Shown here: positions 1-64,000 of the stretch, piece by piece
How positions within the stretch are numbered: position 1 is the first letter of the stretch
How the letters are laid out: each line of letters begins with the position of its first letter
Assembly: GCF_020886775.1 (NCBI RefSeq)
Contig: NZ_AP024525.1
Span: forward strand, 1,488,001-1,552,000
Source of the DNA: Sinomonas cyclohexanicum
GTDB taxonomy: Bacteria; Actinomycetota; Actinomycetes; Actinomycetales; Micrococcaceae
Direction of reading: 5' to 3'
DNA length: 64,000 nt
Program-made: the position numbers and the translations under genes
The notes under the pieces: model-generated
Told to the model about the DNA's origin: nothing
Databases searched by the model: none
Seen by the model: the letters and a program-made list of their open reading frames with translations, nothing else

Positions 1-264
1 GGCCTTCACGGCCTTCGCGCTCTGAGCGCGGACGGTCTTGCGGCGGGCCCGGGTGTTCTTGTCGATGATTCCGATGCGCCGGTAGTGGTGCCGGTGGACG
101 ACCGCCTTGCGGCGGGCCCGGTGGAGGGTGTTGGGTTTGCGGCGGTCGCGGCGTGCGTGCTTGGACCGGGCGTGCAGCATTGGCGCCATCCGCACCCGCA
201 CCCGGACCGGGCGGCCCTTCCGTGCCCTCCGTGCGGTCTTTGCCGCGGTGCGCCGTGCCGCCAT
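1..264 (-). CDS. Highly basic phage protein, cut by window edge
   Basis: Open frame of 88 codons from ATG at 264 with no stop before the window edge, so the C-terminus is missing. Almost a third of the residues are Arg or Lys, and stretches such as RRTAAKTARRARKGRPVRVRV suggest nucleic-acid or head-interior contact. It begins 1 nt after the TGA of the preceding neck protein, in the same structural operon. No family is recognised. Small basic proteins at this place in siphovirus head-tail modules are often minor virion proteins, but that is inference. Confidence 0.55.
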   Translation of the reverse strand, partial: MAARRTAAKTARRARKGRPVRVRVRMAPMLHARSKHARRDRRKPNTLHRARRKAVVHRHHYRRIGIIDKNTRARRKTVRAQSAKAVKA

Positions 265-265
265 G

Positions 266-763
266 TCAGGCCTGCACGATCTCGGTCACGGTGAACTCCA
301 CATGGCACCAGGCCATGAGCTTCCCCCCGGTCGCGTCGAGGACCGGCCCGTCACGGTGGGTCTTGATCCCGTCGTGCTGGTTCGCGGCCTCGAACACGGT
401 CCCGCCCATCGACGGGTCCGCTTCCAGCCGTGCCACGGCCGCGTCGAGGAGGGCGAGCTGCCCGTTGACCCAGTCGGACCGGTCCGTGGTGGACCCGGGC
501 GGGATGAGGTACTGGTACAGCATCACGAGGAGGAACTGGTAGTCGCGCTGCTTCTGCCCGCCCGCCCTCGGCAGGGCCGGGACTGTGATGCGCGACTCCG
601 ACATGTCGGTGATGTGCAGGTACGCGGGGGTCCCGGGCACACTGTTGGCCTGCCACTGGTCCCCGAGCATCCAGTACGGGACGGCCGGGTACAGGGTGGT
701 CAGCCCGGCCACGTTCCCGGACAGCCACGTGTGCACTGCACTGTTCACCGACGCGAACGACAC
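266..763 (-). CDS. Probable neck / tail-terminator protein
   Basis: 165 aa. GTG start preceded by AGGAGG with 5 nt spacing. It contains hydrophobic strands and a WVNGQLALLDAAVARLEAD helix. It lies two genes after the capsid gene and next to an adaptor-like protein, where siphoviruses place head-closure and tail-terminator proteins. Assignment is by size and position (GTG-initiated, structural operon); no catalytic motif is present. It could equally be a head-tail stopper. Confidence 0.5.
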   Translation of the reverse strand: MSFASVNSAVHTWLSGNVAGLTTLYPAVPYWMLGDQWQANSVPGTPAYLHITDMSESRITVPALPRAGGQKQRDYQFLLVMLYQYLIPPGSTTDRSDWVNGQLALLDAAVARLEADPSMGGTVFEAANQHDGIKTHRDGPVLDATGGKLMAWCHVEFTVTEIVQA

Positions 764-775
764 ACTGGCCTCCTG

Positions 776-1687
776 CTAGTTGGTTCGCCGGTAGGGGGCG
801 AGGAGTTCCATGGCCGCGTCATAGTCGGACGAGACGCCGGGGCCGAGGAGCCCGGCCGGGTGCGCCGGCTCCCCGCCGAGGACAGGGATCGTGTACGACT
901 GGGACGCCTGGGTCTTGATCATTGCCTTGGCGATCAGGATCACGGCCTGCTTGATGTCCTGCGGGAGGGCGGTGCACGTGTCCCCGACCGTGTACGTCCC
1001 GGCCGGTGCCGCCGTCAGGGGGACCGTGGCGGGGGCCGTGGAACCGGTCGCCACCCACGTGTCCGCGACGGTGACGTACTCGGACTGGGTCTTGTCCGCG
1101 AGGACGAGCTGCTGCCCCGGCACGATCCCGAGCGGGTTCTGCACCGGCAGGTTCGCGCCGGTGGGCGCACCGGTGAGGGCCGTGTTCGCCCACCCGTTCA
1201 CGTACTGCACGGACACGTACGCGTGCCCTGACCGCCACACGGCGGACGGGGCCCACGTGGTGGTCGTGTTCGGGGGCTGGAACGGGACGGTCACGGACTT
1301 CTTGCCGATGTCCACGGTGGACAGGTCCGCGACCGCGGTCAGGGACCCGGGGACCCACCCCCACGACACGGCGGTCACCCCCACGATCGGGGTGTAGTCC
1401 AGTGGGACACGGACGGTGGGGCCGAGCCACCCGTCGGGGATGATCCGGTACCGGCCGTGCTGGGTGTCCAGTGTGGCGGCGAGTACCTTCTGGCACAGGT
1501 TGTCCGCCACGGCCGACGCACGGGCGAGCTGGAGCACCAACGCGGCGGCCTGCTGCTGGGGCGACCCGCTCGGGACAAGCTGGGACGCGTCCACACCGGT
1601 CGGGGCGTTCTGGAACTCCCACGTGGACACGTACGGGGACCGGGTCGGGTACGTGGGGGCGGTCGGGTTCACAGCCATGCCGGTCAT
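776..1687 (-). CDS. Head-tail connector (adaptor-like) protein
   Basis: 303 aa. ATG at 1687 follows GGAGG with 8 nt spacing. The N-terminal half has the helix pattern of phage gp6/gp15-type adaptors (residues about 40-75), followed by a beta-rich middle with YTPIVGVTAVSWG and a long Thr/Ala-rich section. The C-terminal helix IKQAVILIAKAMIKTQ is typical of these connector proteins. This is longer than a minimal adaptor, so the middle may be an added surface domain. Position right after the capsid and before the neck genes supports the call. Confidence 0.6.
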   Translation of the reverse strand: MTGMAVNPTAPTYPTRSPYVSTWEFQNAPTGVDASQLVPSGSPQQQAAALVLQLARASAVADNLCQKVLAATLDTQHGRYRIIPDGWLGPTVRVPLDYTPIVGVTAVSWGWVPGSLTAVADLSTVDIGKKSVTVPFQPPNTTTTWAPSAVWRSGHAYVSVQYVNGWANTALTGAPTGANLPVQNPLGIVPGQQLVLADKTQSEYVTVADTWVATGSTAPATVPLTAAPAGTYTVGDTCTALPQDIKQAVILIAKAMIKTQASQSYTIPVLGGEPAHPAGLLGPGVSSDYDAAMELLAPYRRTN

Positions 1688-1690
1688 CCG

Positions 1691-2191
1691 TCACACCTCC
1701 GGGTACTCGTGGTAGTGCTCCACTGGTGGCTGGTGGACGTGGACGGCCCAGCCGCGGCACTGGAGTTCCCCGGCGAGGCGCACGTCGAGGCGCCGCCAGT
1801 CCATCGGCGGTGACCCGTCCCGGTAGTCCCTCGCCAGTTGGGTGAACAGGTCGGGGAAGGCCCGCTTGAGCCCGGCACGGAACCGTGTGCAGCCGAGGCA
1901 GGGGAGCAGTTGCGCCCCGATGGGGTAGGCGTGCGCGCACCACGGCTCCGGACACTGGTCGAACCCGGGCAGGACCCCGGCGTGGATGCCGATGTCGTGC
2001 TCCACCGTGACCAGATCCGTGCCGTGGTCGTCCCACTGTTCGGCGAGGAGGTGGTGGTACGCGTCCGGCCGGGCCGGGTCGAGTTCGTACCCGACCCAGC
2101 CGGGCGCGTGCTGGTCGAGGCGTTCCCGGGTGCGGTCGTCCAGCCGTGTGAACGGCACAACGACACGCACCCGGGACACCACCGAATCCAC
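1691..2191 (-). CDS. Glycosyltransferase-like (GT-A type) phage protein
   Basis: 166 aa, GTG start 2 nt after the capsid gene's TAG. The N-terminus gives a strand (VRVVVPFTRL), then LVTVEHDIGIHAGVL, which resembles the acidic EHD/DxD segment of GT-A glycosyltransferases, then CPEPWCAHAYPIG and LGCTRFRAGL, a Cys/aromatic motif I associate with small GT-like proteins of actinobacteria and their phages. It lies between the capsid and connector genes. Activity is unproven; it is short for a full GT2 enzyme. A virion-decorating role is inference. Confidence 0.45.
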   Translation of the reverse strand: MDSVVSRVRVVVPFTRLDDRTRERLDQHAPGWVGYELDPARPDAYHHLLAEQWDDHGTDLVTVEHDIGIHAGVLPGFDQCPEPWCAHAYPIGAQLLPCLGCTRFRAGLKRAFPDLFTQLARDYRDGSPPMDWRRLDVRLAGELQCRGWAVHVHQPPVEHYHEYPEV

Positions 2192-2193
2192 TG

Positions 2194-3651
2194 CTAGGAC
2201 TGGATGTTGTACAGGACGGCCTGCGCGGCCGGTGCACGGTTGATCAGCGCCGAGGACGAGTAGACTTCACCGTCCCAACGCGGGCCACCGCCGACACCAG
2301 CGGTGCGCGCCGCACCGTACTGGAAGTCCTGGAGCGTGTCGAGGTTCCGCAGCTCGAACACGTTCGAGTAGCCCGCGTTCGGGAAGTTCACCCGGTCGGT
2401 GCGGGCGATCAGGGTGCCCGGGACCATGTTCGGGTGGACCTCGATACGCACCGGCACACCACCGGCGGACTTGTTCACGTAGTGCCCGATGAACCCGCCC
2501 GCGGTCACGTCCGAGCGCCCATCGGCGCCGGGCGTGAAGTACGTGTTCTGCGTGCCGGAGCTGAGGATCAGCTTCGACAGTGCAGCCGCGTCCTTCGACG
2601 AGCACATGTACGCGTCCGGGGACAGGAACGTCGCCTGGTAGATGGCGTCGTTGAGGGCGTCGAGCTCGTTGATGTTCTGCCCGGAGCCGGTGAACGCGGC
2701 ACCGTCGAGGGACGTGAACACGGCACCGGAGGGGCTGCCCGTCCCGTGGGTGACGAGGCCGTTGCCGTTCGCGGCGGCGTTGTAGTCGCCGGCGAGGGTC
2801 GCGAGGAGACCGTTGAACTCGTTCGGGTTCGCCGAGGAGTCCGACGCGGGGACCGACGTGGGGGCCACGGTGGACAGGTTCGGGAGGGTGGGGACGGCCT
2901 GGTTCGCGGTCGGGATCGACGTGATCGTGACCTTGTTCACGATCGTGGTCGTGTAGTAGAACCCTGCGACGAACCAGTCGTACGCGACGGCACCGGGGAC
3001 CGCGGCCACCGTGGCGGTGGCCGAGTGGGTCGCGGCGGCGACCGTGGAGGTCGTCACCGAGCCCTGCGCGGACGCCACGGTCGAACCACCGTAGTAGTAG
3101 TTCGTGGCCGTGCGGGCCGCGACCTTGACGTTGACCGCGGCCGACGCGGCGATGCTGCCGCCAGTGTCCGACTGCGCCACCGAGGGGGTCCCGGGGGTGT
3201 TGAGGGCGAAGTTCTGCCCACCGAGCGAGACCCGGTCCGCACCGATCTTGTACTGCCCCATCGTGGAGAACACCTCACGGGCGTGGGCGTCGTCGAACCC
3301 GCGGGCGAGCGCCACAGCGTCCTTCGTGACCGTGTACCCGTAGCCGAGCTTCTGGTACGGAACGGACACCGTGATCAGGTTGTCCTTGTGCAGCGGGGCC
3401 GCGGAGTCGAACGCCGTGGCCGGGTTGAGCTGCTGGTTGTTGATGTTCGTCATGACACGCCAGATCGCGAACGGGCCGCCCTCGTCGGGGGTCGTCTGCG
3501 CGAGCATGTTGTACCACGAGGCCGGGACGGGGATGTTCTGGATGATCCCCATGAGGTCGATGCCCTGGAGGCCTGTGGCCGTGAGCATGCCGGACGTGGA
3601 TGCCTTCTTGATCTGGGCCAGTGCTTCCTGGCCTACCTGGTCGAGGTTCAT
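2194..3651 (-). CDS. Major capsid protein (HK97 fold, with insertion)
   Basis: 485 aa. An N-terminal helical segment (about 1-60) is followed by E-loop-like and P-domain-like regions (VTVPYQKLGYGYTVTKDAVAL-type strand-helix order), and the C-terminus has the A-domain-like PVRIEVHPNMVPGTLIARTD strand. Residues about 165-275 form a Thr/Ala/Val-rich beta region (SVTTSTVAAATHSATATV, GAVAYDWFVAGFYYTTTIV) that looks like an inserted Ig/fibronectin-type domain. Downstream of scaffold and protease genes, as expected. Capsid identity is by order, size and sequence style. Confidence 0.75.
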   Translation of the reverse strand: MNLDQVGQEALAQIKKASTSGMLTATGLQGIDLMGIIQNIPVPASWYNMLAQTTPDEGGPFAIWRVMTNINNQQLNPATAFDSAAPLHKDNLITVSVPYQKLGYGYTVTKDAVALARGFDDAHAREVFSTMGQYKIGADRVSLGGQNFALNTPGTPSVAQSDTGGSIAASAAVNVKVAARTATNYYYGGSTVASAQGSVTTSTVAAATHSATATVAAVPGAVAYDWFVAGFYYTTTIVNKVTITSIPTANQAVPTLPNLSTVAPTSVPASDSSANPNEFNGLLATLAGDYNAAANGNGLVTHGTGSPSGAVFTSLDGAAFTGSGQNINELDALNDAIYQATFLSPDAYMCSSKDAAALSKLILSSGTQNTYFTPGADGRSDVTAGGFIGHYVNKSAGGVPVRIEVHPNMVPGTLIARTDRVNFPNAGYSNVFELRNLDTLQDFQYGAARTAGVGGGPRWDGEVYSSSALINRAPAAQAVLYNIQS

Positions 3652-3673
3652 TTCTCTGCTTCCGTGTGTGCGG

Positions 3674-3723
3674 GCACACCCGTGCGGCCCCGCGGCCCTG
3701 TGCGGGCTGGGGGCCGGGTGTGC
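3674..3723. other. 9-bp hairpin in capsid leader
   Basis: GCACACCCG at 3674-3682 is perfectly complementary to CGGGTGTGC at 3715-3723, with a GC-rich 32-nt loop. It sits in the only sizeable gap of the head operon, between the scaffold stop (3746) and the capsid start (3651). It may be an RNA processing or attenuation hairpin that adjusts capsid expression; no T-tract follows on the minus strand. Confidence 0.5.
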
Positions 3724-3745
3724 GGTGCTGAGTGGGTTGGGGGTG

Positions 3746-5314
3746 CTAGAAGCGGTCGGCCACGTTGTTGAAGTGGGCCGTGCCGCCGCCGGTGAGGGCG
3801 TCCTTCAGTTGGGCGAGGGCAAGATCCTTGTGGGTCTTGATCACGTCGGACTGGGTGCGTGCCTCTGCTGCGGCCTTGCGGAGGTCGGCGTGGGGATCCG
3901 TTGCGGGATCGCGTTCCGCGAGGCCGGGTGTGCCGGTTGCCCCGTTGAGGAGGGGGGATCGGCGGTCGTCCGGCAGTGCCCCGAACTTCTCGACACGCTC
4001 CTGCAACGCCTGCACCGTTTCCGCCAGATCCGCCGACTTGGCGATCTGCTCCGCGAGGGGGGTGAGGAGTTCTTTGAGCACGGCGGCGATGTCCGTGGTG
4101 GTGGCCGTCTCGGTGACGACGGGGCCAGTGCCCTTCTCTACGGGCGACTGGACGGTCTGGGTTCCGGGGATGGTGCGTTCGGTTTCGTCCCCGTCGGCGG
4201 GGGCGTCTGCTGCGGCGTCCTCCACGGGTTCGTCCTCGTCGGTGTCCTCGGCCGTATCCTCGGCGGTGGGGCCGGGTTCCACGGGGGTGATGCTGTCGGG
4301 TGCGACAACGCCGATGAGGTGCCCGGCGGCGTCGTACACGGCGGTCAGGGTGTCCGCCTTCGTCAGGGTTTCGGCCTCCGCGGCCGGGGTCTCAGGGGTC
4401 TGCTGCTCGGCCACGGGTGTCTCCTTCTCAACTTGGGTGGTGGGTTGTGGTGCATGGGGGAGTGCGGCGAGGGTCCCGGCGACCGCGGTGGCGGCGTCCT
4501 TCAGGGCGGTCCCGTCGGGTGCGGGCAGGGCCCGGCCGGTCTTCACGACCGGGGCGAGGCCCTCGATGGTCGCCAGCACGTCCGGGTCGATGGCGGCGGC
4601 TGCCTTCAGGACGGCCGCGTCGTCGGCGGCCATGACCTCCCCGTCCTCCCCCGCCGCGTACACGGCGAGGACACCGATGGCGTGGTCGATCGCGCAGCAC
4701 GCCTCGGAGAGGTCGAGGGCGTCCCAGAAGTCGTCCGGGTCGCCGGCGGCGGCCTCGATCTGCTCCCGGGTGGTGAGGAGGTCCACGGCGTGCTTCGCAC
4801 GGGTGAGGACCGCGATCCACTTCCGGGCGGTGGCCGCGTCGGTGGCTTCCCAGTCCCGGTCCCCGGGGGTGATGGGTGTGCCTTCGACGGCGAGGGGCTC
4901 GGTCAGGTCTGTGGGGGCGTCGGCCTTGGCCACGTCGCCCTCCTTCCACGTGTCGGGGAGCTGTGCCACGAAACTGGCCCCCTTCCGGTGGGCGATGGAG
5001 ATGATCTTGGCTTTGATGGCGTCACGGTCGCCCTTGGCCCGTCCGAGGGAGTGGGCGGCTGCGGCGACGTCTTCGGGTTCGGCGATGGGGAATGACCGGT
5101 CGGGGCCGGCGAAGTCCGAGTCGGGGAGCGAGTCGCGTTCCTTGGCCGGGATGTCGCGTTTGATGAGGTCCCGGACCGTGCCGGCCGGGACCATGCCGCC
5201 CCCGGACTTGGCGATCAGGAACCGGTGCCCGTTCGCGGCCCGCCCGACGAGGTCGACCCGGTCGATGTCCGCGTCGTACAGCTCCGTCATTTCATCCGGT
5301 GCATGGTCAGTCAT
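3746..5314 (-). CDS. Capsid scaffold-like protein with XkdF-associated N-terminus
   Basis: 522 aa. The start ATG overlaps the end of the 56-aa gene by 8 nt. Residues about 10-40 (TELYDADIDRVDLVGRAANG) resemble the segment that accompanies XkdF-type proteases. Residues about 60-115 contain DFAGPDRSFPIAEPEDVAAA and IKAKIISIAHRKG, a small helical domain common in phage head genes. The centre is acidic and low complexity (EDTAEDTDEDEPVEDAAADA), and the C-terminus is coiled-coil-like. Lying between protease and capsid, it most likely serves as scaffold or as a minor head protein. Confidence 0.55.
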   Translation of the reverse strand: MTDHAPDEMTELYDADIDRVDLVGRAANGHRFLIAKSGGGMVPAGTVRDLIKRDIPAKERDSLPDSDFAGPDRSFPIAEPEDVAAAAHSLGRAKGDRDAIKAKIISIAHRKGASFVAQLPDTWKEGDVAKADAPTDLTEPLAVEGTPITPGDRDWEATDAATARKWIAVLTRAKHAVDLLTTREQIEAAAGDPDDFWDALDLSEACCAIDHAIGVLAVYAAGEDGEVMAADDAAVLKAAAAIDPDVLATIEGLAPVVKTGRALPAPDGTALKDAATAVAGTLAALPHAPQPTTQVEKETPVAEQQTPETPAAEAETLTKADTLTAVYDAAGHLIGVVAPDSITPVEPGPTAEDTAEDTDEDEPVEDAAADAPADGDETERTIPGTQTVQSPVEKGTGPVVTETATTTDIAAVLKELLTPLAEQIAKSADLAETVQALQERVEKFGALPDDRRSPLLNGATGTPGLAERDPATDPHADLRKAAAEARTQSDVIKTHKDLALAQLKDALTGGGTAHFNNVADRF

Positions 5315-5477
5315 GGTGGGCCTCCCTGATGTGGGCCATGAAGGGCTCGGGGTCGGCGTGGAGTTTCGCCGTGACAGCGGACCCGTCCGGGGTTCGGTCG
5401 CCGAGGGTGATCGCCGTGAACATGTGGACGGTCACGCCGCAGACGGGGCATGTGACCGGTACGGGGGACGACTTCAT
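5307..5477 (-). CDS. 56-aa zinc-finger microprotein
   Basis: ATG at 5477 overlaps the TGA of the protease gene (ATGA), and its own TGA overlaps the next start by 8 nt, so it is translationally coupled on both sides. The product contains CPVCGVTVHMF and ends PFMAHIREAHHD, a C-x2-C...H-x3-H arrangement typical of small treble-clef or C2H2 fingers. The exact overlaps make this a convincing gene. Function unknown. Confidence 0.7.
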   Translation of the reverse strand: MKSSPVPVTCPVCGVTVHMFTAITLGDRTPDGSAVTAKLHADPEPFMAHIREAHHD

Positions 5478-5857
5478 TCGGTGCTCCTCTGGCGGCGCTT
5501 GGCCTGCCCCTGCGGTGAGAACCCGGTGATGTCACCGGACTGGTAGAGGGCCCACGCGGGGCCGTCGAGTATGCAGCCGATCAGCCAGTCCCCGGCCCGG
5601 ATCACGACCCCGTCCCCGAGGTCCCAGTCGGGGCCGCGGTAGATGTACGACTCCACGACGTCCGCGTGCCCCTCGGTGCCGTCCTCGTGGAACAGGCCAA
5701 TGTCGCGGGGGCCCTGCATGAACGCCCACGCGGCCCGCTCCAGCTCCTCCGGGGTGAAGCAGTCACGGGACCCGTCCGCGCCGGTCACGATCCGCGGGTC
5801 GGGGCCCGCCTGATACGCGACGCCCAAAACGTAACGTTGGGGTGTGTCGCCGTCCAC
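5474..5857 (-). CDS. XkdF-type prohead serine protease
   Basis: 127 aa. The order YVLGVAYQAG, FTPEELERAAWAFMQ, IGLFHEDGTEGHADVVESYIYRG, WLIGCILDGPAWALYQSGDITGFSPQG matches the XkdF/S78_2 protease family: His in the HEDG segment and Ser in GFSPQG are the probable catalytic pair. Its place, directly after the portal fusion and before scaffold and capsid, is the usual one. It would cleave scaffold and capsid N-termini in the prohead. Confidence 0.75.
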   Translation of the reverse strand: MDGDTPQRYVLGVAYQAGPDPRIVTGADGSRDCFTPEELERAAWAFMQGPRDIGLFHEDGTEGHADVVESYIYRGPDWDLGDGVVIRAGDWLIGCILDGPAWALYQSGDITGFSPQGQAKRRQRSTE

Positions 5858-5866
5858 GGGTCCTCC

Positions 5867-8752
5867 TTAGTGGGGTGCGTGGGGGGATGCGGCGCACCGG
5901 CAGCGCGGGTGCGCGGGGATGAGTCCCTGCTCGGACATGGGGTAGGGGTTGCGGGATGCCCCGTCGAGGCAGACCGGGCACGCCCCGGCACTGACGACCC
6001 AGTCCCATTGGGTGACCCCGTAGGACCGGTACGCGGCCATCCCCGCGGCGGTCGCGAGGCGCGCTATCTCGGTGTGGGCGATGAGCTCCGCCCGGGCGGC
6101 GTCCCCGAGGAACGCGTCGATGAGGTTGGCGGTGCTGTCCACGGTGAGGCCACGGGTCACGGCGTCCTCCACGATGGCCCCGATACGGGTCAGGGTGGTG
6201 TCGTCGATGCCCTTGATCGTGGTCCCGGCCCGGTTCATGGCTTCAAGCCACACGGCCCCGGTGGGTGGGCCTTCGAGTGCCCCGGGTTTCCACCCGTCGA
6301 GGCTGTTCGGGTCCTGTCCGGTGTCCGCGGCGGCGGCGAGGGTGCCCGCGTTGGCGGCGTCGGCCCACATGGCGGCCAGGACTTGGGCGAGGGCGTCACC
6401 GGTGAGGGTGGCCCCGTTCGTGTCCCACGCGCCGGCGTGGGCGGCCGCGGCGATCAGGTCCGGGTCTGCCCCGTTGCGGATCGCGTCCGCGACCCTCGGC
6501 GCCCAGTAGTCCGTGAGGGTCAGGTCAATGCGGTGGTAGGCGGTGGGGTTGGGCGGGGTGGCCCGCCAGTCACCTTTTGGGGAACCACCCGCGTCCCGGG
6601 CAGCCTTGTTCAGGGCTGCGGCCTCGGTGGGGGTGTGGTGGCGGAAGTCGAAGTCACGCCACCGGCCCGACCTGTGCCGCGCCTTCGTGAACGCCGCGAA
6701 CTTCGCCAACTCGGCACGGCGCGCGGCCGCCGCATCACCCGACGCGGCGGCGGCGATCATGTCCCACGGGTTCGCGGCGGCCTCGAACCGGAGCGCACCC
6801 ATGCCGGGCACGTCTGCGGGCTCCCACCATGCGCACGTCTCGATCTGGTCCCCGCCCGGGTCGTCCGGGTTCTGGACGCGCCCCTCGGACAGGTTGATCG
6901 GCAGGTCAGTCTCGGAGCCGATGAGCCACACGAACCCGGCATAGATGCCCGACTGCCACGACCCGGCCTCGCGGCCGGGGGGGAGCTCCAGCCCTGTCTC
7001 CTCGGACCATTCACGGCATGCGGCCGCGAACGGGGTCTCGCGGCCTTCGATGTGGCCGCCGGGGAGTTCCCACCGGCCCGCGGCGGGGTCCCCGTCGGTG
7101 AGGGCCCGCTGGAGCAGGAGGACACGGCCCGTGTCGTCGGCGACGACGGCGAGGCCCGCGACCGTGGGGGCGGTCTGGGCTTCCTTCGCCGCCGGCGTGG
7201 CGGGGACCGGCTGGGCGGGGTGCGGGTGCTCCGTCTCCGGGTGCGCCGGGTCGTCCGGGTCCTGGGGGGCGCGCTTGAAGTCCGGGTTCCCCGGCAGTTT
7301 GTCCGGGAACAGCCCCGGGGTCGCATCCGACGGGTACGGGAGGTCCGCGTCCACAGCCGGGGCCTTCGTCTCCGCATCCGACTTGCCCGCGATCGCCAAC
7401 AGTTCATTGAACGGGATGAGGCCCTGACGGGTCGTCGCGTAGAACCTCGGAATCGGCCGCTCATTGTCCACCGGCAGACCCAGGAGCTCCTCACGCGCCT
7501 CGTCCACCGACGCGATGCCCGTGTCCACGTAGATCTTCCACGCCTGCGCCTCAGCGAGACGGTCCTCCGTGTCACGGCCCGTGTTCAGCTTGAACTCAAC
7601 CGGCAGGCCAAGGTCATGCTGCAAATACCTGGACATGTGCCGCTCCACGAACCGCACCCACGGGAGCGTGTTCACCCGGAACTGGATGTCCGTCTGCGTC
7701 TCACCATTCGCCCGGTTCACATCAGCGGTGAACCCGAGATCCTGGGGGACCACACCGAACGACATGGCCGTCTTCTTCGCCAGCCACTCCGGGAAGAGGG
7801 GGTCGAACTTGTCCGGGGCCGTCGCCGTGAACTTCGCCGAGTTCGGCACGATCACGAGCTTGTGGAGGATGGACTGGTCACCCATGAACATGGAATCCCA
7901 GTAGTCCTGCCACTCCGCGACCTGGTCCGGGGACGACGTGTCCGGTGGGGCCTCCATGAACCCGCCCGGGATGGACCCTTCGGTGAACATCTGGAGGAGG
8001 TGCCACTGGTGCTTCAGGTCCGTGGACATGTTCACGACGATGGATTCCAGCGGCGCCATCCCGTACGGGGAGTCCTGCTGCTTCCGGAACGTCGTGAACA
8101 GGAGATCCTCGGACGTGAACTGCTGCGACACTTCGCCCTTGATGATCTGCTGGTACGCGACGGCGGGCGGGCCCGGGCGGCGGCCCCTGCCGTCCACGAG
8201 CGGGTACACGGTGGCACCGTCGACGACCTCAAGGCCGATCACGTCACCGTTGTAGTTGCGGCGACGGTACAGGGGGCCCGCGTCGAACGTGAGGATGTTC
8301 TCCATCCACATCGCGAGCCACTGGTCCCACGGGTTCTCCCGGTCGGGGAACTCCAGTGCACGGCGGGCCGCACGGATCGCCGCGTCCGCGTCCCCGTTGA
8401 AGCCCTCCTGCGCGGTGAACAGGGGCTCCATGGACCGCAGCTCGTCGATCTTGTGGTTCTTGCAGATCGTGGCGATGTCGTAGGAGCGGAGGAGCTCACG
8501 GAGTACCTCGTAGGAGGTACGGCCCCACGCCTGACGGTTCCGGTAGCCGATGTTGACGGCGGCCGGGTAGTCCATGGCCCGGGGCTGGCCGGAGTAGCCG
8601 CGGACGGGGGTGAGGGGCTGGCCCGGGCCGAGGGCCAACGAACTGTCCATGCCCTGCTGCGCGTAGGCGTCGGAGATGGGTTCGGGGAGGGTCAGGCCAC
8701 CGGGGCGGAAGGTGGTGTTAAACGCGGTCCGGATACCGTCGAACAGGCCCAA
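5867..8752 (-). CDS. Portal protein fused to Nudix hydrolase and MuF domains
   Basis: 961 aa, roughly double an ordinary portal. Residues 1-470 are a portal protein (SYDIATICKNHKIDELRSM, SPYGMAPLESIVVNMSTD, SFGVVPQDLGFT). A Pro-rich linker (about 470-528) leads to a Nudix domain at about 530-655 with an intact Nudix box: G566, E572, R580-E581, E584-E585, G587. Residues about 840-961 are MuF/head-morphogenesis-like with HTEIARLATAAG, C925-x2-C928 and HPRCRC (C951, C953). The frame is uninterrupted, so this is a real single ORF. The Nudix partner domain is the unusual part. Confidence 0.85.
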   Translation of the reverse strand: MGLFDGIRTAFNTTFRPGGLTLPEPISDAYAQQGMDSSLALGPGQPLTPVRGYSGQPRAMDYPAAVNIGYRNRQAWGRTSYEVLRELLRSYDIATICKNHKIDELRSMEPLFTAQEGFNGDADAAIRAARRALEFPDRENPWDQWLAMWMENILTFDAGPLYRRRNYNGDVIGLEVVDGATVYPLVDGRGRRPGPPAVAYQQIIKGEVSQQFTSEDLLFTTFRKQQDSPYGMAPLESIVVNMSTDLKHQWHLLQMFTEGSIPGGFMEAPPDTSSPDQVAEWQDYWDSMFMGDQSILHKLVIVPNSAKFTATAPDKFDPLFPEWLAKKTAMSFGVVPQDLGFTADVNRANGETQTDIQFRVNTLPWVRFVERHMSRYLQHDLGLPVEFKLNTGRDTEDRLAEAQAWKIYVDTGIASVDEAREELLGLPVDNERPIPRFYATTRQGLIPFNELLAIAGKSDAETKAPAVDADLPYPSDATPGLFPDKLPGNPDFKRAPQDPDDPAHPETEHPHPAQPVPATPAAKEAQTAPTVAGLAVVADDTGRVLLLQRALTDGDPAAGRWELPGGHIEGRETPFAAACREWSEETGLELPPGREAGSWQSGIYAGFVWLIGSETDLPINLSEGRVQNPDDPGGDQIETCAWWEPADVPGMGALRFEAAANPWDMIAAAASGDAAAARRAELAKFAAFTKARHRSGRWRDFDFRHHTPTEAAALNKAARDAGGSPKGDWRATPPNPTAYHRIDLTLTDYWAPRVADAIRNGADPDLIAAAAHAGAWDTNGATLTGDALAQVLAAMWADAANAGTLAAAADTGQDPNSLDGWKPGALEGPPTGAVWLEAMNRAGTTIKGIDDTTLTRIGAIVEDAVTRGLTVDSTANLIDAFLGDAARAELIAHTEIARLATAAGMAAYRSYGVTQWDWVVSAGACPVCLDGASRNPYPMSEQGLIPAHPRCRCAASPHAPH

Positions 8753-8756
8753 GCGT

Positions 8757-10268
8757 TCACGCCCTTCCTTGTGTGCGGTTCGGGATGCGGTCGCGCCAGT
8801 TGCGGGCGTGGTTGGGGACGGTGATGCCCTGCTGTTCGGCGGTGCGTTTCCATGCGGTGAGGAACGCTGAGCCCTGCCCGCCGCGGAGGAGGAGCCGGTT
8901 GAGTGCCTGTGTGAGGGCGTCGACCTGGTCGTCGTGGGTCGCCGTGGGGAAGCCCGCGGCCTCCTCGATGAGGCCGTCCGTGAATGCGGCGTGGAGGGGG
9001 AGGTGCACGTTGCCGGCCTCCACGAATGGGGACACCGCCGCCGCGCGGGCCTCTTTCGACTCGTGCGGGGTGACGGGGATGATCCCGGGGACGGTTCCCT
9101 TCAACGAGTCGATGACGGCGGTCCCGTTGGCCTTGTCCTCCACGAGGACGGTGGAGGCCTGCGGCCACTTCACGCACATGGCGGTCAGGGCGGCTTTCGA
9201 CTCGGTGAACGTGGCCTGCCTGCGGTACTGGTCGAGGAGGTACACGTCGGCGCCGCGTTGGAGCCACACCTGACCGACGACATAGTCCGACCCAGTGGTG
9301 CCCTTGAATGCCATGTCCCACGACTGGATGAGGAGCCCGTCGCCGGGCACGTGGCAGGACCCGTCGTCTTGCACGATGTGGAGGGGCGTGTCGTGGAGCC
9401 GCCACCATGCCCGCTTGAACAGGCCGCCCTCAGCGGATGAGGGGTGGCCCTGGTATTGGGCGTTCCAGTTCACGGACCCGGCCTGCAACTGCCGGAGCCG
9501 CCACTGTTCGGGGGTGCGGCCACGGGAGGACACCATGAACTCGCCGGGGGAGCGGCCGAGGATGTCGTCGTCGGTTTCGCACTGGGCGGGGATGTTTAGG
9601 ACCCGCCACCCGGCCTCGGCGTTGCGTTCCAGCAGGCGGCCGACGAGGTCGTCCTCGTGCCAGCGTGTCATCATCACGACGACGGGGGCGCCGGGGGCGA
9701 GGCGGGCACCGAAGTCCGCGGTCCACGCGTTCCAGATCTTCTCCCGCATGGTCACGGACATCGCGTCGGACCGGTTGCGGTGGGGGTCGTCGATGATGAG
9801 GACGTCGGCTGGGTGTCCGGCGGATCCGCCGAGCATGCCCACGGAGAACACGCCGCCCCTGTGGCCGGCGATGTCCCATTTCTTCACGGATGAGGAGCCG
9901 CGGGCGACTTGGATGCCGAGTCCGTTGTCCCGGGTGATGCGGTCGCGGATTTCCTTGCCGGTGTCTTCGGCGAGGTCGGAGTTGTGGGAGGCGATGATGA
10001 CGCGGAGGTCGGGGTTCTGGGTGAGGCACCAGAGGGGGAAGTCTTTGGCGGCGCGCTGGGTTTTGCCCTCTTGGGGAGCCATGTTGATGATGAGCCGCGC
10101 GTCGGGGGTGTTGAACGCGTCGACGAGGGCGGCGTCGATGAGGTCGAGTGCGGGGGTCTGCACGGTGCCGGGGTTCTGCGCACTGGCGAGGGCCCCGGGT
10201 GTGGGGTACAGGGCGGGTGGGGTTTCGAACATGCCGGCGGCGGCGTTGAGGAAGTCGGCCACGGACAC
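8757..10268 (-). CDS. terL: Terminase large subunit
   Basis: 503 aa packaging motor. Walker A-like APQEGKT at 64-70, Walker B VLIIDD at 156-161, and TRWHEDDLVGRL at about 201-212 form the ATPase. The RNase H-like nuclease has D318 (SWDMAFKGTTGSDYV), E377-D378 (LVEDKANG) and D446-D450 (HDDQVDAL). All key residues are present, so it looks functional. It heads the left-going structural operon, with a promoter-like sequence at 10355-10386. Confidence 0.9.
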   Translation of the reverse strand: MSVADFLNAAAGMFETPPALYPTPGALASAQNPGTVQTPALDLIDAALVDAFNTPDARLIINMAPQEGKTQRAAKDFPLWCLTQNPDLRVIIASHNSDLAEDTGKEIRDRITRDNGLGIQVARGSSSVKKWDIAGHRGGVFSVGMLGGSAGHPADVLIIDDPHRNRSDAMSVTMREKIWNAWTADFGARLAPGAPVVVMMTRWHEDDLVGRLLERNAEAGWRVLNIPAQCETDDDILGRSPGEFMVSSRGRTPEQWRLRQLQAGSVNWNAQYQGHPSSAEGGLFKRAWWRLHDTPLHIVQDDGSCHVPGDGLLIQSWDMAFKGTTGSDYVVGQVWLQRGADVYLLDQYRRQATFTESKAALTAMCVKWPQASTVLVEDKANGTAVIDSLKGTVPGIIPVTPHESKEARAAAVSPFVEAGNVHLPLHAAFTDGLIEEAAGFPTATHDDQVDALTQALNRLLLRGGQGSAFLTAWKRTAEQQGITVPNHARNWRDRIPNRTQGRA

Positions 10269-10318
10269 GGCGGGCGCGCCTCCTGCCCCCGATCACTGGT
10301 CGGCCCCACACAAAGAAC

Positions 10319-10344
10319 ATGGGAGCCCCCTACAGGACTCCCAT
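10319..10344. terminator. Hairpin between small- and large-terminase operons
   Basis: ATGGGAG at 10319-10325 pairs with CTCCCAT at 10338-10344 across a 12-nt loop. Read on the minus strand it is followed by a T-rich stretch (GTTCTTTGTG). It can end transcripts coming from the terS side, or form the 5' hairpin of a terL mRNA started at the adjacent promoter. Confidence 0.55.
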
Positions 10345-10354
10345 CGTGACTACA

Positions 10355-10386
10355 TTCATACTTTCAAGCGTTACCCCAAATGTCAA
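10355..10386 (-). promoter_or_regulatory. Candidate late promoter for head operon
   Basis: Minus-strand TTGACA (complement of 10381-10386) is a perfect -35. Possible -10 sequences AAGTAT (17-bp spacing) or TATGAA (20-bp) follow. The spacer contains GGTAACGC, the complement of the GCGTTACC word at 10368-10375 that recurs at other phage promoters. Confidence 0.5.
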
Positions 10387-10583
10387 GCACCACCCTTGTG
10401 TGCCGTGTTTGGGAGGGTGAAGAGGCGGGCGCGCCGGTCTGCGTCCGTGATGGCCTCCGCGAACGTGTCACAGTCCCTCGGCAGGCACCCGCCGCCGTGG
10501 TGCATGGGCGGGGACGACACCCACACGTCACCGTGCCGGTACACCGACCACCGGTACTCGCCCTCGTCCGGGTGCGAAGTCAC
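10383..10583 (-). CDS. 66-aa phage protein of unknown function
   Basis: ATG overlaps the TGA of the small terminase gene (ATGA). The product has EYRWSVYRHGDVWVSSPPMHHGGGCLPRDCDTFAEAI, a small alpha-beta fold with aromatic strands. Its 3' end overlaps the -35 of the late promoter. No family recognised. Confidence 0.6.
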   Translation of the reverse strand: MTSHPDEGEYRWSVYRHGDVWVSSPPMHHGGGCLPRDCDTFAEAITDADRRARLFTLPNTAHKGGA

Positions 10584-11170
10584 GACCCCCCGGCCTCCCC
10601 GTCGTCGACGAGTTCGCCCTGAATGGCGGCCTGCGCCGTGTCCGCGGCGACACGGCGGATCTCCTCGGCGGCGAGCCGGGGGAACGCGTCCCGCTGCTCC
10701 GGGGTGAGGTTCAGGCGCCCCGCGACACGGTTCATGACCGCCGCCACCAGGGCTCCCTGCTCCGCCGTCAACGAGGCGCGCATGGCCTCCAGTTGCCGCC
10801 GCTCCGTGTCCTCCAGGGGCAGGTACCGGGCCCGCCGCTCCATGACCCGGATGAGGATCTCCATGGCCTTGAGCTTCACGTATGGGTTCTTCGAGTCGGC
10901 CATGAGGGTGTCCGCTTCGAGTTGCATCCGGTCGAGCCGGTCGAGCTCCAGTGCGACGAGGTGGTGGGCTTCCTCCATGGGGATCTGTTCGATGGCGCGG
11001 CGTATGTGCTTCGACACCGACGCCGGGGACAGGCCGACATGGTCGCCGATCTGGGTGAGGGTCCAGCCCATGGTGCGGAGTTCGAGGATCTGGCGGGCCT
11101 TGTGGGCGCGTTCGATGTTCTCGGGGGTCGCGGCCCCGTGCGCGTTCGGCGGCGGGTTACGCGACGTCAC
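10580..11170 (-). CDS. terS: Terminase small subunit
   Basis: 196 aa from the GTG at 11170, which overlaps the upstream stop as GTGA; a longer frame exists but breaks this coupling. Residues about 25-70 carry a helix-turn-helix (TMGWTLTQIGDHVGLSPASV) for DNA recognition. The rest is long amphipathic helices (KLKAMEILIRVMERRARYLP) as in oligomerising small terminases. Position one gene before terL supports the call. Confidence 0.7.
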   Translation of the reverse strand: MTSRNPPPNAHGAATPENIERAHKARQILELRTMGWTLTQIGDHVGLSPASVSKHIRRAIEQIPMEEAHHLVALELDRLDRMQLEADTLMADSKNPYVKLKAMEILIRVMERRARYLPLEDTERRQLEAMRASLTAEQGALVAAVMNRVAGRLNLTPEQRDAFPRLAAEEIRRVAADTAQAAIQGELVDDGEAGGS

Positions 11171-11313
11171 CTGGTGGCCTGCCAGTCGACCCTTGCGGCG
11201 GCCCACTCCTCCGCCTCGATCGCACCGATACTGGCGGTGAGTGCGGCGATGGCCTCCACCTCCATGGCGACCGCCGCCGGCGTGTGCAGCATCATGTACA
11301 CGGGCTCACTCAT
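11167..11313 (-). CDS. 48-aa helical microprotein
   Basis: Starts MSEPVYMMLHTPAAVAMEVE; predicted as one long amphipathic helix. Its stop overlaps the terS GTG (GTGA) and its ATG overlaps the stop of the next small membrane protein (ATGA). Coupling on both sides is the main evidence; function unknown. Confidence 0.55.
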   Translation of the reverse strand: MSEPVYMMLHTPAAVAMEVEAIAALTASIGAIEAEEWAAARVDWQATR

Positions 11314-11441
11314 CGGGTCCCTCCTCCACAGTTGCGGCGCATGACGGTCAGGTACCAGCCGGTCAGGACCGCCCCACCGACGGCCGCACCCAACGCGAGG
11401 CACCCGGCGGCGGCGATCAGGACACGGGCACGGTCACCCAT
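11310..11441 (-). CDS. 43-aa single-span membrane microprotein
   Basis: MGDRARVLIAAAGCLALGAA then GGAVLTGWYLTVMRR: one transmembrane helix with a basic C-terminal tail. Coupled by ATGA to the following gene and overlapping the previous gene by 8 nt. Unknown role; such spans occur in phage lysis or superinfection modules, without specific evidence here. Confidence 0.5.
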   Translation of the reverse strand: MGDRARVLIAAAGCLALGAAVGGAVLTGWYLTVMRRNCGGGTR

Positions 11442-11784
11442 TCCTGGCCTCCTCCACGAACTGCGGCCCGACGAACCGGGCCGCCATGTCCAACGGGTCA
11501 TGCGCCGTCCCCAGTGCGGTGAGCTGTTCCCGCAGCGTCTGGTCGGGCCCGGCGGTGCGGTTGTCGTACACCCCCGCGGCGTGGGCGAGGTGCAGGGCCC
11601 GGGCCGCCACGGCCCGCTCCGCACGGGCCTCGAACCAGTACCGCGCCCCGGTCGCGTCCGCCGCGACCGTGTACATGAAGTTCCCCACAGCCTCCGCCGG
11701 GAGGCGGGCCGCGTCCCGCCGCGCGGCGGCCGCGAGGGCCGCCCACTGCTCCGGGGTGATAGTGTCCAGCACGTCACCGGTCAC
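11434..11784 (-). CDS. Helical phage protein of unknown function
   Basis: 116 aa from GTG at 11784 (GTG at 11772 is the alternative). The sequence DTITPEQWAALAAAARRDAA and RAVAARALHLAHAAG is mostly helical and Ala-rich, soluble. Overlaps the zinc-finger gene upstream by 11 nt. No family recognised. Confidence 0.5.
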   Translation of the reverse strand: MTGDVLDTITPEQWAALAAAARRDAARLPAEAVGNFMYTVAADATGARYWFEARAERAVAARALHLAHAAGVYDNRTAGPDQTLREQLTALGTAHDPLDMAARFVGPQFVEEARNG

Positions 11785-11914
11785 GGTGCACCACCGCCTC
11801 CGGGTGGGCACGGCGCACGTGCAGGTACAGGTACCACTCCGCGGCCCGCCGCAACCCTTCCCCGTACGCCCACTGCCGCGGGCAGTGCCGGCACACCACC
11901 AGACCACCGCCCAT
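11774..11914 (-). CDS. 46-aa C2H2-like zinc-finger microprotein
   Basis: Contains VVCRHCPRQWAYG, then AAEWYLYLHVRRAH: C-x2-C with H-x4-H after a helix, a classical C2H2 finger layout. ATG at 11914 lies 1 nt after the stop of the secreted protein gene. One of several free-standing fingers in this prophage; may bind DNA or a protein partner. Confidence 0.6.
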   Translation of the reverse strand: MGGGLVVCRHCPRQWAYGEGLRRAAEWYLYLHVRRAHPEAVVHRDR

Positions 11915-11915
11915 G

Positions 11916-12368
11916 TCAGCACGACCCCTTGTACGGGGCGTAGTAGTAGATGGTGCCCGGGTCGATGTCACCGGAGCGCACCCACCCGGCCGGGAGCGGG
12001 TCCACGAACCGTGTGTGGACCGGGTCGGTCAGCCGGTCCACGACCTTCCACGCCACGGTCCCGTCCGTGCTGTACGGGACACGGTCGTACTCGGTGTACG
12101 TCTGCTGGGCGGCGGCCGGGCCGGACGGGTTCGGGCGCACTCCGAACAGGTCGCACCCCGCCGCCGGGTCATACCCAACCCACGGGACCTCCGGGGTCAC
12201 CGTGACGGGGTCGTAGGGCGGGTCCGGGACCGGCTGGTAGCCGAGCTCGTAGACCTTCTTCAGCCACGGGGACTCCCACGTCTGCCCGTCCGCCGCGTGC
12301 GCGGCGGGGGTGAGGGTGAGGGCCAGGGACGCGGCCGTCACAGCGGCGGCGGCAAGCTTACGGAACAT
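11916..12368 (-). CDS. Secreted phage protein with Sec signal peptide
   Basis: 150 aa from ATG 12368, chosen because AAGGAGA lies 7 nt upstream and because the product then begins MFRKLAAAAVTAASLALTL with cleavage near AAHA-ADG. The mature part is Tyr/Pro-rich (YELGYQPVPDPPYDPVTVTP) with two Cys, and ends IYYYAPYKGSC. An exported protein from a prophage may alter the host surface; no family recognised. Confidence 0.65.
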   Translation of the reverse strand: MFRKLAAAAVTAASLALTLTPAAHAADGQTWESPWLKKVYELGYQPVPDPPYDPVTVTPEVPWVGYDPAAGCDLFGVRPNPSGPAAAQQTYTEYDRVPYSTDGTVAWKVVDRLTDPVHTRFVDPLPAGWVRSGDIDPGTIYYYAPYKGSC

Positions 12369-12405
12369 GCTGGGTCTCCTTACGGGGCGGGTGTCGAGCC
12401 GGTGC

Positions 12406-12693
12406 TTAGGCATCCGTGCTCCTTTCGTCGTAGTGCGGGTGCGTCGCGAAACGCCATAGCGTTAGTGCGATCTGCTCAATGCGGGCGTAGTCCTTCGCGC
12501 TGTGACATGAGCACCCGCCATAGCGGGGCGGGGCGAGCGCCATGCGTTCGTCGACGCATTGGGAGTGGTACTCGGCGGCGAGTTCGGCGTCCGTGAGGCG
12601 CTTGGCACGTCCCGCCCCACGCGCCTTCGCGACAAGGTGCGGGAACGCGTCAAGGTCGTACACGGTCAACACCAACGGCCGACGGTCAGGCAT
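12406..12693 (-). CDS. 95-aa phage protein with Cys-rich centre
   Basis: MPDRRPLVLTVYDLDAFPHL, then a basic AGRAKRLTDAELAAEYHSQC segment and YGGCSCHSAKDYARIEQIAL. Possible metal-binding C-x-C-H. Overlaps the upstream gene by 8 nt and is separated from the secreted protein gene by a 37-nt leader with its own ribosome site. Function unknown. Confidence 0.55.
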   Translation of the reverse strand: MPDRRPLVLTVYDLDAFPHLVAKARGAGRAKRLTDAELAAEYHSQCVDERMALAPPRYGGCSCHSAKDYARIEQIALTLWRFATHPHYDERSTDA

Positions 12694-13204
12694 CGGGGGT
12701 CCCCCGGTAGGGGTTGTCGTTCGGGTAGGCGTGGTCGTGGGTCTGTCCGAAGTGCCGCCCTTCGTCCCACGCCTCGGTCTGCCCTGCCCGTGCCTTGTCC
12801 AGTTCGGCCTTCATCTCGTCCAGCTTCCGGTGCGCGTCTGCGGCCGCCCAATTCGCGAGCGCCCTGCCGAACCCGGCATGTCCGGGCTCGGCGCGGAGCT
12901 CGTCCACCGTCTTGCCGACGAACGCCTCGGCCTTGGTGCAGCGGAGGTTCAGGCGTGTGTTGGTCTCCCGCGCCTTGTCCAGCTCGGCCAACAGGTAGGC
13001 GAGGTCAGCGGGCGCGTTGGCGATCAGCTGGCCTGCGCTCCACGGAATGCCGACATTGTGGATGCCGATGTCGCCTATCTCGTATCCGTCGTCGCCGCCA
13101 TACTCGATGCATTCACGGTCACAGCAATGCCCGTCCGAGTAGTGCACCCATGGACCACGGGGGGCTGCGGCGAGGCGTGCCCGGATGTCGTCCACGCGGC
13201 TCAC
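12686..13204 (-). CDS. 172-aa phage protein, mixed fold plus coiled coil
   Basis: GTG at 13204 overlaps the previous TGA (GTGA), so the longer upstream extension is rejected. The first half has SDGHCCDRECIEYGG and IGDIGIHNVG strands. The second half is helical (DLAYLLAELDKARETNTRL, KLDEMKAELDKARAG). The layout is common in phage proteins of unknown role that carry an ANAPADLAYLL motif. Confidence 0.6.
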   Translation of the reverse strand: MSRVDDIRARLAAAPRGPWVHYSDGHCCDRECIEYGGDDGYEIGDIGIHNVGIPWSAGQLIANAPADLAYLLAELDKARETNTRLNLRCTKAEAFVGKTVDELRAEPGHAGFGRALANWAAADAHRKLDEMKAELDKARAGQTEAWDEGRHFGQTHDHAYPNDNPYRGTPDA

Positions 13205-13320
13205 CAAGACCACCATCCAGCGCCGACTCCGATCAGATAGCCACTGAGCGCTAGGGCCGCAGCAGACCCGACGATGACGATGGCTTCCGTGAGCCCGGCG
13301 AGCGTCTCGGCCCGGGTCAC
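13201..13320 (-). CDS. 39-aa membrane microprotein
   Basis: VTRAETLAGLTEAIVIVGSA followed by AALALSGYLIGVGAG, one hydrophobic span and a WWSW end. GTG at 13320 and the TGA at 13203-13201 both form GTGA overlaps with the neighbours. The exact double coupling is stronger evidence than length. Confidence 0.5.
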   Translation of the reverse strand: MTRAETLAGLTEAIVIVGSAAALALSGYLIGVGAGWWSW

Positions 13321-13802
13321 TGGTCGGCCTCCTTCGCGAGCCCGGCGCTGATGAGCCGGTCGGCATCGGCGGTCTGGATGCTCGCGAGGGTGCCCTTTAT
13401 GAACGAGGCGTTGCCGACCCTCAGTCCTTCGATGGTGGCCGTGAGGATGACTGACTTGCGGTTGTCGAGGCACGCCTGGAGTTCGTGCTTGATCCACTGC
13501 GAAGGGCTGGCGTCAACGCGGGCCTTGATGCGTGCGATAGTCGCCTCAGCCTCCTCGGCGCGGCCCTTCCACTCGTCACGCTCCTTCTGCACAGCCGCCA
13601 CCTGCTCGCGGTGCGCCTCCCGTGTGACGAGGCCCAGCGCGGCGGCAAGGTCGGCGGTGGGTACGTGTACCAAATGCCCAGCACCCGTCCCCGTGATCAC
13701 CATGAGCGACGTTTCTCCAACCGCGAGCTTGTCGGCGGGGTCGGACTCATTGATGACAAGTTGGGCGCGCGAGCCCCTGAGTGTGCTCTTGATGGTGGTC
13801 AT
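13317..13802 (-). CDS. 161-aa phage protein with central coiled coil
   Basis: ATG at 13802 overlaps the upstream TGA. An N-terminal beta part (LVINESDPADKLAVGETSLM) is followed by a coiled coil (REHREQVAAV-type helix with KERDEWKGRAEEAEATIARI) and a C-terminal alpha-beta part. No family recognised; coiled coil suggests oligomerisation. Confidence 0.55.
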   Translation of the reverse strand: MTTIKSTLRGSRAQLVINESDPADKLAVGETSLMVITGTGAGHLVHVPTADLAAALGLVTREAHREQVAAVQKERDEWKGRAEEAEATIARIKARVDASPSQWIKHELQACLDNRKSVILTATIEGLRVGNASFIKGTLASIQTADADRLISAGLAKEADQ

Positions 13803-13972
13803 GACATGTGCTCCTCGTTGCCTTCGGTGGCCTGTAGTTCGGCCTCGTACTGCTCTTCGGCGTGGTGCCAGCAGAGTGCGGACCCGTCGGTGGGTTCCCC
13901 GCACCGGTCGCACCGGTCGTCAGGTTCGGCCAGGTGGCGGGCCTCGGAGGCCGTGAAGGCGCCATTGCTCAC
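13799..13972 (-). CDS. 57-aa zinc-finger microprotein
   Basis: GTG at 13972 forms GTGA with the upstream stop. CDRCGEPTDGSALCWHHAEE gives C-x2-C then C-x-H-H, a small zinc ribbon, with an acidic C-terminal helix. Unknown function. Confidence 0.55.
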   Translation of the reverse strand: MSNGAFTASEARHLAEPDDRCDRCGEPTDGSALCWHHAEEQYEAELQATEGNEEHMS

Positions 13973-14196
13973 GTCTCCACCGCCCATTCATTGAGCCCTA
14001 GGCGCTTGACGATCTCCTTGTGGATGAGACTCGCTTCGCTGAACATGCCGTCTCCGAGGAATGCGATCAGGTTCGCCGTGCGCTGCTCGTAGGCGAGGGC
14101 CAAGATTGCGGCCGTCACCTCGCGCCCGTCTGTCGTTGCGGCGTAATCGGGGGCGTCCGCGCCGTAGTGCGGATTGCCCGGCATGGCGTCATTCAT
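13969..14196 (-). CDS. 75-aa phage protein of unknown function
   Basis: MNDAMPGNPHYGADAPDYAA, then a helix (VTAAILALAYEQRTANLIAF) and EIVKRLGLNE. Start at 14196 overlaps the tail of the 43-aa gene. No domain recognised. Confidence 0.55.
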   Translation of the reverse strand: MNDAMPGNPHYGADAPDYAATTDGREVTAAILALAYEQRTANLIAFLGDGMFSEASLIHKEIVKRLGLNEWAVET

Positions 14197-14320
14197 CGCC
14201 GGTCTCCTGTGCTCGGCGTGCCCGTGCCCGGTAGGTTTGGGCGAGTTGTGACGCGGCGCCGTGGTCCCCGTCGAGGACCGCGCACGCGAGCGACTCCGCC
14301 AACTGCTCCAACTCGGTCAC
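14189..14320 (-). CDS. 43-aa helical microprotein
   Basis: From GTG 14320 (GTGA with the RHH gene stop): VTELEQLAESLACAVLDGDH then SQLAQTYRARARRAQ. Two short helices, TPR-like in pattern. Found only because the coupling pattern pointed to this frame. Unknown function. Confidence 0.45.
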   Translation of the reverse strand: MTELEQLAESLACAVLDGDHGAASQLAQTYRARARRAQETGDE

Positions 14321-14547
14321 AGCAGGATCAGCTCCCGCCATTCGGTCTCGCGCCGGGTCATCGTGATAATCTGGCGACCACTTCGCTGCTCGTCTTCGAG
14401 GAACTTCATCAGCCCGACGGCGCGCCGGATCACCTCCGTGTACGAGACGCCTTGCAGGGTCTTCAGGTACTCCAACTCGGCGGCGGTTCGCTGGTTCATG
14501 TTCACGTGGAGCTGCACGAGCTCGTCCTTGCTCTCCTGCTTGCTCAC
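14317..14547 (-). CDS. Ribbon-helix-helix-like DNA-binding protein
   Basis: 76 aa from GTG 14547 (GTGA). VQLHVNMNQRTAAELEYLKT followed by GVSYTEVIRRAVGLMKFLEDE matches the strand-helix-helix pattern of CopG/Arc regulators, with the G-S-T-E-V-I-R-R-A turn region. A likely small transcription regulator in this operon. Confidence 0.6.
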   Translation of the reverse strand: MSKQESKDELVQLHVNMNQRTAAELEYLKTLQGVSYTEVIRRAVGLMKFLEDEQRSGRQIITMTRRETEWRELILL

Positions 14548-14708
14548 AGTCCCAGCGCCGCCTTCACGGTCACGATGTTCAGGGTGACGTCCACGGCGCC
14601 GGCCACGGTGATGAGTGCTGCGGTCCAGAGCCACCGCCTGTCCTCTGACCAGATCCCGATGACCGCCGTGATGAGCGCGGCCCAGAAGTAGATGGCAATG
14701 TCGCTCAT
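14544..14708 (-). CDS. 54-aa two-span membrane microprotein
   Basis: MSDIAIYFWAALITAVIGIW, then SEDRRWLWTAALITVAGAVD: two hydrophobic spans with a charged turn. Stop overlaps the RHH gene start (GTGA). ATG 14708 sits 4 nt after the stop of the preceding gene. Unknown function. Confidence 0.5.
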   Translation of the reverse strand: MSDIAIYFWAALITAVIGIWSEDRRWLWTAALITVAGAVDVTLNIVTVKAALGL

Positions 14709-14712
14709 GGTC

Positions 14713-15012
14713 TTAGTCCCTTTCCGTCCACGTGACGGACACGGTGCCCAGCACGGGGTCGTTGAAGAGGAAGTTCCGGGACTTCCCGAACTTCGCCGGG
14801 TCCAGCGCCCGGAGGGCCTCCAAGCTGGTCTGGGCCTTGTCGAGGAGTGCCCGGACACGGGTGGTGGCGATGACGGTGACGGTCCCGTCGCCGGGTTCCT
14901 GCTGGGCCTCCACGTCGGCCATGGCCTCGGTGAGGTCCGTGTTGCGTGTGGCGAGGATGGCGATGTCTGGGGTGCCGTGGGTGGCTTGCCGGTAGATGGC
15001 GGTGAAGGTCAT
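14713..15012 (-). CDS. 99-aa phage protein, first gene of left operon
   Basis: MTFTAIYRQATHGTPDIAIL, a compact alpha-beta protein with no recognised motif. It follows GAGGAGCACACC before the ATG and is the first gene after promoter copy 3 (15049-15078), so it and the coupled genes to its left are probably one transcription unit. Confidence 0.6.
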   Translation of the reverse strand: MTFTAIYRQATHGTPDIAILATRNTDLTEAMADVEAQQEPGDGTVTVIATTRVRALLDKAQTSLEALRALDPAKFGKSRNFLFNDPVLGTVSVTWTERD

Positions 15013-15048
15013 GGTGTGCTCCTCGGGTGGGTTGCTGCGGTTGCGTCT

Positions 15049-15078
15049 ACGGTAACGCGGGGTGGGGTTAGGTGTCTA
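15049..15078 (-). promoter_or_regulatory. Shared-architecture promoter, copy 3
   Basis: Minus strand: TAGACA (-35, complement of 15073-15078), 18 bp, TACCGT (-10, complement of 15049-15054). The flanks CAC and CCTA around the -35 and GCGT before the -10 are identical in the copies at 15336 and 36119. It overlaps the 3' end of the 69-aa gene and faces the gene at 14713-15012. Confidence 0.7.
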
Positions 15079-15277
15079 GTGGGTGTTGGGTGGTTGTGTG
15101 TGTGGTGTTTGGTGTGGCGCGGCGGCCTTTGGTCCCGGCCTTGTAGGGGCAGTAGGTGTCGCCGTAGCGGATGTTGTGGGTCCAGACGGTGATGCCGGCG
15201 AGTGTGACGGTGGTGATGGGCTGCCCGCAGTTGGCGCACTCGTTGGTTGGTGCGGTGTGTGGTGTTTGGTGGCCCAT
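15068..15277 (-). CDS. 69-aa zinc-ribbon protein
   Basis: ATG 15277. ECANCGQPITTVTLAGITVW and later TYCPYKAGTKGRR place Cys in a C-x2-C...C arrangement. The tail is Thr/His-rich. It stands alone between promoter copies and is divergent from the plus operon. Function unknown. Confidence 0.5.
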   Translation of the reverse strand: MGHQTPHTAPTNECANCGQPITTVTLAGITVWTHNIRYGDTYCPYKAGTKGRRATPNTTHTTTQHPLDT

Positions 15278-15335
15278 GGTTCTATGGTAGGCCTCACATG
15301 GTGTGTGGCCAATCACAGTTTCTTGGGTGGACCAC

Positions 15336-15365
15336 TAGACACCTACCACCTAGTGGCGTTACCAT
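15336..15365 (+). promoter_or_regulatory. Shared-architecture promoter, copy 1
   Basis: TAGACA at 15336-15341, 18-bp spacer, TACCAT at 15360-15365, facing the plus operon that starts at 15405. Here the region also forms a CCACTAG/CTAGTGG inverted repeat (15332-15338 and 15350-15356) that could be a repressor site. GCGTTACC overlaps the -10. Confidence 0.7.
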
Positions 15366-15404
15366 AGATACAGAAGGAAAGAACAACACAAGGAGACGAG
15401 AACA

Positions 15405-15626
15405 ATGGGCGGATTCCAGAGCGGGAGCATCGAGAGCGTCATGGAGACGGTCGACATCACCCGCTACACGGCCCCGAGCGGCGAGTACTTCCAGCTCGAA
15501 GTCATCTGGAACTGGCAGCGGACCAAGGTCGTCAACCGCAAGGTCTGGCACAAGGCAGCCGATCAGGACTACGTGACCCGCTCAAACCTCGCGACCCTCA
15601 CCTCCCGGGTAGGCATCCGATTCTGA
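15405..15626 (+). CDS. 73-aa phage protein, first gene of plus operon
   Basis: MGGFQSGSIESVMETVDITR, then WNWQRTKVVNRKVWHKAADQ. Preceded by AAGGAGACGAGAACA. The beta-rich, aromatic and basic sequence suggests a small nucleic-acid or protein-binding protein. No family recognised. Confidence 0.6.
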   Translation: MGGFQSGSIESVMETVDITRYTAPSGEYFQLEVIWNWQRTKVVNRKVWHKAADQDYVTRSNLATLTSRVGIRF

Positions 15627-15634
15627 CCACCAGA

Positions 15635-15664
15635 CACCGTGCGGGGGCCCAGCCCCCCACGGTG
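15635..15664. terminator. Strong hairpin after first plus-operon gene
   Basis: CACCGTG plus C-GGGGG (15635-15647) pairs with CCCCCC-ACGGTG (15653-15664), a 12-bp stem with one mismatch and a 5-nt loop. No T-run follows, so partial termination or mRNA stabilisation of the first gene is more likely than full termination. Confidence 0.5.
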
Positions 15665-15689
15665 CCACAACCCGGAAGGACCGACCGTC

Positions 15690-15878
15690 ATGGCAACCAC
15701 CACCAAGACCCACATCACCAACTGCGTCGACTGCGGCAGGTTCACCCGCCCCGACTGCTTCGGGTGCTGCCCCACCTGCTCACCCGACCACCAGGCCAAC
15801 AACACCGCCGACCGTCTCCCGGCCCCACGCGACTACATGGGCCGGCAATGGCTCACCAACGCCGACCGCAACCACTGA
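15690..15878 (+). CDS. 62-aa zinc-ribbon protein
   Basis: HITNCVDCGRFTRPDCFGCC followed by PTCSPDH: C-x2-C...C-x2-CC-x2-C, a dense zinc-binding region. ATG at 15690 after GGAAGGACCGACC. Unknown function. Confidence 0.6.
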   Translation: MATTTKTHITNCVDCGRFTRPDCFGCCPTCSPDHQANNTADRLPAPRDYMGRQWLTNADRNH

Positions 15879-15889
15879 CAGGAACGACC

Positions 15890-16126
15890 ATGACCGCCGC
15901 CACAGCACCCACCATCCACGCCGGGTCCCGCTACTACGGGTCCATCGCCTCCCAGCACGGGAAGACCGTCGCGTTCACGGAGGCGTGCCGGTGCTGGGGG
16001 TGCCAGCACCACCGCGACCCGCTCTTCAAGGATCTGCCCCGGGCCCACGACGGCCGCGACCGGAAGGTCACCCTCGAAGACGGGACCGTCCTTTACCACC
16101 CCAACCCCGCAAGCTTCAGGGCGTGA
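15890..16126 (+). CDS. 78-aa phage protein with C-x2-C motif
   Basis: MTAATAPTIHAGSRYYGSIA with CRCWGCQHHRDPLFKDLPRA: possible zinc site. C-terminus is a beta hairpin (KVTLEDGTVLYHPNPASF). Starts 11 nt after the previous stop with GGAACG. Function unknown. Confidence 0.55.
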   Translation: MTAATAPTIHAGSRYYGSIASQHGKTVAFTEACRCWGCQHHRDPLFKDLPRAHDGRDRKVTLEDGTVLYHPNPASFRA

Positions 16127-16245
16127 GCACCATGCGCAGCCGTGCCCGCGTCCACGACCACTGGACCCAATGGGACCGGGACCACCGCCCCCAACCGGCC
16201 ACCGTGCCACCAGCGGCAACCACCACGCAGCGTGGGGGTAGGTGA
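16123..16245 (+). CDS. 40-aa basic microprotein
   Basis: GTG at 16123 overlaps the preceding TGA (GTGA) and its own stop overlaps the next GTG. Sequence VSTMRSRARVHDHWTQWDRD is basic and aromatic, with no domain. Coupling is the main support. Confidence 0.4.
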   Translation: MSTMRSRARVHDHWTQWDRDHRPQPATVPPAATTTQRGGR

Positions 16246-16535
16246 CCGGTACCATGGGCTACATGGGAACCGACTACCTCGACTACGCGGGCGTGTCCGA
16301 CCGCACCGGGATCAGTGTGGGCACGCTCCGCCGCTACCTCACACAGGCCCGCACCAACCGGGCCAACGGGACACCGACCCGGTCGGACATGCCCGAACCC
16401 GACACCATGTTCGGCCGGTCCCCCGTGTGGAGGCCCGCCACCATCGACCGGTGGATGCGCCGCCGCCCCGGCAAAGGCGTTGGCGGCGCCGAAGCCAGAG
16501 AACGATACAAGGCAGAGAGGCAGGCAGAATCATGA
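16242..16535 (+). CDS. Winged-helix (MerR/excisionase-like) DNA-binding protein
   Basis: 97 aa from GTG 16242 (GTGA); ATGs at 16254 and 16263 are alternatives. DYAGVSDRTGISVGTLRRYL is a helix-turn-helix, then a wing with FGRSPVWRPATIDRWMRRRP, the AlpA/excisionase layout. It closely resembles the gene at 37431 (GYAGVSAATGISVGALRKR), so the two are paralogues in one prophage. Confidence 0.65.
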   Translation: MTGTMGYMGTDYLDYAGVSDRTGISVGTLRRYLTQARTNRANGTPTRSDMPEPDTMFGRSPVWRPATIDRWMRRRPGKGVGGAEARERYKAERQAES

Positions 16536-16882
16536 GCGAGCACGCTTGCAGCAAGCGCGTCTACAGCGGCGAACGCTGGGACTTCGGCGGGCATCCCTGC
16601 TCGCGGAAGGGAACCGTCGAGCGGGACGGCCGGTGGTGGTGCAAGCAACACGACCCCGAGGCGATGAAGGCGCGAGAGGCGAAGAGGGACGCCGCCTACC
16701 GCGCCGAACAGGAGGTCAAGGAGGCCGCCATACGCAGCGCACAGGCACTCATCGACCGCCTCGGCGTCGGGATGCCCGACTACAGCGCAGTCACCTACGC
16801 GCCCACTGGCGGGGTTACCTTGACCGCTGAGGAGGCGGCATCCCTGGCCGACCGACTCGACTCGCTCCGGGAGAACGCCTAG
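16532..16882 (+). CDS. 116-aa phage protein, Cys-rich N-terminus
   Basis: ATG 16532 (ATGA). CSKRVYSGERWDFGGHPCSR and WWCKQHDPEAMKAREA give a treble-clef-like Cys/His set, followed by a basic coiled-coil helix and a C-terminal helix. Its TAG overlaps the TAG of the convergent gene within CTAG. Unknown function. Confidence 0.6.
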   Translation: MSEHACSKRVYSGERWDFGGHPCSRKGTVERDGRWWCKQHDPEAMKAREAKRDAAYRAEQEVKEAAIRSAQALIDRLGVGMPDYSAVTYAPTGGVTLTAEEAASLADRLDSLRENA

Positions 16883-17094
16883 CCCCACACTTCGGCGGCC
16901 CGCGCCTCGGCGCGGGCCTTCCTCTGCTGGTCGGCTTCCTCTGCTGTGACCCACTGCGGGGAGCGGAGCACCGCCTCGTGGCCCGTGCCCTCCATGTGGG
17001 CGGTGGCTTGGGCGAGTGCGGCCCCGTGGTCCGGGTGGGATTCCCACACCCAGCACACGGGGCACACCCACACCGTCCACCCGGCCCCGATCAT
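16879..17094 (-). CDS. 71-aa zinc-finger protein
   Basis: ATG 17094 (ATGA with the ParB-like gene). VWVCPVCWVWESHPDHGAAL then ATAHMEGTGH forms C-x2-C...H-x5-H. Ends in a basic helix (EEADQQRKARAEARAAEVW). Probable nucleic-acid binder. Confidence 0.55.
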   Translation of the reverse strand: MIGAGWTVWVCPVCWVWESHPDHGAALAQATAHMEGTGHEAVLRSPQWVTAEEADQQRKARAEARAAEVWG

Positions 17095-17459
17095 ACGATC
17101 CGGCACCTGACTAGGGTGTTCTCCCCGTGCCACCATGCCGCGTTGACCCGGTGCCAGCCGTCGGCGATGATGACCCTGCCACGCTCCGGATCCCGCACCA
17201 ACAGCACGGGGGAGAGGGACTCGCCGGCGGCGATCTTCGCCAGATCCCGCGCCACATGCTCATTGTCCCGCGGTAGCGGGTCGGCCCCGGCGGCGCGGAG
17301 GATGTCCTTCGCCGCGAACTCGTCCTCCCGGACACCCTTCAACCTTGACACGACCGCCATTGCCCGCGTGTGGGTTGTCACCAGCCCCAGGTATGACTCC
17401 GCACTCCGGAAATCATGGTGCTCGGGTTCCTTCATCCACTCAACATCAGGCGTCATCAC
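17091..17459 (-). CDS. ParB-like nuclease-fold protein
   Basis: 122 aa. AAGESLSPVLLVRDPERGRV and IIADGWHRVNAAWWHGENT match the ParB N-terminal fold, where DG-x-HR-x-x-A binds nucleotide. There is no HTH partner domain, as in the small stand-alone ParB-like proteins of phages. Substrate unknown. Overlaps the previous gene by 14 nt. Confidence 0.6.
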   Translation of the reverse strand: MMTPDVEWMKEPEHHDFRSAESYLGLVTTHTRAMAVVSRLKGVREDEFAAKDILRAAGADPLPRDNEHVARDLAKIAAGESLSPVLLVRDPERGRVIIADGWHRVNAAWWHGENTLVRCRIV

Positions 17460-17808
17460 GACCGCCTCCTAGTCCTTCTATCTCGTTGTGGTAGTAGCAC
17501 GCCTGTGTGCCGTCGTCGAAGCGGACCCGCCAGAGCCGGTCCCCTGCCTGCCCCGTCACGGTGCCCTCGGGCCGCCCGTGCGGGTAGACCCCGGGGGCGA
17601 CGGGCCCGGTGCACGGTGACGCGCCGATGTGGGTGACCCTGACCCGCTCCCCCACATGGTGGGGCACGATGGCGGGCCGGATCGCGGAGAACTCGATGAA
17701 GTCGGGGGAGCCTAGGGGGTAGTCGTCCTTGACGGAGATCATGGGCCCGTACGGTCCCCGCGGGATCCGCAACACCTCCGGCTCCTCCTCGGGCTCGGTG
17801 CCGGTCAT
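17446..17808 (-). CDS. 120-aa phage protein, SH3-like C-terminus
   Basis: ATG 17808 chosen for the ATGA overlap. C-terminal part VGERVRVTHIG...GTVTGQAGDRLWRVRFDDGT is a compact beta-barrel-type sequence. Acidic N-terminus. No family recognised. Confidence 0.5.
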   Translation of the reverse strand: MTGTEPEEEPEVLRIPRGPYGPMISVKDDYPLGSPDFIEFSAIRPAIVPHHVGERVRVTHIGASPCTGPVAPGVYPHGRPEGTVTGQAGDRLWRVRFDDGTQACYYHNEIEGLGGGRDDA

Positions 17809-18275
17809 CCGATCCACCCGTCAACCACGGTCACGTCGAGGCCTTCCGCCTCCCACAGCCCGATCACGGACGGGTTGTCGTCGATTGCGTGCGTGGGGTC
17901 CCAGCCCATGGCGCGGGCCTGTGCGAGGAGCTCGCCCTTCACCACCGTGTCCGGGCGCCGGTCGCCGTCGGTGCGCATGAACAGGTGATCGAACCTGACA
18001 CTGTGGGTCGCGAGCCACCCCCTGGTGTGGGGCTCCCACCGGCGCATGCGGGCGGTCATGATGAGGATGGCGCGGCCGGCGGCCCTGTGCTCCTCCACCG
18101 CCGCCAGTGTCGGGTGGATCGGCGGACACCACACGCTGGCCTTGTGGAACGCGTCGAAGTCCTTCCGTCCCGCCCAGCCGGGCAGGCCCGGCACGACATG
18201 GTGCCGGATGGAGGTCACGTCCACGAGGGTCCCGTCACAATCGACGATGACCGCCGGACCACGCCACCCGGTCAC
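17805..18275 (-). CDS. PNK-type polynucleotide 3'-phosphatase (HAD fold)
   Basis: 156 aa from GTG 18275 (GTGA). AVIVDCDGTLVDV is HAD motif I; FDAFHKASVWCPPIHPT, AILIMTARMRRWEPHT (motif II), VVKGELLAQARAM (Lys) and AIDDNPSVIGLWEAEGL (motif III/IV) follow the T4 Pnkp phosphatase-domain order. No kinase domain is present. Likely repairs 3'-phosphate ends of DNA or RNA during infection. Confidence 0.75.
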   Translation of the reverse strand: MTGWRGPAVIVDCDGTLVDVTSIRHHVVPGLPGWAGRKDFDAFHKASVWCPPIHPTLAAVEEHRAAGRAILIMTARMRRWEPHTRGWLATHSVRFDHLFMRTDGDRRPDTVVKGELLAQARAMGWDPTHAIDDNPSVIGLWEAEGLDVTVVDGWIG

Positions 18276-18517
18276 ACCCGCCGCACCCCGGCTACCGCGT
18301 CGTACGGGAACGCCGCCACGACGCCTTCGTCGTCGTCGTTCCAGAATCCGAACATCCACGGCTTGGTGTTGTCGATGGCCATGCGCTCGGCCGTGACGTG
18401 GACGACGCTGGTGAGGGGTCCCGCATCGACGGTGTGCTTCAGCATGACCTCCCACACGGTGGCCGGATTCTTCTCCACGGGGCGGGCTTGGTGATTGCAG
18501 TGCTCGGGGCCGTTCAT
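18272..18517 (-). CDS. 81-aa phage protein of unknown function
   Basis: ATG 18517 (ATGA). The sequence NPATVWEVMLKHTVDAGPLT and WMFGFWNDDDEGVVAAFPYD is alpha-beta with aromatic content. Coupled to the 3'-phosphatase gene by GTGA, so possibly a partner. Confidence 0.55.
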   Translation of the reverse strand: MNGPEHCNHQARPVEKNPATVWEVMLKHTVDAGPLTSVVHVTAERMAIDNTKPWMFGFWNDDDEGVVAAFPYDAVAGVRRV

Positions 18518-18768
18518 AGTGGTTCTCCTTCGGCGGTGTGCTGGTGGATGTGGTGGATGGTGGCGTTGGTGAGGGCCCGGTAGTGGCGTGCCTGGGGGTT
18601 GCCCTCCGTGGCGGCCTTGTCGGCGACGTCCCGCGCGGCGGTGATGATGAGGAGGTCGTCCCCGCCCGCGGCCCTGGCTTCGGCGATGAGCCCGGCGACG
18701 TGGTGGCGGCATTCGTGGACGTACCGGCGTAGGAGGGCCGCGTGCGCGGTGGTGCGGATGCGGCCCAT
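18514..18768 (-). CDS. 84-aa helical phage protein
   Basis: MGRIRTTAHAALLRRYVHEC, then LIAEARAAGGDDLLIITAAR: all-helical and His-rich near the end (IHHIHQHTAEGEPL). No family recognised. Confidence 0.55.
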   Translation of the reverse strand: MGRIRTTAHAALLRRYVHECRHHVAGLIAEARAAGGDDLLIITAARDVADKAATEGNPQARHYRALTNATIHHIHQHTAEGEPL

Positions 18769-18939
18769 TCAGTGCCTCCCCGCGTCACGGTCGCCCCGCC
18801 AGAGGAGCCACGCGAACCCGAGGGCCACGGTCAGGGCGGGGCCGTCGGTGGGGGAGAGGGCGAGGGTGGCGGCCCCGGCGGCGGCGACCCACCCCCACCG
18901 CACCCGCAACGACACGTGCGGGAACGTCCGGCCGATCAT
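18769..18939 (-). CDS. 56-aa membrane microprotein
   Basis: ATG 18939 (ATGA). VRWGWVAAAGAATLALSPTD and GPALTVALGFAWLLWRGDRD give two short spans. Function unknown. Confidence 0.5.
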   Translation of the reverse strand: MIGRTFPHVSLRVRWGWVAAAGAATLALSPTDGPALTVALGFAWLLWRGDRDAGRH

Positions 18940-19307
18940 TCGAGCTTCTCCAGGTCCGTCTCGGCGTACTGCACGTACCCGTCCGCACCCCACACATAGA
19001 CCATGTACGGGCGGCGCCGGAACGTCCCGGCGGTGCCGTTCGGGGACCACGGGAAGTACCCGCACACGGTGGCCTCCTCACCGGGCCACCGGGCAGCGTC
19101 CTCTGACACGCGGACCCGGTCGCCGTCGAGGAACTCGCGGCGGAACCCGACGATCTCGCCGGTGGAGCGGCTGATGAACCCGGCCGGGGGGATGTTGTCC
19201 AGCCGTTTCCGCGTCTCCGGGTCCTCTATGTACCGGCGGTGGGATTCGACCAGCCGGTCCAGTTCGCTGCGCCCGAGCAACCTTGCGGCCCATCCGGGGA
19301 GTCTCAT
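18936..19307 (-). CDS. 123-aa phage protein of unknown function
   Basis: MRLPGWAARLLGRSELDRLV helix, then a beta-rich C-terminus (VRVSEDAARWPGEEATVCGY). ATG overlaps the upstream stop. The KRLDNIPPAGFISRSTGEIV segment has no match I recognise. Confidence 0.55.
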   Translation of the reverse strand: MRLPGWAARLLGRSELDRLVESHRRYIEDPETRKRLDNIPPAGFISRSTGEIVGFRREFLDGDRVRVSEDAARWPGEEATVCGYFPWSPNGTAGTFRRRPYMVYVWGADGYVQYAETDLEKLE

Positions 19308-20128
19308 CGTTTGCCTTTCCTTCCGAGGACGCCGCGGGGTGTGGCGGCGTCCATGCGTGCGAGCACCTCGGCGACGGTGCCCAACCGGTACAGGTCCGCC
19401 CCCGTGCGGGGGTCCTTACCGACCGGGGCGATCACCCCGCGCCGACGCCACAGGTAGATCCGGTCCGCCCTCAGCGGCGCCCCATGCGAGGTGAGGGCCC
19501 TCGCGATGACGGGGGCGGGGGCGTGGATGTGGGCGGCGTCCTCCAGGTACGAGGCCCGGAGTGCGGTGAGGTCGATGGTGTGTCCGCACTGGCGGCACCG
19601 CCTGTCGGTGGCGCGGGAGGGGGCCCAGAGTTCGGCACCGCAGACCCCGTCGCCGATCTGTGCGGGGCAGTGGCCCATGAACGCGAGCTCGGGGGGCGCG
19701 TCGATGGCACGCCTCGCCCGCTGTACGGTGTCGGTGACTTCGTGGTGCATGTCGACGGCCCAGCCCATGAGGCGGACGTGCCGGACCCGGTCGGCGAGCC
19801 ACCCCGCCACGGCCCCCACGGGCGCGGTGGTTGGTGGGGGCGGGGTGTGGGTGTCGTCGGCGAGGTTCACAGCCCACGACCGGAGCGCACCGGTCAGCTC
19901 ATGCAGGGCCGCACTGGCGCGGGTGTCGTAGTCGAGGCGGACCGGGTCCACCTCGGCCGCGCCGGGGCCGGGGCGTGACGCGACCCTAGACCGGCGGGTG
20001 ATCGTCACATCCAGCTCCCGGGCGAGGCCGCGGATGTCGCGGAGCGTGTACCCGAGCCGGGCCGCGCACCCGTGGCAGATGGCCCCCGCGTCCGTGACCG
20101 GCTCACCGTCAACCCCGCAGATCCCCAT
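19304..20128 (-). CDS. Zinc-finger and helix-turn-helix phage protein
   Basis: 274 aa. N-terminal ICHGCAARLGYTLRDIRGLA, a central C-x2-C pair set (GHCPAQIGDGVCG, RRCRQCGHTIDL), and a C-terminal HTH-like part LTSHGAPLRADRIYLWRRRG. The architecture is frequent in actinophage early regions. Probably binds DNA; target unknown. Confidence 0.6.
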   Translation of the reverse strand: MGICGVDGEPVTDAGAICHGCAARLGYTLRDIRGLARELDVTITRRSRVASRPGPGAAEVDPVRLDYDTRASAALHELTGALRSWAVNLADDTHTPPPPTTAPVGAVAGWLADRVRHVRLMGWAVDMHHEVTDTVQRARRAIDAPPELAFMGHCPAQIGDGVCGAELWAPSRATDRRCRQCGHTIDLTALRASYLEDAAHIHAPAPVIARALTSHGAPLRADRIYLWRRRGVIAPVGKDPRTGADLYRLGTVAEVLARMDAATPRGVLGRKGKR

Positions 20129-20132
20129 GTAG

Positions 20133-20357
20133 TCAGTACCCCGTAATTTCGTGGTAGTCGTGGGCGCTCAGGCATTGGTGACCCATGCCCATGAACCCCG
20201 AGTTGTGGAGGAACCCGTTAGCCTGAAGACAGCGCACACTGTCGGCCTCCCACGCCTGTGAGCCGAACCCAATGGCGACTAGAAGTGCGACGAACAGGAT
20301 GAGCAGGACGATGCCGAACCACCAGTCCCGAAGCCATTCGAAACGGACGCCCCCCAC
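20133..20357 (-). CDS. 74-aa membrane protein with Cys-rich outer part
   Basis: GTG 20357. One span (WWFGIVLLILFVALLVAIGF) then VRCLQANGFLHNSGFMGMGH with two Cys, possibly a disulphide outside the membrane. Unknown function. Confidence 0.5.
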   Translation of the reverse strand: MGGVRFEWLRDWWFGIVLLILFVALLVAIGFGSQAWEADSVRCLQANGFLHNSGFMGMGHQCLSAHDYHEITGY

Positions 20358-20360
20358 CGG

Positions 20361-20558
20361 TCAGGCCACCCCGATCGACACGAGGAGCGCCACGACCACA
20401 CAGCACCCCACCACGGCGGCGAAGTACCCGAGGACGGTGCGGGGCCTGCCGGTTCCGATGTTCCCGACGCCGAGGCTGAGGAACACGAACCCGCACACAC
20501 TGAACAGGGCCACACCGATCCAGAGGAGCGCCGTGAGGAAATGCCCGAACCATGCCAT
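20361..20558 (-). CDS. 65-aa two-span membrane protein
   Basis: MAWFGHFLTALLWIGVALFS and VLGYFAAVVGCCVVVALLVS are two spans. ATG 20558 shares one base with the upstream TGA (TGATG). First of three adjacent membrane microproteins. Confidence 0.5.
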   Translation of the reverse strand: MAWFGHFLTALLWIGVALFSVCGFVFLSLGVGNIGTGRPRTVLGYFAAVVGCCVVVALLVSIGVA

Positions 20559-20725
20559 CAGTAGCCGTCCTTGATGTCGATGAATCCGAGGGCGATGAGT
20601 AGCCCACCGATGGACCCGAGGGCGAACGAGATCAGCAAGAGGAGGTTCGGGTCCACGCCGACAGTCCAGAACCCGAGCGAGCATCCGAACGCGATGAGGG
20701 CAACACCTAGGAGGACCCTGATCAT
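20558..20725 (-). CDS. 55-aa two-span membrane protein
   Basis: MIRVLLGVALIAFGCSLGFW and NLLLLISFALGSIGGLLIAL. ATG 20725 overlaps the upstream stop (ATGA) and the stop overlaps the next ATG. Hydrophobic and coupled, but function unknown. Confidence 0.5.
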   Translation of the reverse strand: MIRVLLGVALIAFGCSLGFWTVGVDPNLLLLISFALGSIGGLLIALGFIDIKDGY

Positions 20726-20988
20726 GATTCGCCTTTCATGTGGGCGCGGAGCTTGTCGATGGCGGCCTGCACGTCGGCGGCGCTACCCTCGATGACGATG
20801 CGCCGCTTGGGGCGGCGGTCGCGGCGGTATTCGCGCCAGCCCCACACGCCGACCGCTGCGAACACGGCCGCCCACCCGACGTACACCCACCCGAGCCAGT
20901 CGCCGGCGGCGAGCATGACGGCTGCCTGCACGGCGTTGAGTGGGACGAGGGCCGTCCACACGATCGGCCAGAACGGGCCCCGCCTCAC
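20722..20988 (-). CDS. 88-aa membrane protein with basic tail
   Basis: MRRGPFWPIVWTALVPLNAV, a second span (WAAVFAAVGVWGW) and a cytoplasmic basic segment (REYRRDRRPKRRIVIEGSAA). Overlaps both neighbours. Function unknown. Confidence 0.5.
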   Translation of the reverse strand: MRRGPFWPIVWTALVPLNAVQAAVMLAAGDWLGWVYVGWAAVFAAVGVWGWREYRRDRRPKRRIVIEGSAADVQAAIDKLRAHMKGES

Positions 20989-21179
20989 CGGTTGCCCCTC
21001 GCAACCTTGCGTGCGGCCTTGGCGGCCTTGTCCCGCGCCCTGCGCTTCGCGACCACGGCGGGTGGGACGGTGCCCGCGTAGATGTGGCCCCGACCGAACC
21101 CGGCACGGATGTTCAACGCACCGAGGATCGTCCTCCCGTACGCGGCGGGGCGGTGCCCACGCAACTCCTCAAACCTCAT
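20985..21179 (-). CDS. 64-aa basic phage protein
   Basis: ATG 21179 is preferred over an upstream start because GGGAGGA precedes it. MRFEELRGHRPAAYGRTILG then a Lys/Arg-rich C-terminus (AKRRARDKAAKAARKVARGN). Probably binds nucleic acid. Confidence 0.5.
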   Translation of the reverse strand: MRFEELRGHRPAAYGRTILGALNIRAGFGRGHIYAGTVPPAVVAKRRARDKAAKAARKVARGNR

Positions 21180-21420
21180 CTGGTCCTCCCTCGTCGTTGT
21201 CGCCGTCGAGGAGCCACATGATCGCCCGTGCATCTGCGGCTAGCTCCTCGTTGGCCCTGGCCCGTGCGGCACCTGACAGTTCGGTGCCGTCGCTGGTGAT
21301 GCGCCACTCCCCGCAGCGCTTGCAGATGTCCTTACGGGTCATGGGCGCCCCTGCGTCTGGCATCAACAGGTGGTTCAGGACCCACCGGTGACCGGCGACC
21401 CGGCACAACAGCTTCCTCAT
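21169..21420 (-). CDS. 83-aa zinc-finger protein
   Basis: MRKLLCRVAGHRWVLNHLLM with DICKRCGEWRITSDG: C-x4-H and C-x2-C, the finger seen in many small phage and actinobacterial proteins. Acidic C-terminus. Unknown role. Confidence 0.55.
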   Translation of the reverse strand: MRKLLCRVAGHRWVLNHLLMPDAGAPMTRKDICKRCGEWRITSDGTELSGAARARANEELAADARAIMWLLDGDNDEGGPDEV

Positions 21421-21650
21421 CCCGCGTCCTCGTCTCCGTCGTCGTCCTGCTCGTTCACGTCTTCGTTGGTGCGGACCGCGACCCCCTGGTACGCGCCCCC
21501 CGCCGAGTACTGCGCCACGTTGAACATCCAGTCCGGGTGGTCATGCGCGGCCCGGAAACTGAACTGCACCGTGTTCACCGCCTCCAACGTGGGAATGTCG
21601 GTGACCTCCTCGGACCCGCCGCACACCCCGCACTCCATCGACACATCCAC
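21417..21650 (-). CDS. 77-aa protein with C-x2-C motif
   Basis: VDVSMECGVCGGSEEV then TVQFSFRAAHDHPDWMFNVA. GTG 21650 or ATG 21638 may be the start. Ends in a very acidic tail (DVNEQDDDGDEDAG). Unknown function. Confidence 0.45.
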   Translation of the reverse strand: MDVSMECGVCGGSEEVTDIPTLEAVNTVQFSFRAAHDHPDWMFNVAQYSAGGAYQGVAVRTNEDVNEQDDDGDEDAG

Positions 21651-21652
21651 GG

Positions 21653-21958
21653 TCAGTCGCCGCCTTCCCGGTGCTGGAGCCAGTCCGTCAGCCCATACCG
21701 GCGCGTGAACGGGGCGGACAGGACGGAGGGGACGTGGTGCCCGTCGTGGACCACCCACCGCACCGCGCCGCCCGGGCCCCCGGTGAGGTCCACGTAGAGG
21801 GTGACGGGGTTCAGGCCCGGGTGGGTGGCGAGGACGTGCCGGTACGTGCCCCTGACGGCGGCCCGGATCGCATCCGCCCTCGTGGCCACGTACGCCCGCT
21901 GGAGTTCGGCGATGCTGTCCGCGTCGAGGTGCCCCTCCGCGTGGATCACACGCCGCAT
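21653..21958 (-). CDS. 101-aa phage protein of unknown function
   Basis: ATG 21958 shares a base with the upstream TGA (TGATG). MRRVIHAEGHLDADSIAELQ and LTGGPGGAVRWVVHDGHHVP: alpha-beta fold. No family recognised. Confidence 0.5.
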   Translation of the reverse strand: MRRVIHAEGHLDADSIAELQRAYVATRADAIRAAVRGTYRHVLATHPGLNPVTLYVDLTGGPGGAVRWVVHDGHHVPSVLSAPFTRRYGLTDWLQHREGGD

Positions 21959-22230
21959 CACTGCTCGCACCCCCGCCAATGCTTGGCCTCCCTGGCTTGG
22001 CGTGCCGCGGCGATGCGGTCCACGTCGTCCCCGGCAAGGTCCACAAGCTGGGCCAGGGTCAGGGCCACGCCTTCGGCGATGAACCCGGCGGTGGCCATGG
22101 TGGGGGAGTGCTCCCCGCTTTCGATGTGGGCGATGGTGGACGCCCCGACCCCGGACGCTTCGGCGAGCTGTTCACGGGTGAGTCCGGCGCGCTCCCGGGC
22201 GGCGCGGACACGGTCCCCGAACCCGGTCAC
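21958..22230 (-). CDS. XRE-family helix-turn-helix regulator
   Basis: 90 aa from GTG 22230 (GTGA). ARERAGLTREQLAEASGVGA and STIAHIESGEHSPTMATA are the five-helix XRE fold, complete. It is the only XRE protein within this long operon and may regulate it; a Cro-type role is possible. Confidence 0.7.
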   Translation of the reverse strand: MTGFGDRVRAARERAGLTREQLAEASGVGASTIAHIESGEHSPTMATAGFIAEGVALTLAQLVDLAGDDVDRIAAARQAREAKHWRGCEQ

Positions 22231-22373
22231 TCGTCGCCCCGGTCCGGGTTCCACGGGTTGCGGGTGGGTTTGGCGCCGTGCCGTACCGCGTAGACCGCGA
22301 ACCACAGCACCCCGCACCCGAACCCGCACACCCACACCCCGGCCAAACCCAGCCAGTACCCCCACCCCAGCAT
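22227..22373 (-). CDS. 48-aa single-span membrane microprotein
   Basis: MLGWGYWLGLAGVWVCGFGC, continuing GVLWFAVYAV, then a basic tail. Coupled by TGATG and GTGA to its neighbours. Unknown function. Confidence 0.5.
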   Translation of the reverse strand: MLGWGYWLGLAGVWVCGFGCGVLWFAVYAVRHGAKPTRNPWNPDRGDE

Positions 22374-22657
22374 CACGCCTCCGCCTCCCACGAGCCGGTC
22401 TGCCTACTGGGGTACGGCTTGACGAAGGCCCCGTGCTGAACGGTGATAATGTCCCCGACCGCGAAGGTGTCACGCAGGCTCGTCTTCAGCACCGTCACGG
22501 TCATGCGCGGGTCGCCGTCCTTGCCGAGGGTGATGTCCACCGACATGACACCCTCGGTGAGCCGTATCTCCCGGGCCGTCTCGTAGAAGTTGGCTTCGGT
22601 GAGCTGGTGCCCCCTGACCGTCTCCACCGTGGTACGCGTGAATGTCTCGGTGTTCAC
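22373..22657 (-). CDS. 94-aa phage protein, beta-rich
   Basis: GTG 22657 (GTGA). NFYETAREIRLTEGVMSVDI and MTVTVLKTSLRDTFAVGDII suggest a beta-sheet protein. No family recognised. Confidence 0.5.
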   Translation of the reverse strand: MNTETFTRTTVETVRGHQLTEANFYETAREIRLTEGVMSVDITLGKDGDPRMTVTVLKTSLRDTFAVGDIITVQHGAFVKPYPSRQTGSWEAEA

Positions 22658-22944
22658 CCGTCCGCCTCCCCGTCGCTGTCGTCGTGTTCGACGATGTCGA
22701 GTACCTCCACGCCGAGGCCCGCCATGATCGCCCGTGTCAGGCCGGGCAGGACCGCGGCCAGCGCTTCGCGGCCGATGCACAGCCACGGCTCCCTCGCCCG
22801 CTCCGGCAGGTTCACCCACCGGTCGTCGTCGGGGTCGTCGGACAGGACCGAGTACGTGTCATACGTGACCTGCGCGACCGTCTCGGCGTAGGCTTCCGCG
22901 TCGAGGTCGAACGACGCCAACGACCAGCCCGACTCTTCGCTCAC
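22654..22944 (-). CDS. 96-aa acidic phage protein
   Basis: MSEESGWSLASFDLDAEAYA, then ALAAVLPGLTRAIMAGLGVE and an acidic end (VEHDDSDGEADG). ATG overlaps the upstream TGA. Unknown function. Confidence 0.55.
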   Translation of the reverse strand: MSEESGWSLASFDLDAEAYAETVAQVTYDTYSVLSDDPDDDRWVNLPERAREPWLCIGREALAAVLPGLTRAIMAGLGVEVLDIVEHDDSDGEADG

Positions 22945-23249
22945 CGGGACATCACCGCCTCACGCAGACCCGCCTCGAACGCCGCCTCGAACGCGCCCAT
23001 CTGGCCGGGCCGGTAGGTGCGGGCGAACGTGACGACGAGGCGCTGGAGGTCTGTCCGGGTGAACCTGGCCGACCGGCCGTTCTTCAACCCGACCCACGAC
23101 ATGTACGCGGACTGCTTGACGAGGCAGATGTGGCACTGGTGTTCGCCGCGTTTCGCGTGGCCCTGCGGGGATCCCCACACGTTGTTCCGGCACCTGTCGG
23201 TGACGGTGGGTGGTTTGAGCCGGGATGTGGTCTCGGTGGCGGCGCTCAT
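22941..23249 (-). CDS. 102-aa protein with zinc-knuckle motif
   Basis: ATG 23249 (TGATG). CRNNVWGSPQGHAKRGEHQC followed by HICLVKQ is a Cys/His set of finger type. Helical C-terminus (RTDLQRLVVTFARTY). Possibly nucleic-acid binding. Confidence 0.55.
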   Translation of the reverse strand: MSAATETTSRLKPPTVTDRCRNNVWGSPQGHAKRGEHQCHICLVKQSAYMSWVGLKNGRSARFTRTDLQRLVVTFARTYRPGQMGAFEAAFEAGLREAVMSR

Positions 23250-23431
23250 CAGATGTCCTCCGTTTCGCCGGTGCGGCGGTCCCGCAGCGTGAAGTAGAAG
23301 TGCAGGTCTGGGCCGAGGACCCGGAGGAGTTCGGCGCGGCGGAGTGCACCCTGCCGGGTCCAGTGCCGTGTGCCGGGGCGGGCGTGCCCGTACGTGTAGA
23401 TCGACCCCACGAGGAGCTCCCACCGCCTCAC
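23249..23431 (-). CDS. 60-aa phage protein
   Basis: GTG 23431 (GTGA). VRRWELLVGSIYTYGHARPG and LHFYFTLRDRRTGETEDI: short beta strands around a helix (GALRRAELLRVLG). Unknown function. Confidence 0.45.
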   Translation of the reverse strand: MRRWELLVGSIYTYGHARPGTRHWTRQGALRRAELLRVLGPDLHFYFTLRDRRTGETEDI

Positions 23432-23763
23432 TGCTGGCCCTTTGGGATGTACACGGGGGGCAGGCTCCTGACTCGCACCCGCCACTCGTCCTCGGTCTCC
23501 GCGTAGATGACTTCGACGCGCCCTGTGGGTTCGTCGAGCTCGCTCTCCCCGGCGTAGAACCCGGGGTATTCGAGGAGCAGGCCGTAGGCGGCCTTCGCGG
23601 CCTCGTAGGCGGCCTGCTCCTCGGGCGTGACGGGGTGGTGGATGACCCGTTCGACACGGCGCGCCGCCTCAGCAGAATGGAAGGGGAACGGCTTCACTAT
23701 CCCGATCCACGGGACAGTCACCCCTTCTTTGGCCAGCCCGAGCCAGTCGATCCCGCCGCTCAC
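23428..23763 (-). CDS. 111-aa phage protein
   Basis: GTG 23763 (GTGA). IDWLGLAKEGVTVPWIGIVK, helix EEQAAYEAAKAAYGLLLEYP, and a C-terminal strand pair. No family recognised. Confidence 0.5.
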   Translation of the reverse strand: MSGGIDWLGLAKEGVTVPWIGIVKPFPFHSAEAARRVERVIHHPVTPEEQAAYEAAKAAYGLLLEYPGFYAGESELDEPTGRVEVIYAETEDEWRVRVRSLPPVYIPKGQQ

Positions 23764-23984
23764 TTGGTGCTCCTTCGTTTCGCTGAGGCCCGGTCGATCA
23801 GGTACGCGCCCACCGTGAGGGCGACGGCGAGGCCGGACAGGAACAGCCACCACACCACCGGCAACGCCACCGGCAGGACCACCACCCACCACGGGATGCT
23901 CGCGGCCCCGGAGACGTCCAGCGCCCACATCAGGACCGTGGCCGCGGCGAGGAGACCGTACTGGGCCCTCACTTCGACCCTCAC
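23760..23984 (-). CDS. 74-aa two-span membrane protein
   Basis: GTG 23984 chosen for GTGA. YGLLAAATVLMWALDVSGAA and VVVLPVALPVVWWLFLSGLA are membrane spans; basic end (DRASAKRRSTK). Unknown function. Confidence 0.5.
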   Translation of the reverse strand: MRVEVRAQYGLLAAATVLMWALDVSGAASIPWWVVVLPVALPVVWWLFLSGLAVALTVGAYLIDRASAKRRSTK

Positions 23985-24238
23985 TCGCCGATCCCCTTGG
24001 ACCCGAACGTGGCGCGGACGAGGCGCCGCATCCGGTGGAGGTCGGCCTCGGCATGGAAGAGGCGGCGACGGTGCCGCCCGTCGATGACCGCGAACACCGC
24101 CCCGAGGGCGACGACGAACCCGACCATGAGGCCGGGCCCGAGGGCACGGTGCACAACCGCCCAGTTCAGGCTGTACGCGGAGTACACGACGGCCCCGTAC
24201 CAGACCAGATCCCACACCACCGGCAGAACCTTGCGCAT
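23981..24238 (-). CDS. 85-aa membrane protein, first gene of operon
   Basis: ATG 24238 after CAGGAGGCGGCGGG. Two spans (WDLVWYGAVVYSAYSLNWAV, GLMVGFVVALGAVFAVIDG) then a basic cytoplasmic tail. It follows a 74-nt gap with the recurrent leader motif, so it probably begins a transcription unit. Confidence 0.55.
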   Translation of the reverse strand: MRKVLPVVWDLVWYGAVVYSAYSLNWAVVHRALGPGLMVGFVVALGAVFAVIDGRHRRRLFHAEADLHRMRRLVRATFGSKGIGE

Positions 24239-24265
24239 CCCGCCGCCTCCTGTCGTTTGCCGCCA

Positions 24266-24285
24266 CAGTGTGTGGCGTTTGGTAA
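24266..24285 (-). promoter_or_regulatory. Recurrent leader motif, copy 1
   Basis: Minus-strand TTACCAAACGCCACACACTG, 27 nt before the ATG at 24238. Close relatives lie before genes starting at 31042, 29284 and 36618. An ACCATGGT palindrome (24286-24293) adjoins it. Confidence 0.5.
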
Positions 24286-24312
24286 CCATGGTAGCCAGCG
24301 AAACCCCTGACG

Positions 24313-24738
24313 TTACGCGACCGCGACCGGTTCCCGCACGATCGCCGAGAGCCGGGCGTGCTCCGCGAGGACCCGGCGGAGGAACTCCACCCGGTTCGCG
24401 TGCGACGTCAACCGGGCCGTGATGAGGGCGACCGCACGGTCCGGGGGGCCAGCGTACCCGCGCCGCCGGATGAACCCCTGCCACGCCTTCGCCGGCAGCG
24501 GCCGCGCTGCGGCAAGCTGGGGGATCAGGTCCAACAGCTCCGCCCGCTGGGTGGGTGTGGCGTAGTCGTTCACACTGTGCGCGACCCTCGCGACGACGAG
24601 GTCGGTGCACCCGGGCCGGTCCGTCCACCCGTACCCGTGGAGGAGGGCCACGTACTCCATGAGGCAGGCTTCGCCTTCGTGGGGCATGTGGCGGCCGCGC
24701 GCCAGGTTCGGCATCCCCGCAGGAACCACCGCGCTCAC
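24313..24738 (-). CDS. 141-aa phage protein
   Basis: GTG 24738 (GTGA). RGRHMPHEGEACLMEYVALL, HSVNDYATPTQRAELLDLIP and a long C-terminal helix. The H-x-x-E-x-E-A-C-L-M-E segment is common in actinobacterial hypotheticals of this size. Function unknown. Confidence 0.6.
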   Translation of the reverse strand: MSAVVPAGMPNLARGRHMPHEGEACLMEYVALLHGYGWTDRPGCTDLVVARVAHSVNDYATPTQRAELLDLIPQLAAARPLPAKAWQGFIRRRGYAGPPDRAVALITARLTSHANRVEFLRRVLAEHARLSAIVREPVAVA

Positions 24739-24941
24739 CGGTCGGCCCCGTCGTAGTAGACGGCCGTGACGGACCCGTCCGGCTGGGCCTCGGTCTCGAA
24801 GCGCGGGTCGGCGGCGGCGTGACCCACGGCCCGCTCATACTGGGCGGCAAGGCTCTTCGCCAGAACCTCCACGGGGATGCCCAAGGCCAGCACGTCGGCC
24901 GCAATCATGCCCCCAACCCTGAGGCGTCCTTCACAGCTCAT
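24735..24941 (-). CDS. 68-aa phage protein
   Basis: ATG 24941 (ATGA). Helix MIAADVLALGIPVEVLAKSL, then EAQPDGSVTAVYYDGADR. Unknown function; soluble. Confidence 0.55.
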   Translation of the reverse strand: MSCEGRLRVGGMIAADVLALGIPVEVLAKSLAAQYERAVGHAAADPRFETEAQPDGSVTAVYYDGADR

Positions 24942-25153
24942 GGTGTCTCCTTCTGTTCGTCGAGTCGTGCCGGTCCGTCCGGTACGAACACCACCCGCCC
25001 GTGCGCGTCTGTGCGCCCGGTCCGGTTGTACCTTGTTACGATCCCGGGCAGGTCGGGGTTGTTGAGGTCCTGGGGCTGGGTGATGCGTAGCGCGGTCGCG
25101 TTGTCGGGGAGTTCCCGGACGGCCCCGTCGTACACGCCGCCCTCGAACACCAC
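24938..25153 (-). CDS. 71-aa phage protein
   Basis: GTG 25153. VVFEGGVYDGAVRELPDNAT and VTRYNRTGRTDAHGRVVFVP: beta-rich. Ends DEQKETP. Start is the first GTG after the tiny membrane ORF's TAG. Confidence 0.5.
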   Translation of the reverse strand: MVFEGGVYDGAVRELPDNATALRITQPQDLNNPDLPGIVTRYNRTGRTDAHGRVVFVPDGPARLDEQKETP

Positions 25154-25155
25154 CG

Positions 25156-25215
25156 CTACCACGGAGCCACCGCGTACCAGATCAGGGCCACACACCCGGC
25201 CACCGCCCAGATCAC
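25156..25215 (-). CDS. Possible 19-aa membrane peptide
   Basis: GTG 25215 overlaps the amidase TGA (GTGA) and ends TAG at 25156, 2 nt before the next GTG. VIWAVAGCVALIWYAVAPW is a single hydrophobic span. It fills an otherwise empty 58-nt gap in an operon without gaps. Weak but patterned evidence. Confidence 0.3.
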   Translation of the reverse strand: MIWAVAGCVALIWYAVAPW

Positions 25216-25745
25216 CACGGGGCGAGCACCACCGAGGAGAACACGGACGCGGCCACCCACCCGGCCCGCACGAACGCCCGCTCATAGTCACCGGGCGCCA
25301 CGTCCCCGAGCTTGTCCCTGTCGCCGGGGAACGGGTCCACACCACCCGCCAGCAGGGTCGCGGTCGCGAGCTGGGCGCACTGCCACTGTCCGTCCGCCTC
25401 GTACGCGCGCCGCACCCACCCCGGGAACCGGAACCGCAACAGCCGCTCCACCCCGATCAGCGCATCATCGGCGAACGCGTACGGCTTCCCCACCTGCGCC
25501 ACAGCGAAGTCCGCCGCCCGCTGCCCCGCCAGCCCCGACAGGGGGTACTGGGACCAGACAGCGGTGGGCCACTCCGACACCAGCCGGAACCTCACCCCGC
25601 CCGGCTCCGCTGACACGACCCTGCCGCCCCCGATCGCGCACACCATGTGGTACGAGTGGGATCCGGTCGCGGCGGCGATCAGCCACGGGACCGGGGCGCG
25701 GTGCGCCGGGATCACCGCCACCTGACCCGGCAACGGGTCACCCAC
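25212..25745 (-). CDS. Permuted papain-like (NlpC/P60-type) amidase
   Basis: 177 aa from GTG 25745. GDPLPGQVAVIPAHRAPVPW, HSYHMVCAIGGGRVVSAEPG, AADFAVAQVGKPYAFADDAL and QWQCAQLATATLLAGG follow the order of permuted NlpC/P60 enzymes such as YiiX: His in the first part, Cys in the WQCAQ segment. No signal peptide. It may cut a peptide or isopeptide bond; whether the target is cell wall is unknown. Confidence 0.65.
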   Translation of the reverse strand: MGDPLPGQVAVIPAHRAPVPWLIAAATGSHSYHMVCAIGGGRVVSAEPGGVRFRLVSEWPTAVWSQYPLSGLAGQRAADFAVAQVGKPYAFADDALIGVERLLRFRFPGWVRRAYEADGQWQCAQLATATLLAGGVDPFPGDRDKLGDVAPGDYERAFVRAGWVAASVFSSVVLAPW

Positions 25746-26292
25746 GCCCGGCCGCCTTCGCCATCTGGGTCCGGGCCTTCTCGTGCTCCAACGCGAGCAC
25801 CATGCCCGCCTCCGCCGCCGACACCGGGTCATCCACCACAGTGAGCTGATTGTCCTGCCGGGTCTCGGCGCTGAGGGACCAGTTCGTGGACCCCGTCACC
25901 AGCCACCGCCGGTCCACGATCATGACCTTCCTGTGCATGATCGCGGACTTCTCCGACGTGCCCACGGCGACCGTGTTCGACTCCAGCATCCCCAGCGTGT
26001 CCAGCATGCGCCGCTCCGTCGGCCCGGACGCCTGGGACTTGTCGAGGGTGACCTCGCACCGGATCCCCGGGTCGTTCAGCTTGCCCTCCACGACGGCACC
26101 GAGCTCGGTGTCGGTGAACCCGAACATCGCCACCACCAGCTCACGGGTGGCGGTGCCGGCGAGGGCGAGGAGCGCGGCGTGCACGTCATCGTAGGGTGCC
26201 CACAGGGTGCGCATGAACGCCGGGTGCCCGGGCGCTGGTGGCCCCCACGGCCCGGCACGGTACTGGTCAAGGTCCGTGATCTGCCCGATCAT
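25738..26292 (-). CDS. Phospholipase D-like (HKD) nuclease
   Basis: 184 aa. IMHRKVMIVDRRWLVTGSTN followed by WSLSAETRQDNQ is a complete HKD motif (H-x-K-x4-D with GSTNWS). A single HKD domain, as in the Nuc endonuclease, would act as a dimer. ATG 26292 after a GAGGCGGACGG ribosome-like site. A phage-encoded endonuclease for host or phage DNA is the likely role. Confidence 0.75.
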   Translation of the reverse strand: MIGQITDLDQYRAGPWGPPAPGHPAFMRTLWAPYDDVHAALLALAGTATRELVVAMFGFTDTELGAVVEGKLNDPGIRCEVTLDKSQASGPTERRMLDTLGMLESNTVAVGTSEKSAIMHRKVMIVDRRWLVTGSTNWSLSAETRQDNQLTVVDDPVSAAEAGMVLALEHEKARTQMAKAAGRG

Positions 26293-26305
26293 CCGTCCGC
26301 CTCGC

Positions 26306-26446
26306 TCATATGCCTTTCATCCTCCATGCCTTCTCGTTGTCGGGTTCCCGGTCGCACCGGCCGTGCCTGATGTGGTCGGTGACCATGGTCGCGACCGGGT
26401 GCCACCACCCGCACAGCGGGCACGTCCACCGGTCGGGCTGGGTTAC
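26306..26446 (-). CDS. Small C2H2 zinc-finger protein, start uncertain
   Basis: The frame ending at 26306 encodes WTCPLCGWWHPVATMVTDHI then RHGRCDREP, a clear C-x2-C...H-x3-H finger. There is no ATG, GTG or TTG before the first Cys; the only in-frame ATG (26386) would remove the C-x2-C. AGGAGG lies just upstream within the previous gene. The start may be a rare codon, or a base may be wrong. Confidence 0.4.
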   Translation of the reverse strand, partial: VTQPDRWTCPLCGWWHPVATMVTDHIRHGRCDREPDNEKAWRMKGI

Positions 26447-26730
26447 TGGCGTGGTCCGCCTCCTCGTATCGGGGTGAACTTGACCGTCCCGGGGTGCGCG
26501 TCCGTCTTGCAGACCGTGCACGCGGGGGCCTCGTACTTGGTGAGGGCATGGTGGATCGCGGCCCGGCACCTCACACAGCACGGGTACGTGTCCCCACAGC
26601 ACGTGTGGGTGGCGACCCACACGGCGGGGTGGGGGCAGTCCTGCTTCGCGTCGCAAGGGATGTCGGGGTCGAAGTCGAGCCCGTCAAGGAGGGCGGCCTC
26701 GTCCACGGGCGCCGGCGCCGCCACACTCAC
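26443..26730 (-). CDS. 95-aa multi-Cys zinc-binding protein
   Basis: GTG 26730 (GTGA). IPCDAKQDCPHPAVWVATHT, CCGDTYPCCVRCRAAIHHAL and ACTVCKTDAHPG give at least two metal sites. A common small actinophage protein type; role unknown. Confidence 0.6.
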   Translation of the reverse strand: MSVAAPAPVDEAALLDGLDFDPDIPCDAKQDCPHPAVWVATHTCCGDTYPCCVRCRAAIHHALTKYEAPACTVCKTDAHPGTVKFTPIRGGGPRQ

Positions 26731-27020
26731 GACACACCGCCGCCGTCGTTGGCGGGGCCGAGGCTCACATACCAGCCACGCTCGGACACCACCTTGCACT
26801 CCCGGCACTGGATCAGCACCGCGGACGTGTTCACGGACTGCACCCACCGGCCGCACCTGACGTGCACGACACTGGGCCCGCACCAGGGGCACACGTACCT
26901 GACGAAGAGTTCGCCGCCGTCGGCGTGCCATGCGGTGTCTGTGGCGTGTTCCTCGTGCTCGCAGCGGCGGGCATCCTCCGCCCGGGTTAGCAGGTCCAAG
27001 TCCTCGGCCACGGCGGTCAT
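26727..27020 (-). CDS. 97-aa zinc-ribbon protein
   Basis: ATG 27020 (ATGA). RYVCPWCGPSVVHVRCGRWV and IQCRECKVVSERGW form a four-Cys ribbon. N-terminus is acidic and helical. Coupled to the resolvase gene. Confidence 0.6.
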   Translation of the reverse strand: MTAVAEDLDLLTRAEDARRCEHEEHATDTAWHADGGELFVRYVCPWCGPSVVHVRCGRWVQSVNTSAVLIQCRECKVVSERGWYVSLGPANDGGGVS

Positions 27021-27385
27021 TGTCCGGGCCTCTCGTCGGTGAGGATCGCCACGAAGTCCGTCAGGGTCATCGTCACCCACTGCGAACCGGCCGCCGCAAC
27101 ACCGTGCCGTTTGTGCACGATGATCGCGGCGTGCCCGTGGTCGTTGACCCGCTCCACCTCCGCCTCACCCGCCCATGCGGCCAGTGCGGGGCGGGCCGTG
27201 TCCTTGCACTCCACCACGATCCGCCGCCCGCCCCTCGTGCGCAGGTTCGCGATGTCGCCCTTGTCCGCCGCACCGGTCCGCACTCTGCGGTCGATCCGGT
27301 CATCCACATGCTCGGCGAGGTAGTCCGCCACCGCCCGCTCATGCCGGGCCCCGGCGGCCCTGCTAGACCGACGCGACCGTGTCAC
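27017..27385 (-). CDS. Holliday-junction-resolvase-like PD-(D/E)XK nuclease
   Basis: 122 aa. E16-containing helix (RHERAVADYLAEHVDD), then RVRTGAADKGDIANLRTRGG and RIVVECKDTARPALAAWAGE: the GD-I...E-C-K motif of archaeal-type/phage Hjc-like resolvases. C-terminal strands complete the fold. Likely resolves recombination intermediates with the RecE/RecT pair encoded further right. Confidence 0.7.
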   Translation of the reverse strand: MTRSRRSSRAAGARHERAVADYLAEHVDDRIDRRVRTGAADKGDIANLRTRGGRRIVVECKDTARPALAAWAGEAEVERVNDHGHAAIIVHKRHGVAAAGSQWVTMTLTDFVAILTDERPGQ

Positions 27386-27738
27386 GACGCACCCACCATG
27401 GCCCGCGCCCTACGCCGGCCGCGACCCGGACCCTGCCCCCACGGCGCATGATCCCGACCATGCATGTCGTCATACCAGTACGGGTGACGGGCCCCCCACT
27501 CCTCAGCCTCCATGGCGGCCAGAGCCAGACCAGCCCTGCCCCCATACTGGCTATGCCCCGCATCCACCAGCACATGGAACCGGTACTCACGCACCATCCT
27601 CGACACCCGCGCAGGGTCCACCGGTGCTGGTCCGGTACGGGAACGGGCACGCTCCGCCCGCTGTGCGTTGATCAACCGCACCTCATCCACCAGGTCACCG
27701 AACACAACCCTGCGTGGTCTGGCCCGCCACTCGTACAT
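27382..27738 (-). CDS. 118-aa phage protein, first gene of operon
   Basis: MYEWRARPRRVVFGDLVDEV, helical RINAQRAERARSR, and ALAAMEAEEWGARHPYWYDD. AGGAAGG lies before the ATG. Head of the left-going train. No family recognised. Confidence 0.55.
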   Translation of the reverse strand: MYEWRARPRRVVFGDLVDEVRLINAQRAERARSRTGPAPVDPARVSRMVREYRFHVLVDAGHSQYGGRAGLALAAMEAEEWGARHPYWYDDMHGRDHAPWGQGPGRGRRRARAMVGAS

Positions 27739-27962
27739 ACCGGGAATCCTTCCTGCTTATCACGATGTTACTGGGGAAAATGCGCCACGTTATGCGATTC
27801 CGTGTCCCGTGTTTGGTGGGATCTGCGTAGCGGATGGGTAAGCGCTTGCTAAGCGTCTCGTTTGGTCCGGGTGGCTGGTGGTGCCGACCCTCGGGCCCTG
27901 TTCGATTCTGGGTGGCATTCTGCCAGCGTGGCGGGGTGTTCTGGTGTGCCGTGTTGGTCGGG
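27739..27962. other. 224-bp noncoding region with palindromes
   Basis: No gene is supported on either strand. It contains CGCTTGCTAAGCG at 27843-27855 (5-bp arms, 3-nt loop) inside a TAAGCG direct repeat, and on the minus strand CACCAAACACGGGACACG, a weak relative of the leader motif. Probably promoter and control DNA for the gene at 27382-27738. Confidence 0.4.
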
Positions 27963-28880
27963 TCAGGCAGTGTCGTGGGCGGGTTCCTGTCCGGTGTGGA
28001 GCCATGCGGCGAGGCGGTGGTGTCCGTGGCGGGCGAGTTCCCGTTCGATGTGGCGGGGGTCCCGGCCCAGCCTGTGCCCGATTTCGTCGCGGGTGGCCCC
28101 GGTGGCGAGGAGGTGGTGGACGTCTTCGGCGAGGTCCGCGGCGGTGTGCCCGTACCGGGACACCCGCTCCACACCCTGCGGGCTCGCGTTGGGGTCGTCG
28201 ATGGTGTCGTCGTCCCACGCGAGCGGCGGGGCCCAACCGTTGCGGGCGGCCCACCGGCGGGTGCGGGTCACCCCGGAGGCCAGGTGCGGGGTGGACGTGT
28301 CGGGCCGCTGGTCCCAGAGCCGCTGGTAGACGGCCTGCACGCGGCGGGCGGTGCGTTCGAGGATGGGCCGCCCGTACAGGACGTCCCGGAGGGTCTGCTC
28401 GTTGACGCCGGACTCGGCGGCGATCCGGTTGAGTCCCCACCCGATGGCGGTGAGGGCCCGGACCCGGCGCATGGCCCCGGTGGGGTCGATGCGCGCCCCG
28501 GGCGCATGCTGGTCGAGGGGGATGGCGAGGATCGCGTTCGCGGTGGCGGTCTTGATGGTGGCGGACTTCCCGGCGAGGAGGCGTTGCACGGTGCAGATTC
28601 GGACCCCGGCGAGCTGGGCGACGTGCCGGTACCCGATCCCGGCGGCGCGGAGGGCGTGGACGTGTTGGTGGGCTTCGGTGGCGTCGGTGAATCCGCTGTC
28701 CCAGCGGCCGTAGGCCTTGAGGCGGCGGCGGGTCTTTTCGTAGGTGTTGGCGGCGGTGGTGCAGGGTTCGCATCGGCATCCGTCGAGGGTGTAGGCGGTG
28801 CGGGTGCCGTGCTGGTGGCGGGCGACGGGGTGGGTGCAGTCGCGGCGCGTCCGGGGTCCCCGGCGTGTGGGGGCGCTCAT
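27963..28880 (-). CDS. Multi-HTH phage DNA-binding protein
   Basis: 305 aa. Cys/His-rich N-terminus (RRDCTHPVARHQHGTRTAYT, DGCRCEPC), then helix-turn-helix units: AAGIGYRHVAQLAGVRICTV, IGWGLNRIAAESGVNEQTLR and ATGATRDEIGHRLGRDPRHI. This pattern is frequent in actinophage genomes. It may act as a repressor or replication-control factor; no target evidence. Confidence 0.65.
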   Translation of the reverse strand: MSAPTRRGPRTRRDCTHPVARHQHGTRTAYTLDGCRCEPCTTAANTYEKTRRRLKAYGRWDSGFTDATEAHQHVHALRAAGIGYRHVAQLAGVRICTVQRLLAGKSATIKTATANAILAIPLDQHAPGARIDPTGAMRRVRALTAIGWGLNRIAAESGVNEQTLRDVLYGRPILERTARRVQAVYQRLWDQRPDTSTPHLASGVTRTRRWAARNGWAPPLAWDDDTIDDPNASPQGVERVSRYGHTAADLAEDVHHLLATGATRDEIGHRLGRDPRHIERELARHGHHRLAAWLHTGQEPAHDTA

Positions 28881-29284
28881 GCCACGGCCTCCTGCTGCCG
28901 GTCCCAGTGGCGGCCGATGAGGGCCTGGGGGCGGCGGTTGCCGTCATCGTCGGGGGCGAGCCACTCCGACCGGCAGGGCGTGCACACGGGGGTCCGGTAG
29001 GGGCCGTGGTCCGGGCACCGCTGCGGGGGGCGTTCCCCGGCGGGTGCGGGGGCGGTGCCCTGGGTGTGCCAGTGGGGGCCGTCCTCGAAGATCCCGCCCG
29101 GTGTGGTGACGAGCCCGCCGACGGCAGCGTTGACGGCGGCGAGGGCGATGGCCGGGTAGGGGCGGGTGCCGTCGTTGCGGTTGCGGAGGGCCGCAGCGGT
29201 GGGGGCGGTGACCCAGTCGGGGCGGAGTTCGTGGAGGACGGCGGCGAGTGCTGCGATCTGCATGGCGGTCATCTTTTCGGCCAT
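28877..29284 (-). CDS. 135-aa phage protein with Cys/His site
   Basis: ATG 29284, with GAGGAG upstream. Helical N-terminus (MTAMQIAALAAVLHELRPDW), then RCPDHGPYRTPVCTPCRSEW, a zinc-binding-like cluster. Sits next to the iteron region and the HTH gene. Replication accessory role is possible but unproven. Confidence 0.55.
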   Translation of the reverse strand: MAEKMTAMQIAALAAVLHELRPDWVTAPTAAALRNRNDGTRPYPAIALAAVNAAVGGLVTTPGGIFEDGPHWHTQGTAPAPAGERPPQRCPDHGPYRTPVCTPCRSEWLAPDDDGNRRPQALIGRHWDRQQEAVA

Positions 29285-29300
29285 CGTGGCGTGCGCTCCT

Positions 29301-29320
29301 CGTGCGTAGCGTTTGGTGAC
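29301..29320 (-). promoter_or_regulatory. Recurrent leader motif, copy 2
   Basis: Minus-strand GTCACCAAACGCTACGCACG, 16 nt before the ATG at 29284 and directly upstream of its GAGGAG. Shares ACCAAACGC-Y-AC-R-CAC with the copies at 24266 and 31061. Confidence 0.45.
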
Positions 29321-29325
29321 GATTT

Positions 29326-29350
29326 GATTGATTGGTAATTCCAATCAATC
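29326..29350. repeat. Perfect 10-bp inverted repeat
   Basis: GATTGATTGG (29326-29335) and CCAATCAATC (29341-29350) around TAATT. A second small palindrome CTTCA-CT-TGAAG follows. AT-rich in a GC-rich genome; good candidate for an initiator or repressor site. Confidence 0.65.
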
Positions 29351-29414
29351 TTCACTTGAAGTAGTCCAGCGGTAGGTGAGTATAGGTATTGGTAGTGGTA
29401 GTGGACCTATTTTT

Positions 29415-29467
29415 AGCTATCGAATCGCTATAGGTGCCGCTATGTAGCTAGCTATGTAGGCAGCTAT
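29415..29467. repeat. Five phased GCTAT iterons
   Basis: GCTAT occurs at 29416, 29427, 29439, 29451 and 29463, spaced 11, 12, 12 and 12 bp, each preceded by A or C. The region 29345-29463 is AT-rich and noncoding; the last copy overlaps the stop of the replication-organizer gene. Helical phasing beside a replication gene suggests an origin or an initiator-binding array. Confidence 0.55.
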
Positions 29468-29865
29468 GCGTCTGGTGGTGTGTCGGGGCAGAGCGGGCAG
29501 TCGGGTTTGATGATGCCGCGGGCGACGTGCCACCGGTCGTGGGAGCGTTGGATGCCTCCGCGGCGGCGGCGCTCGGTGTCTTCGGTCTGGGCCTGCATGA
29601 CCTGTTCGCGGGTGCGCTGGTATTCGGGCCAGTTGCGGACCTGGTAGCCGCCGTCTGCGGTGTCCCAGTAGCGGGCCTTCACGAGTTCTTGGGCGCGTTT
29701 CTTACCCTGCGGCCATGAGGCGACGTACCAGTCGGGGACGTGCCCGTCGGTGAGGTTGTCGGCGGCGTAGGTCCCGCCCATGAGCCAGAGGCCCATGGCT
29801 GGGAGCCCGGCGGTGCGGGACTTGGTGTGGAGGTACATTTTGGAGTCGGCGTTGAGCCATGGCAC
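29464..29865 (-). CDS. Replisome-organizer-like protein, N-domain only
   Basis: 133 aa. MPWLNADSKMYLHTKSRTAG, GLWLMGGTYAADNLTDGHVP and ARYWDTADGGYQVRNWPEYQ match the winged N-terminal domain of phage replication organizers. The usual C-terminal helicase-loader part is replaced by a short tail with CPLCPDTPP. It abuts the iterons at its 3' end. Confidence 0.6.
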   Translation of the reverse strand: MPWLNADSKMYLHTKSRTAGLPAMGLWLMGGTYAADNLTDGHVPDWYVASWPQGKKRAQELVKARYWDTADGGYQVRNWPEYQRTREQVMQAQTEDTERRRRGGIQRSHDRWHVARGIIKPDCPLCPDTPPDA

Positions 29866-29868
29866 GTG

Positions 29869-30090
29869 TCAGTCGCCCCCGTCCTGTGCGTGGCGTTGCC
29901 GGTGCCATTGGCGGTCGTGTCCTGCGGCGTGGCCGAGGTGGTAGTAGCCGCAGTGGTCGCATTTGTAGGGGCGGGTGTCTTCGGCGGGGTAGTGGGACGC
30001 GACCCGTTTGGCGGTGCCACGGTCGGGGAACATGCCCTTCCCTGTGGCCCGGCACGTCCCGACGGGCTTCGCCACACACCGCCCCGTCAC
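29869..30090 (-). CDS. 73-aa zinc-finger phage protein
   Basis: GTG 30090 (GTGA with the methyltransferase). GKGMFPDRGTAKRVASHYPA then YKCDHCGYYHLGHAAGHDRQ: C-x2-C...H-x2-H, a finger frequently found beside phage replication genes. Basic, probably nucleic-acid binding. Confidence 0.6.
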   Translation of the reverse strand: MTGRCVAKPVGTCRATGKGMFPDRGTAKRVASHYPAEDTRPYKCDHCGYYHLGHAAGHDRQWHRQRHAQDGGD

Positions 30091-30815
30091 AACAGGCCCC
30101 CAAGGTCGAGGACCCCCTGGGAGAGGCGCTTGGCGGCGATCTCGCAGTAGCGTTCCTCGAGCTCCACACCGATCGCACGCCGCCCGAGGGCCTTGGCCGC
30201 GACCAACGTGGACCCGGACCCAGCGAACGGATCGAGGATCACGCCAGGGGCGGCCTCCACCAGTCGGGACATGACGCTCAGCGGCTTCTCGGTCGGGTGT
30301 TTCCCACCCTGCGGCTTAGTGGCCTTCAGGACGTTAAAGAACCCACCATTCGGCAGCGGCACAGGCTGACCCTTAGTTAGGACGGCCACCCACTCGTGGT
30401 CATTTCGCCAGAAGGACCCCATCGCCCCGCCTCGCTCCTTGGACCAGACCACGCAGGAGCGGAGGGACCAGCCGACGGTCTCGAACGCGGTGACGAGGGC
30501 GGAGTACATCCGCCAATCGGTGAAGCTGTAGAGGTGCGCGCCCGTGTCGGCCACACGCATGAACTCCCGGCCGAGCTCGCGCATCCACCAGATGTAGGAG
30601 TCCGTGCCCATGTTGTCCGTGGGGAGCCAGTCAACATCCGCCCGCGCATCGTTTTTGCTCACGGTGTTCCGAGCGCCTGCCTGCTGGCGTCCGCCCGAGC
30701 AATATGGGGGGTCGGTGATGATCGACCCGACCGTGCCGATAGTGCCATCGCGGAGAAGGTCGAGCGCGTCCCCGTGGTACAGGGTCACGTGGTCGTCGGA
30801 GTAGTACAGGCTCAC
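30087..30815 (-). CDS. DNA methyltransferase (N4-C/N6-A type)
   Basis: 242 aa. Motif IV DPPY (SIITDPPYCSGG), then HLYSFTDWRMYSALVTAFET, and the SAM motif LDPFAGSGSTLVAAKALGRR near the C-terminus: the permuted (beta-class) order. GKHPTEKPLSVMSRLVE is typical. No restriction enzyme adjoins, so it likely protects phage DNA from host restriction. Target sequence unknown. Confidence 0.85.
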   Translation of the reverse strand: MSLYYSDDHVTLYHGDALDLLRDGTIGTVGSIITDPPYCSGGRQQAGARNTVSKNDARADVDWLPTDNMGTDSYIWWMRELGREFMRVADTGAHLYSFTDWRMYSALVTAFETVGWSLRSCVVWSKERGGAMGSFWRNDHEWVAVLTKGQPVPLPNGGFFNVLKATKPQGGKHPTEKPLSVMSRLVEAAPGVILDPFAGSGSTLVAAKALGRRAIGVELEERYCEIAAKRLSQGVLDLGGLL

Positions 30816-31042
30816 AGGGTGCCTGCCTGGGTGCGGCGTCGGCGGAGGGTTGCCTTGGCCTCGTCCGGGTGCGAGTCGATGAAGTCGATCGCGAAGTCCA
30901 GTGCGGCCGCGTCACGCCGCCACCAGTCCACCACCCCCACGGGTGCGTCAGGGTTGGCCCGGATGCGTCGCTCCACCCGGGCCCGGAGCTGTTCGAGGGT
31001 GTCGGCCTTCCGCCGCACCCCCTGCGTCAATGACCTCATCAT
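30812..31042 (-). CDS. 76-aa basic phage protein
   Basis: ATG 31042 is preferred over ATG 31054 because GGGAG precedes it and because the leader motif ends at 31061. MMRSLTQGVRRKADTLEQLR, then WWRRDAAALDFAIDFIDSHP. Helical, basic. GTGA overlap with the methyltransferase. Confidence 0.5.
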   Translation of the reverse strand: MMRSLTQGVRRKADTLEQLRARVERRIRANPDAPVGVVDWWRRDAAALDFAIDFIDSHPDEAKATLRRRRTQAGTL

Positions 31043-31060
31043 GTCTCCCAGCATGCGCTT

Positions 31061-31080
31061 CAGTGTGTGGCGTTGGTAAT
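31061..31080 (-). promoter_or_regulatory. Recurrent leader motif, copy 3
   Basis: Minus-strand ATTACCAACGCCACACACTG, 18 nt before the ATG at 31042. Differs from copy 1 by one missing A and the first base only. Confidence 0.5.
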
Positions 31081-31093
31081 AGACGGCACGGGA

Positions 31094-31837
31094 CTAGGCC
31101 GTGGTGGCGTGGATGTCGACCTCCGCGACGACCCGCGCCCGGCGGGCCTTGAGCTTCGGCGTCGTGTACAGGTCGGCCCCGTCGATCACCGTCACGTCGT
31201 CCGGGTGGACAAGGCACTTGAGGAACCGGGTCGCCTCACGGTGGTAGTCACGGGCCTGCGCCGGGGACGGGGAGAAGTGCAGTCCGCCGCCGCACACGTC
31301 GGCCGGGTCCCAGTCCGAGCACTCGACGGTGCCGCCGACGGGGTAGTGGAATCCGCGCCCCGACTTGAGGTCGGCATCGACAGCCTTGTACACGACCAGG
31401 TGACCATCCTCCGTGGCCACCCCGTGGTAGTCGGCCCAGTCTTCGTGCCGGGTCAGGTCGAGTTTGGCGATGTCGATGACGGTGCCGCCGGTGACGGTGG
31501 CGCGGGCCGAGTGGAGGTGAATGGCGACATACTTGGACGCCTCGACGCGGCTGGAGTCCCACGCCTCGACGCGGCTGGAGCCCGTGGCCTCGACGCGGCT
31601 GGAGTCCCGCGCCTCGACGCGGCTGGAGCCCCGCGCCTCGACGCGGCTGGAGCCCGTGGCCACGACGCGGCTGGAGCCCGTGGCCACGACGCGGCTGGAG
31701 CCCGTGGCCACGACGCGGCTGGAGCCCGTGGCTTTGACATGGATCCAGACCCCGGCAGGGGAGTCGATGATGATCTCCGCATCGCCTCGGTTGAGGGCGT
31801 TGTCGAGTTCGGTCTGGGTGGTGACGGTGGTGGCCAT
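31094..31837 (-). CDS. Repeat-solenoid protein with DUF7666-like C-terminus
   Basis: 247 aa. Residues about 35-100 are eight near-perfect 8-residue repeats of the form ATGSSRVV / ARDSSRVE, predicted to stack as a narrow beta-solenoid. The C-terminal part (VVYKAVDADLKSGRGFHYPV, CGGGLHFSPSPAQARDY) resembles a domain common in phage and bacterial proteins with such repeats. Function unknown; a scaffold or surface-binding role is inference. Confidence 0.65.
   Translation of the reverse strand: MATTVTTQTELDNALNRGDAEIIIDSPAGVWIHVKATGSSRVVATGSSRVVATGSSRVVATGSSRVEARGSSRVEARDSSRVEATGSSRVEAWDSSRVEASKYVAIHLHSARATVTGGTVIDIAKLDLTRHEDWADYHGVATEDGHLVVYKAVDADLKSGRGFHYPVGGTVECSDWDPADVCGGGLHFSPSPAQARDYHREATRFLKCLVHPDDVTVIDGADLYTTPKLKARRARVVAEVDIHATTA
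31544..31735. repeat. Eight 24-bp tandem repeats inside a gene
   Basis: GACGCGGCTGGAG recurs at 31544, 31568, 31592, 31616, 31640, 31664, 31688 and 31712, exactly 24 bp apart. The right-hand copies are identical, so the array may expand or contract by slippage. Confidence 0.85.
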
Positions 31838-31855
31838 GGTGGGTTTCCTTTGGGG

Positions 31856-32098
31856 TCAGTGGGTGGTGGCGTGGACGCGTCGCCGGGCGCCGTGGCGGCG
31901 GTTGACGTACCGGTCGAGGAGGGCCTGCGCGTCGGGGTGCCCGGCGAGGTATCCGGGGTCGATGGCGATGATGCCCATGCAGTCGGAGCACCAGGGGCCG
32001 TCTTCGGGGACCATGCGGTGGTTGTCGGTGCCGCAGCGGCGGCACCGCCATGACGGGTCGGCGCGGACGGTGCGGCCCCGTGCAACCGCCCCGGTCAC
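31856..32098 (-). CDS. 80-aa zinc-ribbon protein
   Basis: GTG 32098 (GTGA with recT). WRCRRCGTDNHRMVPEDGPW followed by CSDCMGIIAIDPGYL: four-Cys ribbon. Basic C-terminus (NRRHGARRRVHATTH). Probably a nucleic-acid-binding accessory of recombination. Confidence 0.6.
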   Translation of the reverse strand: MTGAVARGRTVRADPSWRCRRCGTDNHRMVPEDGPWCSDCMGIIAIDPGYLAGHPDAQALLDRYVNRRHGARRRVHATTH

Positions 32099-33060
32099 GC
32101 CCCCGCCCCCGCGAGCGCGTCGGCGATCGCGTTGATCGCATCCTCTGGGGCGTTGGCCTCGAACGCGGCCGCAGACAGGGACTCCAGTGCGTCCCGGTTC
32201 CCGTCGGCCATGGCCACCTCGGCGGCCCAGTCGCGTTCCTTCGTGCCGAGGACGTCGCCGGTGGTGGTGCGGCGGGGCGGGAACTCGTCCTTCACGGTGA
32301 CTTCACGGCGCTGGATGGATGCGTAGATGATCTCCAGTTGGGCGATGTCGGGTCCGGTCCACCGGTCGCGGGTGACCCCGAGTTTCGTTTCGAGCTGGTC
32401 CACGGTGACGCCGAGGGCGGCGAACGCCCCGGTCGCGTCGGTGACCTGCTGGGCGAGTGTCTTGCCGCCGTTGTTTCCGGCGAGGGTGGCGCGGCAGAGG
32501 TCTTCGGCTTCCTGCGTGAACCACATGGGCAGGACCGCGAAGATGCATTCGCGGACACGGCGTGCGCCCATGTTGGCGTTGTTCTCGTAGATGTCGCGCA
32601 TATCGGTGATCGCCTCGGCGCCTCCCCTCTTGTCGCGGATGTGGGGGACGATGAACACGACGGCGTTGCGGGTGTTGGTCTGGACGTCCCACGCGAAGGC
32701 CTGCATCTCGGAGATGCCCTTGATCTCGTCGCGGCGGAGCTCGGTGACACCGTAGGTCACGTTGCCCCAGCATCGGGCGAGTTCGCGGGCGAGGTGCACG
32801 GTGGCGCCGGTGACGGTGGCACCGCCTCGGGGGAACCGGAAGAATGCCCGCTGGGCGAGGGCCCGCTGCGCGCACGATTCGCGCATCTGCTCCAATGCCT
32901 GGGCGGTCTTGCGGGGTGCCTGCTGGGCGACGATGACCATGGCCTGCACTTCGGCGACGGCGCGGGTCTGTTCGATGACGGTGCCTTGTGAGGCGACGGT
33001 CCCGGCGTTGACGGGTGCGGCCATGATCTCTGCGGGGGTGGTTGTGGCGTTACGCGGCAT
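32095..33060 (-). CDS. recT: RecT-like single-strand annealing protein
   Basis: 321 aa. EVQAMVIVAQQAPRKTAQAL, AFFRFPRGGATVTGATVHLA, VVFIVPHIRDKRGG and MGARRVRECIFAVLPMWFTQ are the conserved order of actinophage RecT-like proteins. It overlaps the RecE-like gene by 11 nt, the normal pairing. Anneals complementary strands in phage recombination. Confidence 0.7.
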   Translation of the reverse strand: MPRNATTTPAEIMAAPVNAGTVASQGTVIEQTRAVAEVQAMVIVAQQAPRKTAQALEQMRESCAQRALAQRAFFRFPRGGATVTGATVHLARELARCWGNVTYGVTELRRDEIKGISEMQAFAWDVQTNTRNAVVFIVPHIRDKRGGAEAITDMRDIYENNANMGARRVRECIFAVLPMWFTQEAEDLCRATLAGNNGGKTLAQQVTDATGAFAALGVTVDQLETKLGVTRDRWTGPDIAQLEIIYASIQRREVTVKDEFPPRRTTTGDVLGTKERDWAAEVAMADGNRDALESLSAAAFEANAPEDAINAIADALAGAGA

Positions 33061-33892
33061 CGAGGATCTCCTGGTGTTCGTAGGTGGCGTAGGTGGGGAG
33101 GGTTACGGAGGTGATGCCTTCGTATCCGGGCCAGTGGCCCGTTTCGGTGCAGTGGGCGTAGAGGTCGACGGCGCGGTGCATGAGTTCGCGGCCCATGCGT
33201 GTGGCGTCGGGGTCGAGTTCGATGATGTTGACTTCGTAGGGTGCGGTTTTCTCTTGGACGATGAAGAGGAACCGGATGGCGTCGGGGTCGACTCCGAGGG
33301 CCACGGCGGCGGCGGTGTAGAAGGCCTGTTGCATGTGGTAGCGGTAGTCGGCTGCGGCGCGGCCGAACTTGTTGGGGGCGGCGGATGCGGCGGTCTTGTA
33401 GTCGGAGAGGAGGAGTAGCCCGGTGCCGGTGTAGTCCTTGAGCCAGTCGAACCTGGCGCGGAGGGGTGCCCCGGTGCGGGGGTCGGTGTAGAACACGGAT
33501 TGTTCGGCTTTGCCGTCGGAGAGGAGGGCGGTGGCGAGTTCGTGTTGGCGGAGTTTGGTGTTCATGGCGCGGATCTCCATCATGTCCTTTTCGAGGATGG
33601 GGATCTGGCCGTTCTCGCGTGCGGCTTTGGCGGCTGCTTTGTAGTCGTTGGTGCGGCGGTCGGGGAAGTCGAGGACGGCGACGTCGTTCTCGTGGCCTTC
33701 GAGGGTGAGGCGGTGGGCGATGGTGCCGACGTCGAGGGCGTCGGTGCGGGGTTGGGGGTGGTCCATGGCCCAGCGGTAGTGGGCTGGGGTGGATGGGGGG
33801 AGGATGAGTTTCGCGCCGGATGCGGAGAGGGACGGGTCGGCGTGGTACTCGTTGTTGGGCAGGTCGGGGACGAGGCGTGCTGTGCGTGGCAT
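33050..33892 (-). CDS. RecE/exonuclease VIII-like PD-(D/E)XK nuclease
   Basis: 280 aa. NNEYHADPSLSASGAKLILP, ALDVGTIAHRLTLEG (H), LRARFDWLKDYTGTGLLLLS with DYKTAASA (D...D-Y-K), and YRYHMQQAFYTAAAVALGVD (QxxxY). All motif residues of the RecE nuclease domain are visible. Produces 3' overhangs for RecT. Confidence 0.8.
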   Translation of the reverse strand: MPRTARLVPDLPNNEYHADPSLSASGAKLILPPSTPAHYRWAMDHPQPRTDALDVGTIAHRLTLEGHENDVAVLDFPDRRTNDYKAAAKAARENGQIPILEKDMMEIRAMNTKLRQHELATALLSDGKAEQSVFYTDPRTGAPLRARFDWLKDYTGTGLLLLSDYKTAASAAPNKFGRAAADYRYHMQQAFYTAAAVALGVDPDAIRFLFIVQEKTAPYEVNIIELDPDATRMGRELMHRAVDLYAHCTETGHWPGYEGITSVTLPTYATYEHQEILDAA

Positions 33893-33895
33893 TGG

Positions 33896-34675
33896 TTATG
33901 CCACCGCCTTGGTGGTCTGTGCCCCGCCAGCTTCGTGGATGGCGCGGGCGGCGACCCACAGGTCTTTGAGGATTTCCTTGCCGACGATGCGGAGGGCGTC
34001 GGCGTGGCGGTGGGAGTCCTTCCACGGGGACCCCGCAGGGGCGGGGTGCCCGGACGGTCCGCACCGGACGCACGCCTCGGCATGGACCCTGCCCTGGTTT
34101 GCTTCCTTGCGGGCGTAGTACACGTCGGCGTAGTGGCCCTGTGCCTTCAGGCAGGCTTCGGAGATGAGGTAGAGGCGCTTCTTCGCGGTGGGGTTGCCGA
34201 GGGCGAGGGCGTCGGCCTGTGTCATGCCCTTGCGCTTCTTGAGGGCGGCGTTTCCGTGGCCGCAGTAGGCCCAGAGTTGGGAGACGGTGCGGGGCGTGGT
34301 GCCGGTGACGGTCATGTTGCCGTCGGTGTCTTCGGTGTAGATGTCGCGCATGTAGGGGTCGCCGATGGAGGCGAGGAGGCGGGCCATGGTTTTGTCGCCG
34401 ATGCCTTTCTGGGCTTTGGCCCATGCGCCGAGGGGGTGGTTGCGCATGGTGCGTCCGAGGTTGAGGACGGCGGTGTGTTCGATGGTTTTGAGGGCGTCGA
34501 CGATGCTTTGGAGGCGTGCGACGTCGGGGTCGGTGGGGTCGAGGCCTGCGCCGTGGTCTTCGATGGGGAGGGTGAGGGTGCGGAGGCGGTTTTCGTTGGC
34601 GATGCGGGTGCGTTCGATGTCGTCGAGGGAGTCGGCGTTCATCTGGAGTGTGGGGTCGAACAGTGTGGTGGCCAT
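33896..34675 (-). CDS. Helix-hairpin-helix phage protein (IS110 C-terminal-like)
   Basis: 259 aa. The centre has WAKAQKGIGDKTMARLLASI and VSQLWAYCGHGNAALKKRKG, which resembles the helix-hairpin-helix region of IS110-type transposase C-termini; there is no DEDD catalytic domain, so it is not a transposase. EACVRCGPSGH gives a Cys site. Upstream AAAGGAAC ribosome site. Just downstream of hairpin array 1, likely a recombination accessory. Confidence 0.6.
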   Translation of the reverse strand: MATTLFDPTLQMNADSLDDIERTRIANENRLRTLTLPIEDHGAGLDPTDPDVARLQSIVDALKTIEHTAVLNLGRTMRNHPLGAWAKAQKGIGDKTMARLLASIGDPYMRDIYTEDTDGNMTVTGTTPRTVSQLWAYCGHGNAALKKRKGMTQADALALGNPTAKKRLYLISEACLKAQGHYADVYYARKEANQGRVHAEACVRCGPSGHPAPAGSPWKDSHRHADALRIVGKEILKDLWVAARAIHEAGGAQTTKAVA

Positions 34676-34697
34676 TGCGGGTTCCTTTCGTGGGTCC

Positions 34698-34862
34698 CTG
34701 CCCGGCGGCGCCGCCTTGGGTTCCGCTTGCTAGGTGGCCGGGCGGTGGTCTGGTCCCCGCCGGCGAGACCACCGTGGGTTTCGAGCGGCCGTTGGCTGGC
34801 GGGGTGGTTTGGTGCCGGGGCGGGAGCTGGATGGGTATCGAGCAACCGCTGGCCCCGGCTGG
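34698..34862 (-). repeat. Hairpin array 1 (three ~58-bp structured units)
   Basis: Three hairpins in the gap between genes. Stems: GCCCGGC 34700-34706 with 34737-34743; CCCCGCCGGC 34755-34764 with 34795-34804 (one G-T pair); GCCGGGGC 34814-34821 with 34852-34859. All three loops are exactly 30 nt and share TGGG at loop position 11-14 and TG at the end; two have TCGAGC. Stems differ in sequence yet stay complementary. Same family as the array at 35465-35634. Confidence 0.8.
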
Positions 34863-34866
34863 TCTG

Positions 34867-35442
34867 TCAGCCCTTGAGGGCCGTGTCGAGGACGTCCGGG
34901 GGAAGGTCGCGGACGGTCGCGGTGCCCCGGTTCGCCATCTCCTTCTCGACGCGGCGGAACTTCGCGGCCATCGCGGCATTGCGGGAGGCCATCACGTCTC
35001 GGGCATCGGCGGCGGTCAGCAGGTCGTCCCGGGTCAGGTCACCGAATCGCTTCCTCACATCGCCCACCTGGATGATCTGGCGGAGGCGTTCGAGGTGCTT
35101 GGCGTTGATCGCGGCGAACTTGCCGGAGCGGACGGGCTTCTGCTTGGCCCCCCGACCGGCGATCCCGTCATGGGTAACGGAGGTCCGGTGGCCGGTCGGG
35201 GAAGTCTCATCGTCGTCATCGCTGGCATGCATCGCGGCCGCAGCCGAGATCTGCATCGCGGCGCGGACCCGTTCGCGGAGGGCAGCCCGGTAGAAGTCAC
35301 GCAGGCACTCGTCCGGGGTGCGGGCGGCGACCTCGTCCGCGACCTCGTCCGGGGTGACGAGGTCCGTGTCGGTGAGGACGGTGCGGATCAGTGCGGAGAG
35401 CGTCAAGGGCTCTGCGGGCTCGGGGATGGCTAGTGCGGTCAT
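34867..35442 (-). CDS. 191-aa phage protein flanked by hairpin arrays
   Basis: ATG 35442 with AAGGAG 7 nt upstream; the longer frame would run through array 2 and is rejected. Helical: TLSALIRTVLTDTDLVTPDE, ARTPDECLRDFYRAALRERV, then a basic linker and LERLRQIIQVGDVRKRFGDL. No family recognised with certainty. It is the only gene with a hairpin array on both sides. Confidence 0.65.
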   Translation of the reverse strand: MTALAIPEPAEPLTLSALIRTVLTDTDLVTPDEVADEVAARTPDECLRDFYRAALRERVRAAMQISAAAAMHASDDDDETSPTGHRTSVTHDGIAGRGAKQKPVRSGKFAAINAKHLERLRQIIQVGDVRKRFGDLTRDDLLTAADARDVMASRNAAMAAKFRRVEKEMANRGTATVRDLPPDVLDTALKG

Positions 35443-35464
35443 TGTGGTTCTCCTTCGATAGGGT

Positions 35465-35634
35465 CCAGCGGGGCGTTGCTGTTGTGGGGTTCGGGTCGAC
35501 GCTGGCCCCGGCTGGAAGATTGGCCCCCGCCAGCGCACTGTGGGTGGGTTTCGGCCGCTTTTTGGCTGGCGGGGAAGTTTGGTCCTGCCCGACGTGTCGT
35601 TACTGGGGCGTCGAGCCGATTCTGGTCGGGCAGG
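35465..35634 (-). repeat. Hairpin array 2 (three ~58-bp structured units)
   Basis: Stems: CCAGCGGGGC 35465-35474 with GCCCCGGCTGG 35505-35515 (one bulge); CCCCGCCAGC 35525-35534 with 35565-35574; CCTGCCCGAC 35584-35593 with 35625-35634, the last two perfect. Loops are 30, 30 and 31 nt with TGGG or GGGG in the middle and TG before the 3' stem. Linkers resemble AAG-TTTGGTCC. Lies between the genes at 34867-35442 and 35642-36034. Confidence 0.8.
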
Positions 35635-35641
35635 AAGACTG

Positions 35642-36034
35642 TCAGGACGCGATCCGGTGCGCCGCGTTTGGTACCGCAACGCTGGTCGGGTAGTTCCACG
35701 TCATGGCGTCGATCTCCGCGGTGATGAGTTCGCGGAACCGGCCGAGCTGTGCGGCCTTCTCGCTGGGGGAGTCGGCGACGGTGTCCCATGACGCGGCCCG
35801 GTAGGTGCGGAACTCGGCGATGGACTGGGCGAGGCCCCAGAACTCGGTGTGGGTGATGTCGTCCCAGAGGCGGACGGCGAGCTGCCGGCGGGTCTGGTCG
35901 ACGAGGCGCTCCACCTCAAGCCCTGGCCGGTCGTCGTGGTTGGCGATGATGCGTGCGGCCTTGGACGCGTAGGCGTGGATGATGCGCTGGGCGCGGGCCC
36001 TGTCTGGGCGCGCGAGGGTACGATGGTTGTGCAC
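35642..36034 (-). CDS. 130-aa phage protein, first gene of recombination operon
   Basis: GTG 36034 after GAGGAGCTACCA, a textbook ribosome site that fixes the start. RARAQRIIHAYASKAARIIA and TEFWGLAQSIAEFRTYRAAS: helical. Transcribed from promoter copy 2, about 85 nt upstream. No family recognised. Confidence 0.6.
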   Translation of the reverse strand: MHNHRTLARPDRARAQRIIHAYASKAARIIANHDDRPGLEVERLVDQTRRQLAVRLWDDITHTEFWGLAQSIAEFRTYRAASWDTVADSPSEKAAQLGRFRELITAEIDAMTWNYPTSVAVPNAAHRIAS

Positions 36035-36070
36035 TGGTAGCTCCTCGTGTTGTTGGTTGCGGCTGGTGTT

Positions 36071-36104
36071 GAGGGCCCTCGTGGTTGCCGCCGTGGGGGC
36101 CCTC
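36071..36104. other. Leader hairpin between promoter copy 2 and gene
   Basis: GAGGGCCC (36071-36078) pairs with GGGCCCTC (36097-36104) over an 18-nt loop. It would be in the 5' untranslated RNA from promoter copy 2. Confidence 0.5.
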
Positions 36105-36118
36105 CCAACCACATATCT

Positions 36119-36148
36119 AGGGTAACGCTGAATGACCCTAGGTGTCTA
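36119..36148 (-). promoter_or_regulatory. Shared-architecture promoter, copy 2
   Basis: Minus strand TAGACA (complement of 36143-36148), 18 bp, TACCCT (complement of 36119-36124), with the same CAC / CCTA and GCGT flanks as the other two copies. Drives 35642-36034 and probably the recombination genes to the left. Confidence 0.7.
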
Positions 36149-36439
36149 GTGGTTGCGGGTCGTGTTCCGTGACCGGGACGTGGCGCCCATCGGCTGACGC
36201 TCCCGCCGCGCCGCCCCGCCCGTCGCCGGCCGGGTCTGCGCCGAAGTGATCCACTCCCGCACATGCTCCTCAGTGAGCATCCACTTCCCACGGGCCAACA
36301 CCACATGCGCGAGGCTCCCCTCACGGATCGCCTGCCGCAGCCGTGCCCCCGTGATCACGGGTTCCCCGCCGAGCCCTGCCGCCGCCTTGTTCAACTGCTC
36401 GGCGGCCTGCTCCGGGGTCATGAGGATGGGCAGGTCCAC
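36146..36439 (-). CDS. Excisionase/AlpA-like DNA-binding protein
   Basis: 97 aa from GTG 36439, which overlaps the upstream TAG by one base. LMTPEQAAEQLNKAAAGLGG, VITGARLRQAIREGSLAHVV and RGKWMLTEEHVREWITSAQT are a winged helix with a wing-to-helix end typical of Xis-type proteins. Basic tail. Candidate directionality factor for the integrase, or a Cro-like regulator. Confidence 0.55.
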   Translation of the reverse strand: MDLPILMTPEQAAEQLNKAAAGLGGEPVITGARLRQAIREGSLAHVVLARGKWMLTEEHVREWITSAQTRPATGGAARRERQPMGATSRSRNTTRNH

Positions 36440-36618
36440 TAGTCCACGACCTCCACAGTGGCGAGGCCGAGGACGGTGAGGTCGTCGTCGCCGCCCACGG
36501 TGGGGACGGGCCCGGTGGGGAGGGGATGGTCCTCGATGGCGGTGTGGTAGGCGAGTGCCTCGTGTGCGTGTTCGAGGAACACGGTCCGCTTGTTGGGTGT
36601 TGCCAGGTGTCGCGCCAT
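36439..36618 (-). CDS. 59-aa first gene left of the lysogeny switch
   Basis: MARHLATPNKRTVFLEHAHE, AYHTAIEDHPLPTGPVPTVG and an acidic end. ATG 36618. First gene of the leftward early transcript, where lambda-like phages encode Cro-type proteins, but no HTH is visible. Unknown function. Confidence 0.5.
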   Translation of the reverse strand: MARHLATPNKRTVFLEHAHEALAYHTAIEDHPLPTGPVPTVGGDDDLTVLGLATVEVVD

Positions 36619-36692
36619 GGTGGGGCCCCCGTTTCTGTTGCTGTGCACCGTTTCCCCGTTTGTTGGCGCGGCGGTGTTCCGCGTTTCCGGCC

Positions 36693-36712
36693 ACTGTGTG
36701 TGGCGTTGTGTG
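36693..36712 (-). promoter_or_regulatory. Recurrent leader motif, copy 4
   Basis: Minus-strand CACACAACGCCACACACAGT. Shares AACGCCACACAC with copies 1 and 3. Here it lies just downstream of the minus promoter, 75 nt before the ATG at 36618. Confidence 0.45.
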
Positions 36713-36715
36713 CCC

Positions 36716-36744
36716 ATAGTGCACCCGAACCGGCACCGGTGCAA
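36716..36744 (-). promoter_or_regulatory. Leftward promoter of switch region
   Basis: TTGCAC (complement of 36739-36744), 17 bp, CACTAT (complement of 36716-36721). Confidence 0.5.
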
Positions 36745-36781
36745 GGCATGACGGGCAAGTACATCGAATGGATTTACGTCG

Positions 36782-36810
36782 TTGACTTACCAAATACCAG
36801 CGGGTAACGT
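36782..36810 (+). promoter_or_regulatory. Rightward promoter of switch region
   Basis: TTGACT at 36782-36787, 17 bp, TAACGT at 36805-36810. The -10 overlaps GGTAACGT, complement of ACGTTACC, the recurring phage word. Confidence 0.55.
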
Positions 36811-36940
36811 TGTGCTTGCTGGGGAAACGCCCACCGGACTCTCGTCATAGTCGCCACGGACACGCATCACTTAACATGTGTTCCTGTCACTCACACCCGA
36901 AAACCGGGAGCAACCATCCCAACAAATGGAGGAACCCACG

Positions 36941-37399
36941 ATGGACTCTTCACACGACAATGACCGCCGCCCCGACCCGGCACAGCCCGACCTCGCGGAC
37001 CTCATCAAGATGCGCAAGGGCACCAGATCATACCCGAGGCTATCCAGAGACGCCGGCGGCTACCCCACCGGGAACCGCTTCCAACAGCTCGCGACGAAAC
37101 CCGACTGGGCGAAGTTCCCCGACCCTGACACGCTCCGGGGCCTCGCCCGGGCACTGTCCCTGCCCATGTCGGAGATCGTCATGGCCGCGGCCCGCACCGT
37201 GGGGCTGCCCGTCCCGCCGAGGGACCCCACCGTCCTCATGATCGCCGGGGCCGGGGACCTGCCGCCCGAGGCGAAGGACATGCTCCTGACCCTGGCCCGT
37301 GACCTGATCCGCTCCTACGGTGCGGCGTCCGGGGGGCACACGGCCCGCGGGATGGACACGGTGGGTGACGAGTCTCCCCCGGCGGTCCGGGTCAGTTAG
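36941..37399 (+). CDS. XRE-like probable immunity repressor
   Basis: 152 aa from ATG 36941, chosen for GGAGG 8 nt upstream. LADLIKMRKGTRSYPRLSRD, FPDPDTLRGLARALSLPMSE and IVMAAARTVGLPVPP resemble an XRE HTH with an enlarged loop. A C-terminal helix (AKDMLLTLARDLIRSYG) may dimerise. Divergent from the leftward early genes across the switch region, so it is the best repressor candidate. Confidence 0.6.
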   Translation: MDSSHDNDRRPDPAQPDLADLIKMRKGTRSYPRLSRDAGGYPTGNRFQQLATKPDWAKFPDPDTLRGLARALSLPMSEIVMAAARTVGLPVPPRDPTVLMIAGAGDLPPEAKDMLLTLARDLIRSYGAASGGHTARGMDTVGDESPPAVRVS

Positions 37400-37430
37400 C
37401 GACAGGCCTTCCGGTCGTTACCTTTGAAGG

Positions 37431-37619
37431 ATGGATGAGTACATAGGGTATGCGGGGGTGTCCGCCGCTACGGGGATCAGTGTGGGAGCGCTCCGTAAGC
37501 GGCGGCACCTCCGTGGCATGCCGCCCGTGGATCTGGTGATCCACCGTTCACCGTACTGGCTGGTCGGGGGACCAATCGAGGCGTGGATCGTGGACAACCG
37601 GAAGGACGGGCCGGAGTGA
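37431..37619 (+). CDS. Winged-helix AlpA/excisionase-like protein
   Basis: 62 aa. IGYAGVSAATGISVGALRKR is the HTH, RSPYWLVGGPIEAWIVDNRK the wing and helix. Preceded by TCGTTACCTTTGAAGG. Paralogue of the protein at 16242-16535. Its place near the integrase and repressor suits an excisionase or a small regulator. Confidence 0.6.
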   Translation: MDEYIGYAGVSAATGISVGALRKRRHLRGMPPVDLVIHRSPYWLVGGPIEAWIVDNRKDGPE

Positions 37620-37993
37620 GCATCGTCGAGTTCCTGCTGGCCCGCATCGCCGAAGACGAGGCGTTGGCGAAGCTGTACGCCGAGCACCACGACCCGCTGT
37701 TCATCGACGATGACGGTCGGACGGAGTGGCTGGACGGCCTATGGGATGACGGGACATTTTATCTGCCGAACCGGCACACGACGTGGGACCGGCTGTACGA
37801 CCCGGCGCGTGTCCTCGCGGAGTGCGCAGCCAAGCGGTGGGTGCTGGACACGCTGCGGAGCTACGAGCCCGACACGGAATGGCGCACCGAGCCGGACATG
37901 GGCAAGCGCGGCAACAACGCTGCCGGCGCCGTCCGCCAGCTCGCGGCCGTGTACGCGGAGCACGAGGACTACCGGGAGGAGTGGGCACTGTGA
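37616..37993 (+). CDS. DUF6221-like protein
   Basis: 125 aa from GTG 37616 (GTGA). VEFLLARIAEDEALAKLYAE, PARVLAECAAKRWVLDTLRS and a C-terminal helix ending in YREEW match the DUF6221 pattern common in actinobacteria and their prophages. Function unknown. Confidence 0.6.
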   Translation: MSIVEFLLARIAEDEALAKLYAEHHDPLFIDDDGRTEWLDGLWDDGTFYLPNRHTTWDRLYDPARVLAECAAKRWVLDTLRSYEPDTEWRTEPDMGKRGNNAAGAVRQLAAVYAEHEDYREEWAL

Positions 37994-38277
37994 GTGTTGA
38001 CCTGTTCGAGGCGCCCCTGGCCGGGGCCGTGGCTGTCCCGGCGTGTGAGGCGGCCGGGCACGGGGAAGACCCCACCCGCCACGACACGGGCCCCGCCCGC
38101 TGGTACGTCCGCAACCTGCACCCCTGCTGGGGCCGCGCCGGTGACCTGATCGCCGTGTGCCAGTCCACCGCCGTGTGGATGCGTGAGCACAGGGAGGATG
38201 TTGGCCGGTGCCCCGTGTGCGGTGAGGTCCGTGCACTGGAGGACTGGGCGTACGTGGCGAAGGGGATCACCGAATGA
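37990..38277 (+). CDS. 95-aa zinc-binding phage protein
   Basis: GTG 37990 (GTGA). WYVRNLHPCWGRAGDLIAVC and VGRCPVCGEVRALEDWAYV: C and C-x2-C. Coupled to thyX by ATGA. Unknown role. Confidence 0.55.
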   Translation: MSVDLFEAPLAGAVAVPACEAAGHGEDPTRHDTGPARWYVRNLHPCWGRAGDLIAVCQSTAVWMREHREDVGRCPVCGEVRALEDWAYVAKGITE

Positions 38278-38972
38278 GTGTCACCTACCGCAGTGATGTC
38301 ACGGTGGAACTCGTCGACCACATGGGAGACCTCCAGAGGATCGCGGCCGCCGCCCGCGTGTCCACCGGGACCACCGGGACGGACACCGAGAATGCGGGCC
38401 TGATCCGCTACCTCTACAACAACCGCCACGCGTCCCCGTTCGAGCACGTCGTCTTCACGTTCCGGGTTGAGGCGCCCATCTTCGTCACGCGGGAGATGCT
38501 GCGCCACCGGGTCGGCAGCTTCAACGAGGAGTCGGGCCGGTACTCGATCCTCAAGCCCGTCTTCTACATGCCCGCCGCTGACAGGCCGCTGGTCCAGGTG
38601 GGCAAGGTAGGTCACTACGAGTTCGAGCCGGGAACGGCGGAGCACCGTGCCGTGGTCGAGGCCGGACATCACCGCGCCTACAGTGCGGCGTGGGCGTCCT
38701 ACGAGCGCATGATCGAGGCGGGCATCGCGCGCGAGGTAGCACGCAACGTGCTCCCGGTGGGGATCTACAGTTCGCTCTACTGGACGGTCAACCTGCGGTC
38801 GCTGCTGAACTTCCTTAGCTTGCGGGTGGACTGGGGCGACGAGGCCGCGAACCGGTCACACCCGACCCACGAGATTCAAGAGGTGGCCCGCCGCGCCTTC
38901 GAGCTGGCCCTGGTTGGGCGTCTCTGTCAGGTTGGCGAGTTGTTCCGTGACAACGGTTACAGGCCGCTGTGA
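38274..38972 (+). CDS. thyX: Flavin-dependent thymidylate synthase ThyX
   Basis: 232 aa. The ThyX signature RHR-x7-S is present as RHRVGSFNEES, with SGRY after it, plus the FEHVVFTFRVEAPIFVTREM and LRSLLNFLSLRVD segments. Converts dUMP to dTMP with methylenetetrahydrofolate and NADPH. A phage copy boosts thymidylate supply. Cluster position after two coupled small genes indicates a metabolic operon expressed rightward. Confidence 0.9.
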   Translation: MSVTYRSDVTVELVDHMGDLQRIAAAARVSTGTTGTDTENAGLIRYLYNNRHASPFEHVVFTFRVEAPIFVTREMLRHRVGSFNEESGRYSILKPVFYMPAADRPLVQVGKVGHYEFEPGTAEHRAVVEAGHHRAYSAAWASYERMIEAGIAREVARNVLPVGIYSSLYWTVNLRSLLNFLSLRVDWGDEAANRSHPTHEIQEVARRAFELALVGRLCQVGELFRDNGYRPL

Positions 38973-38995
38973 TGGCTGGCACGGAGGATCACCGA

Positions 38996-39373
38996 ATGAG
39001 CACCGAACGCGACGAACTCGCCGCCGAACTCTGGAAGCACCACTATGAGCACTTCACGATGGCCCATGATGGCCGCGAGTCCTCCTACTGCCAGTGCGGT
39101 GCGCCCGTCTACCCAAACAAGTCGCTGGTCCAGCACCAGGCCGAGGTGGCCATCGCGCACCGGAAGCCCCGCACGGTCACGACGGCCGCCGAGCTCGACG
39201 CCCTGCCCGTCCGCTCCGTCGTGCTGGACGCCGGTCAGGATGTCTGGCAGTGCTACGTCAGGCGCGAACGTCCAGATGGAACCCTGCGGACCTACTGGGA
39301 GTGCGGCGAGGACGTGGAGGGGTCGGATGACTTCACCTTCCCCGCGACCGTCCTGCACGAGCCGACGCCATGA
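38996..39373 (+). CDS. 125-aa phage protein
   Basis: ATG 38996 has GGAGG 8 nt upstream; GTG 38969 would overlap thyX instead (GTGA). STERDELAAELWKHHYEHFT, CQCGAPVYPNKSLVQHQAEV (C-x-C...H) and ALPVRSVVLDAGQDVWQCYV, a small beta domain seen in many actinophage proteins. Function unknown. Confidence 0.55.
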   Translation: MSTERDELAAELWKHHYEHFTMAHDGRESSYCQCGAPVYPNKSLVQHQAEVAIAHRKPRTVTTAAELDALPVRSVVLDAGQDVWQCYVRRERPDGTLRTYWECGEDVEGSDDFTFPATVLHEPTP

Positions 39374-39597
39374 CCGACGACGAGGCCACAGACGAGATGA
39401 TCGACGCTGCGCGTGCGTCCGGGAAGCTGGCCGGGGTGTACTCGTGGATCGACGACCACGACATCCTCCACTCCCCGGACTGCCGGGACGGGAAGCACCG
39501 GTCCTGCACGGGCGCGGGCTGGGACCTCACCGAGGATATCGGCACGGACTGCCCCTGCACATGCCACACGCGTAGCGAGGGCGGTTCCGCCCGCTAG
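39370..39597 (+). CDS. 75-aa Cys-rich phage protein
   Basis: ATG 39370 (ATGA). ILHSPDCRDGKHRSCTGAGW and IGTDCPCTCHTRSEGG: multiple Cys near His. Last gene of the plus operon. Confidence 0.55.
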   Translation: MTDDEATDEMIDAARASGKLAGVYSWIDDHDILHSPDCRDGKHRSCTGAGWDLTEDIGTDCPCTCHTRSEGGSAR

Positions 39598-39612
39598 GCT
39601 TATGGGAGTGGC

Positions 39613-39662
39613 GGGGGATTGAGTTAGCTCCTCCTCCCCCCGCCCACACAACTGAATCCCCC
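39613..39662. terminator. Terminator-like hairpin after plus operon
   Basis: GGGGGATTGAGTT (39613-39625) pairs with AACTGAATCCCCC (39650-39662), 12 of 13 positions, 24-nt loop, starting 15 nt after the last stop of the thyX operon. Confidence 0.6.
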
Positions 39663-39758
39663 GGCCGGGCCGGGACCCTTACCATCTGACCCAATGCTGG
39701 GTGGAACCGTGGGGCCCTTGGCAGGCGCAATCGGCCCGGACCGGGGACCCTTGAACCG

Positions 39759-39802
39759 TCAGGCCCGCTTCCAGTCCCCCCCCAAGGTGTTGGCGGGCCT
39801 GA
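39759..39802. terminator. Hairpin after integrase gene
   Basis: TCAGGCCCGC (39759-39768) and GCGGGCCTGA (39793-39802) are perfectly complementary, with a 24-nt loop that includes a run of C. It ends 1 nt from the integrase stop, so it probably terminates integrase mRNA on the minus strand. The whole 206-bp convergent gap holds no gene. Confidence 0.6.
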
Positions 39803-39803
39803 C

Positions 39804-40961
39804 TCATGCCCCGCCCCTCGCCCGCCCTGCGGCGTCGGCGGCGGTGCGGCGGGCCGCGTCGGTCGGGTGGCCGTAGATGTTCGCCGTGGTCGCGATGTTG
39901 GAGTGCCCGAGGCGGCGGGACACGGTCACGAGGTCCACGCCGGCGGCTGTGAGCCACGCCCCGTGGGAGTGGCGGAGCCAGTGGATCGTGGGCCGTGCGG
40001 GGAGGTGCCCGCCCACCCGTTCCGGGTCGGTCATGCGGGCCGTGGCGTGGCCCCAGATGCGCTTCTCGAAGACCCGGTAGGAGATGTACCCGCCGGTCTC
40101 GGGGTCGGGCACGAGCGGGTCCGTCGGTGGCCGTCCCTTGGTGGAGGCTTTGAGGAGCTTGTCGAGGTCGTCGTCGATGTCGATGACCCGGTTCGACTCG
40201 TCCGTCTTGGGCTTCCCGACGTAGTAGCGGGCCCTGTCGTCGCGTTTCCACGTCTTCGTGACGGTGACCGACGCGAGGACGTTCTCGGTGCCTGGTGTGT
40301 AGTCGGCGACGGTGAGGGCGGCCGCCTCACCCACACGCATGCCCGTCCCGGCGAGGAGCTCCACGAACAGGCGCCACGGCTCGGGGATCTCGGGCAGGAC
40401 GATGGCCCGGTACTGGGCCGGTTCGATGAGTTTGGCGCGGAGGGTGGTGCGCCGGGGTTTGGGGAGGCGGACACGGCGGGTGGGGTTGTCGTCGCGGATG
40501 CCTTCGGCGATGCACGTGTTCATGATCGCGGAGAGGAGCATGTGGCATTGGGCGATGGTGTTGGGTGCGAGGCCTGCGGTGTCGAGGGTGTTGACCCATC
40601 GGCGGACGTCGTTGCGGGTGAGGTCGGCGGCGCGGCGGGTGCCGAGGTGGGGGAGGATGTGGAGGCGGATGTTGATCTCGTAGGTGCGTTTGGTGCCGGG
40701 GTCCACGCCGGTGATGGTGTTGAGGTGGTCGTGGGCGGCGTGGGTGATGGTGAGGCCTTCGGCGTAGGCGTGTTCCTGGGCGTCGAGGGCGAGTTCGTAG
40801 GTCTGGTGGTTGGCGTTGAGGAAGTCGGCGAGCTGTTGGGCGCGGTTGGGGTCGTCGAAGGTCTTTGAGCGTTGTCTGCTGTCGCGGGTGCCGCCTTCGC
40901 GCCAGAGGACGGCGTAGGCTTGTGTGCCGTCGGCCCGGGTTCTGGGCTGTACTGAGGCCAT
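39804..40961 (-). CDS. int: Phage tyrosine integrase
   Basis: 385 aa from ATG 40961 (AAGGAG upstream); the longer open frame to 41690 lies antisense to gatC/gatA and is rejected. N-terminal arm-binding part (about 1-60), SAM-like core-binding domain (70-165), catalytic domain with R209 (GTGMRVGEAA), K250/K252, H327-x2-R330 (HWLRHSHG), H353 (RRLGHSNIATT) and Y363. All catalytic residues present. Its 5' end faces the host gat operon. Confidence 0.9.
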   Translation of the reverse strand: MASVQPRTRADGTQAYAVLWREGGTRDSRQRSKTFDDPNRAQQLADFLNANHQTYELALDAQEHAYAEGLTITHAAHDHLNTITGVDPGTKRTYEINIRLHILPHLGTRRAADLTRNDVRRWVNTLDTAGLAPNTIAQCHMLLSAIMNTCIAEGIRDDNPTRRVRLPKPRRTTLRAKLIEPAQYRAIVLPEIPEPWRLFVELLAGTGMRVGEAAALTVADYTPGTENVLASVTVTKTWKRDDRARYYVGKPKTDESNRVIDIDDDLDKLLKASTKGRPPTDPLVPDPETGGYISYRVFEKRIWGHATARMTDPERVGGHLPARPTIHWLRHSHGAWLTAAGVDLVTVSRRLGHSNIATTANIYGHPTDAARRTAADAAGRARGGA

Positions 40962-41064
40962 GGTGGGGGCTCCTTCCGTGGGTTCAACCAACACCGGCGC
41001 GTTTTCTGTCAACACGTCACTCCCGATTGTAGGCGGGAGTAGGGCGGGAAGGGTATGGAGATTT
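40962..41064. other. Probable right prophage-host junction (attachment region)
   Basis: 103 bp between int and gatC; the phage/host boundary should lie here because everything to the right is standard chromosome. It contains CTCCCG...CGGGAG (about 41022-41041) and no gene. The exact core cannot be set without the left junction, which is outside the window. No tRNA overlaps it. Confidence 0.4.
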
Positions 41065-41361
41065 ATGGCTGAGATCACTCGCGACGACGTTGCGCACCTC
41101 GCGCAGCTCGCGCGGATCGAGATGAGCGAGGCGGAACTCGACAAGATGGCGGGCGAGCTGGCCCACATCGTCGATGCCGTCAAGAGCGTGAGCGAGGCCG
41201 CCGGGCCCGACGTGCCCGCCACGAGCCACCCGATCCCGCTGCAGAACGTCTTCCGCGAGGACGTCGTGGGGCACGTGCTCACGCCCGCCGAGGCGCTCTC
41301 CGGCGCCCCCGACTCTGACGAGGACCGCTTCAAGGTCCCGGCCATCCTGGACGAGGAGTAG
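41065..41361 (+). CDS. gatC: Glu/Asp-tRNA amidotransferase subunit C
   Basis: 98 aa, full length. ITRDDVAHLAQLARIEMSEA and a C-terminal VLTPAEALSGAPDSDEDRFK with VPAILDEE are GatC hallmarks. First gene of gatCAB; wraps around GatA and stabilises the complex that converts Glu-tRNA(Gln) or Asp-tRNA(Asn) to the amide. ATG follows GGAG. Confidence 0.95.
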   Translation: MAEITRDDVAHLAQLARIEMSEAELDKMAGELAHIVDAVKSVSEAAGPDVPATSHPIPLQNVFREDVVGHVLTPAEALSGAPDSDEDRFKVPAILDEE

Positions 41362-41364
41362 ACG

Positions 41365-42912
41365 ATGAGCACCGACAAGAGCCTCAACCCCCTCATCACG
41401 TCCACCGCGTCCGCCCTGGCGGAGAAGCTCGCCGCCAAGGAGGTCTCCTCCGAGGAGGTCACGCAGGCGCACCTCGACCGGATTGCCGAGGTCGACGGCG
41501 GGGAGCGCGGCGTCCACGCGTTCCTGCACGTCAACACGGAGGAGGCGCTCGCCGTCGCCCGCGAGGTGGACTCGATCCGCGCCGCAGGCGGGGACGACGC
41601 CGCAGCCCTCCACCCGCTCGCGGGCGTCCCGATCGCGATCAAGGACCTCATCGTCACGGTGGGCCAGCCCACGACGGCGGGCTCCCGCATCCTCGAGGGC
41701 TGGATGAGCCCCTACGATGCGACCGTCATCAAGAAGATCCGGGCCGCGAAGCTCCCGATCCTCGGCAAGACCAACCTCGACGAGTTCGCGATGGGCTCCT
41801 CCACGGAGCACTCGGCTTTCGGCCCGACCCGCAACCCGTGGGACCTCGACCGCATCCCCGGCGGCTCCGGCGGCGGTTCGGCCGCGGCCGTCGCGGCGTT
41901 CGAGGCGCCCCTCGCGCTCGGCACCGACACGGGCGGCTCGATCCGCCAGCCTGGCGCCGTCACCGGCACGGTCGGCGTCAAGCCGACGTACGGCGCGGTG
42001 TCCCGCTACGGCGCGATCGCGATGGCCTCGAGCCTGGACCAGATCGGCCCGGTCTCCCGTTCGGTGCTCGACGCCGCGCTCCTCCAGGAGCTCATCGGAG
42101 GCCACGACCCGTTCGACTCGACCTCGCTGACCGACGCGTTCGACACGCTGGCCGAGGCCGCGCGCGGCGGCGCCGCCCCTGGCTCGCTCAAGGGGCTGCG
42201 CATCGGCGTCGTGAAGGAGCTCGGCGGCGAGGGCTACCAGTCCGGCGTCGAGGCCCGGTTCCGGGAATCGCTCGAGCTGCTCAAGGGCGCCGGCGCGCAG
42301 ATCGTCGAGGTCTCGTGCCCCAACTTCAAGTACGCCCTCGGCGCGTACTACCTCATCATGCCGTCCGAGGTCTCGAGCAACCTCGCGAAGTTCGACGGCG
42401 TCCGGTACGGCCTGCGCGTCACGCCCCAGGACGGCCCCCTCACCATCGAGCGCGTCATGGCCGCGACCCGCGCCGCCGGGTTCGGCGACGAGGCGAAGCG
42501 CCGCATCATCCTCGGCACATACGCCCTCTCGGCCGGCTACTACGACGCCTACTACGGCTCGGCCCAGAAGGTCCGTACCCTCATCCAGCGGGACTTCGAC
42601 GCGGCGTTCGCCCAGGCGGATGTCCTCATCTCCCCGACGGCGCCCACGACGGCGTTCAAGCTCGGCGAGAAGCTCGACGACCCGCTCGCGATGTACCTCA
42701 ACGACGTCGCGACCATCCCGGCGAACCTTGCCGGCGTGCCCGGTCTGTCCCTCCCGAGTGGACTCGCCGACGAGGACGGCCTGCCCGCGGGCCTCCAGAT
42801 CCTCGCCCCCGCCCGCCAGGACGCCCGTCTGTACAAGGTCGGCGCGGCCCTCGAGAATCTGCTCGAGGCGCAGTGGGGCGGCCCGCTGCTCGCCCAGGCC
42901 CCGGCGCTCTAA
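41365..42912 (+). CDS. gatA: Glu/Asp-tRNA amidotransferase subunit A
   Basis: 515 aa, full length. Amidase-signature enzyme with the Ser-cisSer-Lys triad K93 (AIKDLI), S168 ([10 protein letters not shown]) and S192 ([10 protein letters not shown]). Releases ammonia from glutamine for the GatB kinase site. Starts 3 nt after gatC. Confidence 0.95.
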
Positions 42913-42925
42913 GAAGGAGAGAGAA

Positions 42926-44437
42926 ATGGCATCCACTGACGAGATCCTGTCCTTCGACGAGGCCATGGAGAAGTTCGACCCGGTCCTCGGCTTTGAGGTC
43001 CACGTCGAGCTCAACACGAAGACCAAGATGTTCTCCTCGGCACCGAACGTGTTCGGCGACGACCCGAACACCGACGTCAACGAGGTGGACCTCGGCATGC
43101 CCGGCGTCCTGCCGGTGGTGAACAAGGCCGCCGTCGAGTCGAGCATCAAGATCGGCCTGGCGCTCAACTGCGAGATCGCTGAGTCCTGCCGGTTCGCCCG
43201 GAAGAACTACTTCTACCCGGACACGCCCAAGAACTTCCAGACCTCCCAGTACGACGAGCCGATCGCCCACGACGGCTGGCTCGACATCGAACTCGAGGAC
43301 GGGACCGTGTTCCACGTCGAGATCGAGCGCGCGCACATGGAGGAGGACGCGGGCAAGCTCACCCACATGGGCGGCGCGACCGGCCGCATCCAGGGCGCCG
43401 ACTACTCCCTCGTGGACTACAACCGGGCGGGCGTCCCGCTCGTCGAGATCGTCACCAAGCCGATCGTCGGGGCCGGTTCCCGCGCCCCCGAGCTCGCCAA
43501 GGCGTACGTCGCCGCGGTCCGTGAGATCGTGAAGAACCTCGGCGTCTCGGACGCGCGCATGGAGCGCGGCAACGTCCGCTGCGACGCGAACGTCTCGCTC
43601 ATGCCCAAGGGCGCCACGCAGTTCGGCACCCGCTCCGAGACGAAGAACGTCAACTCGCTCCGCTCGGTCGAGCACGCCGTCCGCTTCGAGATCCAGCGCC
43701 ACGCGGCGATCCTCTCGGCGGGGGAGAAGGTCACCCAGGAGACGCGCCACTGGCACGAGGACACGCGCACGACGACGGCCGGTCGCCCGAAGAGCGACGC
43801 CGACGACTACCGCTACTTCCCCGAGCCGGACCTCGTCCCCGTGGTCCCGAGCCGCGAGTGGGTCGAGGAGCTCCGCGCCTCCCTCCCGGAGCCCCCGGCC
43901 GAGCGCCGCAAGCGTCTCAAGGAATCGTGGCGGTTCGCGGACGCCGAGTTCCGCGACGTCGTCAACGCGGGCGTCATCGACGAGATCGAGGCGACCATCG
44001 CCGCCGGTGCGACCGCCCAGGCCGCCCGCAAGTGGTGGATGGGCGAGATCGTGGGCCGCGCCAAGGCCGCCGACGTCGACCCGGCAGACCTCGGCGTGAG
44101 CCCCGAGGCCATCGTCGAGCTCAACGGCCTCGTCGAGCACGGCAAGCTCAACAACAAGATGGCAGGCCAGGTCCTCGACGGCGTGATCGCTGGCGAGGGC
44201 ACCCCGACCGAGGTCATGGAGGCCCGCGGCCTTGTCCTGGTCTCCGACGACGGACCCCTCCTCGAGGCGATCGACGCCGCGCTCGCAGCGCAGCCCGACG
44301 TCGCGGACAAGATCCGCGGCGGCAAGGTCCAGGCGGTCGGCGCGATCGTCGGCGGCGTCATGAAGGCGACGCGCGGCCAGGCCGACGCCGGCCGCGTCCG
44401 CGAGCTCATCCTCGAGAAGCTGGGTGTGAGCGCCTAA
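42926..44437 (+). CDS. gatB: Glu/Asp-tRNA amidotransferase subunit B
   Basis: 503 aa, full length. [49 protein letters not shown] and the tail domain [20 protein letters not shown] are characteristic. ATG 42926 after AAGGAGAGAG. Phosphorylates and amidates the mischarged tRNA. Confidence 0.95.
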
Positions 44438-44488
44438 GGGCCAGCTGTACTGACAGCCAGCCAGCCGCACGACGGCGCCAAGCCTCCA

Positions 44489-44525
44489 GGGGCGGGCATT
44501 CCCCGAGAGGGGAGGCCCGCCCTTT
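44489..44525 (+). terminator. Terminator after gatB
   Basis: GGGCGGGC (44490-44497) pairs with GCCCGCCC (44515-44522), followed by TTT; the loop holds a smaller CCCC/GGGG hairpin. About 50 nt after the gatB stop. Confidence 0.75.
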
Positions 44526-44638
44526 GGCGTGCCCAAGCCTCTTGCCATGACTCAAGCCCTTTTGCCGTGCCCGCCCACACGCTCGCACCATGGGTAGAAG
44601 GGGCCAAGAGAGGGCCCCGCTACCTATGGGAGGTCCGC

Positions 44639-44983
44639 ATGACGGCGCAGGTGAACTATTTCGAGATCGGCACCCCGGACCCTGAGGGCGCGCGGGCCTT
44701 CTACGGCGGGCTGTTCGGCTGGGAGTTCGGGGAGCCGTCCCCGGTGGGCTACCGCATGGTGAACACGGACCAGGGCGGCCTGTGGGACAGCAGCGGGATC
44801 GGCGGGGACCATTGGGCGGTGTTCTACGTCCAAGTGGAGGATGTGGCCGTCGCCGTCGCCGAGGCCGAGCGTCTCGGGGCCACGGTCGCCCTCCCGCTCG
44901 TCAACAACGGCGCCATCGAGTTCGCCCATCTCGTCGACCCGGCCGGGAACCGGTTCGGGATCTGGCGGCCGCTGGCTGCATAG
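44639..44983 (+). CDS. VOC-family (glyoxalase-fold) protein
   Basis: 114 aa from ATG 44639 after GGGAGG. NYFEIGTPDPEGARAFYGGL and FGWEF, then VEDVAVAVAEAERLGATVAL and LVDPAGNRFGIWRP are the two half-modules of a VOC domain. Substrate unknown; the second VOC gene follows. Confidence 0.75.
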   Translation: MTAQVNYFEIGTPDPEGARAFYGGLFGWEFGEPSPVGYRMVNTDQGGLWDSSGIGGDHWAVFYVQVEDVAVAVAEAERLGATVALPLVNNGAIEFAHLVDPAGNRFGIWRPLAA

Positions 44984-45000
44984 GCTTCACCCCGCATTCT

Positions 45001-45036
45001 GGACAGTACCGCCGTCTGTAGACAGAGGTATTGTCC
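45001..45036. repeat. Nested inverted repeats between VOC genes
   Basis: GGACAGTACC (45001-45010) and GGTATTGTCC (45027-45036) are complementary at 9 of 10 positions, with GTCT-GT-AGAC inside. Possible operator or terminator for the first VOC gene. Confidence 0.5.
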
Positions 45037-45075
45037 ACAATCTGAGGTATCTTCGTGCCGCCGCGGTTCAGGCGG

Positions 45076-45154
45076 ACGCACGACGGCGCCACTCGCCTCC
45101 CGCGGGCAGCGCACCTGGGCCTTCGGCACCTACTGGCGCAGCGCCGTCGTGCGT
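45076..45154. repeat. Perfect 14-bp inverted repeat
   Basis: ACGCACGACGGCGC (45076-45089) and GCGCCGTCGTGCGT (45141-45154), 51-nt loop, ending 12 nt before the next start. Could be a regulator site or a mini-element. Confidence 0.6.
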
Positions 45155-45166
45155 ATTCTTGGGCCC

Positions 45167-45538
45167 ATGGCGCCACTGATCCAGTACCACGCGACGGTCC
45201 TCGGCAGCCCCGACCCACAGGCGGCGGCACGCTTCTACTCCAACCTGCTGGGGTGGGAGCTCGGCGACGACGAACAGGAGTGGACCACGGTCCTCGACCC
45301 GGCCGGCGGGCGGCAGCTCTCCTTCCAGTTCGAGGAGGACTACGAGCGGCCTGTGTGGCCCGAGCAGCCTGGGAAGCAACAGCAGATGATGCACCTTGAC
45401 CTGCTCGTGACGGATCTCGCCAAGGCCGCGGCGCACGCCGAGGACTGCGGAGCCACGAGGTCTGCCCACCAGCCGCAGGAGGACGTCATCGTGTTCTTCG
45501 ACCCGGACGGCCACCCGTTCTGCCTCTTCGAGAACTGA
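45167..45538 (+). CDS. VOC-family (glyoxalase-fold) protein
   Basis: 123 aa from ATG 45167. IQYHATVLGSPDPQAAARFY, WTTVLDPAGGRQLSFQFEED, then LLVTDLAKAAAHAEDCGA and VFFDPDGHPFCLFE: metal-site His and Glu in VOC positions. Probably a dioxygenase-like or glyoxalase-like enzyme; substrate unknown. Confidence 0.75.
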   Translation: MAPLIQYHATVLGSPDPQAAARFYSNLLGWELGDDEQEWTTVLDPAGGRQLSFQFEEDYERPVWPEQPGKQQQMMHLDLLVTDLAKAAAHAEDCGATRSAHQPQEDVIVFFDPDGHPFCLFEN

Positions 45539-45634
45539 TCCGCGGGTTGTCGGTGGCCCTGCTACCCTGCCAATTCCACCGAGCCCCCCGAAATCTCAGA
45601 ATCTTCTTAGACCGGGGTTCCTACGCTGAATCCC

Positions 45635-46144
45635 ATGACCTCGCAGCAGCGCACCCACGCCCGCACCGACTCCACGACGGCTCGACTGTTCCGGGCGCTC
45701 GATCTGGACTTCCCGCGCGGCCGGAACCAGCCGGCGCTCGTGCGCTGGATCCTCGCGAGCGTCGTCGCGGTCGTCGTCTCCGTGCTGGCCTGTGGGGCGC
45801 TGGCGGCCGCCGGGGTCGCGTGGTTCCCCGAGACTGCGGGCTATGAGCACTTCGGCTTCGTCGACTACACGAAGCTCACTGTGATCGGTGTGGGCCTCGC
45901 GTGCCTCGCCTGGCCCGTCGTGACATGGTTCTCGTCGCGGGCGTGGAAGCCGTTCCTGTGGCTCGCCATCCTCGTGACCATCGTCGGCCTCGCGCCGGAC
46001 GCCTGGATCCTCTACAAGGGCCAGCCCGCCAACGCCATCGGCGTGCTCGTACTCATGCACTTCGCGGTGGCACTCATCACCTACCCGGCGCTCGTCTTCA
46101 TCGCCCCGCAGCGTCGCGCCGAAGCCCAGCCCCGCCGAGCCTAG
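45635..46144 (+). CDS. DUF6069-like membrane protein
   Basis: 169 aa with four predicted spans (WILASVVAVVVSVLACGALA, LTVIGVGLACLAWPVVTWF, LWLAILVTIVGLAPDAW, AIGVLVLMHFAVALITYPAL). DUF6069 proteins are common in actinobacteria; function unknown. Confidence 0.65.
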   Translation: MTSQQRTHARTDSTTARLFRALDLDFPRGRNQPALVRWILASVVAVVVSVLACGALAAAGVAWFPETAGYEHFGFVDYTKLTVIGVGLACLAWPVVTWFSSRAWKPFLWLAILVTIVGLAPDAWILYKGQPANAIGVLVLMHFAVALITYPALVFIAPQRRAEAQPRRA

Positions 46145-46177
46145 CCCGCCGAAGCGGAGGCATCAGAGGCCGCCGCT

Positions 46178-46213
46178 GAAGAGGCCGGTCCCTCTCAGGG
46201 GCCCGGCCTCTTC
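46178..46213. terminator. Bidirectional terminator
   Basis: GAAGAGGCCGG (46178-46188) pairs perfectly with CCGGCCTCTTC (46203-46213) between convergent genes. Confidence 0.75.
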
Positions 46214-46222
46214 GGACCTGCC

Positions 46223-46801
46223 TCATACGCGTGCACGGACCAGCGCCATCATCTCCCGCAGGAATGCCGCGATGTCCATGGGCCACCGCGAGGTGACGAG
46301 GTTCCGGTCGACCACCACCTCGGCGTCTTCCCAGAGCCCGCCGGCCGCCGTGATCTCCTCGGGGACGCCGTCGCCCCAATACGATGTGAGCCGCCTCCCG
46401 TCCAGGACGCCTGCCGAGACGAGCAGATACGGGCCGTGGCAGATCGCGGCGACGGGCTTGTTCGCGGCGAAGAATGAGCGGGCGATCTCCACGGCGTGGG
46501 CATGATGCCTGACCGTGGTGGGCGCGCCGTCGGGCTTGCCGCCGGGCACCAGGAGGAGGTCGTAGTCGTCCGGATCGACCTCGTCGATGCGCTTGTTCGC
46601 GACGATGAAGTACCAGTTGCTCTCGCCGGTGATCTTTCCCGCTTCCGGAGCGGCGATGTCCACCTTCCACCCGGCCTCGACGAGGCGGAAGACCGGGACA
46701 TACAATTCCAGATCCTCGAATTTGTCCGCGGAGAGGACAACCGCTTTCGGCGCCTTGTCATCGGAGGATTGGGGAATGACGCCGTATTCACTAGCTGTCA
46801 T
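46223..46801 (-). CDS. DJ-1/PfpI-family protein
   Basis: 192 aa. AVVLSADKFEDLELYVPVFR, LLLVPGGKPDGAPTTVRHHA, and the nucleophile elbow VAAICHGPYLLVSAGVL with Cys then His-Gly. Family members are deglycases, amidases or chaperones; which applies is not visible. It stands alone between a terminator and the LysR gene. Confidence 0.8.
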   Translation of the reverse strand: MTASEYGVIPQSSDDKAPKAVVLSADKFEDLELYVPVFRLVEAGWKVDIAAPEAGKITGESNWYFIVANKRIDEVDPDDYDLLLVPGGKPDGAPTTVRHHAHAVEIARSFFAANKPVAAICHGPYLLVSAGVLDGRRLTSYWGDGVPEEITAAGGLWEDAEVVVDRNLVTSRWPMDIAAFLREMMALVRARV

Positions 46802-46822
46802 GCCCTCATTTTAGAAGCGCGG

Positions 46823-47818
46823 TCAAGGCGCGGGCCGGGGTGCTGCGGCGGTGCGGTGCTCCGCCTCTTGGACGAGGTCATCCACGAGTCCCCGCAGGGT
46901 CTCGACGACGGCCTGCACCGACTGCCGGCCGGCGTTCTCGGGGCGGATGAGCAGGTCGATGCTGCGCTTCGTCCCGATCCCGGCAAGCGGTCGGAGCACG
47001 ACTCCGCGCGGCAGCCCGATCCCCGCCGTGTACCGGGGAAGCAGGCCCAGGACCCCGCCGCCCGCCACGATCGCCGCGACGGTCGAGTAGTCGTTGATCC
47101 GGTGGGAGACCTCGGGCGAGCGGCTCGCGACCGCACCGATGGCGGCCAGGACGTCGGCGGGCGAGTACCCCGGCCGGCTCGAGATCCACGGCTCGCCGGC
47201 CACGTCCTCGGGGGCCAGTTCGGGCATCGCGGCAAGCGGGTGCCCGGCCGGGAGCGCGACGTCGAACGGCTCCTGCACGAGCGGCACCACGACGAGCCTG
47301 TCCTCGGGCCATGCCTCCGTGTGGGCCAGCCGGTGCGCGAGCACGATGTCATACCTGCCTGTCAGCGCCGGGAAGCCGTGCTGTGGGACGTCCTCGTCGG
47401 CGAGCCGGAGCCTCGGCGAGGGGCCCGCGGAGGCCGGCCCGCCGGCGTCGTGCGCTGTGGGTTGCGGGGGAGGCTCCGCGAGCCGCGCCGTGAGCCTTCC
47501 GAAGAGTGCCTGCGCGGCCGAGTGGAACGCGCTCACACTCACGATCCCCGCCGGGTCCTCGTGGTAGGCGCCGATCGCGGCGCGCGCATCCGCCATGGCG
47601 CGCACGACGGCGCCGCCCGCCTCCGCGAGGACCCTCCCCGCATCCGTGAGGACAAGATTGCGGCCCTCCTTGCGGGTCAGCTGCGTGCCCGCGCTGCGGG
47701 TGAGCAGGGCCAGCTGCTGGGAGACGGCGGATGGTGTGACCATGAGCTCCTCCGCCACGGCCTTGACGCTCCCGAGCTCACCCAGCTCGCGGAGGATCTG
47801 CAGCTGCCTCACGTCCAT
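46823..47818 (-). CDS. LysR-family transcription regulator
   Basis: 331 aa from ATG 47818 (ATG 47848 gives 10 more). MDVRQLQILRELGELGSVKA with VTPSAVSQQLALLTRSAG is the LysR HTH; the rest is the two-lobed co-inducer domain (YDIVLAHRLAHTEAWPEDRL). A leaderless start is possible (TAGTGT upstream). Targets unknown; neighbour PfpI and the HD-GYP genes are candidates. Confidence 0.8.
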   Translation of the reverse strand: MDVRQLQILRELGELGSVKAVAEELMVTPSAVSQQLALLTRSAGTQLTRKEGRNLVLTDAGRVLAEAGGAVVRAMADARAAIGAYHEDPAGIVSVSAFHSAAQALFGRLTARLAEPPPQPTAHDAGGPASAGPSPRLRLADEDVPQHGFPALTGRYDIVLAHRLAHTEAWPEDRLVVVPLVQEPFDVALPAGHPLAAMPELAPEDVAGEPWISSRPGYSPADVLAAIGAVASRSPEVSHRINDYSTVAAIVAGGGVLGLLPRYTAGIGLPRGVVLRPLAGIGTKRSIDLLIRPENAGRQSVQAVVETLRGLVDDLVQEAEHRTAAAPRPAP

Positions 47819-47852
47819 GGTGAGAACACTATTGCCTCGGCCAGCCATCGCC

Positions 47853-49394
47853 TCAGCCGGCCAGGCCGTTCGCGAGCGCGTAGAGGCTCGCCCCGACCCG
47901 GTTCGTCACGCCGAGCTTGCCGTAGATGCGCTCCACATGGTTGCGGACGGTCTTCTCCGAGAGTGTGAACCGCTCGGCGATCTGCCGGTTGGACTCGCCG
48001 CGCGCCACGTGGACGAGGATCTCGGCCTCGCGGGGCGTGAGCCCGTCCGCGCGGCGTGTTCGCGGGACCGGGCCGTGTCCGGCGGCCGCGAGGACCGCCT
48101 CGACGGCCGTGGGGTCGAGCCGCCCCGAAGATGCCCGTTCACGGAGCCTCGCCGCGGCCTGCGCGGGGGAGAACTCGGCGCGGTACGGCCGCGGCTCGAG
48201 GGCGGACTCGTAGGCGACGGCGGCCGCCAGCAGGCGGTCGGCGGCAGGGAGCGCCGCAGCCGTGAGTGAGCGGGGGTAGCCGCCGCCGTCGGGCTGCTCG
48301 TGGTGGTTGGCCGCGATGCGCGGCACCTCCCCGAGGCCCTCGACCCGCTCGAGGACGCGTCCGGTCAGGTACGGGTGCAGCCTCGCCCGCTCCCACTGGA
48401 CTTCGGACAGTTCGCCGGCCTGCTCCCAGATCTGGTTCGACACGCCGATCCGGCCGACGTCGTGGACGTGCCCCGCGCGGCGGACGGCGGTGACCTGGCC
48501 GGCGTCGAGCCCCGCGACGGCGGCAGCGCGTGCGGCGAGGTCCGCGACCGCCCGCGAGTGACCGAGTGTGAACGGGCACTTGAGGTCCACGAAGTCGCCG
48601 ATGGCGACGAGCATCCTGTCCAGCTCGGCGGGGGCCATCGGGTGGTTCCGGTCCGGCGACTCGGCGAGGACGGCGTCCCAGTGGCTCCCGGTCTGGGGTG
48701 GGGCGAGGATCTCGCGCGGCGCGGCGAGGAAGGCATCCGCGACCGCCGGGTCGAATTGGCCGCCGCGCCGCGACCGGACCATGTACTCCGCGCCGCCGGG
48801 ACCGTACGTGCGGTCATGGACCTCGGCGAGGTCGGCGACGTGGGCGATCCGCATCTCGAGCGGGATCGCGTCGCCGGACAGCCGCGCGGGGCTGCCCGCG
48901 CCGTCGTACCTCTCGAAAGTCGCCGCGAGCGACCGCTGCACCCGTTCGGGGAGCCCCATCTCGGCGGCCAGGAGCGCCGCCGAGGCGCAGTGCGAGTGGA
49001 TCATCTCCCCGAGCTGGCGCCGCGGATCCCGCAGGAGCTGGGCCATCACCTTGAGGCGCTCGGGGAGCGGGGCGCCGTGGGCGACGTTGCCGAGCAGGAA
49101 CCGCATGTACGGCAGGCCGGCCCAGTCCACCAGGTAGGCCTCGCGCTTGACCGCGATGTCGTCCCCGAACCAGCGGATGTACTCGTGGGAGTCCGCGTGG
49201 CACCCGACCCACATCACGAGCGTGGCGTAGAAGGCGGACTCGCGGTCCTCGCTGGGCAGGCCGAGCCGGTCGGCGACGCGCGTCGCAATGATCGCCGAGC
49301 GGAGGACGTGCTCCGCCGGCTGGCCGAGGCCGAGGTCGATCGCGATCGACAGGGCCGCCAGGAGCTCTGTCCGCCGGGTGGCGACCTGGGGCAT
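47853..49394 (-). CDS. HD-GYP phosphodiesterase fused to LuxR DNA-binding domain
   Basis: 513 aa. The N-terminal HD-like part (about 20-225) is followed by a second HD domain with HVHDVGRIGVSNQIWEQAG and HHEQPDGGGYPRSLTAAALP: HD and GYP signature. Residues about 450-513 are a LuxR HTH (TPREAEILVHVARGESNRQI, KTVRNHVERIYGKLGVTNRV). It thus looks like a transcription factor that senses or degrades a nucleotide such as c-di-GMP; activity is inferred. Confidence 0.75.
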   Translation of the reverse strand: MPQVATRRTELLAALSIAIDLGLGQPAEHVLRSAIIATRVADRLGLPSEDRESAFYATLVMWVGCHADSHEYIRWFGDDIAVKREAYLVDWAGLPYMRFLLGNVAHGAPLPERLKVMAQLLRDPRRQLGEMIHSHCASAALLAAEMGLPERVQRSLAATFERYDGAGSPARLSGDAIPLEMRIAHVADLAEVHDRTYGPGGAEYMVRSRRGGQFDPAVADAFLAAPREILAPPQTGSHWDAVLAESPDRNHPMAPAELDRMLVAIGDFVDLKCPFTLGHSRAVADLAARAAAVAGLDAGQVTAVRRAGHVHDVGRIGVSNQIWEQAGELSEVQWERARLHPYLTGRVLERVEGLGEVPRIAANHHEQPDGGGYPRSLTAAALPAADRLLAAAVAYESALEPRPYRAEFSPAQAAARLRERASSGRLDPTAVEAVLAAAGHGPVPRTRRADGLTPREAEILVHVARGESNRQIAERFTLSEKTVRNHVERIYGKLGVTNRVGASLYALANGLAG

Positions 49395-49437
49395 GCAGCC
49401 ATCCTCCCGCGGTCGGAATCGCCAGGGAAGGGCGCCC

Positions 49438-50178
49438 TCAGACGGCGCTCTCCCGGAGCTCCCGGTCGTGCTGGGCCGCCGAGACGTGCCGGGCCGGGTC
49501 GAAGGACTCGTAGTGGACGTAGCCCGTCATGAACAGGCCGCGCTGGGGCAGCCAGAAGTCGCCCAGCCGTTCCTGCTCGGGGAGCGGACGGGGTTCTCCG
49601 AGGTCACGGCCGTCGAGCAGCGCGTGGCTGTCCTCGACGGCCCAGATCCTCTTGGGCGCCATGGCAAAGTGCTGGCCGTTGGGCACGGACCCCTCGAGCC
49701 GGAGCGTCCCGGTCCGCAGCATGGGGCCGGATGCGCGGCCCATGACGCCGAGGCTCGCAGGGCTGGTCCACGCCCGCTCCGGCATGAGGGAGCATACGGA
49801 CGTCATCAGCCGCGTGATTGGCGTGTCCGCGAGGGCGGTGGTCCACTCGAGCGTTCCGCCGATGGACACGCGCATGGTGAAGCCGTCCAGCCAGTCGACC
49901 CTGATCGGCCCGCGCACCGAAGGGCGGGTGCACGCGGCGCCGATGTAGCGCTCGCAGCTGTGCTCGGGATCGTTGGTCGAGTAGACCGTCCAGTCTCCGC
50001 CGGGACTGCGGTGCCAGACCGCCGTGTAGTCAGGCCCGAAGCTCGTGGTCATCCGCCGTGTTGCGAGGTAGTCGCCGGATTCGAAGGCCAGCCCGACGAG
50101 GCCCGAGCCGGCGATGCGCTCGTCATCGCCGCGGGGCAGGACCGGAATCTCCTCGGCGGCGGCGCGGGGGGTGTTCAT
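49438..50178 (-). CDS. 246-aa protein of unknown function, lipocalin-like
   Basis: ATG 50178 after AGGAGCCCCGCC. ERIAGSGLVGLAFESGDYLA, YTAVWHRSPGGDWTVYSTND, WLDGFTMRVSIGGTLEWTTA: beta strands as in lipocalin-like CrtC/AttH relatives. No signal peptide. Divergent from tdh across a 164-bp gap that shows no clear promoter. Confidence 0.5.
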   Translation of the reverse strand: MNTPRAAAEEIPVLPRGDDERIAGSGLVGLAFESGDYLATRRMTTSFGPDYTAVWHRSPGGDWTVYSTNDPEHSCERYIGAACTRPSVRGPIRVDWLDGFTMRVSIGGTLEWTTALADTPITRLMTSVCSLMPERAWTSPASLGVMGRASGPMLRTGTLRLEGSVPNGQHFAMAPKRIWAVEDSHALLDGRDLGEPRPLPEQERLGDFWLPQRGLFMTGYVHYESFDPARHVSAAQHDRELRESAV

Positions 50179-50342
50179 GGCGGGGCTCCTTCCTGTGATG
50201 CTTGTCTGTGATGATCGTGAGCCGCCATCCGCGGCCGGGTCATGGGGCATCTGCCTCATCCTCGTACACGTAAGCTGAAACTGAATCGTCCCTTGAGAAA
50301 CCTGCGGTTGTTCTAAGCCGTGTGGTGGAATTGAATGGCCTC

Positions 50343-51390
50343 ATGAAGGCCCTGTACAAGCCCGGCCCGCAGGCCGGCTTCGAGTTCACCGAGCGCCCCG
50401 AGCCGCAGGCCGGTCCTGCGGACGTCAAGATCCGCGTCCACGCCACCGGCATCTGCGGCACGGACCTGCACCTCCAGTCGTGGGACGCATCCGCCCAGGA
50501 GATGGCCACGGCCCCCCTTCATCCCCGGCCATGAGTTCTACGGCGAGGTCGTCGAGACCGGCGAGGACGTCAAGGTGGTCAAGGTCGGCGACCGCGTTTC
50601 GGGTGAGGGCCACATCGTGTGCGGGATGTGCCGCAACTGCCGCGCCGGCCGCCGCCAGATGTGCATCAACGTGGTCAGCGTCGGCGTGCAGCGCGACGGC
50701 GCGTTCGCCGAATACGTCGTCATCCCGGAGGCCAATGTGTGGGTCCATCATGACTCGCTCATCACCCCCGAGCTCGGCGCCGTCTTCGACCCGTTCGGCA
50801 ACGCCGTCCACACGGCGCTGAGCTTCCCGCTCGTCGGCGAGGACGTGCTCATCACCGGCGCCGGCCCGATCGGCCTCATGGCCATCTCCGTGGCCCGCCA
50901 CGCGGGGGCCCGCAAGATCGCGATCACCGACGTCTCGGAGCGGCGCCTCGAGCTCGCACGGCAGATGGGCGCCGACCTCGCCGTCGACGTCTCGACCATG
51001 TCCGTCCGGGACGCCCAGAGCGAGCTCGGCATGCTCGAGGGCTTCGACGTCGGCTTCGAGATGTCCGGCCGCCCGGCCGCGCTCGCCGGGATGATCGAGA
51101 ACATGAACCACGGAGGCAGGATCGCCATGCTGGGCCTTCCCTCCGAGCCCGCCGAGATCGACTGGACCAAGATCGTGACCCACATGCTCACGCTCAAGGG
51201 CATCTACGGCCGCGAGATGTTCGAGACCTGGTACGCCATGAGCGCCATGCTGTCCTCCAATCCCGTGCTCCGCCGCAACGTCGCGTCCGTGGTGACCGAC
51301 GTCCTGCCCGCCTCGCGCTGGGAGGAGGGGTTCGCCGTCGCCCGCTCTGGCAGCGGCGGCAAAGTGGTGCTGGACTGGACCGGCGTCTAG
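50343..51390 (+). pseudogene. tdh: L-threonine 3-dehydrogenase, apparent frameshift
   Basis: Two frames together make a full Tdh. Frame 1 gives [20 protein letters not shown] ... [20 protein letters not shown] and ends APLHPRP-stop. One base later the expected [20 protein letters not shown] continues in frame +1, with the zinc-site [18 protein letters not shown] and the NAD fold [20 protein letters not shown]. The shift maps to a run of six C at 50512-50517. Either a genuine disruption or a homopolymer sequencing error. Catalyses threonine to 2-amino-3-ketobutyrate, used by Kbl next door. Confidence 0.8.
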
Positions 51391-51455
51391 GCCGCGAAGA
51401 GGCGAAGAGGACCAGAAAGCGACGAGGGCCAGAAAGCGAAGAGGGAGAGAGAAGC

Positions 51456-52679
51456 ATGTTCGCAGGTGTGAGGGAGCAGCTCGCCGCGGAGCTGGACGAG
51501 ATCCGCGCCGCCGGGACGTTCAAGGAGGAGCGGCACATCGACTCGCCGCAGTCGGCGCACATCCAGGCCGGGCCGCTCGGCGCGCCGGCGGGGGAGGTGC
51601 TCAATTTCTGCGCCAACAACTACCTGGGCCTCTCGGACCATCCGGACCTCATCGCGTCGGCGAAGAGGGCCCTCGACGAGCGTGGCTTCGGCATGGCGTC
51701 GGTGCGGTTCATCTGCGGCACCCAGGACGCGCACCTCGAGCTCGAGCGCCGCGTCTCCGAGTTCCTCGGCACGGAGGGCACCATCCTGTTCTCGAGCTGC
51801 TTCGACGCGAACGGCGGCGTGTTCGAGGCGCTGCTCGGAGCCGAGGACGCCGTCATCTCGGATGCCCTCAACCACGCCTCGATCATCGACGGCATCCGCC
51901 TCTGCAAGGCCGCCCGGCTGCGGTACGCGAACCGGGACATGGGCGAGCTCGAGGCCCGCCTGCAGGAGGCCAAGGCGATGCACGACGGCGCCGGGGCGCG
52001 CCGGGTGCTCATCGTCACCGACGGTGTCTTCTCGATGGACGGGTACCTCGCGCCGCTCCGCGAGATCTGCGACCTCGCGGACACGTACGGCGCGATGGTC
52101 ATGGTCGACGACTCCCACGCCGTCGGGTTCATGGGCGCCACCGGGGCCGGAACCCCCGAGCATGCAGGCGTCTCCGACCGGGTGGACATCTACACGGGCA
52201 CGTTCGGAAAGGCGCTCGGCGGCGCCTCGGGCGGCTATGTGTCCGGCCGCGCCGAGATCGTCGCGACGCTGCGCCAGAAGGCCCGGCCCTACCTGTTCTC
52301 CAACTCCGTGGCCCCGGCGATCGTGGCCGCCACGATGACCGCGCTGGAGCTCGTGGCCGGCTCGGCGGACCTGCGCGAGCAGCTATTCGCCAACGCCGCG
52401 CTCTTCCGGAAGCGGATGGGCGAGGAGGGCTTCGAGCTCCTGGACGGCGAGCACGCGATCGTCCCGGTCATGTTCGGGGACGCCGCGCTCGCCGGACGGA
52501 TCGCGGCCGAGATGCTCGCCCACGGCGTGTACGTCACGGCCTTCTCCTATCCCGTGGTGCCCAAGGGCCTGGCCCGCATCCGCGTCCAGCTCTCGGCGGC
52601 GCACACGCCCGAGGACGTCGAGACCGCGGTCACAGCGTTCGTCGCCGCGCGGGAAGCGATATCCGCCGGCACGGTGTGA
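51456..52679 (+). CDS. kbl: 2-amino-3-ketobutyrate CoA ligase (glycine C-acetyltransferase)
   Basis: 407 aa, full length. PLP enzyme: [38 protein letters not shown] and [20 protein letters not shown] with the PLP Lys in GTFGKALGG. Converts 2-amino-3-ketobutyrate and CoA to glycine and acetyl-CoA, after Tdh. The 65-bp gap from tdh holds short GCGAAGAGG and CCAGAAAGCGA repeats. Confidence 0.9.
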
Positions 52680-52767
52680 CATGGATCACGCTCCCACATG
52701 ATCGGCATGCCCTACCGAAACCGGGAGCGCGCTCTTACCGTGGAAGGTGCCGGACGCTCTGAGCGAC

Positions 52768-52810
52768 GCCGGGGAGGGGCAGCGCAAGGGGCTGCCGGCC
52801 CCTCCCCGGC
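52768..52810 (+). terminator. Terminator after kbl
   Basis: GCCGGGGAGGGGC (52768-52780) and GCCCCTCCCCGGC (52798-52810) form a perfect 13-bp stem. It ends 27 nt before the next start, so it may also influence that gene. Confidence 0.75.
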
Positions 52811-52837
52811 GCTCGGCTTCGCGGGTAGGGTGTGGCC

Positions 52838-53977
52838 ATGACGGCCACCACCAACAGCGCCCAAGAAGTCGACGTCCTCATCATTGGGGGCGGCATCGCC
52901 GGCCTCTCGCTGGCATCAGCGTTGGGCGGGCGGTGCCGGGCCGCCCTGGTGGAGGCGGAGCCCTCGCTCGCCTACCACACGTCCGCGCGTTCGGCCCAGC
53001 AGCTCATCCCGAGCTACGGTCCCGCGCCCGTGCAGGAGCTCACCCGCCGGACCCTCGCCTCGCTCGCCGATCAGGCCGACGAGACTCCTGCCGGTGGGGC
53101 CCGCAAGCTCATTTGGCCCAGCCGCTTCATGCTCGTGGGAACCCGCGCGGACGTTGAGGCCGAGTCCCACGAGGGCATGCGTGCGCTGACTCGGGAGGAG
53201 GCCCGCGGGCTCGTTCCCAGCCTGAGGGCGGACGCATTCGAGGCCGCGGCCCTGGACACCGACTCGGTCCGGGTCGACGCGGCGGCTCTGCTTTCGTTCC
53301 ATGAGCACATGGCGCAGGCCGCGGGGGTCGGCCTCCACGTCGGATCGCCCGTGCACACCGCGCAGCGCGTCGGGGAGGGCTGGCTCGTGGGCGCCGGGGC
53401 GGAGGGCTTCCACGCCGCGAACGTGGTCAACGCGGCCGGCGCGTGGGCGGACGACGTCGCGATCCTGTTCGGGGTCGAACGCCTGGGCCTCCAGCCGTAC
53501 CGGCGGACCGCGGCCCTCGTCTCGCTCGCCGAGCCCCTGGACCCGGACACCCCGATGGTCGCGGCCGCGGACGACACGTGGTACTTCCGCCCCGATCAGG
53601 CCGGGGCGCTCGTCTCTCCGTCCGAGTCCGAGCCGTCCCGCGCCGAGGACGCAGTCCCGCGACCGGGGGACATCGAGGCTGCCCTGGACCTCATCCGCAC
53701 TGTGGCCGATCTCGACGTGACGGGAATCGTCCGGGCGTGGACGGGCCTGCGGACCTCGCCCAAGGACGGCCTGCCGGTCATGGGATTCGATCCGGAGGCG
53801 CCCGGCTTCTTCTGGCTCGCCGGACAGGGCGGCTATGGGTTCCAGACCTCGTCCGCGCTCGCCGAGGACGCCGCCGCGCAGCTCCTCGCCGGTCCCGAGG
53901 CGCTCCGCACCGGGTCAAGTCCGGTATCCGAGACACAGCGGGCGCTCGATCCCCACCGGCTGTCGGTGCGGAGCTAG
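52838..53977 (+). CDS. FAD-dependent amino-acid oxidoreductase (DAO family)
   Basis: 379 aa from ATG 52838. VDVLIIGGGIAGLSLASALG is the FAD dinucleotide motif. YHTSARSAQQLIPSYGPAPV, then DGLPVMGFDPEAPGFFWLAG with QGGYGFQTSSALAEDAA is the C-terminal FAD-binding end of glycine/D-amino-acid oxidases. Substrate not predictable; glycine-pathway neighbours may hint at a glycine-type substrate. Confidence 0.75.
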   Translation: MTATTNSAQEVDVLIIGGGIAGLSLASALGGRCRAALVEAEPSLAYHTSARSAQQLIPSYGPAPVQELTRRTLASLADQADETPAGGARKLIWPSRFMLVGTRADVEAESHEGMRALTREEARGLVPSLRADAFEAAALDTDSVRVDAAALLSFHEHMAQAAGVGLHVGSPVHTAQRVGEGWLVGAGAEGFHAANVVNAAGAWADDVAILFGVERLGLQPYRRTAALVSLAEPLDPDTPMVAAADDTWYFRPDQAGALVSPSESEPSRAEDAVPRPGDIEAALDLIRTVADLDVTGIVRAWTGLRTSPKDGLPVMGFDPEAPGFFWLAGQGGYGFQTSSALAEDAAAQLLAGPEALRTGSSPVSETQRALDPHRLSVRS

Positions 53978-53988
53978 AGCATGGGTAT

Positions 53989-55239
53989 ATGACCCTCCTC
54001 ATCGACAACATCGGCGAGCTCTCCACACAGCACCTCACCGGCGAGGCGAGTCCGGAATCCGGCGAGACGGCCGGCGTGCTGCGGGACGCCGCCGTCGTGC
54101 TCGACGGCGAGCGGATCGCGTGGGTGGGCGCGGCCCGATCCGCGCCCGACGCCGACGAGCGGTACGACGCTGAGGGACGCGCCGTGCTGCCGGGCTGGGT
54201 CGACTCGCACTCGCACCTTGTGTTCGCGGGGGACCGCACCGCCGAGTTCGAGGCGCGCATGGCAGGGCAGGCCTACGCCGCGGGTGGGATCGGGGTCACC
54301 ACTGGCGCCACGCGTTCGGCGTCCGACGGCGAGCTGCGGCGCCTGCTCTCGGCCCGCCTCGCCGAGGCGCTCGCCGGGGGCACGACCTACCTCGAGACGA
54401 AGACGGGCTACGGGCTCGACGTGCCCAACGAGGCCCGCAGCGCAGTCCTGGCCGGCGAGTTCGTCGACGAGGTCACCTACCTCGGCGCGCACCTCGTTCC
54501 GGCCGGTGCGGACGCCGAGGAGTACACGTCCCTCGTGTGCGGCGAGATGCTCGCTGCTGTGCGCCCGCACGTGCGCTGGGCGGACGTCTTCTGCGAGACC
54601 GGCGCGTTCACCGAGGAGCAGTCCCGGAGGGTCCTCGAGGCCTGCCGCGACGCGGGCCTCGGGCTGCGGGTGCACGGCAACCAGCTTGGACCCGGCGCCG
54701 GGGTGCGCCTGGCGGTCGAGCTCGGGGCCGCGAGCGTGGACCACGTGAACTTCCTCGACGAGGCCGACGTCGAGGCGCTCGCAGGCTCGTGGGCCGGCTG
54801 GTCCGGTCCGGGGGGCGGTCAGTCCACGGCGACGGCGGGCACGGTGGCGACCGTGCTTCCCGCGTGCGACCTCTCGACCCGCGCGCCCCTCGCCCCCGCG
54901 CGTCGGCTGCTGGATGCGGGCGTGCAGATCGCGATCGCGTCCAACTGCAACCCCGGCACGAGCTACACGAGTTCGGTGAGCTTCTGCGTGACGACCGCCG
55001 TCCTGCAGATGGGCCTGACCGTCCAGGAGGCCGTGCGCGCCGCGACGTTCGGCGGGGCGCTCGCCCTGCGTCGGCACGTCGGCACGGACGCGGACGGCCA
55101 GCGGGCTGTGGGGTCGATCGCGGTCGGGCATCGAGCGGACCTGCACGTGCTCGACGCTCCGAGCGCCACCCACCTCGCGTACCGGCCGGGCATGCCGCTC
55201 ACCCACGCCGTATGGCGGGCGGGGGAGCGGGTCCGGTAG
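53989..55239 (+). CDS. hutI: Imidazolonepropionase
   Basis: 416 aa from ATG 53989. Amidohydrolase metal site AVLPGWVDSHSHLVFAGDRT, the KTGYGLD substrate loop, and SNCNPGTSYTSSVSFCVTTA with the Asn/Cys-rich HutI end. Third step of histidine degradation. The other hut genes are not in the window. Confidence 0.85.
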   Translation: MTLLIDNIGELSTQHLTGEASPESGETAGVLRDAAVVLDGERIAWVGAARSAPDADERYDAEGRAVLPGWVDSHSHLVFAGDRTAEFEARMAGQAYAAGGIGVTTGATRSASDGELRRLLSARLAEALAGGTTYLETKTGYGLDVPNEARSAVLAGEFVDEVTYLGAHLVPAGADAEEYTSLVCGEMLAAVRPHVRWADVFCETGAFTEEQSRRVLEACRDAGLGLRVHGNQLGPGAGVRLAVELGAASVDHVNFLDEADVEALAGSWAGWSGPGGGQSTATAGTVATVLPACDLSTRAPLAPARRLLDAGVQIAIASNCNPGTSYTSSVSFCVTTAVLQMGLTVQEAVRAATFGGALALRRHVGTDADGQRAVGSIAVGHRADLHVLDAPSATHLAYRPGMPLTHAVWRAGERVR

Positions 55240-55335
55240 CCCGACACGGGGACCTTATCCTCTGGGCCGCCGCTTCCGGCGGGCCGACGATGTAGATGGT
55301 CTGGGGGCGCAGCGTCGGCGGCGAAGGAGGCCAGG

Positions 55336-56094
55336 ATGTCGGCAGGGCACTCTGGGCGCATCGGACCCATCACGACCGCAAGGATCGCCGGGGGCCTATA
55401 CCTCTCATTCATGGCGGCGTCCGTGCTCGCCGACCTCTTCGCGCACATCGGCCTGGGCACCGCGCGGCAGGTGTACGACGCCATCGGCACGGATCCGGCC
55501 TCCTTCCGGCTCGGGCTGGTGTTCGGCTTCCTCTCGGCGTTTCTGTTCCTGATGGCCGCGTGGGGACTCTATGTCCTCCTTCGCCCGGTGAACCGGGACG
55601 TGGCGCTGCTGTTCCTGGCGCTCAACGCCGTGGGGGTTGCGGTCCAATGCGCGAGCATGCTCCCGCTCGTCTCGGCGATGCTCATGGGCGGACCCGCCGG
55701 CGGGCTGCCCTCCTTCGAGGGCACCCAGGCCGAATCGCTCGTCCTCCTGTCGGTGAGCGTCTACAAGCTCGGCTTCGTCGCCGCGCAGCTGTTCTTCGGG
55801 ACGTGGCTCTTCCCTCTCGGATATCTGGTGTTCAGGTCAGGTCTGCTGCCGCGGGTGCTCGGGATCCTGCTCATCCTGGACGGGATCGCCGAGGTGGTCT
55901 GGTTCCTGCAGGCGTTCCTGCTGACCGACTACCCGGCGATCAGGGTTCCGGGAACGTATGTGAGCCTCGTCGCCGAGGTGGGCCTCGCCCTGTGGCTCCT
56001 CGTCAGGGGGATCAGGGTGCCACGCATCGCGCCGGCCGCCGTCGTTCCGCCCACTTCGGATGCCGCCGGTACTTCTGAGGGGCCGTCGGCGTGA
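55336..56094 (+). CDS. DUF4386-like membrane protein
   Basis: 252 aa with about six spans (LYLSFMAASVLADLFAHIGL, FLSAFLFLMAAWGLYVLL, GFVAAQLFFGTWLFPLGYLV). DUF4386 members are integral membrane proteins of unknown function. GTGA overlap to the next membrane gene indicates an operon. Confidence 0.65.
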   Translation: MSAGHSGRIGPITTARIAGGLYLSFMAASVLADLFAHIGLGTARQVYDAIGTDPASFRLGLVFGFLSAFLFLMAAWGLYVLLRPVNRDVALLFLALNAVGVAVQCASMLPLVSAMLMGGPAGGLPSFEGTQAESLVLLSVSVYKLGFVAAQLFFGTWLFPLGYLVFRSGLLPRVLGILLILDGIAEVVWFLQAFLLTDYPAIRVPGTYVSLVAEVGLALWLLVRGIRVPRIAPAAVVPPTSDAAGTSEGPSA

Positions 56095-56582
56095 AGGGCG
56101 GCGTGGAGGCAGGTGCGGGCGGGGCGGGCAGGCCCGTGGGGCTCCTCGGCCGTGCTTCGATCCTGGCACTCGTGGGCGGGCTGGCGTTCTGGCTGGCGAA
56201 CCTCGCCATTTCGCTGACCCCCGTGGCGGCGGAGTACCGGGCTGCGCTCGGCATCGCCTATGTGCCGATGCTGATCGAAGCCCTGCTGGGCGGCCTGATC
56301 GTCGGATTCATTGTGGGCTATTCGATGCTGCGCCTCTTCGGCAGGATCCCGACGGGGGGCCCGCTCACCAAGTCCCTCGTGCTGACCACGGTAGTCCTGG
56401 TGGTTGCCACCCTCGCGCTCGAGGCACCGACGAAGTTCCTGACAGCCCTGAGCGAACCGTGGCGGTACTTCATCATCGGCACCGTCTTCAATGTCATCCG
56501 GTTCGTTGCGCTCGCGGTCGCGGTCGGCTCCTTGTACGGCAGGGTCGATCCCCGGCGCACGCGCACTGCGCGTCCGCGGTAG
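56091..56582 (+). CDS. 163-aa membrane protein
   Basis: GTG 56091 (GTGA). Four spans: ILALVGGLAFWLANLAISL, ALLGGLIVGFIVGYSMLRLF, LVLTTVVLVVATLALEAP and FIIGTVFNVIRFVALAVAVG. Unknown function; coupled to the DUF4386-like gene. Confidence 0.6.
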   Translation: MKGGVEAGAGGAGRPVGLLGRASILALVGGLAFWLANLAISLTPVAAEYRAALGIAYVPMLIEALLGGLIVGFIVGYSMLRLFGRIPTGGPLTKSLVLTTVVLVVATLALEAPTKFLTALSEPWRYFIIGTVFNVIRFVALAVAVGSLYGRVDPRRTRTARPR

Positions 56583-56596
56583 CCTGCGGTGGGACG

Positions 56597-57277
56597 TCAG
56601 AGGCGCTCGCGCACTTGGGAGAGGACGGTGTCCGTCGTGGTCCGCTCGGTCCACTGCGTGAACGCCGTGTCCAGCGCGTAGCGTCCGTCAGGCTGCCGCA
56701 CGAGCGTGTGCACGCCCGCGTTGTCGGGGTTGTTGAGCGACTCGAAGTACTCGACCGTCCAGTGGAACCAGCGCATGCACAGCAGGCGCATTGTCAGGCC
56801 GTGGGTCACGAGCAGGGTGTTGGGGGCATAGGCCGGCTTGCTCCAGTGCCGGTGGAGGGTCTCCATGAAGGCGGAGACGCGATCGTAGACGTCGCTGCCG
56901 GACTCGCCCTCGCGGAACCGGTAGAAGAAATGGCCGTACGAGTTGCGGAGCCGGCGCTGCTCGCCGATCTCCGCCGGGTCCTGGAAGTTCGCCCAGTCCT
57001 GCTCCCGCAGGCGCGGCTCCTCGATGATCCGCTCGGTGAGATCCGCGATGCCGAGCGCGTCGAGCGTCTGGTAGGCGCGCAGGTACGGCGACACGTACAC
57101 GCACACCTGCTCGCCCGCCAGCTTCTCGCGGATCTCCCGACCGGACGCGCGCGCCTGCGCCCGGCCGAGCTCCGTCAGCGGAATCCGATAGTCCGGCAGG
57201 CGCTCGTAGATGGTCGTGTCCTGATTGGCGGCCGACTGGCCATGCCGGACCATGATGATCTGCCGCGGCGCGCTCAT
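56597..57277 (-). CDS. Histidine-phosphatase-superfamily protein
   Basis: 226 aa from ATG 57277. IIMVRHGQSAANQDTTIYER has the RHG catalytic motif; LLVTHGLTMRLLCMRWFHWT supplies the second His. Phosphoglycerate mutase-like phosphatase; substrate unknown. The longer upstream frame is rejected because the sequence aligns only from MSAPRQIIM. Confidence 0.8.
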   Translation of the reverse strand: MSAPRQIIMVRHGQSAANQDTTIYERLPDYRIPLTELGRAQARASGREIREKLAGEQVCVYVSPYLRAYQTLDALGIADLTERIIEEPRLREQDWANFQDPAEIGEQRRLRNSYGHFFYRFREGESGSDVYDRVSAFMETLHRHWSKPAYAPNTLLVTHGLTMRLLCMRWFHWTVEYFESLNNPDNAGVHTLVRQPDGRYALDTAFTQWTERTTTDTVLSQVRERL

Positions 57278-57337
57278 AGCACCCCAGCGTAGGGCAGGCG
57301 TGCCGCCTTGGTGGCGGGGCACGGCATGATGGGATGC

Positions 57338-58138
57338 ATGCCCCAAGCACGCGCCGTCGTCCGATCCGCCTCCCGCGTCCGGTGGCGCGCCCAGCTGCTG
57401 ATCGTACTGGGGCTCTCACTGGGGCAGTCGGCGGTCTACTCCGTGGTGCAGCTACTCGACAAGGCCACCCAGGCGCCGCTCTCGCAGGGCACGAGCACGC
57501 TCAACCGGTCGCTCAGCTCCAGAGAGTACTTCGACCTCACGTACCAGCTGCTGGACATCTTCTTCGCGCTCGTCCCGGTCGCGCTCGCGCTGTACTTCGT
57601 GTGGGACGCGGTGGCCCGACGGCGCGTGGGGCCGGTGCCGTGGACGGTGCCGTTCCTGCGGCTGGGGTTCGACTTCACGCGGCCCGGGCGGGACTGGCTC
57701 TGGGGCGTGGGGCTGTTCCTCGCGATCGGCATCCCCTCGCTCGGGCTGTACTGGGCCGGGAGGGTGCTCGGGATCACGACCGCGATCATTCCCAGCGGCC
57801 TCGACCAGTACTGGTGGACCGTGCCCGTGCTCATCGTGTCCGCCATCCGGCACGCGATCCTCGAGGAGGTCATCGTGGTCGCGTTCATGCTCGGCTGGCT
57901 GCGGAGGCTCGGCTGGGCGGCGCCCGCGGCGGTTGCGGCGAGCGCCCTCCTGCGGGGCAGCTACCACCTGTACCAGGGGATCGGGCCGTTCGTGGGCAAC
58001 GCCGTCATGGGCCTCGTCTTCTGCTGGGTCTACCGCAGGTACGGGCGGGTCATGCCGCTCGTGATCGCCCACGCGCTGCTTGACATCACGGCGTTTGTGG
58101 GATTCAGCCTCGTGGGCAAGGCCATCGGCCTCGGGTGA
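57338..58138 (+). CDS. CPBP-family intramembrane protease
   Basis: 266 aa from ATG 57338. Seven or so spans; motif 1 HAILEEVIVVAFMLGWLRRL (EE-x3 variant), motif 2 LLRGSYHLYQG, motif 3 VIAHALLDI. These are the Abi/CPBP metal-site motifs. May process membrane substrates or give self-immunity; no target known. Confidence 0.75.
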   Translation: MPQARAVVRSASRVRWRAQLLIVLGLSLGQSAVYSVVQLLDKATQAPLSQGTSTLNRSLSSREYFDLTYQLLDIFFALVPVALALYFVWDAVARRRVGPVPWTVPFLRLGFDFTRPGRDWLWGVGLFLAIGIPSLGLYWAGRVLGITTAIIPSGLDQYWWTVPVLIVSAIRHAILEEVIVVAFMLGWLRRLGWAAPAAVAASALLRGSYHLYQGIGPFVGNAVMGLVFCWVYRRYGRVMPLVIAHALLDITAFVGFSLVGKAIGLG

Positions 58139-58171
58139 CTCCTCGACGATTCCTGTCGCCGAGGAGTCACC
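58134..58171 (+). terminator. 12-bp terminator with repeated right arm
   Basis: GGTGACTCCTCG (58134-58145, containing the CPBP stop) pairs perfectly with CGAGGAGTCACC (58160-58171). The right arm is repeated at 58182-58193 and partly at 58204. Confidence 0.65.
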
Positions 58172-58210
58172 TACGCACCACCGAGGAGTCACCTACGCAT
58201 GGTCGAGGAG

Positions 58211-58858
58211 TCAGATCGTGACGGCGCCGTTGGCCGTCTGGAACGTCACGCTCATGATGCCCGGGGTCCCCTTCGGCGAGACCCACTCGACCTCCACGTC
58301 CTCGAGCGGCTTCTCGACGGGCTCGCCGAGCCACTCCGTGACGCGCGCCGCGGAGCCGGCGATGGTCAGCCTGCTGAGCCGCACGGTGGCAGGGTACGCG
58401 TTGGACGGGTGGAGCTGGGGGTCGCCCTCCCACTTGAGCACGTACGGCACCTGGGGGTCGGCGATGAGCCCCAGGATGCCGATCTGCTTCCACACGAGCT
58501 CGCGACCGTCGGGGAACTTGCGGTTGCCGGGAACCGCGTGGCGGCCCAGGCGCTCCTCGATCGGGGCGAGGTCGTCGACCTCGACGCACCAGCCCATCCA
58601 GCCGCCGCCCGCGGCACTGCGGGCACGCACGGCCTGACCGAACGGCGCCTTGTCCGACGCCGGGTGGTCGAGGACCTCGACCACCTCGAGGTAGTGGTGG
58701 TCTGTGAGGGGAATGATCATGTTGCGGGTGCCGAACCGCGGGTGGACCCCTCCCTTGACCGCCTCGACACCGAGCGCGTTGGCGATCCGCTCGGTCGTGG
58801 CCAGCAGGCCATCCTCTTCGCAGGCATAAGAAACATGGTCCATACGCATGGAAGTCAT
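58211..58858 (-). CDS. Glyoxalase-like (VOC) domain protein
   Basis: 215 aa. MRMDHVSYACEEDGLLATTE, GVHPRFGTRNMIIPLTDHHY with LEVVEVLDHP, and PNAYPATVRLSRLTIAGSAA-type C-terminal module: long VOC protein of the Glyoxalase_3 type. Substrate unknown. Confidence 0.75.
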   Translation of the reverse strand: MTSMRMDHVSYACEEDGLLATTERIANALGVEAVKGGVHPRFGTRNMIIPLTDHHYLEVVEVLDHPASDKAPFGQAVRARSAAGGGWMGWCVEVDDLAPIEERLGRHAVPGNRKFPDGRELVWKQIGILGLIADPQVPYVLKWEGDPQLHPSNAYPATVRLSRLTIAGSAARVTEWLGEPVEKPLEDVEVEWVSPKGTPGIMSVTFQTANGAVTI

Positions 58859-58935
58859 GGTGCCACTTTGTGATGGGCGCCTCAGCTTAGGTGCGCCTTA
58901 CCGAGGTGGGACGTCCGAGATGAAGGGGCGGGGTC

Positions 58936-59943
58936 CTACCGTTCCGGGGCGAGCGGGAGCGTGACCTCCATGGTCGTCCCGCCGGTTCCGGTCTCGGCGA
59001 TCCGCACTGATCCGCCGTTGCGGACGGCGATGTCCCGTACGAGCGCGAGGCCCAGCCCGAAGCTTCGCCGGCCGCCGGGCGACTCCCCGCCGGCGCCGGC
59101 GTACCGCTCGAACACCCGTTCCGGTGCCGGCCCCGCGATCCCGGGGCCGGTGTCCGCGACGGTGAGCACCGCCGTCGTGCCTCGTCCCTCGCTGCCGCCG
59201 GCGACGCCGACTCGTACGGTGACGTGCCCGCCCTCGGGGGTGTACTTGAGCGCATTGTCGGCGAGGGCCACGATGACACGGCGCAGGGGGGCGGGCGCGA
59301 CGGCGACCCGCACCGCCGCCGCCGGGGCCTCGGCGGCGAGGGCAAGGCCCTTCTCGCCGGCGACGACGCCGAGGTCGCCCACGACGTCGCGCGCGAGGGC
59401 CGCGAGGTCCGTGGGCACTGCGGGCACGTCCGGGCCGCCGGAGATGCCGTGGAGGAGGTCCTCGATGACCGCCGCCAGCTTCGCGGAGTCCTGTCGCAGC
59501 TCCGCGAGGACGCCGGCCGCCTCGCTGTCCGGGCCCAGGCGTCGCTGCGCGAGCTGGATCCGGGTGTCGATGACGGTCAGCGGTGTGCGCAGCTCGTGGC
59601 TTGCGTCGGCGACGAAGGTGCGCTGCAGTGCCAGGGACTCGCCGAGCGGCCGCACCGCCTGCCGCGCCACGAGCACGCCGACCACGCCGGCCAGGACGAT
59701 CCCGAGGACGCCCCCCAGGATCAGGGCGCCGAACACGTCCACCGAGTCGAGCACGATCTGCGGCTCAGTCCGCCCGAGGTGGGCGATGACCTCCGCCGGC
59801 TGGGACTTTGCCCACACGAACAGGCCCGCCGCCGCGAGGAGGAGCACGACGACGACCGCCACCGCCCCGGCGATCTGCACCCCCACGCGCAGCGCCGCAC
59901 GCCGCAGCGCGAGCTCGTCGGAGTTGAGCGGGCGCCGGCTCAC
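58936..59943 (-). CDS. Sensor histidine kinase
   Basis: 335 aa from GTG 59943 (GTGA with the regulator). Two spans (IAGAVAVVVVLLLAAAGLFV, ILGGVLGIVLAGVVGVLVAR) with a short periplasmic loop, HAMP-like linker, H-box ADASHELRTPLTVIDTRIQL, N-box LADNALKYTP and G-boxes DTGPGIAGP, SFGLGLALVRDIA. Pairs with the response regulator upstream. Confidence 0.85.
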   Translation of the reverse strand: MSRRPLNSDELALRRAALRVGVQIAGAVAVVVVLLLAAAGLFVWAKSQPAEVIAHLGRTEPQIVLDSVDVFGALILGGVLGIVLAGVVGVLVARQAVRPLGESLALQRTFVADASHELRTPLTVIDTRIQLAQRRLGPDSEAAGVLAELRQDSAKLAAVIEDLLHGISGGPDVPAVPTDLAALARDVVGDLGVVAGEKGLALAAEAPAAAVRVAVAPAPLRRVIVALADNALKYTPEGGHVTVRVGVAGGSEGRGTTAVLTVADTGPGIAGPAPERVFERYAGAGGESPGGRRSFGLGLALVRDIAVRNGGSVRIAETGTGGTTMEVTLPLAPER

Positions 59944-60668
59944 TCGAGGTTCCCGAGCTGGTAGCCGACTCCGTGGACAGTCCTGATCACGGTCTTCTCG
60001 GTCTTCTTCCTGAGGTAGTGGACGTACGTGTCGACGACGCCGGGCGTGTCGCCAGCGTCGAACACGGACTCGAGGAGCTCTGCACGGGAGTGGACGCGGG
60101 TCGGGTCCGCCGCGAGCCGGGCCAGGAGGGCCGACTCCGCGGCGGAGAGTTCGACCCGGTGGCCGTAGGGCGAGCTGAGGATCCGGGCGGCGGGGTCGAG
60201 GTCCCACGAGCCGACCGGCAGGAGTCGCGGCACGGCAGGCTTCTCCCCGCCGGGGCCGGCGAAGGTCCGCGTGAGGGCGCGGAGCCGGGCGGCGAGCTCG
60301 TCCGAGTCGAAGGGCTTGACGAGATAGTCGTTGGCACCGGCGTCGAGGCCCTCGACCTTGTCCGGGACGCTGCCGAGCGCCGTGAGAAGCAGGATCGGGG
60401 TCGCGAGGCCCTTGGCCCGGATAGACCTCACGAGCGAGACGCCGTCCAGGCCTGGGAGCCCGCGGTCCACGACAAGCGCGTCCCACTCCTCGGCGAGCGC
60501 GAGCTCAAGCCCGGCCCGGCCGTCCGCGGCGAGCGAGACGTCGAAGTCGTCGCCGAGCAGCTCGGCCACAAGGGGGCCGAGCTGCCTGTCGTCCTCGATG
60601 AGGAGCACGCGCGGCCTCGTCTCGGGGGGAAGTGCGGGGTGGGACACGGTGGGGTCCATGGGTGACAT
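59940..60668 (-). CDS. OmpR-family response regulator
   Basis: 242 aa. Receiver: LLIEDD (acidic pocket), VVDRGLPGLDG with the phospho-Asp, TALGS and KPFDSDELAARL. C-terminal winged helix: ELSAAESALLARLAADP, VVDTYVHYLRKKTEKTVIRT, HGVGYQL. Coupled to the kinase gene. Targets unknown. Confidence 0.9.
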   Translation of the reverse strand: MSPMDPTVSHPALPPETRPRVLLIEDDRQLGPLVAELLGDDFDVSLAADGRAGLELALAEEWDALVVDRGLPGLDGVSLVRSIRAKGLATPILLLTALGSVPDKVEGLDAGANDYLVKPFDSDELAARLRALTRTFAGPGGEKPAVPRLLPVGSWDLDPAARILSSPYGHRVELSAAESALLARLAADPTRVHSRAELLESVFDAGDTPGVVDTYVHYLRKKTEKTVIRTVHGVGYQLGNLE

Positions 60669-60727
60669 TGTGCCAAGGGCCGCTGGGCACGGGCCTTCAG
60701 CGGCGGACCCCGTCTGAGGGCACGTGC

Positions 60728-60821
60728 TGACCCCCAGGAGGTGGCTCCCGGAAGGTGACCCCCAGGAGGTGGCTCCCGGAAGGTGACCCCCAGGAGGTGG
60801 CTCCCGGAAGGTGACCCCCAG
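60728..60821. repeat. 28-bp tandem repeat, three copies plus partial
   Basis: TGACCCCCAGGAGG begins at 60728, 60756 and 60784, with a truncated TGACCCCCAG at 60812; units are identical over 28 bp. Noncoding, between the regulator start and the DedA stop. Confidence 0.85.
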
Positions 60822-60824
60822 ACG

Positions 60825-61472
60825 TCAGCGGTTGCGGTACTCGCTGTCCTCGTCGACGCGCACCGGCACCGGCTCGGCCTTGGCGCCCCTGAGGCGCCGG
60901 CGCACGATCTCTATGCCGATCGGGATGACGGATGCGGCCACGATGAGCACGGACAGGACGTCGATGTTCTTCGCGATGAACTCGACGTGCCCGAGCCAGA
61001 CGCCGAGCAGCGTGATCGACACGGCCCACGCGACGCCGCCGAGCACGTTCCAGCCGAGGAACTTCCGGTACGGGTAGTGCGCCATCCCGGCCACGAGCGG
61101 CGTGTAGGTGCGCACGATCGGCACGAACCGGGCCAGGACGAGCGCCCGCCCGCCGTACCGGCCGAAGAACTCCTCGGCGCTCGCCAGATGGCTCAGCTTG
61201 AGCACTCTGGCGTCCTCGCGGAACCAGCGTTTGCCGACGACCTTGCCGAGGAGGTACCCGGCCTGGTCGCCCGCGACGGCGGCGACCGCCACCACGAGGA
61301 TGAGCACCGGCAGGCTCAGCCCGAGCTGGGCGTGCAGGAGGCCCACGGTGAACAGCAGCGAGTCGCCGGGCAGGAACGGGAAGAGCAGCCCGGACTCGAT
61401 GAAGACGATCAGGGCCACGACGCCGAGGACCCAGGGTCCAGCGCCGGTCAGGAGGGCAGTGGGATCGAGCAT
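60825..61472 (-). CDS. DedA-family membrane protein
   Basis: 215 aa. FIESGLLFPFLPGDSLLFTV, LGKVVGKRWFREDARVLKLS and LARFVPIVRTYTPLVAGMAH: the E, F-x-P-G-D and R-F-x-P-x-x-R motifs. Proposed lipid carrier flippase family. Confidence 0.85.
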   Translation of the reverse strand: MLDPTALLTGAGPWVLGVVALIVFIESGLLFPFLPGDSLLFTVGLLHAQLGLSLPVLILVVAVAAVAGDQAGYLLGKVVGKRWFREDARVLKLSHLASAEEFFGRYGGRALVLARFVPIVRTYTPLVAGMAHYPYRKFLGWNVLGGVAWAVSITLLGVWLGHVEFIAKNIDVLSVLIVAASVIPIGIEIVRRRLRGAKAEPVPVRVDEDSEYRNR

Positions 61473-61479
61473 GGAGGTA

Positions 61480-62223
61480 TCAGCGGCTTTCGAGGCGTGT
61501 GATGAACGGGATCTTGGCGAGGACCGGCGGCACGAGCCGGTTCCAGAGCCCGCAGAACAGGAGGATTCCGGCGATGGAGGCGGGGAAGGACGCGACCACG
61601 TCCATGGGGTAGTGGACGCCCACGTACACGCGGGTGTAGGCGACGAACGCCGAGAAGGCGAGCCCGCCCACGAGGACCCACATGGCCCACCGCTTGTGCC
61701 GGAACAGGAAGTACAGGGCGACGGTCAGGGACACCGCGAAGCACACGTGGCCGCTCGGGAAGCTGTTCGGGTCCATGTCCGGCGAGAGCGGGTTGGCCAG
61801 CAGGCTCGCGTCGGGGCGCTGGCGGTGCACCGCGTACTTGAACAGCAGGCTGTAGACCCACCCGAACCCGGTGATGCCGACGACGGCGATCGCGTCCACG
61901 GGCGTCCGGCGCACCGCCCAGAGCACCACGAGCAGCAGCACGAGGATCACGATCGCGCCCCGCGGCCCGAGGATCTGCTCGAGGGCGAGCGAGACCGTGT
62001 TGAGCCAGCCGACGTGCTGGGTGCTGAGCCACTGGTCGATCGCGAGTTCGGGACTGGTGTAGGACGTGGTCTTCGCACCGAAGCCGAGCGCGAGCACCAC
62101 GACGCTCATGGCGATCGGCACCACGACCCAGTGCTTGAGCGTGGGCAGGTGCGTGAGCCGGCTGCGGGCTGGGCGGCCCGCGAGGGTGCCCGGGCCGGGC
62201 GCGGCGTAGTCCGAGGTCGTCAT
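61480..62223 (-). CDS. PAP2-family phosphatase
   Basis: 247 aa, about six spans. Active-site motifs: KYAVHRQRPDAS, NSFPSGHVCFAVS and YTRVYVGVHYPMDVVASF. Dephosphorylates lipid phosphates; adjoins DedA, a frequent combination in undecaprenyl-phosphate recycling. Confidence 0.85.
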   Translation of the reverse strand: MTTSDYAAPGPGTLAGRPARSRLTHLPTLKHWVVVPIAMSVVVLALGFGAKTTSYTSPELAIDQWLSTQHVGWLNTVSLALEQILGPRGAIVILVLLLVVLWAVRRTPVDAIAVVGITGFGWVYSLLFKYAVHRQRPDASLLANPLSPDMDPNSFPSGHVCFAVSLTVALYFLFRHKRWAMWVLVGGLAFSAFVAYTRVYVGVHYPMDVVASFPASIAGILLFCGLWNRLVPPVLAKIPFITRLESR

Positions 62224-62311
62224 GACCCCATGATCACGCCGGGGGTCTAAGACTGTTCTAAGAACCGCCGCAGGCGCGGTAGCTGGCCTCCGAGCCGGGT
62301 GTCCGTTCGGC

Positions 62312-62397
62312 GGAACGAACGTGCCGGTTGAATCCCCGCGCCGTGGCTTGACTCACACGCGCGGCCCGCCCAAGCTGGGAAGCGGAACGAACGTTCC
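62312..62397. promoter_or_regulatory. Twin HipB operator candidates
   Basis: GGAACGAACGTTCC (62384-62397) is a perfect GGAACG/CGTTCC repeat with AA between. GGAACGAACGTGCC (62312-62325) differs by one base. TTGACT (62347-62352) lies between them as a possible -35. Start of hipB is at 62434. Confidence 0.7.
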
Positions 62398-62433
62398 GGA
62401 AGCTGTGACGGTGCAGGCCGGAGGTGAGCACGG

Positions 62434-62664
62434 GTGGATCGGCTGAGCCGGGCGGTCGCGGACGAGGTGAGGGCCCGGCGTCGTGCGCTCGGGCTGACCC
62501 AGCAGGACCTCGCCGAGCTCGCCGGCGTGAGCGAGCGGTTCATCCGGTTCGTCGAGCAGGCCAAGCCGAGCGTCCAGCTCGACACGCTCGAGGCGGTCCT
62601 GGGCGCCCTCGGCCTCGAGCTCCGTGTGGTCCCGCGCGGTGCGCAGCAGGCGGCCCCGCGGTGA
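62434..62664 (+). CDS. hipB: HipB-type antitoxin / repressor
   Basis: 76 aa from GTG 62434 after GGAGGTGAGCACG. RRALGLTQQDLAELAGVSER with FIRFVEQAKPSVQLDTLEAV is a full XRE HTH, followed by LGLELRVVPRG as in HipB/Y4mF antitoxins. GTGA-coupled to hipA. Represses its own operon and neutralises HipA. Confidence 0.8.
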   Translation: MDRLSRAVADEVRARRRALGLTQQDLAELAGVSERFIRFVEQAKPSVQLDTLEAVLGALGLELRVVPRGAQQAAPR

Positions 62665-63929
62665 CCCGACACCGGATCGCCGACGTCTACAAGGCGGGCG
62701 TCCTCGCCGCGCGCCTCGAGCGGACCGAGGGCGGGACCCGGTTCTCCTACCTGCCCGCATACCTCGCCGAGCGTGGCGAGCCCGTGGCGAGCACTCTGCC
62801 GCTCACGCCCCGGCCGGTCGTGACCGGCGCGGGCGCCGTCCCGCCGTTCTTCACCGGCCTCCTGCCCGAGGGACGCCGCCTTGCCTCGCTGCGCCGCGCC
62901 GTCAAGACGAGCGCCGACGATGAGCTGGGCCTCCTCATGGCCGCCGGCTCCGACCCGGTCGGCGACGTCCAGATCGTCCCCCACGGCGAACCGCTCCCGG
63001 GAAGCACTCCCGACAGTGCTGCCGGACGCGACGGAAGCCCCGCAGCCCGTGGCGACCAGCACGCCGTCGTCCTCGACGCCCGCCGCACCCCCGACTTCGC
63101 CGCGCTCCTCGACGACCCCAGCCTCGTGGACCCCAAGGCGCTCGCGGGCGTGCAGGACAAGGTGAGCGCGGGGATGATCTCGGTGCCCGCCGCGCAGTCG
63201 GGGCGGCGGTACATCCTCAAGCTCAACGCGCCCGAGTTTCCGCACGTGGTCGAGAACGAGCACCTCATGTACCGCTACGCGGCCAAGCTGCGCATCCCGG
63301 TGAGCCCGGTCAAGCTCGTCCGCGACGTGGCGGGGCGCGCCGGGCTGCTCGTCGAGCGGTTCGACAGGCCGCCCGCGCGGGACGGATCGGCAGAGGGAAC
63401 CCGGCGCCTCGCGGTCGAGGACGGCTCTCAGCTTCTGGGGCTCTACCCGGCGGACAAGTACAACGTCAGCTACGAGGAGCTGTGCCGCGCGGTGGCCGCC
63501 CACTGTGCTGCGCCGCTGCCGGCCCTGCGCAGCCTGGCCCTCCAGGGGGCCTTCGCGTGGCTCACCGGCAACGGCGACCTGCACGCCAAGAACGTTTCCG
63601 TGGTGCAGGGGCTTGCGGTGCCGGGGGAGTGGGCCATCGCACCGGTCTACGACATCCCGTCCACGGTCCCGTACGGGGACAAGTCCCTCGCGCTGCCGAT
63701 GGGCGGCAAGCGCACCGGCATCTCCCGGCGCCACTTCCTCGCGTGGGCCGAGGACCTCGGGCTGCCCGGGCGGGCTGCGGAGGGGGTGCTCGCCGCGGCG
63801 CTGCGGGCCGCGGGGCCGCTGCTTGCGGACCTCATGGCGGACGACGGCGGCCCCTCGCCGTTCGCTTCCACCGTCACCCGGGCGTGGGTCAAGGAGTTGC
63901 GCCACCGGCGACGCCTCCTCGACGGGTAA
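62661..63929 (+). CDS. hipA: HipA-type serine/threonine kinase toxin
   Basis: 422 aa from GTG 62661. N-terminal HipA domain with FFTGLLPEGRRLASLRRAVK, then VSAGMISVPAAQSGRRYILK (nucleotide loop), PHVVENEHLMYRYAAKLRIP, catalytic GNGDLHAKNVSVV and APVYDIPSTVPYGDKSLALP. All catalytic motifs intact. Known HipA phosphorylates glutamyl-tRNA synthetase; this target is inferred. Confidence 0.85.
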   Translation: MTRHRIADVYKAGVLAARLERTEGGTRFSYLPAYLAERGEPVASTLPLTPRPVVTGAGAVPPFFTGLLPEGRRLASLRRAVKTSADDELGLLMAAGSDPVGDVQIVPHGEPLPGSTPDSAAGRDGSPAARGDQHAVVLDARRTPDFAALLDDPSLVDPKALAGVQDKVSAGMISVPAAQSGRRYILKLNAPEFPHVVENEHLMYRYAAKLRIPVSPVKLVRDVAGRAGLLVERFDRPPARDGSAEGTRRLAVEDGSQLLGLYPADKYNVSYEELCRAVAAHCAAPLPALRSLALQGAFAWLTGNGDLHAKNVSVVQGLAVPGEWAIAPVYDIPSTVPYGDKSLALPMGGKRTGISRRHFLAWAEDLGLPGRAAEGVLAAALRAAGPLLADLMADDGGPSPFASTVTRAWVKELRHRRRLLDG

Positions 63930-64000
63930 GGGCGGGCGGGTCACAAAGGGCGGGCGGGTCACAGTCGGTCACACTCTTGGCCCCAGAGTCGCGGCCACCC

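What the first reader, a model, noticed from the sequence alone, without database searches (positions are those of the whole stretch)
34698..35634. Two arrays of three structured hairpins with covarying stems and a 30-nt loop
Seen: six hairpins at 34700-34743, 34755-34804, 34814-34859, 35465-35515, 35525-35574 and 35584-35634. Five loops are exactly 30 nt and one is 31. Stem sequences differ (GCCCGGC, CCCCGCCGGC, GCCGGGGC, CCAGCGGGGC, CCCCGCCAGC, CCTGCCCGAC) yet their partners change with them. Loops keep TGGG (GGGG in the 31-nt loop) near position 11-14, often TCGAGC, and TG before the 3' stem; units repeat every 55-60 bp. Changing-but-paired stems around a conserved loop of fixed size is the signature of a functional RNA or single-stranded DNA structure, not of a terminator. 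The arrays sit on both sides of one gene (34867-35442) in the recombination operon. Inference: an unrecognised phage RNA family, perhaps an antitermination site like HK022 put, a decoy RNA, or a protein-binding hairpin set.
Basis: partly seen in the sequence, partly recalled or inferred. Interest (0 to 1): 0.88.

Follow-up and report, generated by a model that had tools for sequence, protein, structure and literature searches.

The report
Phage TIGR guide-RNA array with TasA
The hairpins are a set of seven small guide RNAs of the recently described TIGR-Tas kind, carried by a prophage beside the gene for the protein that should use them; related phages that grow in a harmless laboratory bacterium carry the same system with very variable guides, so the open question of what these guides aim at can be tested there.

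Summary
Six hairpins lie at the stated places and a seventh inside the gene between them (35144-35202), all read on the minus (gene) strand. Each is stem-CCA-N9-CG-N4/5-CCA-N9-CG-stem with variable but paired stems: the published anatomy of a TIGR stem-loop array (two spacers between box C and box D; box D here CG). The gene just downstream (33896-34675) encodes TasA: NCBIfam TIGR-Tas 189 bits (cut-off 100); its model's best matches are solved TasR and TasH. So this is a member of TIGR-Tas (Faure 2025), not an unrecognised RNA family. Additions: (1) a companion protein, phrog_4604, encoded upstream of tasA in 10 of 10 loci scanned (but not in L009); (2) guide units in frame inside tasA or the companion gene; (3) the same locus in 15 of 15 Fromanvirus mycobacteriophages fetched; in 14 compared, spacers differ at 58% of positions, tasA at 3% (8% at fourfold sites). 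No natural target was found: none with 2 or fewer mismatches in the own-phage sequence held, no overall excess in 197 related genomes for three units, no exact match in 50,697 phage records for six guides. Identity is near certain; function (RNA-guided DNA binding without cutting) is inference.

The parts
35579..35636 (-). TIGR stem-loop unit 1 (core CCA-to-CG at 35593-35625; spacers of 9 and 9 nt, 5-nt linker)
   Evidence: R1 58.5 bits (one of the six units the model was built from); box pattern
35520..35576 (-). TIGR stem-loop unit 2 (core 35534-35565; 9+9 nt)
   Evidence: R1 58.7 bits (model unit); box pattern
35460..35517 (-). TIGR stem-loop unit 3 (core 35474-35505; 9+9 nt; one bulged C in the stem)
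   Evidence: R1 57.1 bits (model unit); box pattern
35144..35202 (-).
   Evidence: R1 38.6 bits, E 2.2e-6, not part of the model; box pattern with 13 paired positions; residues 78-101 have pLDDT under 50
34809..34864 (-). TIGR stem-loop unit 4 (core 34821-34852; 9+9 nt)
   Evidence: R1 45.3 bits (model unit); box pattern
34750..34806 (-). TIGR stem-loop unit 5 (core 34764-34795; 9+9 nt)
   Evidence: R1 62.6 bits (model unit); box pattern
34692..34747 (-). TIGR stem-loop unit 6 (core 34706-34737; 9+9 nt), just upstream of the tasA start codon
   Evidence: R1 38.1 bits (model unit); box pattern
33896..34675 (-). tasA: 259-aa protein with a Nop-type fold and no nuclease domain (phrog_4285, 'transposase')
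   Evidence: NF052498 TIGR_Tas_endo E 1e-55, 189.1 bits, cut-off 100; profile match to 9mty (TasR complex) E 8.6e-23 and TasH 21kl E 1.4e-16; AlphaFold pLDDT 89.6, Foldseek ranks 1-11 all TasR or TasH
34867..35442 (-). companion gene, phrog_4604, unknown function: two mostly helical parts joined by a disordered linker
   Evidence: phrog_4604 E 8.2e-21; model pLDDT 77.5 but pTM only 0.39; no PDB fold match under E 4
33050..33892 (-). exonuclease VIII-type gene (PDDEXK, DUF3799) directly after tasA; operon neighbour
   Evidence: phrog_412 E 3.6e-89; PF12684 E 3.2e-26

Best explanation
The locus is a TIGR-TasA system with stem-loop arrays, carried by an actinobacterial prophage. Steps: (1) the operon strand carries seven hairpins, each with two 9-nt spacers between box C (CCA) and box D (CG) [shown from sequence]; (2) the TasA dimer binds each hairpin and host enzymes free it as a single guide [inferred from published TasA, TasR and TasH work]; (3) spacer A pairs with one strand and spacer B with the other of a DNA site that reads spacer A followed by the reverse complement of spacer B [inferred from the published 8-nt 3' overhangs]; (4) TasA has no nuclease, so it binds, unwinds and bends the site and blocks it or brings a partner there, perhaps the companion phrog_4604 or the neighbouring exonuclease [inference]; (5) the likely targets are fast-changing rival phages or other mobile DNA, because the guides are hypervariable between otherwise near-identical phages and do not match the own-phage sequence held [inference]. 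Units inside the tasA or companion frames would make guide excision compete with translation of the same message, a possible feedback on TasA amount [inference]. The confidence given is for the identity (steps 1-2 in kind); for step 5 I would say about 0.45.
For: All 7 window units have the exact CCA-N9-CG-N4/5-CCA-N9-CG core. TasA identity: 10 of 10 aligned homologues match NF052498; PDB profile; fold. Array-protein linkage from the protein side: tblastn with the protein alone returned 11 viral loci and the hairpin model hits 10 of the 11 (two of them, L009 and L010, share the same units), best E per locus 4.6e-9 to 7.6e-6. It also hits 13 of 13 further phage loci searched, 29 of 29 matches on the tasA strand. 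Published stem-loop TIGR arrays have two 8-12-nt spacers, box C and box D, variable palindromic stems and, in the tested example, a nuclease-less TasA with processing shown (PMC12045711). Spacers A and B are not complementary to each other (0.357 against 0.363 permuted), as the paper reports for TIGR. Hypervariable spacers: mean pairwise difference 0.579 in spacer columns, 0.110 in stem, box and linker columns, 0.032 in tasA, over 14 of 15 phages fetched; fourfold sites of tasA 0.080.
Against: No transcript or processing data here. No target found: 106 distinct units against 733,390 bases (both strands counted) of held sequence gave 14 A+rcB matches with 2 or fewer mismatches, against 13, 9 and 14 for the three other layouts and 11, 8 and 8 for permuted pairs. 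Three window units in 197 family genomes gave 1, 0 and 6 one-mismatch matches; the reversed-pattern control gave 0, 10 and 4. Six Fromanvirus guides had no exact 18-nt match in 50,697 phage records (control 18-mers were found); for at least two of the six the spacer edges are uncertain. Pfam gives no TasA hit for the window protein beyond a weak HHH_5 (E 0.31). Box D is CG here, not UG as in the solved TasR complex. Only 21 of the 88 phage records with a TasA-like match were fetched, and one of these (TurkishDelight, a weak homologue) has no such unit.
Confidence: 0.95

Rival explanations
1. The guides steer TasA to sites in the phage's own genome, as a programmable repressor or replication regulator.
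For: TasA has no nuclease, so self-binding need not be harmful; BPBiebs31, Pinto, KyMonks1A and Parliament have an annotated repressor gene within a few genes of tasA.
Against: No A+rcB match with 2 or fewer mismatches left of about 41 kb in the window (taken as prophage) or in 50 kb of BPBiebs31, though matches with 3 or more exist. Of the 14 such matches of 106 units the only one in the unit's own source lies in the bacterial part of the window (51642); for the IMG/VR loci and most named phages only part of the genome was held.
Confidence: 0.15
2. TasA is an RNA-guided aid to phage recombination or integration: it opens chosen DNA sites for the exonuclease and recombination proteins encoded next to it.
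For: tasA is directly followed by an exonuclease gene here and in 8 Fromanvirus records (Buttons, Pinto, Parliament, Lamina13, Francis47, Bircsak, Barriga, Fascinus), with one gene between in 6 (BPBiebs31, KyMonks1A, HarryOW, Euphoria, Ohno789, Atkinbua); in Thor the stretch fetched ends too early. The paper suggests such a role from the DNA bend.
Against: Does not by itself explain hypervariable guides; in the Gordonia locus L034 the exonuclease is about 3.7 kb downstream of tasA.
Confidence: 0.2
3. The gene is a real IS110-type transposase with a bridge RNA, as its database names say, and the hairpins are its ends or mobile repeats.
For: Names 'transposase' in PHROG and some GenBank records; the fold is related to IS110-type recombinases ISCro4 and IS621 (ranks 12-22).
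Against: No DEDD RuvC part seen in a 259-aa protein; TasR and TasH score far better than ISCro4 and IS621 (5e-8 to 6e-6 against 2e-3 to 2e-2); IS110 model NF033542 matches only 2 of 10 members, best E 0.018; no further array copies in the own genome.
Confidence: 0.02
4. A put-like antitermination site, decoy RNA or plain protein-binding hairpin set with no guide function.
For: Strong hairpins in an operon leader.
Against: Two fixed-length variable blocks per unit, hypervariable between sister phages while boxes and stems stay; a Tas protein encoded next to the arrays.
Confidence: 0.02

Closest known systems
TIGR-TasA with stem-loop arrays (Faure et al. 2025, PMC12045711; example from the Peromyscus leucopus gut)
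   Same: Nuclease-less Nop-domain TasA; tandem hairpins; [quoted passage not shown] variable palindromic stems; several sub-arrays
   Different: In the window box D is CG, spacers are a constant 9 nt and the loop between them 4-5 nt; a companion gene phrog_4604 sits between the sub-arrays; some units lie in frame inside genes. I did not meet these points in the parts of the paper that I read; its supplement was not available, so the loci themselves may be listed there
TIGR-TasR and TIGR-TasH with dual-repeat arrays
   Same: CCA box C, 9-nt spacers in TasR, related Nop fold (9mty, 21kl, 9vzx)
   Different: Those have RuvC or HNH nuclease and constant edge repeats instead of variable stems
IS110-type bridge-RNA recombinases (IS621, ISCro4)
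   Same: Related fold; guides in hairpin loops (per the paper)
   Different: No DEDD domain, no sign of transposition, many single-hairpin guides instead of one two-loop bridge RNA
Archaeal box C/D snoRNPs (Nop5)
   Same: Distant fold relation and C/D box logic (per the paper; 3id5, 3icx and 1nt2 appear only at E 0.75 or worse)
   Different: DNA rather than rRNA as presumed target; no fibrillarin-type partner was seen, nor specially looked for

Membership tests
TIGR-Tas (stem-loop array, TasA) | Tas protein with Nop-type domain | tested here: met
   NF052498 189.1 bits, cut-off 100; Foldseek best 11 hits TasR and TasH, TM 0.58-0.69 by query length
TIGR-Tas (stem-loop array, TasA) | TasA: no nuclease domain fused | tested here: met
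   259 aa; model is two long N-terminal helices and the RNA-binding part; no nuclease domain among Pfam or NCBIfam matches apart from the family's own name
[quoted passage not shown]
   7 of 7 units CCA-N9-CG-linker-CCA-N9-CG
TIGR-Tas (stem-loop array, TasA) | Variable but palindromic stems instead of edge repeats | tested here: met
TIGR-Tas (stem-loop array, TasA) | Box D is UG in the solved TasR complex; boxes may diverge but almost always covary between edge and loop | tested here: inconclusive
   CG at both positions in 7 of 7 window units; but some units of L027, L033, L034 and L036 have CG at one and TG at the other
TIGR-Tas (stem-loop array, TasA) | Transcribed and processed to discrete RNAs bound by TasA | not testable with these tools
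   needs RNA sequencing
TIGR-Tas (stem-loop array, TasA) | RNA-guided binding of DNA on both strands | not testable with these tools
   no target found by sequence
IS110 transposase | DEDD RuvC catalytic domain and mobile copies | tested here: not met
   no such domain match; fold; single array locus in the own genome
Rfam RNA families | Match to a curated covariance model | tested here: not met
   0 matches at gathering score in the window; 2 by E-value (1.9 and 3.5, far below gathering score), neither on the hairpins

The most novel reading that the evidence does not exclude
Actinobacterial phages carry a two-protein form of TIGR: TasA plus a dedicated partner (phrog_4604), with guides that diversify far faster than neutral sites and are swapped slot by slot between sister phages, serving a running contest with rival phages; guide units inside the tasA and partner reading frames tie guide release to TasA synthesis.
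Probability: 0.45. Interest if true: 0.82.

Novelty: new member of a known kind. Interest (0 to 1): 0.6.

Why it matters
The TIGR paper says that natural targets, the role of TasA and the way arrays change are unknown, targets partly because most loci are metagenomic. Relatives found here are named, sequenced phages isolated on Mycobacterium smegmatis mc2 155 and Gordonia terrae: 76 Mycobacterium and 5 Gordonia records match TasA, and the 14 Fromanvirus arrays compared carry different guides in near-identical surroundings. That makes target, function and guide turnover testable by plain phage genetics, and gives a candidate second protein.

Tried and rejected
Rfam: nothing. Own-genome copies of the array: only the locus itself, the two other model hits at E 0.50 and 0.88. 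Hairpin model on 148 relatives: besides the own genome, 5 single hits at E 0.0044-0.0095, not followed and probably chance. Targets: see evidence against; also IMG/VR exact scans with a 0-2 nt gap gave 0 contigs for one guide, 2 contigs with unlike surroundings for a window guide, and 6 contigs for a third guide that share one sequence, tested for one of them to be like Stenotrophomonas phage Smp131, so one event and taken as chance. The single site with 2 mismatches in the own genome for the seventh unit (51642) is judged within chance; the other six units were not searched in the own genome with 2 mismatches. Companion protein: no credible Pfam, NCBIfam, PDB sequence or fold match. Weak homologue in Streptomyces phage TurkishDelight (L037) has no such units. 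In 396 actinobacterial genomes 29 match the TIGR-Tas model at E 1e-10 but only 2 pass its cut-off; the other of these two (G477, L055) has no R1 hit at E 0.5 or better. L012 holds only a piece of tasA (52 residues matched), after what by eye looks like a companion reading frame, and no unit. L009 has tasA and a long array, but the neighbour gene scanned is not phrog_4604; L011 was not scanned for it. The subcluster name A1, used in my notes for the Fromanvirus phages, is recalled, not from a call.

Full report
What is there. On the minus strand, which is the strand of the surrounding genes, the window has seven hairpins, not six: 35579-35636, 35520-35576, 35460-35517, 35144-35202, 34809-34864, 34750-34806 and 34692-34747. 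Between the stems every unit reads CCA, nine bases, CG, four or five bases, CCA, nine bases, CG. Twenty Markov shuffles of the window hold no such unit; the window holds 7 on the minus and 1 on the plus strand.

The neighbouring genes. In the order of transcription: a small gene (35642 upward, no family found), three hairpins, gene 34867-35442 (phrog_4604, unknown function) with one hairpin inside, three hairpins, gene 33896-34675 (phrog_4285, 'transposase'), an exonuclease VIII-type gene, and a gene of phrog_3657. The 'transposase' has no Pfam match at E 0.1, but a single-sequence search of the PDB gave TasH at E 0.0049 and 9mty at 0.013. A ten-member profile gave 9mty (TasR complex) at 8.6e-23 and TasH (21kl) at 1.4e-16. 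NCBIfam NF052498, TIGR-Tas, matches 10 of 10 members and the window protein at 189.1 bits over a cut-off of 100. The AlphaFold model (mean pLDDT 89.6) has TasR and TasH chains as its eleven best matches, then IS110-type recombinases at E 2e-3 and worse. It is TasA: no nuclease part.

Fit to the published system. I read parts 1 to 4 of 12 of the text of PMC12045711, its sections 24, 44 and 49, and passages by search; of the review PMC12385481 I saw passages. [quoted passage not shown] The window fits each feature that sequence can show, with box D CG in place of UG.

Linkage tested from the protein side. A tblastn search of IMG/VR with the TasA protein alone gave 11 loci; the hairpin model built from the six window units hits 10 of the 11, L009 and L010 sharing the same units. 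It also hits 13 of 13 Fromanvirus loci searched, 29 of 29 matches on the tasA strand. With the box pattern alone and no stem condition, 81 distinct matches on the sense strand and 6 on the other were found in 20 sources (L010 left out); 71 of 81 and 1 of 6 have at least 6 of 8 flanking pairs, mean pairing 0.909 against 0.506 shuffled. Spacer A and spacer B of a unit are not complementary beyond permuted pairs.

Named relatives. In the phage collection 83 records match TasA at E 1e-5 or better: 76 Mycobacterium, 5 Gordonia, 1 Rhodococcus, 1 Arthrobacter. With a limit of E 1, 88 records match, among them Salicola phage CGphi29, the TasH phage of the paper. I fetched 21 of them. Units were seen in prophiFSAT01-1, Gordonia phages Morrissey, BENtherdunthat and Spooky, Rhodococcus phage Peregrin and 15 of 15 Fromanvirus phages, not in TurkishDelight. 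The tasA genes are annotated there as hypothetical protein, DNA-binding protein or transposase.

A companion gene. phrog_4604 is encoded upstream of tasA, with hairpins between the two, in 10 of 10 loci scanned (window, L002-L004, L007, L027, L030, L033-L035; I picked the reading frame lying before tasA in each; in L027 one small annotated frame lies between, over the hairpins). L005, L006 and L008 align with it too. In the phage collection the Pinto companion matches 76 records at E 0.01, 75 Mycobacterium and 1 Gordonia. In 396 actinobacterial genomes phrog_4604 occurs only in the window's own; TIGR_Tas passes its cut-off in 2. It is not universal: the neighbour gene scanned in L009 is not phrog_4604. 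The model, of low overall confidence (pTM 0.39), shows two helical parts joined by a linker, residues 78-101, with pLDDT under 50, and no fold match. The paper calls TIGR generally a single-protein system, with a ParB-like partner in some loci; I did not meet such a partner family in the parts that I read.

Guides inside genes. The seventh window unit lies in the companion's reading frame and codes for that disordered linker. In the TasA alignment of 16 proteins, 7 (L003, L005, L006, L007, L008, L034, L036) carry an in-frame insertion at one place, after the WAYCG motif, where one to three guide units lie; L008 has two more units in a second insertion (unit places). In BENtherdunthat and Spooky the depositors' annotation also runs through them. 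Since the paper finds TasR protein necessary for guide maturation, cutting a guide out of the tasA message would lower TasA synthesis; this feedback is my inference.

Hypervariable guides. Fifteen Fromanvirus arrays were fetched; one (Euphoria) lacks the anchor used for the comparison and was dropped from it, though it has four units with spacers of its own. In the other 14 there are five hairpin slots upstream of tasA. Mean pairwise difference is 0.579 in spacer columns, 0.110 in stem, box and linker columns, 0.032 in tasA, and 0.080 at fourfold-degenerate sites of tasA, highest pair 0.129. Slots have 9, 12, 10, 12 and 8 distinct interiors (the last among 13 phages), and the same allele occurs with different alleles in other slots; one slot-5 allele is shared by 6 phages. 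Both stepwise changes and whole exchange are visible. The spacer figure depends on a MAFFT alignment of short blocks and includes exchange of old alleles, so it measures diversity, not a mutation rate; that the paper noted no such thing rests only on the parts read.

Targets. From the 8-nt 3' overhangs in the paper I infer that a target strand reads spacer A and then the reverse complement of spacer B. Scans of the held sequences show no excess over other layouts or permuted pairs and no own-phage target with 2 or fewer mismatches. Three of seven window guides in 197 family genomes gave 1, 0 and 6 one-mismatch matches against 0, 10 and 4 for the reversed pattern. Six Fromanvirus guides have no exact match in 50,697 phage records; control 18-mers were found under the same settings. 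Only exact, ungapped matches could be seen in that test, and for at least two of the six guides the spacer edges are uncertain.

Verdict. What seems new is the partner gene, the in-frame units and the guide hypervariability in phages that can be grown; I found no paper on these in the held library (searches, seen as listings; most subscription papers, preprints and the supplement of the TIGR paper were not available).

Noticed in passing
window 31521-31707 (gene 31094-31837, minus strand): Short tandem repeats coding for repeated GSSRV-type residues in a protein whose other end matches DUF7666.
   Followed up: no
window 1235-1266 (+): A lone box-pattern match with 9 paired positions on the other strand, far from the locus; only 13.2 bits with the hairpin model, so probably chance.
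   Followed up: no
window 51642-51659 (+): The only site in the own genome with 2 or fewer mismatches to the predicted ungapped target of the seventh unit; judged within chance.
   Followed up: partly
L010 1818-2100 and 6386; L005 4366: L010 uses the same 9-nt spacer in units with different partners, and one L010 spacer B equals a spacer A of L005, which hints at recombination between half-units or a shared target.
   Followed up: no
L028-L032, slot 2 of the Fromanvirus arrays: Slot 2 has a 13-nt self-pairing loop between the two spacers instead of 4-5 nt.
   Followed up: partly
NCBIfam NF052498 and GenBank names: The family model is called an endonuclease and some of the phage genes are called transposase, although the members examined here have no nuclease or transposase domain match.
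   Followed up: partly
L055 (genome G477, contig 33): A second actinobacterial genome has a Tas protein over the cut-off but no array that this hairpin model sees; it may carry a dual-repeat array.
   Followed up: no
L012 1-624: By eye a companion-type reading frame is followed closely by only the last part of tasA; possibly a deletion or an assembly join.
   Followed up: no
window 39804-42912: What looks like an integrase gene beside gatC and gatA, probably the prophage edge (names by eye, not searched).
   Followed up: no
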